In this document: positions 1-37,820 of the stretch, in pieces
How the letters are laid out: each line of letters starts with the position of its first letter
How positions within the stretch are numbered: the stretch's first letter is position 1
DNA from: Gemmatimonadaceae bacterium
GTDB taxonomy: Bacteria; Gemmatimonadota; Gemmatimonadetes; Gemmatimonadales; Gemmatimonadaceae
NCBI GenBank assembly: GCA_017881685.1
Contig: JADGQR010000139.1
Coordinates: 1 to 37,820, forward strand
Direction of reading: 5' to 3'
DNA length: 37,820 bases
Notes under the pieces: model-generated
Databases searched by the model: none
What the model was told of the DNA's origin: nothing
Seen by the model: the letters and a program-made list of their open reading frames with translations, nothing else
Made by a program: the position numbers and the translations under genes

Positions 1-602
1 AGACCGCGATCGGTGAGCGGGTGGAGAAGGAGCGAGTGGAGAATCTCCGGCCGAATCGAAACAATCTGTGCGCCGGCCGCTATGCATTCGGTGAACTGAG
101 TAGTAGTTGCGGGCGAAGCCACCATGACATCGCACTCGCAGTCGCTCGCGTCGAGCAATGAGCGAATCTCGGTGACGGCGTCCGTGCTCGTCTGTCCCTG
201 CGCGTCGAGGTCGTGGAGCGAGACTCTGACCAGCGAAGCTCCGGCTTTCGCGGCCAACACCGCCTGTGCGCCGTTGAAGACAAAATTCGCGCAGACTCCC
301 ACACCTTCGAGACTCAAACGGTGCATCGGCACGACCGCGTCCTCGACAAGAGGAAGCTGGATGATGATGTGATCGGAGATCTTCGCGATCTCGCGCGCCT
401 CGCGGTACATGTCTTCGCCATTGACCGCTCCGACTTCGACACACACCGGCATGGCAAATTCGGAAGCAATGCTCTCGATGAGCCCGCGCCCTTCACGCGA
501 TGAGGAGTCGACTTTATCGGTGATGACGATTCCGTCGGCGAAGCCAGCGGCAGTCGCGCGTCGGATCTCGTCGAGAGATGTCGTTTCAACAAAAATATTC
601 AT
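1..602 (-). CDS. Transaldolase-like (FSA family) protein, partial, catalytic residues replaced
   Basis: The reading frame starts at 602 and runs off the window edge after 200 residues; family members have about 215-220. It overlaps the truA stop as ATGA, so the two are probably co-transcribed and translationally coupled. The fold is recognisable along the whole length: start MNIFVETTSLDEI, middle VGVCANFVFNGAQAVLAAKAGA, and DLDAQG. The family makes or cleaves sugar phosphates through a Schiff-base lysine (Lys85 in E. coli FsaA, in VVKVP). Here the aligned residue is Gln82 (IIIQLPL). The active-site Asp6 is Glu6, the TTNP loop is ITDK, and the active-site Tyr131 position is Ser. Normal aldolase chemistry is therefore unlikely. 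It may be a pseudo-enzyme or have another activity. Family membership is fairly sure; function is unknown. Confidence 0.8.
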   Translation of the reverse strand, partial: MNIFVETTSLDEIRRATAAGFADGIVITDKVDSSSREGRGLIESIASEFAMPVCVEVGAVNGEDMYREAREIAKISDHIIIQLPLVEDAVVPMHRLSLEGVGVCANFVFNGAQAVLAAKAGASLVRVSLHDLDAQGQTSTDAVTEIRSLLDASDCECDVMVASPATTTQFTECIAAGAQIVSIRPEILHSLLLHPLTDRG

Positions 603-1375
603 GCATCCACCAAATAGAGTTCATCCGGGTATTCTACCTTTTCGAGATATAATCCGTGCGGCGGAACCGGGGGCGAAACCCCACAGTTGTCGCCGGCCTG
701 CAGAAGCTTCGGGATATCGGAAATGGCACGGCAACCGGATGCAACGTCGAGCATCGTTCCGACGAGAAACCGAACCATGTGATGCAGGAACCGGTTCGCC
801 TTGACAAGAAACGCCAACCCTCCCTCGCGGTCGAGCCAGACCGCCTCGAAAACGTTACAACGATGATTGTCAGTCTCGGGCGCCGTCCCTTTGACCGCAA
901 AGCCTCTGAAGCAGTTGTCGCCAACGATTAGATGTGCCGCCTCGTCGAGCAGTTGCCGGTTCAATGGCTTTCGCCATGCGAGCTCGCGACCGTGGCGAAA
1001 AGGGTTTCCTGCCTCTTCGTCAGTTCCAACCAGGTATCGGTATGCCCGCGAGACCGCGCTGAACCGCGCGTGGAAGGCAGGGCTCATTGGATACGTGGCG
1101 GAGATCCAGACATCGCCGGGAAGCACCGCATTCAAGGCTCGGCGCATTTCAGACGGCGACCACTTTTCCGGTACGCGGATACCGGCAGCTTGCCCAAGCG
1201 CGTGAACACCGGCGTCGGTTCGTCCGGCGCCAAGCACGGTGATGTGGCGCCCACAAAGTCTCTCGAGTGCTTCTTCAACCACGCCTTGAACTGTTCTTTC
1301 ATCCGGTTGGCGTTGCCATCCCGCAAACCGCGTCCCGTCATATTCCAAAACCAGTTGAAGGGTACGCGATTCCAT
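599..1375 (-). CDS. truA: tRNA pseudouridine(38-40) synthase TruA
   Basis: TruA converts uridines 38-40 of the tRNA anticodon arm to pseudouridine. The 258-residue product begins MESRTLQLVLEYDGTRFAGW. It contains the catalytic aspartate in GAGRTDAGVHALGQ and the LVKANRFLHHMVR segment typical of the family. An upstream in-frame ATG at 1474 would add 33 residues without family character. The ATG at 1375 places the conserved LEYDGT motif at the usual distance and is preferred. A GATAAT box lies 7 bases upstream, so the mRNA may be nearly leaderless. The stop overlaps the next gene's ATG. The divergent neighbour is a GAF-like protein. Confidence 0.96.
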   Translation of the reverse strand: MESRTLQLVLEYDGTRFAGWQRQPDERTVQGVVEEALERLCGRHITVLGAGRTDAGVHALGQAAGIRVPEKWSPSEMRRALNAVLPGDVWISATYPMSPAFHARFSAVSRAYRYLVGTDEEAGNPFRHGRELAWRKPLNRQLLDEAAHLIVGDNCFRGFAVKGTAPETDNHRCNVFEAVWLDREGGLAFLVKANRFLHHMVRFLVGTMLDVASGCRAISDIPKLLQAGDNCGVSPPVPPHGLYLEKVEYPDELYLVDA

Positions 1376-1382
1376 TGCGCAA

Positions 1383-1410
1383 ATTATCGCCCGCAGAGCA
1401 GAGCGGCAAA
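1383..1410 (-). promoter_or_regulatory. Putative truA promoter giving a nearly leaderless mRNA
   Basis: On the minus strand a GATAAT -10 box occupies 1388-1383. A TTTGCC or TTGCCG -35-like hexamer lies 16 or 15 bases upstream. Transcription would start at about 1376, one base before the ATG. No Shine-Dalgarno sequence is seen. This is inferred from sequence only. Confidence 0.4.
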
Positions 1411-1455
1411 CCGGTTTGACCTGTCGACCCTCTCGGGGGAGGACGTTTTGCGGCG

Positions 1456-1484
1456 TTGACATTCGCCGCAACAACGGTCAAACT
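1456..1484 (+). promoter_or_regulatory. Possible promoter for the GAF-like gene
   Basis: A perfect TTGACA at 1456-1461 is followed, after a 17-base spacer, by the weak -10 hexamer CAAACT (1479-1484). It sits in the divergent truA/GAF intergenic region, about 40 bases before the ATG at 1521. The poor -10 keeps confidence low. Confidence 0.3.
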
Positions 1485-1520
1485 CGGGAGGTAGTCGCAT
1501 TCGCACCCTTCGCTCACTCA

Positions 1521-2426
1521 ATGGCACCTCGCACACTCGCCACTCTCGCAACAGTTCTCTCGGCGGCAAGGGACGCGGACACCGCGCTCACCCTGCTGCA
1601 GGCAGAAGCGTGGGACATGGACCGGTCGTCCCAGCTTGTGCTGTTTCTGTGCGATGCCAGGCGGCAGATGATAACTGAGCGGCTCAGTCCCTCGAGCGGA
1701 GTGGTCGCACGAACGCCTTTGACGGTCGCCGTCGATCATCTGCCGGCGCCGATCCGCCGTGCTCTCAACATCGGAACCACTGTCGCGGATTTCGGAGCTG
1801 AGTCCGACGACTATATGAAGCTGCTCGGCGTGACGCCTCAGCAGCAGGGTGGAATTCTCTCGGTTCGCGGTCTTACTCTCGACGGCGAGCTTGCCGGATT
1901 CATTGCGCTTTACGAGCCTCGCCGACGATTCGGTCCGAGGATCGTCGAACGGCTCGCCCCGGCACTCGATCTCTTTGCGCTCGCATTCGAGAGAATCGTC
2001 GAGCATGAAGCGCGCTTCGAAGCGGTACGCACTCTCGAAGAGCTGACGCGAAACATTCATTCGGAATACAATCGCGCGGTCAAACAGCTCAAGTCGGAGC
2101 TCGACGACGCACGAAGCTCGAGTGCTGCACCAACGGAACGTGACGCATCACGTATCGCCGAGCTCGGGCGTCTTCTCTCCGACGCACAGAGTGAGATTCA
2201 ACGACGCGCCGAGCGTCTGCACGCTGTCGAGGAGCAGGTCTCGCAGGCTGTGGGACGGCTTCAGCAGGCGCACGTCGATCTGCACGCTCAGACCGAGCTG
2301 GCACGAACGCATGCAAATGTGCTCTATAAGATCGAGCGGGTTCTTCAGACTGCGAACGGGCACGAAGACCCGGCGGAGACGCTCGCGCAAATTCGCGCCG
2401 CAGTGTCGCGGCCAGTAGCGCTCTAA
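1521..2426 (+). CDS. GAF-like domain protein with C-terminal coiled coil
   Basis: The product has 301 residues if it starts at the ATG at 1521; an ATG at 1416 in the same frame would overlap the divergent promoter region. Residues about 1-150 look like a GAF-type sensory fold, including LGVTPQQQGGILSVRGLTLDGE and GFIALYEPRRRFG. Residues about 165-285 are heptad-rich and charged and should form a long coiled coil. No catalytic output domain, membrane segment or signal peptide is visible. It could be a scaffold or a signalling adaptor. A GGGAGG at 1486-1491 is too far from the ATG to be its ribosome binding site. The ligand and partner are unknown; the GAF assignment is by pattern only. Confidence 0.65.
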   Translation: MAPRTLATLATVLSAARDADTALTLLQAEAWDMDRSSQLVLFLCDARRQMITERLSPSSGVVARTPLTVAVDHLPAPIRRALNIGTTVADFGAESDDYMKLLGVTPQQQGGILSVRGLTLDGELAGFIALYEPRRRFGPRIVERLAPALDLFALAFERIVEHEARFEAVRTLEELTRNIHSEYNRAVKQLKSELDDARSSSAAPTERDASRIAELGRLLSDAQSEIQRRAERLHAVEEQVSQAVGRLQQAHVDLHAQTELARTHANVLYKIERVLQTANGHEDPAETLAQIRAAVSRPVAL

Positions 2427-2440
2427 ACAGCGATCTCGAG

Positions 2441-3496
2441 TTGACATCCAAATCCGTGCCGTCGGCGCTTCAGAGCGCCATCCTGAAGCTCGCGCATCAT
2501 CAGCCGATAACGGCCCAGGATGCAACCGACGCGTTCGGCGTGATCATGCGCGGAGAAGCGAGCCAGCTGCAGGTTGCAGCGATGCTGACTGGACTTCGCG
2601 TACGCGGCGAAACGTCGCAGATTGTCGCCGGCGTTGTTCGCGCACTCAGGGAAGTGATGGTTCTCCTTCCCGCTGTGAATCGCGACGAGCTCGTGGACAC
2701 GTGCGGCACAGGCGGCGGAGCGATTGGAACGTTCAACATCTCGACCGCGGCAGCGCTGCTGGCAGCAGGCGCGGGCGTTCGGGTTGCGAAGCATGGCAAT
2801 CGCTCCTTCACGTCGAAATGCGGCAGCGCCGATGTTCTCGAGGCACTCGGCGTACCGATCGACGCGCCACTTTCGACAATGAGCGATGCGCTGGAGCGAG
2901 CGGGCATCGTGTTCATGTACGCTCCGTTGATGCATCCGGCGATGAAGCACGTTGGACCAGTCAGGCGAGAGCTGGCGATTCCAACGGTGATGAACGTCGT
3001 CGGTCCGCTCGCAAATCCCGCCGGCGCGCGTCGACAGGTAGTCGGCGTTGCCGATGCGCACAGAGTGCCAATACTGGCCGGCGCTCTCGCCGAGCTCGAC
3101 TCGCTTCATGCGCTAGTCGTTCACGGTGAACCTGGACTCGACGAGGTTTCTCCTATCGGAATCACACGCGTGATCGAGATCCGCGACGGCGAAACCCGTG
3201 AATGGACAATTGATCCGACGGAGTTTGGCTTCACCTCGACGAACAGTCAGGAGCTCGCCGGTGGGGATCCGGGGGATAATGCCCGGATTGTGGTTGAAGT
3301 TCTGTCGGGCGGCGGGACACCCGCGGCGCAGGCGGCAGTAATAATGAACGCGGCCGCTGCGATTTACGTCAGCGGCCGCGGAATGAGCTACCCGGAAAGT
3401 GTCGAGCTTGCGCGCTCAGCCCTCGAAAACGGGAAGGGGGTCGAAGCACTCGATCGCTTGAGAGCTGCCTACTCGAATCCTTCTAGCAGCGCCTGA
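2441..3496 (+). CDS. trpD: Anthranilate phosphoribosyltransferase
   Basis: TrpD transfers phosphoribose from PRPP to anthranilate, the second step of tryptophan synthesis. The 351-residue product has the glycine-rich PRPP site DTCGTGGGAIGTFNIST, the KHGNRSFTSKCGSADVLEALG loop, FMYAPLMHPAMKHVGPVRRE, and the metal-binding DEVSPIGITR. The start is TTG at 2441; a GTG at 2456 in the same frame is an alternative. The gene lies 14 bases after the GAF-like gene. Its last 14 bases overlap the 3' end of lexA on the opposite strand. No trpE or trpG lies in the window. Confidence 0.95.
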   Translation: MTSKSVPSALQSAILKLAHHQPITAQDATDAFGVIMRGEASQLQVAAMLTGLRVRGETSQIVAGVVRALREVMVLLPAVNRDELVDTCGTGGGAIGTFNISTAAALLAAGAGVRVAKHGNRSFTSKCGSADVLEALGVPIDAPLSTMSDALERAGIVFMYAPLMHPAMKHVGPVRRELAIPTVMNVVGPLANPAGARRQVVGVADAHRVPILAGALAELDSLHALVVHGEPGLDEVSPIGITRVIEIRDGETREWTIDPTEFGFTSTNSQELAGGDPGDNARIVVEVLSGGGTPAAQAAVIMNAAAAIYVSGRGMSYPESVELARSALENGKGVEALDRLRAAYSNPSSSA

Positions 3497-4091
3497 GAAC
3501 ACCGACGACAATCCCCTGGATGGAGATGTCGTTCTCGTGCACGTAAATCGGGCTCATCGTTTCGTTCGCCGGCTGAAGGCGAATCCTGCCGTCTTTTTCA
3601 CGATAGAGCTTCTTTACAGTCGCTGACGTCCCGTCGATGAGAGCGATCACCATTTCGCCGTTGTCGGCAGTCTGACGCTCGTTGACAATGACGAAATCTC
3701 CATCGCGGATCTGCTCGTCGATCATCGAGTTGCCACGAACGCGCAGGACATAGTGGTTGCCCGTCTTCCGGATGAAATCATCGGGAACCGAGATCATCTC
3801 CTGCGACTGGATCGCCTCGATGGGCATTCCGGCGGCGACGGAGCCCATCAGCGGTAGCTGAAGCGCGCGAGGGAAGATGTCGGACGGCAAAAGCTCGATC
3901 GCCCGGCTTTCGTTGTATTCGCGCTTGATGTAGCCCTTGCGCTCCAGATTGCTCAGGTGCTCGTGCACCGTTGCGAGGGAGCTGTAGCCAAACTTTCCGG
4001 CAATTTCCTCGAAGCTCGGAGCGTAACCGTTCTCGGCCGAATACTCGGTGAGATAGGTGAGGATTTCACGCTGACGCTTTGTGAGCGACAT
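3483..4091 (-). CDS. lexA: LexA SOS repressor
   Basis: LexA represses DNA-damage genes and cleaves itself when RecA filaments form. The 202-residue product begins MSLTKRQREILTYL and has the winged-helix recognition region near residues 25-52 (APSFEEIAGKFGYSSLATVHEHL). The self-cleavage bond is Ala87-Gly88 (SVAAGMP). The catalytic dyad is Ser122 (RGNSM) and Lys160 (ATVKKL). The ATG at 4091 is chosen because upstream in-frame codons add a non-family extension. GGGAAAG lies just upstream. It is antisense within the trp cluster, convergent with trpD and divergent from trpC. Two direct repeats in the shared upstream region may be its own operators. Confidence 0.96.
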   Translation of the reverse strand: MSLTKRQREILTYLTEYSAENGYAPSFEEIAGKFGYSSLATVHEHLSNLERKGYIKREYNESRAIELLPSDIFPRALQLPLMGSVAAGMPIEAIQSQEMISVPDDFIRKTGNHYVLRVRGNSMIDEQIRDGDFVIVNERQTADNGEMVIALIDGTSATVKKLYREKDGRIRLQPANETMSPIYVHENDISIQGIVVGVLRRC

Positions 4092-4136
4092 ATCTTTCCC
4101 GTGAAGAAGAGTCTCTGAATCAGCTGCGGCGGAACC

Positions 4137-4151
4137 GAACATTTGCCGAAT
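4137..4151 (-). promoter_or_regulatory. lexA: Candidate LexA operator, proximal copy
   Basis: Read on the lexA strand this is ATTC-N7-GTTC. It resembles the direct-repeat GTTC-N7-GTTC box known from alphaproteobacterial LexA. It overlaps the predicted lexA transcription start and also covers the TTG start of trpC. A second, similar copy lies 28 bases away. Inferred from pattern and position only. Confidence 0.35.
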
Positions 4152-4997
4152 TCCAAGATTATCCGAACAACTCCCGAAACGCAAGCAGATTTTGTCTGGG
4201 TTCCCCCGTCAGGGATCCTCGGGAAGCTGACCGCTGAGGCCTGGGAGAGATCTCGGGCCCTGGAGGAGAAACGGCTGGCCGAAGGTCTTGCTCCGGATCA
4301 GGGGCTGGTTCGAGCCTCGCTGGCAGACGCTCTGAGACGCGACAACGTTGCCGTGATCGCCGAGATCAAGAGACGCTCTCCGTCGAAAGGTCCGATCAAC
4401 CCCGGGCTGTCGGCCGAGAACCAGGCGATGCTGTATGCGGCCGGGGGTGCCGCTGCGCTCTCGGTTCTCACCGAGCCGACCAGCTTCGGTGGGGACAACG
4501 AAGACATTGCCTCCTCCAGGAAAGCTGAGCTTCCCCTTCTCAAGAAGGATTTCCACGTAAGCGAGGTGCAGTTGGTCGAGGCCGAAGCGCTTGGTGCGTC
4601 GGCGGCCCTCCTGATCGTCAGGGCGATCGACCCCGAGCATCTGTCTGATCTCGCAGAGGCTGCGAGACAGATCGAGCTGGAGCTGTTGTTCGAGGTGCGC
4701 GACGAGAGAGAATTGGAGCGAGCCCTGAAGGCCGGAGCCGTGATGATCGGCGTGAACAATCGAAACCTCGAGACGCTCGTCATCGACCCTGAAACGGTGT
4801 CCCGGGTCGTACCTCTCATTCCGTCGAGCTGCATCGCCATAGCGGAAAGTGGCTACTCGACTCCTGAGGACGTGATGAGAGCTGCCGAGGCCGGCGCGGA
4901 CGCAGTTCTTGTGGGTTCGGCTCTCTCTGCTTCGGCCGATCCCGCCGCGGCTGTAAGGCAGCTCGCCAACATTCCGCGTCAATCGCGCCGGGCTTGA
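4143..4997 (+). CDS. trpC: Indole-3-glycerol phosphate synthase
   Basis: TrpC closes the ring of 1-(2-carboxyphenylamino)-1-deoxyribulose 5-phosphate to give indole-3-glycerol phosphate. The 284-residue (beta/alpha)8 barrel shows VIAEIKRRSPSKG with the catalytic lysine, the second lysine in LLKKDFHVSEVQ, FEVRDE, GVNNRNL and the phosphate site AESGYSTPEDV. The only usable start upstream of the conserved N-terminal helix is TTG at 4143; there is no ATG or GTG in frame, so the N-terminus is uncertain. The gene diverges from lexA with 51 bases between starts, and the lexA promoter seems to lie within its first codons. It is followed 22 bases later by trpF. Confidence 0.94.
   Translation: MPNSKIIRTTPETQADFVWVPPSGILGKLTAEAWERSRALEEKRLAEGLAPDQGLVRASLADALRRDNVAVIAEIKRRSPSKGPINPGLSAENQAMLYAAGGAAALSVLTEPTSFGGDNEDIASSRKAELPLLKKDFHVSEVQLVEAEALGASAALLIVRAIDPEHLSDLAEAARQIELELLFEVRDERELERALKAGAVMIGVNNRNLETLVIDPETVSRVVPLIPSSCIAIAESGYSTPEDVMRAAEAGADAVLVGSALSASADPAAAVRQLANIPRQSRRA
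4158..4184 (-). promoter_or_regulatory. lexA: Putative lexA promoter
   Basis: On the minus strand, TTGCGT (4184-4179) precedes GATAAT (4163-4158) with a short spacer of 15 bases. Transcription would start near 4151 and give a leader of about 60 bases. The promoter lies inside the first codons of the annotated trpC frame. A candidate LexA box fills the spacer, as expected for an autorepressed gene. Confidence 0.4.
4165..4179 (-). promoter_or_regulatory. lexA: Candidate LexA operator, distal copy
   Basis: On the lexA strand this reads TTTC-N7-GTTC and lies between the proposed -35 and -10 boxes. Together with the copy at 4137-4151 it forms a pair of half-matching direct repeats 28 bases apart. 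The first half-site departs from GTTC, so the call is tentative. Confidence 0.33.
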
Positions 4998-5019
4998 TCC
5001 GGGGCCAACCAATACCACT

Positions 5020-5670
5020 GTGACAACGATAAAGTTTTGCGGCCTCACGAGGCCCGAGGATGCGGCCTTTGCCGTCCAGCTCGGCGCATCGCACGCCGGA
5101 GTGATTTTCGCGCCCAGCACCCGACGTGTGTCAATCGAGACGGCGATTGAGGTGTTCGGGGCTGCCGGTTCATCCATCCGACACGTTGGGGTATTTGACG
5201 ATTCCAGCGCCGAGGAAATTGCGGCTGTAGCCGCGGCCGTTCCGCTGGATGTGGTTCAATTGCACCGCCGTGTGAATGACTCGTTCATCGACGAGCTCCG
5301 CAAGTCGTTTGCGGGAGACATCTGGCCGGTTATCGGAGTGGAAGATTCCGCTCATGCCGTTGGGCGGATCGACAAGTTGCCGGTCCGCTGCAATGCGATC
5401 GTCCTCGATACGGCTGTCAGAGGGAAGTCCGGGGGCACGGGCAGGCCGTTCGACTGGGCCAGGCTGTCGCAGATGCTGAAGCCACTGAATTCGCGGCCTC
5501 CAATCATTGTTGCCGGGGGACTGACTCCCCAAAACGTTGGCCGGGCGATCGCCGCCTTACACCCTGAAGGCGTCGATGTGTCTTCCGGAGTCGAGTCGGC
5601 CCCGGGGGTCAAGGATCACAATCTCATGCAGGCTTTTGCCGAAGCGGTGCATTCCGCGTCTATAGTATGA
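5020..5670 (+). CDS. trpF: Phosphoribosylanthranilate isomerase
   Basis: TrpF carries out the Amadori rearrangement of phosphoribosylanthranilate, the step before TrpC. The 216-residue product begins with GTG. It has the general-base cysteine in [11 protein letters not shown], the general-acid aspartate in [18 protein letters not shown], and the phosphate loops [10 protein letters not shown] and [15 protein letters not shown]. Length and motif spacing are normal. It lies between trpC and trpB in the standard biosynthetic order, and TATAGT near its stop may be an internal promoter for trpB. Confidence 0.95.
5661..5666 (+). promoter_or_regulatory. trpB: Possible -10 box of an internal trpB promoter
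   Basis: TATAGT, a 5/6 match to the -10 consensus, lies at the end of trpF, 11 bases before the trpB ATG. A start site near 5673 would leave a leader of about 5 bases. The best -35 (TTGCCG) is 19 bases upstream, so the promoter is weakly supported. Confidence 0.25.
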
Positions 5671-5677
5671 GCGGCGA

Positions 5678-6889
5678 ATGCACGCTGCTCCTGAAAAGAC
5701 AATGACAGCGATTTCAACGCACGACAGGTTTGGCCCATTCGGGGGCCGATACGTTCCGGAAACGTTGATTCCAGCGCTCGATGAGCTCGACTCCGCATTC
5801 GATTCTGCGATGGCGGACGCCGAGTTCGTGCGAACAGTGGATGAGATGCTCTCGACTTATGTGGGTCGCCCGTCGCCGTTGAGCGACGCGCCCCGGTTGT
5901 CGGAACAGGTCGGCACATCTGTCTTCCTCAAGCGCGAGGATCTCAATCACACCGGTGCGCACAAGATCAACAACACGGTTGGCCAGGCACTTCTCGCGAT
6001 GCGCATGGGCAAGCGGCGAATCATTGCCGAGACCGGTGCAGGGCAGCACGGTGTCGCGACGGCAACAGTCTGCGCGCGATTTGGACTCGACTGCACCGTG
6101 TACATGGGAGAGGAAGACATTCGCCGCCAATCGCTGAATGTCTATCGCATGAAGTTGATGGGAGCGAAGGTCGTTCCCGTGTCCAGCGGTACGAAGACAC
6201 TCAAGGATGCGACGAGCGAAGCGATTCGCGACTGGGTGACCAACGTCAACGACAGCTACTACATCATCGGCTCAGTCGTCGGTCCCGCGCCGTATCCGCG
6301 AATGGTCCGCGAGTTTCAGTCAGTCATCGGACGCGAAGCGCGCGAGCAGATGCTCAATCGCACGGGCAAGCTTCCAACTGCCGTCGTTGCGTGTGTCGGC
6401 GGTGGATCCAACGCGATGGGAATCTTTCATCCATTCGAAGACGATCGCGACGTCAAGCTCATCGGCGTCGAAGCCGCAGGCCACGGACTCGAGTCAGGCG
6501 AACACTCCGCGTCTCTGCTTCGCGGTAAACCTGGAGTTCTTCACGGAACGCTCAGCTATCTGCTTCAGGACGGTGACGGGCAGGTGCATCCGGCTCATTC
6601 AATTTCCGCGGGCCTCGACTATCCGGGTGTCGGACCTGAGCACGCGTGGTTGAAGGACTCCGGCCGAGCTGAGTACGTCGCAGTCACCGACGAGGATGCG
6701 CTTCGCGGCTTCGCAACTCTCAGCCGTCTCGAAGGAATCATCCCGGCGCTCGAAACATCTCACGCAATTGCGTGGGTCATCGATAATGCGTCGCGTTGGA
6801 TAAAATCGGATTCAGTGTTGATCTGCGTGAGTGGGCGCGGCGACAAAGACATGGCGCAGATCGCTGAAATGGGTTTCCTCGACCGGTGA
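5678..6889 (+). CDS. trpB: Tryptophan synthase beta subunit
   Basis: TrpB condenses indole with serine using PLP. The 403-residue product has [17 protein letters not shown] near the N-terminus and the PLP lysine in [16 protein letters not shown]. It also has the catalytic glutamate loop [13 protein letters not shown], the phosphate-binding [10 protein letters not shown] and the C-terminal CVSGRGDKD. All are typical of TrpB1. The ATG at 5678 is used; an in-frame ATG at 5702 is an alternative just before the conserved region. The stop overlaps the following HEAT-protein start as GTGA. The usual partner trpA is 3.1 kb away because two signalling-type genes sit between them. Confidence 0.97.
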
Positions 6890-8571
6890 CATCGCAGAGC
6901 GTTCTGGATGCGGAAGAGCTCGCGGAGCCACCCTTTGAGGTGGCTCTGGTGAGCGAGCTGATGCGTGCATTCGCGAAAGCAGTGCGCGCATTTCAGCTCT
7001 ATCTGCCGAACAATCCGATGCACGCTCGCGCGATGGACTCGGTGAAGGCCGCATTTCAGCCGGTATGGGCAGAGACGGATGCGCTGGAGATTCAGATAAC
7101 GGAGTCGGAGCTTCGCTGGTGTGGACGTGCAGTACTCGAGGAAGAGGAGAGAACTTCGGACAGCATCCCGTGGCTTTTCTACAAAGACGGGGTTCGTGAG
7201 CTCAGCTTCCGAAAAGGATTTGAAGACGACGAGCTGCCGATTCTCTTCTCGCTCATGCAGCGTGCGCGCCTCGCATCAGCCGAAGACGATGATCTCCTGA
7301 CGCTGCTGTGGGAACACGACTTCTCGTCGCTACAGTACAAGTACATGGACCTGGCGATGGAAGGTGGATCGCCTCTCGAATCAGTCCGTGGTGAGGAAAT
7401 CGAAAGGATTGTCGCTCCGGGTGAAGTCGAAGCGGAAGCGCACCTCGTCGCATCGAGCTCCATCACGAGGATGGATGATTACGACTCCACGCTCTACTTC
7501 CTCGACGAGCATGAGATCGACTACCTCAGGGATGAGATTCGTACTGACTTCGGAACGGACTTGCGACCGCAGGTTGTCGCCTCGCTTCTCGACACTTACG
7601 AACAGGAAACAGACCCGCTGGTCCGCGAGGAAATCGCGGAGATTCTCGACGGCTTCTTCCTTCTCATGCTCTCTCTGGGTCAGTTCAGGACTGCCGCCTT
7701 TCTGGTCAGAGAAGCTGCGGTATCTGCCGGCAGGGCGCGTGATATTCTCATCTCGCAGCGCGACAGACTTCTTGCGTTGTCAGATCAGCTGAGCGAAAAG
7801 GACGCTCTTCAGCAGTTGCTGCATGCACTCGAGGAGACTCCGCTTCGCGCACCGCAGGACGACCTCAACGAGCTGTTTGGACAACTCAAGTCTCAGGCGC
7901 TCGAGACGATTCTCTCATGGATCGGAAGAACCCGGAATGCCGAGCTGAGAGTGCTTCTCGAGGCAGCGGGCTCCAAGCTCGCTTCATCGCAGACCGCTGA
8001 GCTCATCAGGCTCATCTCGTCCGCAGATCCGATCGTGGCATTCGAGGCAATTCGTCGTGCAGGTGCGATGCGTGCGAGCGCGGCTGTATCAGCTCTCGCT
8101 GGAACTATCGCGAACGGTGCACCCGAAATGAGACTCGCAGGAGTCGCTGCACTCTCCGATATCGGATCGCCCGGGGCCCTCCAGGTTCTAGAGCGCTCAC
8201 TCACTGATCACGACATCGACATCCGCATTGCCGCCGTGAAGGTGCTTGGCTCGCGCAATCATCGGGCGGGTGTGAAGCGAATCGAGAATCATCTGAAAGG
8301 TCGCCCGCTCCGCGAGAGCACACTTGCGGAAAAGATGGCGTTCTTCGACAGCTACGGAGTGCTAAGCGGAGATGAAGGAGTCTCATTCCTCTCCGATATT
8401 CTCAATTCGCGCGGAATACTCGGGCCACGCGAAGACCCGGAGTTTCGCGCGTGCGCCGCAATGGCGCTCGGCAAAATCGGAACTGACAATGCAATGAAGG
8501 CTCTTCAAAAGGCGCTTGCGGATCGCGACGTGATCGTGCGCAACGCGGCAAGCAGGGCGGTTCGTGGCTGA
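6886..8571 (+). CDS. HEAT-repeat protein with N-terminal domain shared with the next gene
   Basis: The 561-residue product starts at GTG, overlapping the trpB stop. Residues about 25-130 form a domain that also occurs at the start of the adjacent HD-GYP protein: [19 protein letters not shown], then [14 protein letters not shown], then an LPILFSLMQ helix. The centre is helical and acidic. From about residue 340 the protein has HEAT-type repeats such as [37 protein letters not shown] and [23 protein letters not shown] repeats bind proteins, so an adaptor or signalling scaffold is plausible. No signal peptide or membrane segment is visible. It overlaps the HD-GYP start by 8 bases, which suggests coupled expression. 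Confidence 0.8.
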
Positions 8572-10033
8572 GTCAGTCAGCGCAGCTCTTCGCGGACCGG
8601 CGCGCGATCCCGCAGAGACTTCATATCTGCGGCGTCGCGGGCGCGACTATGTCGTCTCCCTCTATGGAGCGTTGCGCGCGATAAAGCTCTATCCGGCCGA
8701 GCACACCGCGGTTCAGAAGACGCTCGAGGAGCTTTCGCAGCTCAGTGAAGAAATTCTCGATCGCGAGCGTGAGCTCGATCTGAGAATCTCGGGAGAGTTT
8801 CTCTTCCTGAATGCGACGCGGCTGAGGCTGGACCTGACCAACTATGCGAGCTTCGGCTACCTGCTTCGCCTTTGCAAAGCATCTGGAATCGGCTCCCTCA
8901 AGGTGTACGCCGGCGCATCGTCACGTGCCTGGCTCGTTTTTCTCTCGATGCTCGAAGAGCAGTCGGATGAATCTCCCGCAAACCGGCTGTACGAGATTAC
9001 GGAGCGTCTGTCGCAGACAGACATCAAGGACATCGAGGTCCTCCCGCCAATTGACGAAGACGATTCGGAATTCTCCGAGGAAGCGAAGAAGGCCGCGAGC
9101 CGCACGTACAACCAGTCAGTCGCCGTAACGAGGGAAGTGATCAACTCGGTGCGAATGGGACGCACACCGAGCATCAAGAAGATCAAGCGAGTGGTGCAGG
9201 GAATCGTCGACCAGATCCTGAACGAGGAAACATCTCTCATCGGCCTGACGGCAATCCGCGACTACGACGAGTACACGTTCACCCACAGTGTGAATGTCTG
9301 CATCTTCGCGGTCGCTTTGGGGCGCCGGCTTGGCTTGACGAAGATCCAGCTGTTTGATCTTGGGCTCTCTGCGCTGATGCACGACATCGGCAAAAGCCGC
9401 GTTCCACTCGGTTTCCTGCATAAGTCTGAAGAGCTGTCCGAAGACGAATGGATTCGCATCGCCGCACATCCATGGCTCGGCGTTCTGACTTTGTTTCAGC
9501 TCCGCGGCCAGCAGGAAGACGTCTCATACCGTGCGATGACTGTCGCGTACGAGCACCACATGAGAACCGACCTGAGCGGTTATCCGAAGCCGGTTCGACA
9601 GCGGTCGATGAGCATGACCAGCCGAATTGTCGCAGTGGTGGATGGTTACGATGCCGCCACCACGCGTCGCGTCTATCAGACAACTCCGTACACTCCTTCT
9701 GCCGTGCTCCAGGAGATGCGGGACAATCCAAAGCGAGGACTCGATCAGATTGTCGTCAAGGCGTTCATCAACCTCCTTGGCATCTATCCTGTCGGAACAC
9801 TCGTCGTACTCGATACGTTCGAGCTGGCCGTTGTCTATGCCGCGAATCCGCGCCCTGACGCGCTTTCGCGGCCTATCGTGAAGATCGTGAGCGACGCACA
9901 TGGAAACATGCTTCACCCTGCGCCCGAAGTGGACCTTGCGCAGGCAGACACCTTCGGCGAGTATCCTCGAACGATCATCAAAACGGCGGACCCCGGCAGA
10001 TATGGCATCAACGTTGGCGATTATTTCGTCTAA
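8564..10033 (+). CDS. Divergent HD-GYP phosphohydrolase-like protein
   Basis: HD-GYP domains hydrolyse cyclic di-GMP or related cyclic dinucleotides. The 489-residue product has an N-terminal domain (about 25-130) similar to that of the preceding HEAT protein: ALRAIKLYPAEHTAVQ and ELDLRISGEFLFLN. The HD-GYP core spans about 225-400. The metal ligands His241 (FTHSVNV), His273-Asp274 (MHDIGK), His302 (AHPWLG) and His331-His332 are present, as is SGYP at 338-341. The signature departs from consensus: HHE is HHM and the glycine before SGYP is Leu. Activity is therefore likely but not certain. The start is GTG. The 3' end overlaps trpA by 32 bases. Confidence 0.85.
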   Translation: MAESVSAALRGPARDPAETSYLRRRGRDYVVSLYGALRAIKLYPAEHTAVQKTLEELSQLSEEILDRERELDLRISGEFLFLNATRLRLDLTNYASFGYLLRLCKASGIGSLKVYAGASSRAWLVFLSMLEEQSDESPANRLYEITERLSQTDIKDIEVLPPIDEDDSEFSEEAKKAASRTYNQSVAVTREVINSVRMGRTPSIKKIKRVVQGIVDQILNEETSLIGLTAIRDYDEYTFTHSVNVCIFAVALGRRLGLTKIQLFDLGLSALMHDIGKSRVPLGFLHKSEELSEDEWIRIAAHPWLGVLTLFQLRGQQEDVSYRAMTVAYEHHMRTDLSGYPKPVRQRSMSMTSRIVAVVDGYDAATTRRVYQTTPYTPSAVLQEMRDNPKRGLDQIVVKAFINLLGIYPVGTLVVLDTFELAVVYAANPRPDALSRPIVKIVSDAHGNMLHPAPEVDLAQADTFGEYPRTIIKTADPGRYGINVGDYFV

Positions 10034-10799
10034 CAAAATCGATCAGAGGTTCGCGCTGCTCCGGGCAACCAGGCGCAAGGCTCTCGTCTGCTACGTGACT
10101 TCAGGTTACCCGTCGGAAGATCAATGTCTGGAGCTGTTGCGCGGACTCGAGACGGAAGGCGCCGATATCATCGAGATCGGCGTTCCATTCTCCGACCCGA
10201 TCGCTGACGGCCCTGTCATCCAGGACAGCTCCCAGAAGGCACTCGCAGCGGGAATGACGCTCGAGAAGACACTCGACATTGTGTCGCGTGCTGATCTCAC
10301 TGTGCCGGTCGTTTTGTTTACGTATCTGAATCCACTACTTGCCGCCGGACCTGACGTCCTCGAGCGGGCTTCCGCTGCCGGGGTTGATGGAATCCTGCTC
10401 ACCGATCTGCCCGTCGGTGCCGATCCTGACCGAGAGAAGTGGCTTGGCGATTCCGATCTTGCGTTCATCAGGCTCGTAGCGCCGACTACACCCGTCGACC
10501 GCATGCGGGAGATCGCACTCAACGGCTCGGGCTTCGTCTATCTGATCAGCAGACTTGGAGTGACTGGCGCACAGTCGTCGCTCGCGTCGGATCTTCGCGA
10601 AACGTCTGACAGGCTGCGCTCCGCGACCGATCTGCCGATCTGCGTTGGCTTCGGTATCTCGAACGGAGAGCAGGCCCGAGCTGCTGCATCGGCAGCGGAC
10701 GGCGTCGTTGTCGGAAGCGCTCTTGTCAAAGCCGCTGGCGAGAGTATCGACAAGGCTCTATCACTGACACGATCGCTCCGCACCGCTCTCGACAGCTAG
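10002..10799 (+). CDS. trpA: Tryptophan synthase alpha subunit
   Basis: TrpA splits indole-3-glycerol phosphate to indole, which tunnels to TrpB. With the ATG at 10002 the product has 265 residues, the normal family length; an earlier ATG at 9900 adds 34 non-family residues deep in the HD-GYP gene. The catalytic glutamate and aspartate are in IIEIGVPFSDPIADGPVIQ. Phosphate-binding loops include LISRLGVTGAQ, CVGFGISNGEQ and GVVVGSALV. The gene overlaps the HD-GYP gene by 32 bases and is followed 3 bases later by folB, so the cluster continues into folate genes. Confidence 0.96.
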   Translation: MASTLAIISSNKIDQRFALLRATRRKALVCYVTSGYPSEDQCLELLRGLETEGADIIEIGVPFSDPIADGPVIQDSSQKALAAGMTLEKTLDIVSRADLTVPVVLFTYLNPLLAAGPDVLERASAAGVDGILLTDLPVGADPDREKWLGDSDLAFIRLVAPTTPVDRMREIALNGSGFVYLISRLGVTGAQSSLASDLRETSDRLRSATDLPICVGFGISNGEQARAAASAADGVVVGSALVKAAGESIDKALSLTRSLRTALDS

Positions 10800-10802
10800 G
10801 CA

Positions 10803-11168
10803 ATGGCGTTCACATTCGTCGTAAAGCTCGAGGCGATGAGGTTTCACGCCCACATCGGAGTGTTGCCACACGAGGCGGAGTACGCACAGCCAATCGAGAT
10901 CGATGTCTCGGCCTGGGTGTCGCGCGACGAAAATGCGCACGGGGCCGAAGGAGTACTCGACTATCGTCGAGTCTATGGCCTTGTCTCGGCGATCGTCTCG
11001 AACGGCCATATTCAGTATCTCGAAGATCTGACCGCGGCGGTTGCCGATCAGACGCTGGCGCTCGACGGCGTACAAAAGGTGCTGGTCAATGCCAGAAAAC
11101 CGCAGGTCGCCCTGTCGGGGCCGCTTGCCTTTGCTCAAGTAACACTGGAGCGGGCGAGGGATGAGTAA
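10803..11168 (+). CDS. folB: Dihydroneopterin aldolase
   Basis: FolB converts 7,8-dihydroneopterin to 6-hydroxymethyl-dihydropterin in folate synthesis. The 121-residue product has the family's RFHAHIGVLPHEAEYAQPIEID, the LDYRRVYGLV segment and EDLTAAVAD with the conserved glutamate. The catalytic lysine is in VLVNARKPQV. Length is normal. The ATG lies 3 bases after trpA. The stop region overlaps the folK ATG by 8 bases, matching the usual folB-folK pairing. Confidence 0.92.
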   Translation: MAFTFVVKLEAMRFHAHIGVLPHEAEYAQPIEIDVSAWVSRDENAHGAEGVLDYRRVYGLVSAIVSNGHIQYLEDLTAAVADQTLALDGVQKVLVNARKPQVALSGPLAFAQVTLERARDE

Positions 11169-11577
11169 CGTTGCCTACGTCGCGCTCGGCTCCAATCTTG
11201 GCGATCGGGACGCAGCACTCTCCCGGGCTCGCAAGGCACTCAGTGAGATCAACGGAGTCCGTATACTTCGGGCGACCGAAATCGAGGAGACCGAGCCGAT
11301 CGGATCGGTCAGGCAGGGGAAGTTTCTGAACCAGATGGTCGCCATCTCAACGGAGCTGTCTCCGCGGGCACTGCTGGCAGCGTTGCACCGAATCGAGCGG
11401 GCGGCAGGAAGGGTACGTACTGTTCGCTGGGGTCCGCGAACGCTCGATATGGATATAGTATTGATCGAAGGCGTCGAGGTTTCCGACGATGCTCTGACAG
11501 TTCCACATCCGGAGCTGCCTAACAGAGATTTCTGGCTTCGTCAGCTCGATGAGCTGAGAGGTGTTTCGGATGGCTGA
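11161..11577 (+). CDS. folK: 6-hydroxymethyl-7,8-dihydropterin pyrophosphokinase
   Basis: FolK pyrophosphorylates the FolB product using ATP. The 138-residue product shows YVALGSNLGDRDAAL, the ETEPIGSVRQGKFLNQ loop, the signature RWGPRTLDMDIVL with the two metal-binding aspartates, and VPHPELPNRDF. It is slightly short but complete. folP is not nearby. The end overlaps panB by 8 bases. Confidence 0.95.
   Translation: MSNVAYVALGSNLGDRDAALSRARKALSEINGVRILRATEIEETEPIGSVRQGKFLNQMVAISTELSPRALLAALHRIERAAGRVRTVRWGPRTLDMDIVLIEGVEVSDDALTVPHPELPNRDFWLRQLDELRGVSDG
11556..11561 (+). promoter_or_regulatory. panB: Ribosome binding site that selects the panB start
   Basis: GAGAGG lies 8 bases before the ATG at 11570. 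The competing in-frame GTG at 11561 overlaps this sequence, so the ATG is preferred. Confidence 0.6.
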
Positions 11578-12388
11578 AGAGGAAGTTGCGCAGCGTCGAG
11601 TGACCATCAGGGACATCGGCAAGCTCAAGAAGGACGGTAAGAAGCTTGTTGTAGTCACTGCTTATGACGTGCTTTTCGCGAGACTCGTCGACGCGGCCGG
11701 CGTCGACATAGTTCTCGTCGGCGATTCACTCGGCAACGTGATCAACGGTTTCGACTCGACAATTCGAGTGACCGTCGAGCAAATGGTCTACCACGGAGCA
11801 GCGGTGCGACGGGGAGTGCGCCGCGCGCTCGTCGTGGTGGACATGCCGTTTCTCTCGTATCAGGCAAGCGAGGAGTCGGCAGTGCTGAACTGCGGTCACG
11901 TCCTGCAGCAGACGGGCGCCGATGCCGTGAAGGTCGAGGGTGGAAGTGAGGACATCGTCAGGACTGTTGCAAAGCTGACGAAGGTCGGCATTCCAATCTT
12001 CGCACACCTCGGATTCACTCCGCAGTCGGTGCGGACTCTCGGAATGAGAGTGCAGGGACGCGAGAAATCTGAAGCAGACAGAATGGTCGACGAGGCGAAG
12101 GCGCTGGAAGATGCAGGTGCGTTCGCGCTCGTTCTCGAATTGATTCCATCGGAGCTCGCTCAGCGGATAACTGCGGAGCTGTCGATTCCAACCATTGGAA
12201 TCGGAGCCGGACCTCATTGCGACGGACAGGTTCTCGTGCTGCCCGATCTGCTTGGCCTGAATGAAGGCTTTTCTCCCAAATTCCTCAAGAAATACGCTGA
12301 TCTCGCGACTACCGTGAAGGACGCGGTCAGCGCTTTTGGCGAAGACGTGAGATCCGGCGGATATCCGGATGCAGAGCACAGCAACTGA
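11570..12388 (+). CDS. panB: 3-methyl-2-oxobutanoate hydroxymethyltransferase
   Basis: PanB makes ketopantoate from alpha-ketoisovalerate and methylene-tetrahydrofolate, the first pantothenate step. The 272-residue product has VVTAYDVLFARLVDAAGVD, the metal-binding VGDSLGNVINGF, VVVDMPFLSYQ, VKVEGG and the catalytic glutamate region LELIPSELAQRI, then TIGIGAGPHCDGQVLV. Its one-carbon donor links it functionally to the folate genes just upstream. It ends one base before the preferred panC start. Confidence 0.96.
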   Translation: MAEEEVAQRRVTIRDIGKLKKDGKKLVVVTAYDVLFARLVDAAGVDIVLVGDSLGNVINGFDSTIRVTVEQMVYHGAAVRRGVRRALVVVDMPFLSYQASEESAVLNCGHVLQQTGADAVKVEGGSEDIVRTVAKLTKVGIPIFAHLGFTPQSVRTLGMRVQGREKSEADRMVDEAKALEDAGAFALVLELIPSELAQRITAELSIPTIGIGAGPHCDGQVLVLPDLLGLNEGFSPKFLKKYADLATTVKDAVSAFGEDVRSGGYPDAEHSN

Positions 12389-12389
12389 C

Positions 12390-13247
12390 ATGATCGTAGT
12401 GAACACTATCGCCGCGGTTAGAGAGGCCGTGGCGAAGTTTCGCGCGTCCGGGTCGACGATTGGATTCGTTCCGACAATGGGCGCGTTGCACGCCGGCCAC
12501 ATCAGTCTCGTCAAGTGGTCCAGGCGTGAAGCGGACGTAACCGTGATGAGCATCTTCGTCAATCCGCTTCAATTCGGACCGAACGAAGATCTGTCACGTT
12601 ATCCGCGGCCTGTCGAGAACGACGAAGCGATGGCGAGGGAGGCCGGCGTCGATATTCTCTTTCGCCCAGAAGTGAAGGAGATGTATCCGAGCGAGCGTGA
12701 AATCACAGTAACAGCCGCGGCTGTCGCCGAGTTATGGGAAGGGTCCAGCAGACCCGGTCACTTCGACGGCGTGCTCACGGTCGTCGCGAAGCTCTTCAAC
12801 ATCGTTCAGCCTGACGTTGCCATCTTCGGACGCAAGGATCTCCAGCAGGCCGTTCTCGTTCAGGCCATGGTTCACGACCTCGACATGCCGCTCAAGGTGA
12901 TCGTCGCACCCATCGTGCGCGAACGGGACGGTCTCGCGCTTTCCAGCCGTAACAGGTATCTGAGCGAGACAGACCGGAAAGCGGCACTCTCTCTCAATCG
13001 GGCGCTCAAGGAGGTTCGCAGAGCTTTTGCACGAGGCGAGCGAAATACCACTGCGCTCGAGAATGCCGGCCTGGCAGTTCTCGAGCACGAGACGCCAGTG
13101 AAGACTGATTACTTCGCAGTCGTAAACGGATCGACACTCATGCGCGAGCGTATGGCAACGGAAAAGTCAGCAGCAATCGTGGCCGTGCATCTTGGCTCGA
13201 CGCGGCTCATCGACAACAGGTTCCTTGGCGGAGACGATGAAGACTGA
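12390..13247 (+). CDS. panC: Pantothenate synthetase
   Basis: PanC ligates pantoate and beta-alanine through a pantoyl-adenylate. The 285-residue product has the nucleotide-binding FVPTMGALHAGHISLV with its HxGH-type motif, FVNPLQFGPNEDLSRYPR, IFGRKDLQQ and the KMSKS-like loop LALSSRNRYLS. The ATG at 12390 gives the usual N-terminus; an in-frame ATG at 12369 adds 7 residues and overlaps panB. The 3' end overlaps the YqeK-like gene by 11 bases. No panD is visible. Confidence 0.95.
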   Translation: MIVVNTIAAVREAVAKFRASGSTIGFVPTMGALHAGHISLVKWSRREADVTVMSIFVNPLQFGPNEDLSRYPRPVENDEAMAREAGVDILFRPEVKEMYPSEREITVTAAAVAELWEGSSRPGHFDGVLTVVAKLFNIVQPDVAIFGRKDLQQAVLVQAMVHDLDMPLKVIVAPIVRERDGLALSSRNRYLSETDRKAALSLNRALKEVRRAFARGERNTTALENAGLAVLEHETPVKTDYFAVVNGSTLMRERMATEKSAAIVAVHLGSTRLIDNRFLGGDDED

Positions 13248-13779
13248 CGCCAGCGGAATGCCGGTCTGGGCATGCGTCGGAAAAAAGCGACTCGATCACA
13301 TAGCGCGCGTGACATCGCTGCTGCGAGCATGGGCTGCAGCGATGCGTCTGTCTACTGAAGAAGCGAATGCGTGGACTGATGCTGGAGTCTGGCATGATGC
13401 GCTTCGCGACGCTCCGGAAGAACAGTTGCGCAAGATCACCGGCGACATGACGACTCCGGCCGAGCTGCTGCATGGTCCGGCGGCTGCAGCTCGATTGGCC
13501 ATGGATGGAGAGAAGCGACAAGGAGTTCTCGACGCCATCAGGTACCACACCGTCGGCTCTCCGAAGTGGGATCGCACGGGAAAGGCGTTGTACATGGCCG
13601 ACTATCTGGAGCCCGGGCGAAAATTCTCACGCGAGGATCGCAACTTTCTCGCTGCACAGGTTCCGACGTCGTTCGATGCAGTGTTCAGACAGGTGGTTCG
13701 ATTCCGCCTCGACTGGTCCGTGCGCGAAGGTCTTCACATTTTCCCGGAAACCGTCGCGCTCTGGAATAACCTTCGGTGA
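13237..13779 (+). CDS. YqeK-like HD-domain hydrolase
   Basis: The 180-residue product carries an HD metal-binding core: DHIARV, then WHDALRD, LLHGPAAA, and YHTVGSPKWDRTGKALYMAD followed by LEPGRKF. The last segment resembles the YqeK signature (HTxG...ADxIEPxRxF). Known YqeK proteins hydrolyse diadenosine tetraphosphate symmetrically. The product here is probably a cytosolic dinucleoside polyphosphatase, but it could act on another nucleotide. It starts at an ATG inside panC and its end overlaps the next start as GTGA. YqeK often sits next to nadD; here the upstream neighbour is panC, another adenylyl-transferring HxGH enzyme. Confidence 0.78.
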   Translation: MKTDASGMPVWACVGKKRLDHIARVTSLLRAWAAAMRLSTEEANAWTDAGVWHDALRDAPEEQLRKITGDMTTPAELLHGPAAAARLAMDGEKRQGVLDAIRYHTVGSPKWDRTGKALYMADYLEPGRKFSREDRNFLAAQVPTSFDAVFRQVVRFRLDWSVREGLHIFPETVALWNNLR

Positions 13780-14204
13780 AAATCGGCAGGTGGATTCTTC
13801 TCGCGCTGATTCTTGGCGGCGCGGGATTCTACGCGTTGCGACACTATCGACCAAGGAAGGCAGCTGTGGCTGCGACAACTGTCGTCGCGCCAAATGCCAG
13901 AGCTCCGCAGGGCGTGCGAATCAAGGTCGAGGTGCTGAACGCAACGAGCACGAAAGGCCTCGCTCGCAAGGCAACTACATACTTGAGAGACCGCGGCTTC
14001 GACGTGGTCGAAGTTGGCACTTCGCGAGAGCAGCTCGCAAAGACGGTCGTGCTCGACCGGTCACATCATGCGGGCTGGGCGAACCTGGTCGCCGCCGCAT
14101 TCGGAGCAGAGATGCAGGAGAAGCCGGACAGTCTCCGGTTTCTCGACGTAACCGTGTTAGTTGGCGCCGACTGGCGTCCGCCGCCGCTCCCTTTCGACCC
14201 GTAG
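13776..14204 (+). CDS. Membrane-anchored LytR_C domain protein
   Basis: The 142-residue product starts at GTG. A basic N-terminus and one hydrophobic segment (IGRWILLALILGGAGFYAL, residues 3-21) should anchor it, with the rest outside the cytoplasm. Residues about 48-135 match the LytR_C fold, with IKVEVLNATSTKGLARKA near the start and FLDVTVLVGADW at the end. LytR_C domains usually follow an LCP (LytR-CpsA-Psr) ligase domain. No LCP domain is present here, so this is a stand-alone version. Its last 48 bases overlap the 3' end of rlmN on the other strand. Function is unknown; a cell-envelope role is inferred. Confidence 0.75.
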   Translation: MKIGRWILLALILGGAGFYALRHYRPRKAAVAATTVVAPNARAPQGVRIKVEVLNATSTKGLARKATTYLRDRGFDVVEVGTSREQLAKTVVLDRSHHAGWANLVAAAFGAEMQEKPDSLRFLDVTVLVGADWRPPPLPFDP

Positions 14205-15233
14205 CTGGCCACACGCCGCGGCGATGTCCTTGCCGCGGCTTTTTCTTATGGCGACTTCGACTCCGCGCTCGCGAATATTTCTGGCGAATGCGGCGATCTG
14301 CTGAGGAGTAGCTGCTGTAAAATCTCCTGCGCCGCCGGCATGGAGCGGAATGAGATTCACGAACGCCTTGCACTCACGCGCGAGCTCGGCAAGCTGTCGC
14401 GCGTGCTCGGGAAGGTCGTTCACACCGTGAAGCATCACATACTCGAACGTCACGCGGCGGTCGAACGCTTTAGCTGCTTCGATCACATCGGCGAGCGGAT
14501 ACTTCGTATTGATCGGCATCATCGTCGCGCGAAGCGCATCTGTCGGCGCATGAACCGAGATCGCCAACCGGAACTGCTCCTTCCGCTGACCAAGGGCGAT
14601 GATTCCCGGCAGAACTCCGACTGTCGAAACGGTGATGTGACGCGCGCCGATCCCGAATCCGTTATCGTCATTCAATACCGTGAGCGTCGGGTCGACGGCC
14701 TTCCAGTTCATGAGCGGCTCACCCATTCCCATGAACACGATGTTCGTCGGCTTCCTGCCCGTCAGCAGAATCGTCTCTCGCACCTGTCCCGCGATCTCGA
14801 ACATTCTCAGGTTTCGCGAGAAACCCATCGCGCCGGTCGCGCAGAACGAGCACTGAAGCGCGCAGCCGGCCTGAGATGAAATGCAAAGCGTGAGGCGCGA
14901 TCCGTCCGGAATCGCAACTGTTTCGATGTGCTCACCGTCGCGGAGACGGAAAAGAAACTTTTCAGTTCCGTCGGAGGAGAGCTGGCGTGCTGCCAGAGCG
15001 AGGCGCGGGATCTCGAAGTGCTCATCGAGAAGGCGTCTGAAGACGATCGGAAGCTCGACCATCGCTTCGAAGTCGGCGCGCGGAGCCTTCCAGAGATGCT
15101 GAAGCACCTGAACGGCACGAAACGACCGCTCGCCATTCTGCTCGGCAAAGCGCCGCAGAACCGCCTCGGCATCCGCCGGCAGCATGTCGAGAAGATTCGT
15201 TTTCGCGGGAGTCCAGCCGAGGGGCGCTGTCAC
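14157..15233 (-). CDS. rlmN: Dual-specificity 23S rRNA/tRNA adenine-C2 methyltransferase RlmN
   Basis: RlmN is a radical-SAM enzyme that methylates A2503 of 23S rRNA and A37 of some tRNAs. The 358-residue product has the cluster motif CALQCSFC, followed by ATGAMGFSRN. It also has NIVFMGMGEPLMNW, ITVSTVGVLPGI, LAISVHAPTD, YVMLHGVND, and the second catalytic cysteine in AAACGQLR near the C-terminus. Start: GTG at 15233 has GGAAGGAG 8 bases upstream and is chosen over TTG at 15254 and GTG at 15251. It converges on and overlaps the LytR_C gene. Confidence 0.96.
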   Translation of the reverse strand: MTAPLGWTPAKTNLLDMLPADAEAVLRRFAEQNGERSFRAVQVLQHLWKAPRADFEAMVELPIVFRRLLDEHFEIPRLALAARQLSSDGTEKFLFRLRDGEHIETVAIPDGSRLTLCISSQAGCALQCSFCATGAMGFSRNLRMFEIAGQVRETILLTGRKPTNIVFMGMGEPLMNWKAVDPTLTVLNDDNGFGIGARHITVSTVGVLPGIIALGQRKEQFRLAISVHAPTDALRATMMPINTKYPLADVIEAAKAFDRRVTFEYVMLHGVNDLPEHARQLAELARECKAFVNLIPLHAGGAGDFTAATPQQIAAFARNIRERGVEVAIRKSRGKDIAAACGQLRVERERRRTPVGAN

Positions 15234-15241
15234 GTGCCGCG

Positions 15242-15249
15242 CTCCTTCC
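15242..15249 (-). promoter_or_regulatory. rlmN: Ribosome binding site that selects the rlmN start
   Basis: GGAAGGAG on the minus strand lies 8 bases before the GTG at 15233. It is one of the best Shine-Dalgarno sequences in the window and argues against the TTG and GTG codons further upstream. Confidence 0.7.
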
Positions 15250-15403
15250 ACCAAATGTATGTCACAACTAAGTTTAACCGGTTCAGACCCCTAACTCGAC
15301 CCAGCCCCAGTCACATTCTCGGCAACTTCATTTTTTCAGCACTTCGCCCGTCTGTTGAGGCCCGCGGCACCCCGCCTGGCGACGTGTACCCAAGGCTCCG
15401 CAA
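15250..15403. other. Divergent rlmN/aspS intergenic region
   Basis: The stretch should hold the promoters of rlmN and of the long aspS run. A perfect 8-base palindrome AACCGGTT lies at 15276-15283. On the minus strand TAAACT (15276-15271) could be a -10 box, but no convincing -35 was found. No RNA gene, T-box element or terminator was recognised. Confidence 0.4.
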
Positions 15404-17185
15404 GTGACCGGAAACGTTTTCCGGACTTCGCTTAGATCACACCAGGCAGGCGCTCTCAGAGCGTCCGATGCCGGCGTGCAGGTCTCGCTCGCGGGCTGGG
15501 TCCACCGATCACGCAATCTCGGCGGACTCGTATTCCTCGATCTCCGCGACCGCGCCGGCATCGTTCAGGTCTCGTTCGATCCGAAAACGACGTCGACGGA
15601 CGTGATCGGGAAAGCTGCTTCGCTTGGACAGGAAACCGTCGTTCGCATCGAAGGCGTGGTCGCGCTGCGTCCTGCCGAGATGCGAAACAGCGAGATTGAA
15701 ACCGGCGACGTCGAAGTTCATGCAACTTCGGTGACGGTTCTCGGTCCGGCTGAAACACCAGCGATTCCGGTGGCGCGCGGCAAAGGCGAAAAACTCGCGA
15801 ATGAAGACCTGCGGCTTCGCTACCGGCATCTCGATCTTCGCCGGCCTGAGCTTCAGAACAACATTCTGCTGCGCCACCGCCTTCAGCAGTCGACGCGCCG
15901 CTACCTCGACGAGCACGGCTATCTCGAGATCGAGACGCCGATTCTCACCAAGCCGACGCCGGAAGGTGCACGCGACTATCTGGTCCCAAGCCGCGTCCAC
16001 GAGGGCGAGTTCTACGCTCTGCCGCAATCGCCTCAGCTCTACAAGCAGCTGCTGATGGTCTCGGGCTTCGACAGATACTTCCAGATCGCGCGCTGTTTCC
16101 GTGACGAGGATCTGCGCGCCGACAGACAGCCTGAGTTCACACAGATCGATATCGAAGCTTCGTTCGTCACGCCCGAAGACATCATGGAGCTGACGGAAGG
16201 AATGCTCGGCGTTCTTTTCGCGGACGCAGGCATCAGCATTCCGGCGAAGTTCCGCCGGATGTCGTACGCCGAGTGCATGGAGCGTTACGGCTGCGACAGG
16301 CCTGACTTGAGATACGGTCTCGAAATCGTGGACGTAACTGACGCATTTCGAAATGCAGACTTCGGTATCACCAGGTCGGCAATCGATGCCGGTGGCAGAG
16401 TTCGGGGAATCAAGATTCCCGGCGGGGCCGGCATGTCCCGGAAGCAGGTCGACGAGATCGAGCAGATCGCAAAATCGGCCGGCGCGTTCGGACTGCTGCG
16501 TCTGAAGAAAGCGAACGGCGCCCTCGAGGGGCCTGTCGCAAAGTTCATCGACGAAAGCGGGGCAGCCGCGCTCGCACTCGACGAAGGCGATCTGATGCTC
16601 ATGGTCGCATCGAAGGACCAGATCTCGAGCACTGCGCTCGACCGCGTTCGTCAGGATGTCGCGAAACGACTGAATCTCGTGCCGGAAGGCAGCGTCGAGA
16701 TGGTCTGGGTAACTGACTTTCCGCTGTTCGGCGAAGACACCGAGACCGGCGGACTGGCGGCCGTTCACCACCCATTTACGGCTCCGCATCCCGACGATGT
16801 GAGCAAGCTCGATACCGAGCCTCGTAATGTTCGCGCGCTTGCGTACGACGTCGTGATGAACGGTACCGAGCTTGGCGGCGGAAGCATCCGCATTCATGAC
16901 ACGGCAATGCAGAAGCGCGTCCTCGGCATGCTTGGCATCAGCGACGAAGACGCAAAGATGCGATTCGGATTTCTTCTCGACGCGTTGAGTGCTGGCGCAC
17001 CTCCGCATGGAGGAATCGCGCTCGGGTTCGATCGCCTCGCCATGCTGCTGTCGGGTGCGCCGTCCCTTCGAGATGTGATCGCATTTCCAAAGACGACAGC
17101 GGCTCGTGCCTTGTTCGAAGGTGCTCCGACGCCCGTCAATGAACAGGATCTACACGCCCTTCATCTGGAACTCCGCAAGCAGTGA
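15404..17185 (+). CDS. aspS: Aspartyl-tRNA synthetase
   Basis: AspRS charges tRNA-Asp. The 593-residue length and the insertion between motifs 2 and 3 (about 290-430, GAD-like) are typical of the bacterial type. The N-terminal OB fold has GWVHRSRNLGGLVFLDLRDR. Class II motifs include RYRHLDLRR, the YALPQSPQLYKQLLM flipping region, FRDEDLRADRQPEFTQ (motif 2) and GIALGFDRLAMLL (motif 3). Leu39 occupies the position where the non-discriminating Pseudomonas enzyme has His31, hinting at a tRNA-Asp-specific enzyme. That is an inference from recalled residues. The start is GTG at 15404. The stop overlaps phoH as GTGA and opens a twelve-gene run. Confidence 0.97.
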   Translation: MTGNVFRTSLRSHQAGALRASDAGVQVSLAGWVHRSRNLGGLVFLDLRDRAGIVQVSFDPKTTSTDVIGKAASLGQETVVRIEGVVALRPAEMRNSEIETGDVEVHATSVTVLGPAETPAIPVARGKGEKLANEDLRLRYRHLDLRRPELQNNILLRHRLQQSTRRYLDEHGYLEIETPILTKPTPEGARDYLVPSRVHEGEFYALPQSPQLYKQLLMVSGFDRYFQIARCFRDEDLRADRQPEFTQIDIEASFVTPEDIMELTEGMLGVLFADAGISIPAKFRRMSYAECMERYGCDRPDLRYGLEIVDVTDAFRNADFGITRSAIDAGGRVRGIKIPGGAGMSRKQVDEIEQIAKSAGAFGLLRLKKANGALEGPVAKFIDESGAAALALDEGDLMLMVASKDQISSTALDRVRQDVAKRLNLVPEGSVEMVWVTDFPLFGEDTETGGLAAVHHPFTAPHPDDVSKLDTEPRNVRALAYDVVMNGTELGGGSIRIHDTAMQKRVLGMLGISDEDAKMRFGFLLDALSAGAPPHGGIALGFDRLAMLLSGAPSLRDVIAFPKTTAARALFEGAPTPVNEQDLHALHLELRKQ

Positions 17186-18135
17186 CTGACGAACCAATCG
17201 TAGCGCGAATCTCAACCGAAGGTGCCGACGGACTCACACTTGCCGGCGTCAACGATGAGAACCTGATCGAGTTGTCGAAGCAAAGCGGCGCAAAAGTCGT
17301 TCTGCGTGGAGATACGCTGACCATCACTGGTTCGGCAGACGCGATCAATCGAGCTACGCCCATCGCAAGGCGGATGATCGACACGGCTCGCCAGCAGATG
17401 GAGCTCACTGCCGATGACGTTCTGCGGATGAGCATCGATACGCCGAGAGAAGGGAACGGCTCGGAAGATCTCCAGCGAATCGTTCTGCCGGGAATTCGGA
17501 AAGTCATCACGCCGAAGACCAGTGGTCAGGGCGAGTATCTGAAGCTCATCGCCGACAACGATATCGTCGTCGGAATCGGTCCGGCTGGTACAGGTAAGAC
17601 CTACCTCGCAGTTGCTGCCGCGGTTGACGCACTCTCACGCAAGCGCGTGCGTCGCATCGTCCTCGCCCGGCCTGCAGTCGAGGCTGGCGAAAGTCTCGGC
17701 TTCCTTCCCGGTGACTTGCAGGCGAAGGTCGATCCATATCTTCGTCCGCTCTATGATGCGCTCGAAGACATGATGCCTCCGGAGCGAGTGCAGAAAGCGC
17801 TCGAGACACGGACGATCGAGATCGCGCCGCTCGCGTACATGCGCGGTCGAACCCTCGCCGACGCTTTCGTGATTCTCGACGAAGCCCAGAACGCGACGAA
17901 CGCGCAGATGAAGATGTTCCTGACGCGACTTGGCGTGAATTCGAAAACCGTCATTACCGGCGACAAGACCCAGATCGATCTTCCGAAACGAGAAGATTCA
18001 GGACTCGTTCAGATCGAGCGCATTCTTCCTGGAATCGACGGCATCGGATTCCATTACCTCAACGAGTCGGACGTCGTACGTCATCGTCTCGTACGCGAGA
18101 TCATCAAAGCGTACGCCGAAGACGCCGGCAACTAG
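17182..18135 (+). CDS. phoH: PhoH-family ATPase (YbeZ-like)
   Basis: The 317-residue protein has a short N-terminal KH-like region with ESKQSG-type character (LIELSKQSGAKVVLRG). A PhoH ATPase core follows: Walker A GPAGTGKTYLAVAAAV, VLARPAVEAGESLGFLPGD, the Walker B region FVILDEAQNAT, and VITGDKTQIDLP. PhoH/YbeZ proteins are NTPases linked to RNA metabolism and ribosome maturation and are commonly encoded next to ybeY, as here. The GTG start overlaps the aspS stop. ybeY follows after 6 bases. The 7TM-HD gene often found between phoH and ybeY is absent. Confidence 0.94.
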   Translation: MTDEPIVARISTEGADGLTLAGVNDENLIELSKQSGAKVVLRGDTLTITGSADAINRATPIARRMIDTARQQMELTADDVLRMSIDTPREGNGSEDLQRIVLPGIRKVITPKTSGQGEYLKLIADNDIVVGIGPAGTGKTYLAVAAAVDALSRKRVRRIVLARPAVEAGESLGFLPGDLQAKVDPYLRPLYDALEDMMPPERVQKALETRTIEIAPLAYMRGRTLADAFVILDEAQNATNAQMKMFLTRLGVNSKTVITGDKTQIDLPKREDSGLVQIERILPGIDGIGFHYLNESDVVRHRLVREIIKAYAEDAGN

Positions 18136-18141
18136 CCGCAC

Positions 18142-18585
18142 ATGAATCCTCGGCGCGTTGTCGTTGAGGTGTCGTCCACTCTGCGTAGAACGCCGCTCTC
18201 CGCGGCGAGGACGCAGAAACTCGTCGAGCTGACCATGTCGGCCGAGAAAGTCAGGGATGCGATGGTTTCGATTTCCTTCGTCGGAACTCGTGCGATCGCC
18301 AGGCTGAATCGCGATTATCTCGACCATGCCGGACCGACGGATGTCATTTCCTTCGGAATGAAACGCGACAATTCGACGTCCGCAGTGGTTGGAGACATCT
18401 ACATCTGCCCGGAAGTCGCGGCCCGCAACGCGAAGCGGTTGAAGATCTCTCTTCGCCAGGAGCTCGAGCGGCTTGTCGTTCACGGATGCCTTCACGTCGT
18501 CGGCCACGATCACCCCGAAGGCGAGTCGAGAACATCATCACCGATGTGGCGCAAACAGGAGACGATTCTTGCTCGCGCCCGTTGA
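18142..18585 (+). CDS. ybeY: Endoribonuclease YbeY, rRNA maturation factor
   Basis: YbeY is a single-metal endoribonuclease involved in 16S rRNA 3' maturation and ribosome quality control. The 147-residue product has RLNRDYLDHAGPTDVISF and VGDIYICPEVA. The three-histidine zinc motif is in HGCLHVVGHDHPEG. Length is normal. The 3' end overlaps the meaB start by 17 bases, so a core ribosome gene is directly coupled to the acyl-CoA mutase module. Confidence 0.95.
   Translation: MNPRRVVVEVSSTLRRTPLSAARTQKLVELTMSAEKVRDAMVSISFVGTRAIARLNRDYLDHAGPTDVISFGMKRDNSTSAVVGDIYICPEVAARNAKRLKISLRQELERLVVHGCLHVVGHDHPEGESRTSSPMWRKQETILARAR
18557..18561 (+). promoter_or_regulatory. meaB: Ribosome binding site that selects the meaB start
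   Basis: AGGAG lies inside the end of ybeY, 7 bases before TTG at 18569. It supports this TTG start over an ATG at 18473 that would add 32 non-family residues inside ybeY. Confidence 0.6.
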
Positions 18586-19636
18586 AAAGCTGCTGAAGGA
18601 TTTCGATGCGGGAACGACTTTTGCGTTGGCGCGAGCTGTCAGCATAGTCGAGAACCAACGACCCGGCGTTGACGACATTCTCGCCAGCATGCACCCGCGG
18701 CTCGGCAAAGCGCGCCGTATCGGAATCACAGGACCACCAGGTGCAGGCAAGAGCACGATCACCAATCTGCTGACACGCGAATTCCGGAATGCCGGATTGA
18801 CCGTCGGCATCGTTTGTGTTGATCCGACCTCGCCGTTCACAGGTGGAGCGCTTCTCGGTGATCGTGTGAGGATGGAAAGCATTGCCCTGGACGACGGCGT
18901 TTTCATAAGGTCAATGGCGACGCGCGGATCACTCGGTGGACTTGCATCGACTACGCGTGAGGTTGCCGATGTTCTCGACGGCTTCGGGTATGACCGTGTG
19001 ATCATCGAGACCGTCGGCGTCGGGCAGTCGGAGCTCGATGTCGCGCGCACGGCTGACAGCACAGTGGTCGTTCTTGTGCCCGAGTCGGGCGATTCGATCC
19101 AGACACTGAAAGCCGGCGTGATGGAAATCGCCGACATCTTCGTCGTGAACAAAGCCGATCGGCCTGGCGCTGACCGACTGCGCAACGACGTCGAGCTGAT
19201 GCTCGGCCTGCGCAGGGGTGCGTCGTACGGGAACATGCCGGCGCATCACGGTGTCGATCTCAAGCGCGCGATGAACCCCGCTCGAGCAGCGCGGGAAGAC
19301 GCGAAGCTCGAGTCACCGGACAAATGGACGCCGCCGGTCCTCAGCTCAATCGCGGCCAAAGGCGAGGGAATCAAGGAGATAGCGGAGTCGCTTGACCGGC
19401 ACTTCGGTTATCTTGAGAGGTCGGGCGAGCTGCGTCAGCGCCGTCGCGAACGCATGGTCGAGCGTGTTGTCGAAGTTGTCGAGAAACGCATGCGGCAGCG
19501 GATACTGGACGCCGATACAGTGGCCTGGGTGAAGGGAAGGGTTGATGAGCTCGAATCAGGGTCGGTGACGCCGTACGTCGTGGCTGACGATCTGCTGAAA
19601 AAGTTCGGGCATCTCGTGACAGGGGCGACAAAGTGA
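18569..19636 (+). CDS. meaB: MeaB/ArgK-family G-protein chaperone of a B12-dependent mutase
   Basis: MeaB-type GTPases load adenosylcobalamin onto acyl-CoA mutases and protect them from inactivation. With the TTG start the product has 355 residues. The Walker A loop is GPPGAGKST at 55-63. [34 protein letters not shown] and the guanine-specificity NKAD motif are present, with a basic C-terminal helical arm used for dimerisation. The stop overlaps the mutase large-subunit start as GTGA, with AGGGG 7 bases before it. The coupling suggests this chaperone serves the adjacent mutase. Confidence 0.94.
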
Positions 19637-21336
19637 CTTCAATCGATTCAACTACCTCAATTGGTTCTGGTCTCTCGGAAGAGAAAGATCGCGAGATAGA
19701 GCGTCTTCGCTCCGAGCTCTCGGCGTGGAAATCGAGATTCGACAAGACAACCAAACGTGACATCGCCTTCACGAATTCAGAGAAGGAAGTGAATCCGCTT
19801 TACACGTCTGCCGATACCGACGGGCTTTCCGAAGCAGACCTCGGTGTGCCAGGATCGTATCCGTACACCCGCGGAATTCATCCAACCGGATATCGCGGCA
19901 AACTGTGGACGATGCGGCAGTTCGCCGGATTCGGCAGCGCGAGCGACACCAACGAGCGTTACAAGTTTCTTCTCGCGCACGGACAGACCGGTCTCTCGGT
20001 AGCGTTCGACTTTCCCACGCTGATGGGATACGACTCCGATCATCCAAGGTCGGAAGGCGAAGTGGGCAAGTGCGGTGTCGCGATCTCTAGCCTCGCCGAC
20101 ATGGAAGTTCTGTTCGACGGAATTCCGCTCGACAAAGTCTCGACGTCGATGACCATCAACGGTCCCGCGGTGATTCTTTACTGCTTCTATCTCGCTGCTG
20201 CTGAAAAGCAGGGCGTCGATCTCAAGCAGCTTCGCGGAACGATCCAGAATGACATCCTGAAGGAGTACATGGCGCAGCACGCATGGGTCTATCCCATCGA
20301 GCCGGCGTTACGGTTGATCGTTGATTGTTTCGCATGGTCGGCGGAGCACGTTCCGCAGTGGAATACCATTTCGATTTCGGGTTACCACATTCGCGAAGCG
20401 GGAGCGACAGCCGCACAGGAGCTGGCGTTCACGCTCGCCGACGGCTTCACGTACGTCGAGCGCGGCATCGCACGCGGACTTGATGTCGATTCGTTCGCTC
20501 CGCGGCTCTCGTTCTTCTGGGACATACACAACGATTTCTTCGAGGAGATCGCGAAGCTTCGCGCAGCACGCCGCATCTGGGCGCGTCACATGCGCGACCG
20601 TTACGGCGCGAAAGACCCGCGCTCGCTCGTCATGCGTTTCCACTCGCAAACCGCCGGTGTGACGCTTACCGCGCAGCAGCCGATGAACAACGTCGTTCGT
20701 GTTGCGTATCAGGCAATGGCCGCGGTACTGGGCGGAACGCAGTCGCTTCACACGAACTCGATGGACGAAACGCTGGCGCTTCCGACCGAAGAGTCTGTCC
20801 AGGTCGCGTTGAGAACCCAGCAGGTTCTCGCTTACGAAACCGGAGTCCCGAACGTCATCGATCCGCTCGGCGGATCCTATTACGTCGAAGCGCTGACTTC
20901 ACAGATGGAAGAAGAGGCTGAAGGCCTGTTCAAGCAGATCGAGGACGTCGGCGGAGTCGTACGCGGACTGGAGACCGGATGGCTTCAGCGGAAAATCGCG
21001 GAGTCGGCCGCGAGACAGCAGTGGGAGATCGAGCAGCATCGTCGCGTTATCGTCGGCGTCAATGAGTTCGTCACGGATGAGCCCGAGCTCACGATTCCAT
21101 TACTTAAGATCGGCAACACCGATGAGGAGCAGCGCGAGCGTCTCGCAAAGCTCCGTGCGACGCGCGACAGTGCACTCGTCGAGCGAAGATTGAACGAGCT
21201 TCGAGAAGCTGCACGTACGAACGAGAACATGATGCCGCACATTCTCGACGCTGCGCGCGCGTACTGCACGCTTTATGAAATACGCGCGGCGATGGAAGAC
21301 GTGTTCGGAGCGTATCGAGAGCCGGTCTTCTTCTGA
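19633..21336 (+). CDS. icmA: Acyl-CoA mutase large subunit, isobutyryl-CoA mutase type
   Basis: The family rearranges acyl-CoA carbon skeletons with adenosylcobalamin. The 567-residue subunit lacks the B12-binding domain, which is a separate gene downstream. Family motifs include [62 protein letters not shown] (His252), [15 protein letters not shown] and [13 protein letters not shown]. Methylmalonyl-CoA mutase has Tyr89 and Arg207 (P. shermanii numbering) to hold the substrate carboxylate. Here the aligned residues are Phe97 and Gln215, as in isobutyryl-CoA mutase (Phe80, Gln198 in Streptomyces IcmA). The spacing of 118 is the same. Isobutyryl-/butyryl-CoA interconversion is therefore favoured. 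A related acyl-CoA remains possible. The start is GTG. Confidence 0.85.
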
Positions 21337-22088
21337 GCAAGTCAGCTGAATGGTGGGAGTCGTACTTCGATTCCCGGTATTTGCTCGAGTATGAGCCTAT
21401 CTTCACGCTCGAGCGCGACCGTACTGAAGCAGCCCGTGTAATCGACATTGTCGGACTTCCAGATGGGTCGCGAGTTCTCGATGTCCCATGTGGCCAGGGC
21501 AGGCATGCACATCTGCTTGCAGAGTCCGGATTCAAAGTCGATGGCCTCGATTACTCCGAGCATCTCCTGAAGATCGCCCGTAGGCGCGGCACGGGACCGA
21601 ATCTCAAGTACGCACAGGGCGACATGCGAAAGCTGCCGTCCCGATGGACCGCCAGGTTCGATGCAGTCATCAACCTTTTCACGTCCTTCGGCTTCTTCGC
21701 GAATCCGCACGATGACGCCAAGGTGATCGGAGAGTTCGCGCGAGTCCTCGCGCCAGGCGGAACACTGCTCTGGCACGGCGGAAGCCGCGACGGCGTCATG
21801 GCTCGATTCCTATCGCGGGACTGGTGGGAGACCAGCGATGGAACGATCATCGCCCACGAGCGGTCATTCGATCCGTTGTCCGGCGTCTTGACGATCGAGT
21901 CGGTGCTCAAAGGGTCCGCAAAGAGACCTCAGCGGCGGACGCACAGAATCCGGCTTTACACCGCGACGAGACTGGCCGAACTGTGCGCCGACGCCGGATT
22001 GATCGTGGAAGAGGCGTTCGACGGCTTTTCCGAGCGCTCGCTGACCGGACGTTCCAGCGAAATGATGCTCGTCGCGAGAAAGACATGA
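21333..22088 (+). CDS. Class I SAM-dependent methyltransferase, probable CTG start
   Basis: The product has the Rossmann methyltransferase motif [16 protein letters not shown], then [11 protein letters not shown], motif IV-like [14 protein letters not shown], and a late [13 protein letters not shown]. The first standard start in frame is TTG at 21381. Translation upstream of it gives [19 protein letters not shown], an N-terminus common in this family. The frame extends back to CTG at 21333, which overlaps the icmA stop as CTGA. That mirrors the GTGA, ATGA and TTGA junctions of neighbouring genes. With CTG the protein has 251 residues. It separates the two mutase subunits. Its substrate is unknown, and any role in the mutase pathway is inference. 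Confidence 0.75.
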
Positions 22089-22143
22089 CGCAGCGGGTCT
22101 GCGTTGCCCGTCGCTCTCTGACTCTGCTAACTTTGACCCCAGT

Positions 22144-22569
22144 ATGAGACCAATTCGAGTTCTTGTCGCGAAGCCCGGCCTGGACGGTCACGACCGTGGC
22201 GCGAAGGTTGTCGCCGCTGCCCTGCGCGATGCGGGGATGGAAGTCATCTACACCGGCCTTCATCAGACCCCTGAGATGATTGCGACTGCCGCCGTGCAGG
22301 AAGACGCCGATGTCATTGGGCTGTCGATTCTTAGCGGCGCCCACATGACGCTGATTCCACGCGTGAGGCAGCTCGTCGAAGCGCAAGGACGCGACGATAT
22401 CCTGATTACCGGCGGGGGAATCATTCCGCGCGAGGACATGGACGCACTTCAGGCACAAGGCATCGGCCGCTTGTTCGGGCCGGGAACGCCGACCACCGAG
22501 CTTGTCGACTACATCAAGGATTGGTTCGCCTCCCGCGAAGCTCGAGACACGGCAAAGTCGGGAACCTGA
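22144..22569 (+). CDS. icmB: Acyl-CoA mutase small (B12-binding) subunit
   Basis: This 141-residue protein is the cobalamin-binding partner of the large subunit. It has the base-off/His-on motif [12 protein letters not shown], with His16 as the lower cobalt ligand, then [13 protein letters not shown] and [12 protein letters not shown], which wrap the nucleotide tail. Length fits stand-alone small subunits such as IcmB (about 136 residues). It lies 55 bases after the methyltransferase gene and one base before the carboxyltransferase start. A two-subunit mutase with a separate MeaB fits the isobutyryl-CoA or archaeal-type organisation. Confidence 0.93.
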
Positions 22570-22570
22570 C

Positions 22571-24259
22571 GTGACATCACGTCTTCGCGAGCTGAGCGTC
22601 CAGGTGCGCGAGCTCGAGGATAAGCTCAGGCGCGGCGGCGGGCCCGAGAAAATCGCAAAGCTCCACTCGCAGGGAAAACTCTCTGCACGCGAGAGGATCG
22701 AAAAACTCTGCGACCGGGATTCGCGGTTCCTCGAAGTTGGATTGCTCGTCGCGTATGACCAGTATGACGGGCAGGCGCCGGCCGCCGGAGTTGTCACTGG
22801 CGTCGGAATAGTCCACCACAGAGAGGTCGTAATCGTCGCGAACGACGCGACAGTCAAGGCCGGCTCGTGGTGGCCAGAGACAATCAAGAAGATCCTGAGA
22901 GCGCAGGAAATTGCGATGCGCTGCCGCGTGCCGATTATCTATCTCGTCGACTCGGCCGGGGTGAATCTGCCGTACCAGGGCGGTGTGTTTCCCGGTCAAT
23001 ACGGCGCAGCGCGGATTTTCTACTACAACTCGATCATGCGGCGATATCTGCGGATTCCGCAGATCGCTGCAGTGATGGGTCAGTGTGTCGCTGGCGGGGC
23101 ATATCTGCCCGCGCTGTCCGACGTGATCCTCATGGTCAAAGGGACCTCTTTCATGGGACTGGGCGGTCCGAATCTCGTGAAGGGAGCCACCGGTGAAACG
23201 ATCGACGGCGAAACGCTCGGCGGCGCATCGACGCATACCGCGATCAGCGGTGTCGCGCACTACGCCGTGGATGATGAAGACGAGTGCCTGTCGAAATTGA
23301 GGGATCTCGTGCATCGCCTGCCGGCGCAGGAAACCCCTGGAGTGATGGGAGACGTCTACGCTGCACGATTCGATAGCCAGTTCGGTGAGCAGCGCCATAG
23401 TAAAGCGAAAGCGTCGCATGACGAGGCGGCGGCGAAGAAATCCGAAGCCGATGACCTGTACGACCTGCTGCCGTCGGACCATCGCATGTCCTACGACATG
23501 CACGATCTGCTGCGGACGATTCTCGACGGCGGCAAGATCGACGAGTTTCAAAAGGACATCGCAAAAGAGATGATCTGTGGTGATGCCACGATCGAGGGCA
23601 TCAACGTGGGCGTGATCGCGAATCAACGCGGCCTGGTGAAAGGGCGCCCGGGCGAGAAGCCGCGTTTCGGTGGAATCGTCTACGCAGAGAGCGCCGAGAA
23701 GGTCGCGTACTTCATTGACCGCTGCGACAAGCAGAAGATGCCTCTGCTCTTCGTCCAGGACGTTTCGGGATTCATGGTAGGTCCCGAAGCGGAGCATGAA
23801 GGAATCATTCGGGCCGGTGCGCGTTTCGTCGAAGCGATGGCGACGACTCTCGTTCCGAAAATCGTTTTGACTGTCAATCACGCATCCGGCGCAGGCTATT
23901 ACGCGATGGCCGGACAGGGCTTCGATCCGGATTTCATCTTCAGCTGGCCAACCGGTCGCATGGCAGTGATGGAAGGCGAGTCTGCAGTCCAGGCGGTGCA
24001 CGGTCCAACCCTCGATGCAGCGAAGAAGCAGGGCCAGGAGCCGGCACCTGAAGTGTCCGCGGCAGTCGATGCAATGCGAGCCGAGTATGAAAATCAGCTC
24101 GACGCACGCTATGCGGCGGCGCGCGGGTTTGTTGACGCGATTGTTTATCCAGAAGACACTCGCGACGTCCTCGCAATGGCGTTGAGAACGTCGCTTCAGA
24201 ACAGAGGGCCGCACCTCGGACCCTTCGTCCTTCCCGCACATCTCGGAGACACGCTGTGA
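22571..24259 (+). CDS. Acyl-CoA carboxylase carboxyltransferase (beta) subunit, divergent
   Basis: The 562-residue product begins at GTG, one base after icmB. The N-terminal half has [19 protein letters not shown], the [20 protein letters not shown] loop and the oxyanion segment [15 protein letters not shown]. The C-terminal half has [12 protein letters not shown] and [13 protein letters not shown]. This layout matches methylcrotonyl- or geranyl-CoA-type carboxyltransferases. The second oxyanion segment reads [15 protein letters not shown] rather than the usual GGSYGAGNYGMCGRA, and [13 protein letters not shown] replaces WPNARISVMGGE. The subunit is therefore an outlier. No biotin carboxylase or biotin carrier gene is in the window, so the partner must be elsewhere. 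The substrate is unknown. The stop overlaps the next gene as GTGA. Confidence 0.85.
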
Positions 24260-25623
24260 AAGAAGTAGTTCGCGTTGCGGGAGGGCAGGGCTTCTGGGGC
24301 GATTCGCTCGAGGCCCCTCGTCAGCAGGCCGAAGGCGGACCGATTGATTATCTGATGCTCGACTATCTGGCCGAGGTCACGATGTCGATCCTTCAGAAGC
24401 AGAAGGAACGCGACCCGTCGATGGGCTACGCTCGCGATTTTGTCGGCGCGATTGAAAGCGTGCTTCCAGCCGTTGTCGATCGTGGTGTTCGCGTCATCGC
24501 GAATGCCGGCGGAGTAAATCCACCAGCCTGCGCTGCCGCGATTCGAAAGCTCGCCGAATCGAAAGGCGTCGGCGGCAAGATTCGCATCGGAGTCGTGACC
24601 GGCGACGATCTGCTCGGCCGCATCGACGAGCTGATCGCGGATGGACATTCGCTCGCGAACATGGAGACTGGCGAGCCGCTTTCGACAATCCGTGATCGCG
24701 TTCTGTCGGCCAACGCCTACATCGGCTCGACTCCAATCGTCGAAGCATTGAGTCGCGATGCAAATATTGTCATCACGGGACGGTCAACGGACACCGCGCT
24801 GACCATGGCTCCTCTTCGATACGAGTTCGGCTGGTCGGCTACCGACTGGAATCATCTCGCCGCAGGAATCATTGCCGGACACATCATCGAATGTGGCGCT
24901 CAGTGCTCTGGCGGTAACTGTCTCTACGATTGGCGCTCGATCCCGGACCTCGCGAACGTCGGATATCCAATCGCTGAAGCCAAGGCTGACGGAACGTTCG
25001 TGATCACGAAGCATGCTGGCACCGGCGGACGCGTGAGCGTTCCGTCGGTCTCCGAGCAGCTCGTTTACGAGATGGGCGACCCGCACGAGTACATCACGCC
25101 CGACGTGGTCGCGGATTTCACGACGATCCATCTGGAGCAGGAAGGACCTGATCGCGTGCGCGTCTCTGGAATTCAGGGACGTCCGTCAACCGACAAGCTC
25201 AAGGTGTCGATCGCATACCGCGCCGGATTCAAGGCAGTCGGCACGCTCGTGTATTCGTGGCCTGATGCGCTCGAGAAGGCCCAGCTCGCTGACAAGGTTC
25301 TTCGCGAGCGACTGGAGCGGCTCGGACTTCATTTCGACCACATCCTCACTGAGTTCGTCGGAGCCTCGGCGACACACGGCGTGCTTGCTTCACGAAATCC
25401 TGTAACGACTGATTATCCCGAAGTTCAACTGAGATTCGGCGTGCGCGGGAACGATCGCGCTGCGGTCGAGCGCTTCACTCGCGAGATTGCTCCGCTCGTT
25501 CTCAACGGTCCGCCAAGTGTTACTGGATTCGCGGGTGGACGACCCAAGGTCGAGGAGATTGTGGCTTACTGGCCGGCGCTCGTCGACAAGTCGGTCGTCA
25601 CGACGAAGGTGGAGATTCTCTGA
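24256..25623 (+). CDS. AtuA-family (DUF1446) protein
   Basis: The 455-residue product matches the AtuA/DUF1446 family, named for acyclic terpene utilisation. Visible features are [13 protein letters not shown] at the N-terminus, [74 protein letters not shown] and [11 protein letters not shown]. The biochemical function of AtuA is not established. Family members often neighbour acyl-CoA carboxylases and dehydrogenases for terpenoid or leucine-type acyl-CoAs, as here. Many homologues carry a C-terminal ferredoxin-like domain; in this genome that domain is the next separate gene. The GTG start overlaps the carboxyltransferase stop. Confidence 0.88.
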
Positions 25624-25985
25624 TGAACGTCCGTCTGCTCGACATCGCGCATGCACGATCAGGTGACAAGGGTGACACGGCCAACGTTGGTTTGATTGCT
25701 CTCAAGCCAAAGTGGTATCCGATCCTCGAACGCTACGTCACGAGAGATGCAGTCGCCGAGCACTTCAAGGGCTCGATCGACGGACCTGTCGTTCGCTTCG
25801 AGCTGCCAAATCTCAACGCGCTCAATTTTCTCCTGCACGGTGCGCTCGATGGTGGAGGAACGTTGTCACTCAAGACTGACGCGCAGGGGAAGGTGTTTTC
25901 GACGGCGCTTCTTCGCATGGTCATCTCTGTCCCCGACGACGAGGCGCGCAAGTCATCACTTCCATCATCGGACGCTCAGAAGTGA
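25623..25985 (+). CDS. AtuA C-terminal-like domain as a separate protein
   Basis: The 120-residue product starts [23 protein letters not shown] and continues through RFELPNLNALNFLLHGALDGGG. It matches the small domain that is fused to the C-terminus of many AtuA/DUF1446 proteins. It begins one base before the AtuA gene ends (TGATG), so the two chains are almost certainly made together. That supports a two-subunit version of a normally fused protein. The function is unknown. The stop overlaps the next small gene as GTGA. Confidence 0.82.
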   Translation: MNVRLLDIAHARSGDKGDTANVGLIALKPKWYPILERYVTRDAVAEHFKGSIDGPVVRFELPNLNALNFLLHGALDGGGTLSLKTDAQGKVFSTALLRMVISVPDDEARKSSLPSSDAQK

Positions 25986-26146
25986 ACCCGTTCACAACTG
26001 CGAAGATCGCACTGGCGCTTTCCGCTGCAATTCTGTTCGGGCTCGGGATTCGCACCGACATACCAGCGTTGCGATGGGCCGCCATCGGATGTCTCGCGGT
26101 TGCAGTTCTTCTTCGCTTCCTTGACAAGAGCGGAAGCCAGAGATGA
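25982..26146 (+). CDS. 54-residue two-helix membrane protein
   Basis: A short open frame starts at GTG inside the end of the AtuA-domain gene and ends inside the ATG of the aminotransferase gene (GTGA and ATGA junctions). It encodes MNPFTTAKIALALSAAILFG, then LGIRTDIPALRWAAIGCLAV, then a basic tail ending SGSQR. Two hydrophobic stretches, about residues 8-23 and 32-46, fit a helical hairpin in the membrane. Coupling at both ends and the clean transmembrane pattern argue that it is a real gene. I recognise no family. It could simply maintain coupling or have a membrane-associated role with the AtuA pair. Confidence 0.7.
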   Translation: MNPFTTAKIALALSAAILFGLGIRTDIPALRWAAIGCLAVAVLLRFLDKSGSQR

Positions 26147-27042
26147 CGAACACAGTTACCGCTGAATCGCCGATTGCGCAGCCCGCGTCTGCAGCGGGTT
26201 CAGAAATCGTTTACTTCGACGGCCGCTACGTCGCAAAGAGCGAAGTCCGCGTATCGCCCGATGACCGCGGATTTCTCCTCGGCGACGGTATCTACGAAGT
26301 GGCCGCGGCCTACGATGGCAGGTTCATTGCGCTCGATCGTCATATGGACCGGCTGCGGCGCAGTCTCGTCGAAGCCAGGATCGATTCCAGCATCGCTGAT
26401 CCTCTCGAGACAGTCTTTCAGGAGCTGCTCGAACGAAACGGATTCGCCGAATCCGGAAGGACTATGGTCTACCTCCAGGTGACTCGCGGCGTAGCGCCTC
26501 GCACGCACGCATTTCCAAAGAGTCATCCTCGGCCAACGGTGTACGCCTACGCTGCGCCGTTTCCGAATCCCGGAGACATGACGTCTGGGGTCGGCGCAAT
26601 CACGCGGCCCGACATGAGATGGTCGCGTTGCGACATCAAGACGATTTCCCTGATCGCCAACTGCATGGCAAATCAGGAGGCGAAGGAAAACGGCGCGTTC
26701 GAAGCGATCCTAATCCGCGACGGCGTCGTCCTCGAGGGAACGCATACGAGCTTTTTTGGTGTGGTTCATGGCGAAGTTCGCACAGCGCCCCTTTCGAACC
26801 TCATCCTTCCGGGAGTTACACGGGAACTGGTGATCCAGGCAGCCGAGCGCGCTGGAATCGATATCCGCTTCCAGCCGCTGACCGAGGCCGAGGTTGAAAC
26901 TGCCGACGAGTTGTTCCTCACCGGCACGACGACCGAAGTCGTCCCGGTAACGACATTGAACGGAAAGCCGGTGGGCACCGGATCTCCGGGTCCGCTCACC
27001 ATGCGCATGATGTCACTCTACCGCGAGTTAATCGGCGTCTGA
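26143..27042 (+). CDS. dat: D-amino-acid aminotransferase (class IV)
   Basis: Class IV PLP aminotransferase of 299 residues. It has VSPDDRGFLLGDGIYEV, the PLP lysine Lys166 in RCDIKTISLIANC, NQEAKENGAFEAILIRDG, EGTHTS and FLTGTTTEVVPV. This pattern is closest to D-alanine aminotransferase, which supplies D-glutamate or D-alanine for the cell wall. A branched-chain aminotransferase or aminodeoxychorismate lyase is less likely because RCDIK and QEAKENG are D-AAT-like. An N-terminal extension of about 20 residues precedes the core. It is the last gene of the long run that begins with aspS. Confidence 0.85.
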   Translation: MTNTVTAESPIAQPASAAGSEIVYFDGRYVAKSEVRVSPDDRGFLLGDGIYEVAAAYDGRFIALDRHMDRLRRSLVEARIDSSIADPLETVFQELLERNGFAESGRTMVYLQVTRGVAPRTHAFPKSHPRPTVYAYAAPFPNPGDMTSGVGAITRPDMRWSRCDIKTISLIANCMANQEAKENGAFEAILIRDGVVLEGTHTSFFGVVHGEVRTAPLSNLILPGVTRELVIQAAERAGIDIRFQPLTEAEVETADELFLTGTTTEVVPVTTLNGKPVGTGSPGPLTMRMMSLYRELIGV

Positions 27043-27098
27043 TTCAGCGGTTAGCAGTCAGCAGACAGCCGTAAAAGTTGTTTCGAGCCCCTCGTCGC

Positions 27099-27104
27099 TA
27101 GATT
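27099..27104 (+). promoter_or_regulatory. Possible -10 box for the U32 gene, leaderless arrangement
   Basis: TAGATT lies 5 bases before the GTG start at 27110, in a 67-base gap after dat. Transcription would begin at or within a base of the start codon. No good -35 box was found; GTTGTT lies 16 bases upstream. Confidence 0.25.
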
Positions 27105-27109
27105 GAGAC

Positions 27110-29596
27110 GTGCCGAAAAAGAACATAATTCCTGAATTGCTGGCCCCCGCTGGCTCGCTCGATGCCGTACGCGCTGCGGTCGCGAACGGGGCAGACGCAG
27201 TTTACCTGGGCGCCGAGCGATTCAATGCGCGCGACGAGGGTGCTCAGCTCACTCTCGATGAAGTCGCGATCGCGTGTCGGCTCGCCCATTCGAGAGGAGC
27301 CAGGATCTATCTGACGCTCAACACGCTGGTCAAGCCGGCAGAGCTCGAGGACGCTCTCGATTTTCTCGGGCAGGCAATCGATCGCGGCATCGATGCGGCA
27401 ATCGTTCAGGATATCGGAATCGTTCGACTGATTCAGGCCGTGTATCCCGGCTTCGAGATTCACGGCTCGACGCAGATGACCGTCCACGATTCGGCAGGCG
27501 CCTCTGTGATGAAACAGCTCGGCGTCGAGCGCGTTGTGCTCGCGCGCGAGAACACTCTCGAAGACATTCGCGAGATTCGGAATGCGGTGCCCGCGCTTGG
27601 CCTCGAGACGTTCATTCACGGCGCTCTCTGCATATCGTACTCCGGCCAGTGCTACATGTCAGGCATGATCTCCGAGCGAAGCGCGAATCGCGGATCGTGT
27701 GCGCAGTCATGCCGCAAGGACTACACGCTTCGCGATATCGACAGCGGTGAGACTCTCGATACTGGTTACCTGATATCCGCACGCGACCTTGGCGCGTACG
27801 ACAGCCTTGCCGACATCGCTGCAGCTGGAATTGGCTGCGTGAAAGTCGAAGGGCGAAAAAAGAAGCCTGAGTACGTCGCGGTCGTGACGAAGAACTACCG
27901 CGACGCGCTCGACAAAGTCGCAGAAGGAGAGAACGCAGAGCTTCCGCATGAACAGGTGCAGGAGCTCGTGCAGATCTTCAGTCGTGGCTTCACTCCGGGC
28001 ATGTACAAGGGAAGGGCTGGTCGCGATTACGTGACGCGCTCGCACCCGGACAATCGCGGCGCCGAGTTGGGAAGCGTGCTCGGCACGGAACGTTCGGAAG
28101 TAATCGTCCAGGTTTCCGCGCCTCTCGTCGCCGGCGACGGAATCGCCCTCGAGCCACCTTCAGGTTCAAGCGAGGAAACCATAGGATTCACGATCGATCG
28201 CATCAGAACCATCAGCGACCGGGATGGATACAGGCAGGCGATTCGTACTCATCGTCGCATTCCCGACAACTCGAAAGTCGTTCGCAGCTTCGATGCAACT
28301 CTGATGGGATCGGCGCGGGCGAGCTTCGCCGAAGTGACGCTACCAACTGACCGCAATCGAAATCGTCTCGACGTGCGGGCGTTTGGAGCTGCCGGAAGCC
28401 CGCTCAAGCTCGTCTTCAGCTCCGGCTCGGATGCAGTGACGATTCAAAGCGACATTGCGCTGCTTCCCGCACAGAAGAGATCGCTCGACGAGAAACAGCT
28501 TCGCGACCAGCTCGGTCGGCTTGGCGAGACGAGATTCATTCTTGGAACTGTCGACATCTCAGCTCTCGCGCCGAACCTCTTCATTCCTGTCAGCGAGCTC
28601 AACCGAATGCGCCAGCACGCGACCGAAGGTCTCGAGCAGCGACTCTCATGGGCCGAAGCAGGACTGACGCAGGAGCGAAAGGATCGAATCTCCAGCGCTG
28701 TGTCACACGTCGCGATCTCGAACCCGCAGAATGATTCGACATTCCGGCTCGTCGCAGAAACGTTCTCGATCGAAGACGCTCGTGCCGCGGCTGCAGCCGG
28801 CGCGACTGACATATCGCTCGACCCGTTCCTGCGTCATCCAATGCCGCCCCTGACGCGCGTCCGCGCACTTGCCGCTGATCTCGCGGACCAGGCCGTTCGA
28901 CTGAGCCTGCGCCTGCCAAGCATCGTGAGACCGACTGAGCGTCGATCTCTGGCCAAATGGCTGGATCTCGGATTGCCTCTTTCTACAGGACATCTGGGAC
29001 TCGTTGCGGAGCTATCGCAGCAGGGTCGCGACGTCACCGCTGATTACGCGGTCAACTGCTTCAATCAGCACACTGCCTCCGGGATCTTCGCGCTTGGTGC
29101 TTCGCGCATCGTCCTCTCGGTGGAGCTGACGACCGACGAGATGCTGGCGGTTTCAAAGCCGTGGCACGGCGCGGCGTTCGAGGCCGTCGTTTACGGACGA
29201 CCTGAAGGCATGATCATCGAGCACTGCGTGCTGTCCGCCGCGTTCGACCGCGAGCCGACAACCTGTCGCGACCTGTGCGTCCGCGATCATACCGACGTCG
29301 AGATCATCGATCCGGCTGGATATGCGTTCGCTGTAGCGACAGACAGCGCCTGCAGGAATCGTCTGCTTCATTCGCGGCCGATAGAAGCTTCGGAGTTCAT
29401 TCCTCGCCTGTGGCGCGGAGGAGTCAGAGGCTATCGACTCCTGTTCAACGCTCGGCATGACGACATACCTCGCATCACGGCTGGCTATCGCGCTTTACTG
29501 GACTCGCTCGAGAACGACGAGCCGATGCCGGCATGGTCGCCCCGCGACGTCGTCGGGAAGGAATTCACCCGCGGCCATTTCGCGCGCGCGGTCTGA
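27110..29596 (+). CDS. Large U32-family protein, RlhA-like
   Basis: The 828-residue product starts at GTG. The N-terminal barrel has ELLAPAGSLDAVRAAVANGADAVYLG and the U32 signature ETFIHGALCISYSGQCYMSG. Cys174, Cys181, Cys197 and Cys201 match the four cysteines that bind an iron-sulfur cluster in UbiU/UbiV. The C-terminal half is an additional domain region as in long U32 proteins. E. coli RlhA (about 650 residues), which hydroxylates C2501 of 23S rRNA, is the closest long member I recall. This protein is longer. It is called a peptidase by tradition, but a hydroxylase role is more likely. It ends one base before the epimerase start. Confidence 0.85.
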   Translation: MPKKNIIPELLAPAGSLDAVRAAVANGADAVYLGAERFNARDEGAQLTLDEVAIACRLAHSRGARIYLTLNTLVKPAELEDALDFLGQAIDRGIDAAIVQDIGIVRLIQAVYPGFEIHGSTQMTVHDSAGASVMKQLGVERVVLARENTLEDIREIRNAVPALGLETFIHGALCISYSGQCYMSGMISERSANRGSCAQSCRKDYTLRDIDSGETLDTGYLISARDLGAYDSLADIAAAGIGCVKVEGRKKKPEYVAVVTKNYRDALDKVAEGENAELPHEQVQELVQIFSRGFTPGMYKGRAGRDYVTRSHPDNRGAELGSVLGTERSEVIVQVSAPLVAGDGIALEPPSGSSEETIGFTIDRIRTISDRDGYRQAIRTHRRIPDNSKVVRSFDATLMGSARASFAEVTLPTDRNRNRLDVRAFGAAGSPLKLVFSSGSDAVTIQSDIALLPAQKRSLDEKQLRDQLGRLGETRFILGTVDISALAPNLFIPVSELNRMRQHATEGLEQRLSWAEAGLTQERKDRISSAVSHVAISNPQNDSTFRLVAETFSIEDARAAAAAGATDISLDPFLRHPMPPLTRVRALAADLADQAVRLSLRLPSIVRPTERRSLAKWLDLGLPLSTGHLGLVAELSQQGRDVTADYAVNCFNQHTASGIFALGASRIVLSVELTTDEMLAVSKPWHGAAFEAVVYGRPEGMIIEHCVLSAAFDREPTTCRDLCVRDHTDVEIIDPAGYAFAVATDSACRNRLLHSRPIEASEFIPRLWRGGVRGYRLLFNARHDDIPRITAGYRALLDSLENDEPMPAWSPRDVVGKEFTRGHFARAV

Positions 29597-29597
29597 C

Positions 29598-30566
29598 GTG
29601 ACAGTACTCGTCACCGGCGGAGCCGGGTTCATCGGAAGTCATCTCTGCGACCGCCTTGTGGCGAAAGGGCAGGCGATCGTCATCGTCGATTCGTTCGACC
29701 CGTTCTACGATTCGGCGATCAAGCACCGGAACATCGAGAACGTTCTCGAATCCGGAGACGCTCGCCTCATCATCGCCGACATTTGCGATCGCGGAGCAGT
29801 TGAGGACGGGCTTGGTGAGGAAAAGATCGACGCGGTTATCCATCTCGCAGCACGCGCCGGCGTTCGGCCATCGCTCGAAAATCCTGAAGCGTACGTTAGA
29901 ACAAACGTCGAAGGGACGGCTGCAATACTCGAGATCGCTCGGCGCAGAGGCATCCGTTCGTTCGTATTCGGATCGAGCTCGAGCGTCTACGGTGATTCGA
30001 CGCCAGTTCCTTTTTCGGAAGACCAGCCCGCAACGACCCCGATCTCACCATACGCTGCGACGAAACGCGCCGGAGAGCTGCTGTGCCACACTTACGCTCA
30101 CCTCTACGGGCTGAGCGTGATGTGCCTGCGTTTCTTCACCGTCTACGGGCCCAGGCAGCGACCCGATCTCGCCATCCACAAGTTCGCGCGATTGATGTCG
30201 ACGGGGAAAAGCATTCCGTTCTACGGCAATGGCGATACGGAGCGCGACTACACGTACGTCGATGACATCATCGACGGCGTCGAAGGAGCCTTGCGCTGGA
30301 CGCAATCGGCCGATGCCGGCGCGTTCGAAACGGTCAACCTCGGAGAGAATACCACAACATCACTCGCGCGTCTGGTCGAGATGCTTTCGTCAGAGCTCGG
30401 AGTGACGGCCACGCTCGACAGGATGCCGCCGCAACCCGGCGACGTGCAGCGAACTTTCGCGAGCGTCGATAAAGCCCGGCGCGTTCTCGGATACAATCCC
30501 GGCACGACGATGGACGAGGGAATCCGCCGTTTCGTCGAGTGGTTTCGACAACAGCCTCAGGCCTGA
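29598..30566 (+). CDS. NAD-dependent nucleotide-sugar epimerase/dehydratase, UDP-glucuronate 4-epimerase-like
   Basis: Extended short-chain dehydrogenase of 322 residues. It has the NAD-binding VLVTGGAGFIGSHLCDRL, the catalytic SSSSVYG serine and YAATKRAGE (YxxxK). Substrate-side VYGPRQRPDLAIHKFARLM and YGNGDTERDYTYVDD resemble UDP-glucuronate 4-epimerases. The exact sugar is not certain. The start is GTG at 29598, just after the U32 stop; an ATG at 29457 lies inside the U32 gene and adds non-family residues. The stop overlaps the glycosyltransferase ATG (TGATG), consistent with a shared role in surface polysaccharide. Confidence 0.9.
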   Translation: MTVLVTGGAGFIGSHLCDRLVAKGQAIVIVDSFDPFYDSAIKHRNIENVLESGDARLIIADICDRGAVEDGLGEEKIDAVIHLAARAGVRPSLENPEAYVRTNVEGTAAILEIARRRGIRSFVFGSSSSVYGDSTPVPFSEDQPATTPISPYAATKRAGELLCHTYAHLYGLSVMCLRFFTVYGPRQRPDLAIHKFARLMSTGKSIPFYGNGDTERDYTYVDDIIDGVEGALRWTQSADAGAFETVNLGENTTTSLARLVEMLSSELGVTATLDRMPPQPGDVQRTFASVDKARRVLGYNPGTTMDEGIRRFVEWFRQQPQA

Positions 30567-31645
30567 TGCCCGTCGTCGCGCAGGGTACGCCCGATTTGCC
30601 GCGACACATCCGCATCGTTCTCCTGACGGGACTGGGAGACGTGGTTCATGGACTGCCAGTAGTTAACGCGATCAAGGATGCCGATCGAGACGTTCACATC
30701 ACGTGGGTCGTCGAGCCGATGCCGTCTGCGATCTTGCGGAATCACGATGCCATCGATCGCGTCGTCGTTTACAATCGCAAGGATGGACTGAGTGGAATCG
30801 CCCAGCTTCGTCGCGATCTCCGCGCAGAACCAAAACCCGATCTGACGCTCAACTTCAACGTCTACACCAAGAGCATCTGGCCGACGATCATTCATCGCTC
30901 GAAGCGTCGTGTCGGTTTCGGGAAGGACCGTTCGTTCGAGGGGGTTCATTTCGCGTCCAACGAACACCTTCCGTCGCGTCCATGGGCTCACACTGCGGAC
31001 ATGTTTCTGGAATTTGCCGGGTATCTCGGTGTTAATCCGGCAAATCCTGAGTGGAGAATTCGGTTCACACCCGGGGAAACTGCCGCACAGACGACATTCT
31101 TCGATCGTTTCGGAAGTCGTCCGGTTGCCACGATCGTCCCCGCCTCTGCTTCAATGAAGAAAGACTGGGCCCCGGAGCGATGGGCTGACGTAGCGAATGC
31201 TCTCGAAAAGGATTTCGGCTTTCGGGTCGTGATCACCGGCGGACCTGGAGAAAGGGAACAATCGATCGCCGATGAAATCGTCAAGCTTTCTTCAGCCAAC
31301 ATCGAGCTGGCGATGGGCGATTCTGTCCGACGTCTCGCATGGATCATCGGAGGAAGCAAACTCCTGATCGCGCCTGACACCGGCCCAGTCCACATCGCAC
31401 GCGCACTCGGCGTTCCAGTTATTGGTATTTACGGACACACCAATCCGTGGCGGGTCGGTCCATGGAAAGCCTACTCGGATCTATGGGTCGATCATTACAC
31501 GCCAGTTGACTCGCCTCCTGATCCGTCGAATCGCACTCCGAGATGGGACGTGATGCCGACCATCGAGTCATCGGAAGTGATCCAGCGGATTTCAGTCGCA
31601 GTCGAGCGCTACGGAGTGACGCAGGAGAAGCCGGCATCGGTATAG
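30566..31645 (+). CDS. Glycosyltransferase family 9 (heptosyltransferase-like)
   Basis: GT9 enzymes add heptose or similar sugars to lipopolysaccharide from the cytoplasmic side. The 359-residue product has the N-terminal HIRIVLLTGLGDVVHGLPVV, then RRVGFGKDRSF and PASASMKKDWAPERWADVA. The nucleotide-sugar site is LLIAPDTGPVHIARALGVPV, followed by GIYGHTNPWRVGP. Which sugar it transfers cannot be read from sequence. The presence of such an enzyme agrees with a Gram-negative-type envelope. The ATG at 30566 overlaps the epimerase stop. Confidence 0.88.
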   Translation: MPVVAQGTPDLPRHIRIVLLTGLGDVVHGLPVVNAIKDADRDVHITWVVEPMPSAILRNHDAIDRVVVYNRKDGLSGIAQLRRDLRAEPKPDLTLNFNVYTKSIWPTIIHRSKRRVGFGKDRSFEGVHFASNEHLPSRPWAHTADMFLEFAGYLGVNPANPEWRIRFTPGETAAQTTFFDRFGSRPVATIVPASASMKKDWAPERWADVANALEKDFGFRVVITGGPGEREQSIADEIVKLSSANIELAMGDSVRRLAWIIGGSKLLIAPDTGPVHIARALGVPVIGIYGHTNPWRVGPWKAYSDLWVDHYTPVDSPPDPSNRTPRWDVMPTIESSEVIQRISVAVERYGVTQEKPASV

Positions 31646-31755
31646 ATTGCTCCCGTAGAAATGCCGAACTTCGCGATTCTTCTGGCGCCGACAATTGATG
31701 CCCCGCGAGCCAACGGGGTGACGGTCTCCACGACGAGATGCGGAATGGTCGTCCG

Positions 31756-33834
31756 ATGAGCCGACCGACCCTCGCGCAGGCACGCGCTGCCTTGCAGTCA
31801 GCATTTGGCTACGACCAGTTCCGACCCGGGCAAGAGGCCGCGATCGAGTCGGTACTCGCCGGCCACGACACGCTCGTCGTGCTGCCCACGGGCGGAGGCA
31901 AATCTGTCTGCTACCAGATTCCGGCACTCGTGCTTCCCGGGCTGACTGTCGTCGTCTCTCCACTGATCTCTCTAATGAAGGATCAGGTGGATGCACTCGA
32001 AGCTCGAAACCTTCCAGCCGCATTCATCAACAGCACGCTCACGTCGGCGCAGGTGCAGGACCGGCTCGCCCGCGCTGCTCGCGGCGAGATCAAGCTTCTC
32101 TATCTCGCTCCCGAGCGCTTCGACTTCGGCAACGTGGCCACACGACTCGGCGACATTGGGATCAGCCTGCTTGCAGTCGACGAAGCGCACTGCATAAGCC
32201 AGTGGGGACACGACTTCCGTCCAAGCTACCTTCGCGTTGCGGAAGCAAGAAAGAAACTTGGAGAGCCGCCGACGGTCGCACTCACGGCAACAGCAACTCC
32301 GGAAGTTCGCGACGACATCTGCCGGCAGCTCACGCTCACTCGCCCGCGAACGATCATCACCGGATTCGATCGAACTAATCTCTCGTACAATGTTCTTCCC
32401 GCGCGCAACGACGACGAGAAGGACTCGCTCCTCGTCAGCACCCTGAAGAAGAACGACGGCCTCGCAGTCGTGTATGCGTCAACGCGCAAGTCTGTCGACC
32501 GAATTGCGTTCATGCTCGAGCAGCGGGGCATTCCGTCGGCCGGCTACCACGCCGGACTCGATGACGAACACCGTCGCGAAGTCCAGGATGCATTCATGAA
32601 CGAGCGCATTCGCGCGATTGTCGCGACCAATGCGTTCGGAATGGGAATCGACAAGCCGAACGTGCGCGTCGTGATTCACCATTCGATGCCGGGAACGCTC
32701 GAGGCCTATTACCAGGAAGCGGGCAGAGCAGGGCGCGACGGAAAACATTCCGACGTGTATCTGCTGCACTCGTTCCCCGATCGGTTCACGCACGAGTTCT
32801 TCATTCGCGGCGCATATCCGGAGCGCAAGCTTGTCGAGCAGGTCTACGCCGCACTGAGCCGCCATGCAGCCGCCGGAAAGACGTTGCCGTCAACGCCAGA
32901 AGACATTCTTCCGCTCGTCGGCGGCAAAACCAGTCCACGCGAGATCGAAAGCGCACTGCGAATTCTTTCCCAGGCTGGAGCCGTCGCTGGTGCGTCCGGG
33001 TCCCCGTCGTCAGTGTTCGTTCGGTTGCTCGCCTCGCCTGAGCGGATCAAGGAAGAAATCACGGGAACGGCGAATCCGGAGCTCGGCCTTCTTCGAGCAC
33101 TCTGGAAGCTCGGCGGAAAAAAGCTGCAGACTGGCTTTGCGCTCGATCTCGATTCGCTGCCACCGGGCCTCAACGGGCGCGCTGGCGCTACAGGCATTCT
33201 CGACGCTCTTCAGTCGAGACAGATTCTGATTTGGGAGCGTGCTGACTCAGGGTTGCGACTCGCCGATTCACGCGCGCCTCTTGCGGTTTTCAAAGTCGAC
33301 TGGGCAACGATCGATCGCCGGCGAAGCGCTGAGCTCTCCAAGCTCGAGGCTGTTCAGAAATACGCGTACGCAAAGTCATGCCGACGCGCGTTCGTCCTTC
33401 GATACTTTGGCGATCCCGCAGCAACCTCCAGGTGCTCCGGCTGCGACAACTGCCTCGGCACCACCTTGGAGAGAGACACCTCAGCCCTCGAAACGCGCAA
33501 GCGGAAATCCAAGGCTGTCGGACGGTATGGAAAGCCCGAAAACGCGCGCGGACGAGCGACTCCAGTCACTGCCGAGGTAGACGTCGAGCTCGACGCCTCA
33601 CAGGAGAAGCTGCTCGCCGCCCTCAGGCAGAAGCGCATCGAGATAGCCCGCGAGGAAAAGGTTCCAGCGTATATTGTATTCTCCGATCGCACCCTGACTG
33701 ATATGGCGGTGCGGCGACCGGCTTCACTCGAATCCCTTGCTGGCGTGAAGGGAGTCGGCGAGATGAAGCTGGCGCGATACGGCGAGAAATTCCTTGCCGT
33801 GATTCGCAACTCAGAAGAGACCGAAGCCGCTTAG
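31756..33834 (+). CDS. recQ: RecQ-family ATP-dependent DNA helicase
   Basis: RecQ unwinds DNA 3'-to-5' in repair and replication-fork processing. The 692-residue product has FGYDQFRPGQEAAIESVL (motif 0), PTGGGKSVCYQIPA (Walker A), DEAHCISQWGHDFRPSY (motif II), ALTATATPEV, ATNAFGMGIDKPNVR and YYQEAGRAGRDG (motif VI). A zinc site, SCRRAFVLRYFG with CSGCDNC, and a winged-helix region follow. A C-terminal HRDC domain has AYIVFSDRTLTDMA. The ATG at 31756 is preferred; ATG at 31738 adds six residues. The 110-base gap upstream has no clear promoter. It is followed 3 bases later by an acyl-CoA dehydrogenase. Confidence 0.95.
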   Translation: MSRPTLAQARAALQSAFGYDQFRPGQEAAIESVLAGHDTLVVLPTGGGKSVCYQIPALVLPGLTVVVSPLISLMKDQVDALEARNLPAAFINSTLTSAQVQDRLARAARGEIKLLYLAPERFDFGNVATRLGDIGISLLAVDEAHCISQWGHDFRPSYLRVAEARKKLGEPPTVALTATATPEVRDDICRQLTLTRPRTIITGFDRTNLSYNVLPARNDDEKDSLLVSTLKKNDGLAVVYASTRKSVDRIAFMLEQRGIPSAGYHAGLDDEHRREVQDAFMNERIRAIVATNAFGMGIDKPNVRVVIHHSMPGTLEAYYQEAGRAGRDGKHSDVYLLHSFPDRFTHEFFIRGAYPERKLVEQVYAALSRHAAAGKTLPSTPEDILPLVGGKTSPREIESALRILSQAGAVAGASGSPSSVFVRLLASPERIKEEITGTANPELGLLRALWKLGGKKLQTGFALDLDSLPPGLNGRAGATGILDALQSRQILIWERADSGLRLADSRAPLAVFKVDWATIDRRRSAELSKLEAVQKYAYAKSCRRAFVLRYFGDPAATSRCSGCDNCLGTTLERDTSALETRKRKSKAVGRYGKPENARGRATPVTAEVDVELDASQEKLLAALRQKRIEIAREEKVPAYIVFSDRTLTDMAVRRPASLESLAGVKGVGEMKLARYGEKFLAVIRNSEETEAA

Positions 33835-33837
33835 CCA

Positions 33838-35052
33838 ATGGATGATTCACTTTACTTCAGCGAACAGCACATCGCTGTTCGAGATATGGTGCGTGAGTTC
33901 GCGCGTGATGAAGTCGCCCCTGTAGCCGCTCGCTTCGACGCCTCCCAGGAATTCCCGTGGGAGAACATTCAGAAGATGGGCGAGCTTGGCCTCCTCGGAA
34001 TTCCGTGGTCCGAGGAGCTTGGCGGAGCGGGCCTCGACCTTCTCAGCTACATGATCGCGATTCATGAGATGGCAAAGGTCGATGCATCTCACGGCATTAC
34101 GATCTCCGCGCATACGACCCTCGGCACTTCGCCCATCGTCAATTTCGGAACTCGCGAGCAAAAGGAGCGATTCGTTCCGCTGCTCGCGTCAGGCCGCGTA
34201 CTCGGCGGATTTGGGCTAACCGAGCCGAGCGCAGGTAGCGATGCCGCCGGTACGAAGACGACAGCCGTCAAGAAAGACGGCCGCTACCTCATCAACGGCT
34301 CCAAGATCTTCATCACGCATGCCGGAGTCGGCGAGATCTTCGTCATTACTGCGGTCACCGATCCAAAGGCCGGAACGAAAGGAATCAGTTCCTTCATCAT
34401 GACGAAGGAGGCAGATCTCTCTCATCGAGGCACCGCCACAATTGGCGACGAGCCGTCGCTGCCGCGCATGGCCGGATTCCGCGCAGGCAAGAAAGAGGAC
34501 AAGCTCGGCTGGCGTGCCTCGGATACACGCGAGCTCATTTTCGAGGACGTCGAAGTCGCCGAAGAAAACCGACTCGGCGGCGAAGGCATGGGTTTCATCA
34601 ACTTCATGCAGACTCTCGATGCCGGACGAATCGGGATCGCCGCACTTTCACTTGGAATCGCTGAAGGTGCGCTCGAGCAGAGCCTCCGTTACGCAAGCGA
34701 GCGAAAGCAGTTCGGACGCCCGATCGCCCAGTTCCAGGGAATCCAGTTTCAGCTGTCCGACATGGCGACGGAAATCGAGGCAGGGAAACATCTCATGTTC
34801 CACGCTGCGTGGCTCGCGCAGAACAAGCGACCGTTCGGAAAGGAAGCCGCCATCGCGAAGCTCTTCTGTTCGGAGCTGGCGATGCGAACCACCATCAAGG
34901 CGATTCAGATCCACGGCGGCTATGGCTACACGAAGGATTATCCGGTCGAGCGCATGATGCGTGATGCGAAGATCTGTGAGATCGGTGAAGGCACCTCCGA
35001 GATTCAGCGTGTCGTTATCGCGCGTCACCTGCTGCGCGGGCTGCTCGATTGA
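33838..35052 (+). CDS. Acyl-CoA dehydrogenase, short/branched-chain type
   Basis: FAD enzyme that oxidises acyl-CoA to the 2,3-enoyl-CoA. The 404-residue product has [20 protein letters not shown], the flavin-binding [54 protein letters not shown] and [17 protein letters not shown]. The catalytic glutamate is Glu384 in GEGTSEIQR, the short-chain/isobutyryl position. An extra segment of about 25 residues sits near [19 protein letters not shown]. The substrate is not certain. It could feed the mutase and carboxylase module 9 kb upstream, but it is not in the same transcript. The stop overlaps the next gene as TTGA. Confidence 0.92.
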
Positions 35053-35597
35053 CATATTCCGAACTGGCCAAGAAGCTTCGTCTCCCGCTTGGCTTCGTCC
35101 TCGGCATCGCCTACCTGATCTGGGCCCGCCCGACACCGGTCACGCTTCCGGTTGGAGCGGCAATCGCGTTTGCTGGAGTGATCATCAGGGCGTGGGCGTC
35201 CGGACACATCGTCAAGAACAAGAAGCTGGCTGTGACCGGGCCTTACGCTCACACGAGGAATCCCCTGTATTTCGGAAGCTTCCTGATCGGCGCCGGCTTC
35301 GCGATTGCCGCGCACTGGTCGCTGCTGCTGGTGGTCGTCGCATTCTGGGTCTTGGTGTACGCTCCAACCATGGAGCGGGAACGCGTGAACATCCGGGAAC
35401 GATTTCCTGAGGCATACGACAGATATTCGGCCAACGTTCCGGCGTTCGTACCACGGGTAACTCCCTGGAAAGACGCGGAGGCGGAGCAGGGTCTGTTCAG
35501 CTTCGATCTGTACATGAGGCACGGCGAATGGAAAGCGGGAATCACATACCTTCTTGTGATGGGATGGCTCGTGCTGAGGATGATAAAAGGCCTCTAA
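35049..35597 (+). CDS. Isoprenylcysteine carboxyl methyltransferase-like membrane protein
   Basis: The 182-residue protein starts at TTG, overlapping the dehydrogenase stop. It has about four hydrophobic segments (near residues 12-25, 30-48, 75-100 and 165-178). The ICMT/PEMT core is present: [20 protein letters not shown] and the SAM-binding end [18 protein letters not shown]. Bacterial members methylate unknown lipid or small-molecule acceptors; there is no known prenylated-protein substrate. A membrane SAM-dependent methyltransferase is well supported; the substrate is unknown. Confidence 0.82.
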
Positions 35598-35834
35598 GTT
35601 GTTGTCGCTATTGCACGAACGGCGTTGGAGCCACTACATTTTGCCATCGAATATGGCTTGGACAGCATGTGGGTAAGTGCGCGACTCGCGCTGCCCGCCA
35701 GCATGTCTGACCGAGCGCTCGCTTGACAGGTTTGTGAACAATAGGTGTCGCTCCGAAGCGCACCCACACTAAGGGATTATCCGCCATCAGGTCCGTGACG
35801 CCGAGTCGCCGTCGCGGGAAGCTGGCGGGTCACG
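35598..35834. other. Intergenic region upstream of the RNase E/G gene
   Basis: The 237 bases hold no convincing gene. A perfect TTGACA lies at 35723-35728, but no -10 box follows at 16-18 bases. A tight palindrome GCGCGA-C-TCGCGC is at 35679-35691, another palindrome GAGCGCTC at 35713-35720, and the octamer CAGCATGT is repeated at 35663 and 35699. RNase E mRNA leaders often carry regulatory structure in other bacteria, so the stretch may be a long 5' leader. That is inference. Confidence 0.35.
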
Positions 35835-37445
35835 ATGAAAAGAGAAATCCTCATCAACGCCGGCACGCGTGAGACGCGTGTGGCGATACTGGAGGACGGA
35901 AAGCTCGTAGAGCTTCTCGTCGATCGTCCAGACAACCGCCGAATGGTCGGCGACATCTACCTTGGCCGGGTCGAGGCTGTCCTCCCCGGAATCCAGGCCG
36001 CCTTCGTCGACATCGGCACCGAAAAAAGTGCCTTTCTTCACGCCTCTGACCTTGTTCGCGAATCGGCTGAAGATGCCGAAGACGACGAGGACGAAGACGA
36101 AGATGATGACGAGACGCTCGATCCGGCCGAAGCTGTCGCGAAGTCAAATGGCAAGACCGCATGGCAGGGCGGTCGAGGCGGACGCCGAAGTCGCAAGACC
36201 GCGCCTCCGATTCAGGACGCTCTGAAGCGCGGCCAGGAGATAATGGTTCAGGTGTCCAAAGAGCCGATCTCCACGAAGGGTCCGCGCGTTACCGCTCAGA
36301 TTTCTCTGGCCGGCCGATTCCTCGTGTACATTCCTGACTCATCGCGGGTCGGAGTGAGCAGAAAGATCGGCGCCGGAGCCGAGCGCCAGCGTCTCAAGGA
36401 GCAGGTCGGGGCGATTCTGCCTGACAAGTCAGGCGGTGTCATCGTCCGAACCGTCAGCGAGGACGTCACGCCAGAGGCTCTCAAGCGCGATCTCGAGACG
36501 CTGATGGCGCAATGGAAGAAGATCAAGCGAAAGAGCCAGTTTACCCGCGCGCCGGCGCTGATTCATCGCGAGACTGGACTCACGCGTGGACTCGTCCGCG
36601 ACCTGTTCAGCGCGAAGGTGGACAGCTTGTCGATCGATTCGAAGCCGGTTCACGCCGAAGTCAACGAATATCTGAAGACTGTGGCGCCGGATCTGATTCC
36701 TCGCGTGAAGCTTTACGAGGACCGGATTCCGTTATTCGACACAGCCGGAATTGAATCCGAGATTCGGGACGCGTTCAAGCGCCGCTGCGAGCTGCCTTCT
36801 GGCGGCTACCTGATCATCGAGCCAACCGAAGCGCTCGTTTCGATCGACGTCAATTCGGGTCGCTACACGGGCAAGAAGGATCCTGAGAAGACCGTGCTCC
36901 GCACGAACATGGAGGCAGCGGCCGAGATCGCCCGGCAGCTCCGTCTTCGGGACGTCGGCGGAATCATCGTATGCGATTTCATCGACATGGAGACGAAGGC
37001 GTCTCGCGAGAAAGTCCTTCAGGAGCTCAGGAACCATCTGTCCCGCGACCGAGCCCGAACGAAGGCGTTTGCAGTCAGCGACCTGGGCCTCATCGAGATG
37101 ACTCGCCAGCGCGTACGTCAGAGTCACTACCAGAGCATGACCGAGCCGTGCCCGACCTGCGAAGGTACGGGACGCGTCTTCACGCCGGAGACGATTGTCC
37201 GGAGAATGGAGCGCTCAGTTCGCCGAATGGTGGTCGAGGGCCGCAAGGACAACCTGCTGGTCAAGCTGCATCCCGATGTCGCGATGTACGTCCTCGAGCA
37301 GGAGAGGGAGCTCGTCTCGCGCCTTCAGAAGACCGCTTCGTTCTCGCTTGAGCTCAGGGACGATCCCCTCCTTAAGCCCGACGAGTTCAAGTTGGTCGTG
37401 AAGGGTCAGGGGCGCGACGTCACCCAGCAGTACGCCGTCGCTTAA
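35835..37445 (+). CDS. rng: Ribonuclease E/G family endoribonuclease
   Basis: RNase E/G cuts single-stranded RNA for mRNA decay and rRNA maturation. The 536-residue product has the length of RNase G or of the catalytic half of RNase E. The S1 domain begins GDIYLGRVEAVLPGIQAAFVDIG. It is interrupted by an acidic tract (about 79-93) and a Gly/Arg-rich stretch (about 111-121). The RNase H-like domain has IEPTEALVSIDVNSGRYTGK and VGGIIVCDFIDME with the metal-binding aspartates. The zinc link is EPCPTCEGTG. There is no long degradosome scaffold tail. The ATG at 35835 is preceded by GGCGGG. rplU follows, a common neighbour of this gene. Confidence 0.94.
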   Translation: MKREILINAGTRETRVAILEDGKLVELLVDRPDNRRMVGDIYLGRVEAVLPGIQAAFVDIGTEKSAFLHASDLVRESAEDAEDDEDEDEDDDETLDPAEAVAKSNGKTAWQGGRGGRRSRKTAPPIQDALKRGQEIMVQVSKEPISTKGPRVTAQISLAGRFLVYIPDSSRVGVSRKIGAGAERQRLKEQVGAILPDKSGGVIVRTVSEDVTPEALKRDLETLMAQWKKIKRKSQFTRAPALIHRETGLTRGLVRDLFSAKVDSLSIDSKPVHAEVNEYLKTVAPDLIPRVKLYEDRIPLFDTAGIESEIRDAFKRRCELPSGGYLIIEPTEALVSIDVNSGRYTGKKDPEKTVLRTNMEAAAEIARQLRLRDVGGIIVCDFIDMETKASREKVLQELRNHLSRDRARTKAFAVSDLGLIEMTRQRVRQSHYQSMTEPCPTCEGTGRVFTPETIVRRMERSVRRMVVEGRKDNLLVKLHPDVAMYVLEQERELVSRLQKTASFSLELRDDPLLKPDEFKLVVKGQGRDVTQQYAVA

Positions 37446-37451
37446 GGGCGA

Positions 37452-37641
37452 TTGACGACTGAGGACCCTTGCTGACTCAGGAATAAAAGCCATCGACGAT
37501 CGACGACTAATTGCGGATCGAGGATGAGCGGTTACAAACAGAAATGCAGGACTACTGAGGACTACCGTAGTAGGTCCGCAATTCGCACTTAGTCGTCGAT
37601 CGTTGATGACCGTTGGTCCTGAGTCCGCACAGTCCTCGATG
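37452..37641. repeat. Nested imperfect inverted repeat between rng and rplU
   Basis: The inner arms are 37491-37517 and 37575-37608. They match as CATCGACGATCGACGACTAA plus TTGCGGA against the reverse complement, with one mismatch and a 7-base insertion in the right arm. The loop of 57 bases contains CTGAGGAC and a GGACTACT/AGTAGGTCC pair. Outer arms, about 37457-37482 and 37617-37641, also pair (GAGGAC...GACTCAGGA with TCCTGAGTC...GTCCTC). The unit looks like a large cruciform or hairpin. It may be a MITE/REP-like dispersed repeat, a terminator for rng or a regulatory RNA. Nothing in it is coding. Confidence 0.75.
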
Positions 37642-37664
37642 CGCTTTCCGCAGAAATCGAGGAC
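37632..37664 (+). terminator. Perfect 9-bp hairpin, possible terminator or element edge
   Basis: GTCCTCGAT (37632-37640) and ATCGAGGAC (37656-37664) pair perfectly around a 15-base loop. No T-run follows, so it is not a classical intrinsic terminator. Its left arm also pairs with the outer arm of the larger inverted repeat, so the two structures would exclude one another. That resembles a switch, but function is not shown. Confidence 0.4.
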
Positions 37665-37673
37665 CGGGAGAAA

Positions 37674-37702
37674 TTGACATCTGCCTCCGTACTGTCTAAG
37701 TT
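37674..37702 (+). promoter_or_regulatory. rplU: Likely sigma-70-type promoter of rplU
   Basis: A perfect TTGACA (37674-37679) is followed after 17 bases by TAAGTT (37697-37702). A start near 37709 gives a leader of about 32 bases before the rplU ATG. The -10 is weak, but the -35 and spacing are ideal and the position fits a ribosomal protein operon. Confidence 0.55.
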
Positions 37703-37740
37703 GAAAGGCTGTAACCGTTTCCCACTCCTGCAGTTATCAT

Positions 37741-37820
37741 ATGGCATACGCAATCATCCGCACTGGCGGCAAGCAGTACCGCGCCGAGTCGGGTAAGACA
37801 ATCAGAATTCCGAGCCTGCC
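37741..37820 (+). CDS. rplU: 50S ribosomal protein L21, 5' part
   Basis: The frame starts at ATG 37741 and runs off the window. The first 26 residues, [20 protein letters not shown] followed by IRIPSL, match the conserved start of L21 ([11 protein letters not shown]). No clear Shine-Dalgarno sequence precedes the ATG. rpmA would be expected next. L21 binds 23S rRNA in the large subunit. Confidence 0.93.

Follow-up and report, generated by a model that had tools for sequence, protein, structure and literature searches.

The window analysed here, a stretch of 37,820 nucleotides from a Gemmatimonadaceae bacterium, makes up an entire contig of a genome assembly in many pieces (3.37 Mb, 341 contigs, 84% complete). 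It carries the following genes and codons of interest:

18473 to 19636, forward strand: MeaB-type G-protein chaperone (PF03308, 306 bits; TIGR00750, 333 bits, over cut-off; P-loop GPPGAGKS)
19633 to 21336, forward strand: acyl-CoA mutase large subunit without a B12 domain, predicted to be of the isobutyryl-CoA mutase (ICM) type from residues, tree and exclusion with IcmF (PF01642, 755 bits)
19921 to 19923, forward strand: codon of Phe97, which is Tyr in methylmalonyl-CoA mutase (MCM) and Ile in 2-hydroxyisobutyryl-CoA mutase (HCM)
20002 to 20004, forward strand: codon of Ala124 (Asp in HCM)
20275 to 20277, forward strand: codon of Gln215 (Arg in MCM)
21381 to 22088, forward strand: class I SAM-dependent methyltransferase, between the large and small subunit genes (PF13649, 68 bits)
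22144 to 22569, forward strand: B12-binding small subunit (PF02310, 94.7 bits; TIGR00640, 173.6 bits; DGHDRG, a DxHxxG motif at residue 14)
22502 to 24259, forward strand: biotin-dependent acyl-CoA carboxyltransferase, methylcrotonyl-CoA carboxylase (MCC)-like (PF01039, 439.6 bits)
24256 to 25623, forward strand: AtuA family protein (PF07287, 518 bits)
25623 to 25985, forward strand: AtuA ferredoxin-like domain protein (PF23544, 100.8 bits)

The large subunit gene starts with GTG, encodes 567 amino acids and overlaps meaB by four bases. Since the listed meaB reading frame overlaps ybeY by 113 bases, its true start is probably at 18569 or 18626. Downstream of the mutase gene lie, in order, the genes for the methyltransferase, the B12 small subunit (141 amino acids, two genes from the large subunit), the carboxyltransferase, which possibly starts at GTG 22571, AtuA and the AtuA ferredoxin-like protein. 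The methyltransferase gene falls inside the range covered by an earlier note on this locus and is unmentioned there.

Gene order was compared among the 80 nearest relatives of the mutase, counting for each neighbour only loci with enough room; the source labels of these relatives are, bar two, Gemmatimonadota or its members. MeaB is upstream of the mutase in 71/72 and the B12 subunit is kept in 55/58. Downstream, the methyltransferase is found in 59/70, the carboxyltransferase in 48/50 and AtuA in 33/46. Further neighbours are also retained (AspS 54/55, PhoH 52/62 and YbeY 59/69).

Family models call the large subunit a methylmalonyl-CoA mutase or its N-terminal domain (PF01642, TIGR00641), as expected by the earlier note, which regarded this as a probable mislabelling. 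It had proposed that Tyr89 and Arg207, the carboxylate-holding residues of the Propionibacterium shermanii enzyme, are replaced here by Phe97 and Gln215 with the same 118-residue spacing, and both positions and spacing were found as described. In our alignment the two columns are Tyr and Arg in human and Mycobacterium tuberculosis MCM and in the Ilyobacter and Rhizobium enzymes. In the P. shermanii chain 5REQ the first site is occupied by F, and this chain is presumably the Y89F mutant of that MCM. In PMC7238569, the two specificity-determining sites are credited to Jost et al. and the Tyr/Arg pair is used to call an MCM. The Tyr and Arg that mark the carboxylate sites of an MCM are thus absent from the window mutase (Phe97, Gln215), which carries the Phe and Gln of an ICM at these two positions as well as the mutase fold and an accompanying DxHxxG B12 subunit (PF01642, TIGR00640, DGHDRG).

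Both residues are invariant in the 80 fetched relatives (80/80), a set in which the Gln215 column is partly selected, being spanned by one of the six search patterns. The Phe/Gln pair also occurs in 27 of 29 PF01642 loci from a 200-genome sample of the phylum, the two exceptions being a different, Tyr/Arg enzyme, and in 30/30 loci of a further set that includes the window's own; the three sets overlap in part.

The closest solved structure by sequence is nevertheless an HCM (4r3u, 562 bits), an enzyme that has the Gln in common with the window mutase. HcmA/HcmB (PDB 4r3u; plasmid copy L083 of Methylibium) also resembles the locus in its two subunits and adjacent MeaB, but shares only 48% identity, and Ile90 and Asp117 of HCM correspond to Phe97 and, at a third pocket site of the alignment, Ala124. 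The Ile and Asp that define an HCM are therefore both replaced in the window mutase. HCM loci of Methylibium and Xanthobacter contain AMP-binding and GntR genes; neither kind turned up in the scanned open reading frames around the window mutase. The mutase also lies outside the HCM branch of the tree described below. The earlier note's argument against HCM, made from Phe rather than Ile alone, is strengthened by Ala124, and we consider it very improbable that the enzyme is an HCM or its (R)-specific cousin.

Two trees were built. The first, with 49 rows including long branches (ECM, PCM and others), gave the split between Gln and Arg rows a support of only 69. For the second, twelve of the 49 rows were dropped (five long-branch or odd, seven near-duplicates) and the three specificity columns were removed; the 22 Gln rows then separate from the 15 Arg rows at 99/95. 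Only one characterised enzyme, HCM, lies among the Gln rows, a characterised IcmA not being part of the set. One Gln branch (97/96) holds HCM together with Val/Gln/Asp rows and haloarchaeal Phe/Gln rows. The window mutase is outside this branch and groups with Gemmatimonadota rows and one Deinococcus row (88/86). The phylogeny proposed as a check in the earlier note therefore places it apart from the MCM rows, across the branch supported at 99/95 (69 when the long-branch rows are kept). A putative IcmA fragment shares 68% identity with the window mutase, 59% with the MCM of the same genome and 53% with HCM, figures to be taken as a lead only.

One of the closest known systems is IcmA/IcmB of Streptomyces cinnamonensis, a two-subunit, unfused ICM with Phe/Gln, as in the window; the window differs in that its B12 subunit appears to be shared with an MCM. 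Xaut_5043 (L098), presumably a pivalyl-CoA mutase, has a similar two-subunit layout with MeaB but carries Leu/Asn at the two sites and is 37% identical. MCMs (C129 of the same genome, Ilyobacter L088, human 2xij) have the same fold and belong to the same family, with Tyr/Arg in place of Phe/Gln.

Could the enzyme, as its family name implies, be an MCM with atypical pocket residues? The PF01642 and TIGR00641 names and an operon shared with a carboxyltransferase speak for this, but Tyr/Arg is absent from every window-type copy read, the tree places the enzyme with the Gln rows, and the genome has a separate Tyr/Arg mutase. The second mutase sought at the suggestion of the earlier note was found: the one other PF01642 protein of the genome, C129, has Tyr63 and Arg181 and is 56% identical to the window mutase. 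Twenty further mutase stretches were read in other genomes. Lone second mutases have Tyr/Arg/Ala in 18/18 cases, and the two remaining stretches are third enzymes, one in G132 (Val/Gln/Asp), which has a B12 subunit and a MeaB to itself, and one in G101 (Tyr/Arg), which has a B12 subunit to itself. An MCM identity for the window enzyme is accordingly given very little probability, as little as that of HCM. The same genome also encodes an epimerase (C288, 125.8 bits, over cut-off) and a second full-length carboxyltransferase (C71, 713 bits to a solved PccB). With a Tyr/Arg mutase, an epimerase and a PccB-type carboxyltransferase, the components of a route from propionyl-CoA to succinyl-CoA therefore exist on other contigs, and the idea that a propionate pathway may be missing here has to be abandoned.

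A different kind of evidence comes from IcmF (NF045497; PDB 4xc6), which has the same Phe/Gln pair. IcmF is a single fused chain, whereas mutase, B12 subunit and G-protein are encoded by three genes in the window; the window mutase scores 358 bits against the IcmF model, far below its cut-off of 1500, and is thus not a fused ICM. We searched 301 Gemmatimonadota genomes (at least 90% complete, with the window's own genome added). Window-type mutases were assigned by hand from best E-values (below 1e-220), and at most four candidates per genome were scored for this mutase and two for IcmF. Of these genomes, 254 have the window-type mutase and 19 have an IcmF that passes the curated cut-off, and the two never co-occur (hypergeometric p 1.2e-17, ignoring kinship). 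Another 38 genomes, including the 19 with IcmF, have only other or fragmentary mutase matches, and 9 have none. In a sample of 101 genomes for which more candidates were scored per genome, the counts are 85 and 10, again with an overlap of 0; the former becomes 86 if G052 is included, where a piece of a window-type mutase lies at the end of a contig (L199).

IcmF is spread over eight genera in three families, and the two types alternate inside genera (window-type versus IcmF: g2, 10 and 1; g3, 14 and 2; g7, 2 and 1; g62, 2 and 2). G018 and G025 retain every gene of the operon apart from that of the mutase, while in G106 and G147 IcmF occupies the mutase's place, flanked by meaB and the B12 gene but encoded on the other strand. 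The Phe/Gln pair is found in each of the 19 IcmF copies. Where IcmF is found away from the operon, its surroundings gave no pathway hint in the loci read.

Neither enzyme was found in 18/301 genomes that have some mutase match, G052 with its fragment being left out of this count. Fragments may have escaped notice in several of the 18, which show three or four mutase matches or consist of many contigs. In G094 the operon was probably lost to an assembly gap. Because the 18 include genomes that are 98–99% complete (G270, G293 and G296), the function looks dispensable in some lineages. The position of the window mutase outside the MCM rows, the separate Tyr/Arg mutase and the replacement of the window type by IcmF elsewhere in the phylum together uphold the central proposal of the earlier note, that the enzyme is of the ICM rather than the MCM type.

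The earlier note had also taken the presence of MeaB and of a small subunit encoded apart as consistent with an ICM. Both genes are indeed present, but they do not discriminate between ICM and MCM, because they are usually sole copies that would have to serve the MCM too. Any TIGR00640 match that reached 100 bits was counted as a B12 subunit, standalone status being read only in the fetched loci. Such a match occurs in 94 of the 101 genomes. In two of these, G067 and G068, the match is one domain within a fused MCM and no standalone subunit was found; 90 of the 92 remaining genomes have exactly one. Each of the 86 window-type genomes gave two or more mutase matches. Exactly one B12 subunit was found in 82 of them, two in G101 and G132, where the second lies beside the third mutase, and none in G042, whose locus is cut at a contig end, and G059. 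Six window-type genomes listed as single contigs (G016, G038, G057, G069, G073 and G128) all combine two mutases with a single B12 subunit and a single strong MeaB. In the window's own genome, 84% complete, the small subunit is the only TIGR00640 match and the MeaB the only strong match of its kind. Where IcmF replaces the window-type mutase, the B12 subunit and MeaB were both retained in the nine genomes that were read (G004, G018, G025, G044, G077, G085, G098, G106 and G147).

Since 82 of the 86 window-type genomes combine at least two mutase matches with one B12 subunit, the simplest reading of the gene content is that the B12 subunit and MeaB very likely serve both mutases, and the small subunit of the window is probably common to the ICM-type enzyme and the MCM of its genome. 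For Gemmatimonadota as a whole, we regard it as likely that ICM and MCM share one B12 subunit and MeaB, that replacement by IcmF spares both, and that genomes with a fused MCM do without a standalone subunit. The ICM operon would then also supply the cofactor machinery of propionate metabolism. Our literature searches, few of them aimed at sharing, turned up no paper on a Gemmatimonadota ICM and none on a B12 subunit common to two acyl-CoA mutases.

Radical carbon-skeleton rearrangement is the established chemistry of the mutase family. In the window system, MeaB would load adenosylcobalamin onto the small subunit and protect it, and the large subunit would hold isobutyryl-CoA in a neutral pocket in which Phe97 and Gln215 replace the Tyr/Arg carboxylate clamp. 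A radical rearrangement would then convert isobutyryl-CoA to n-butyryl-CoA. The likeliest use would be the entry of valine-derived isobutyryl-CoA, as n-butyryl-CoA, into beta-oxidation; the reaction probably runs in this direction, but could run in reverse.

The carboxyltransferase and AtuA, which travel with the mutase, could instead point to another neutral branched acyl-CoA as the substrate of the same type of pocket, such as isovaleryl-CoA, pivalyl-CoA or a 2-methyl-branched C5 compound, handled together with these MCC-like and AtuA proteins. IcmF also converts isovaleryl-CoA. The best PDB matches of the carboxyltransferase are 9tps (378 bits), AccD1 (374 bits) and MCC beta (364 bits), and it is nearer to MCC than is the PccB of the same genome (C71). 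Against this, IcmF, the enzyme that excludes the window type, takes its name from isobutyryl-CoA, and the carboxyltransferase and AtuA remain in G018 and G025 although the mutase is gone. As both persist there, they need not depend on the mutase and may lie outside its pathway. We therefore find another acyl-CoA substrate doubtful, if a better candidate than either HCM or MCM.

Markers of valine degradation give a picture too mixed to prove that the ICM belongs to a valine route: MMSDH is over its cut-off in 69/101 genomes, the copy in the window's genome being cut by a contig end (329 bits), and HIBADH (TIGR01692) is over its cut-off in 0/101, with weaker matches in 80. Taking these lines together, we think there is a good likelihood that the window encodes the large subunit of an unfused ICM, with a B12 subunit and MeaB that would also serve the MCM, and that it interconverts valine-derived isobutyryl-CoA and n-butyryl-CoA in one or the other direction.

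ICM itself is a known enzyme, and what is unusual is that, as gene content suggests, most of a phylum appears to use one B12 subunit for ICM and MCM alike. The assignment puts right a probable misannotation in the majority of the phylum's genomes (254/301). The exclusion by IcmF makes the two-residue rule of mutase specificity testable by comparative genomics, beyond the residues alone, and provides a natural set of eight genera with fused IcmF in place of the split ICM, four of which hold both kinds. The B12 subunit may offer a case of partner swapping, in which one cobalamin-binding protein would serve two radical mutases and B12 would have to be divided between them.

The operon carrying the mutase large subunit gene includes, or is followed by, the following genes:

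21381-22088, SAM-dependent methyltransferase gene, 3′ of the mutase large subunit gene
22502-25985, methylcrotonyl-CoA carboxylase-like carboxyltransferase, AtuA and AtuA ferredoxin-like genes
26143-27042, class IV D-amino-acid/branched-chain aminotransferase-like gene, immediately 3′ of the operon

Among the 70 relatives with sufficient flanking DNA, 59 carry a SAM-dependent methyltransferase gene 3′ of the one for the large subunit, and the product of the window copy matches the corrinoid protein-associated methyltransferase model weakly (48 bits, against a cut-off of 180). Inspection of the neighbourhoods of mutase relatives did not reveal an AtuA gene in 13 of 46 with sufficient flanking DNA. 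For the aminotransferase-like product, the top family-model score was 277.8 bits, under that model's cut-off of 320. The Gemmatimonadota operon was also found on a contig labelled Candidatus Kuenenia stuttgartiensis (L042; mutase identity 77%), which is probably a mislabelled bin.

Other members of the mutase family occur in different settings. Two Gemmatimonadota genomes, G067 and G068 (loci L197 and L198), carry a self-contained fused methylmalonyl-CoA mutase (MCM) adjoining a MeaB gene, with IcmF, the fused isobutyryl-CoA mutase (ICM), at most a few kb away. On a Rhodococcus fascians plasmid (L135), a Leu/Arg mutase-family gene adjoins non-ribosomal peptide synthetase genes.

Mutases with Val/Gln/Asp at the pocket sites corresponding to residues 97, 215 and 124 of the window enzyme are present in Sinorhizobium medicae and Shinella (L092 and L093), the Shinella gene adjoining aminotransferase, enoyl-CoA hydratase and AMP-binding genes. 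The third mutase of genome G132 (L247, G132:C2:257500-264500), which has its own B12 subunit and MeaB, shares this pocket with them. Val/Gln/Asp differs from the pockets of both MCM and ICM and is a single residue removed from that of 2-hydroxyisobutyryl-CoA mutase (Ile/Gln/Asp).
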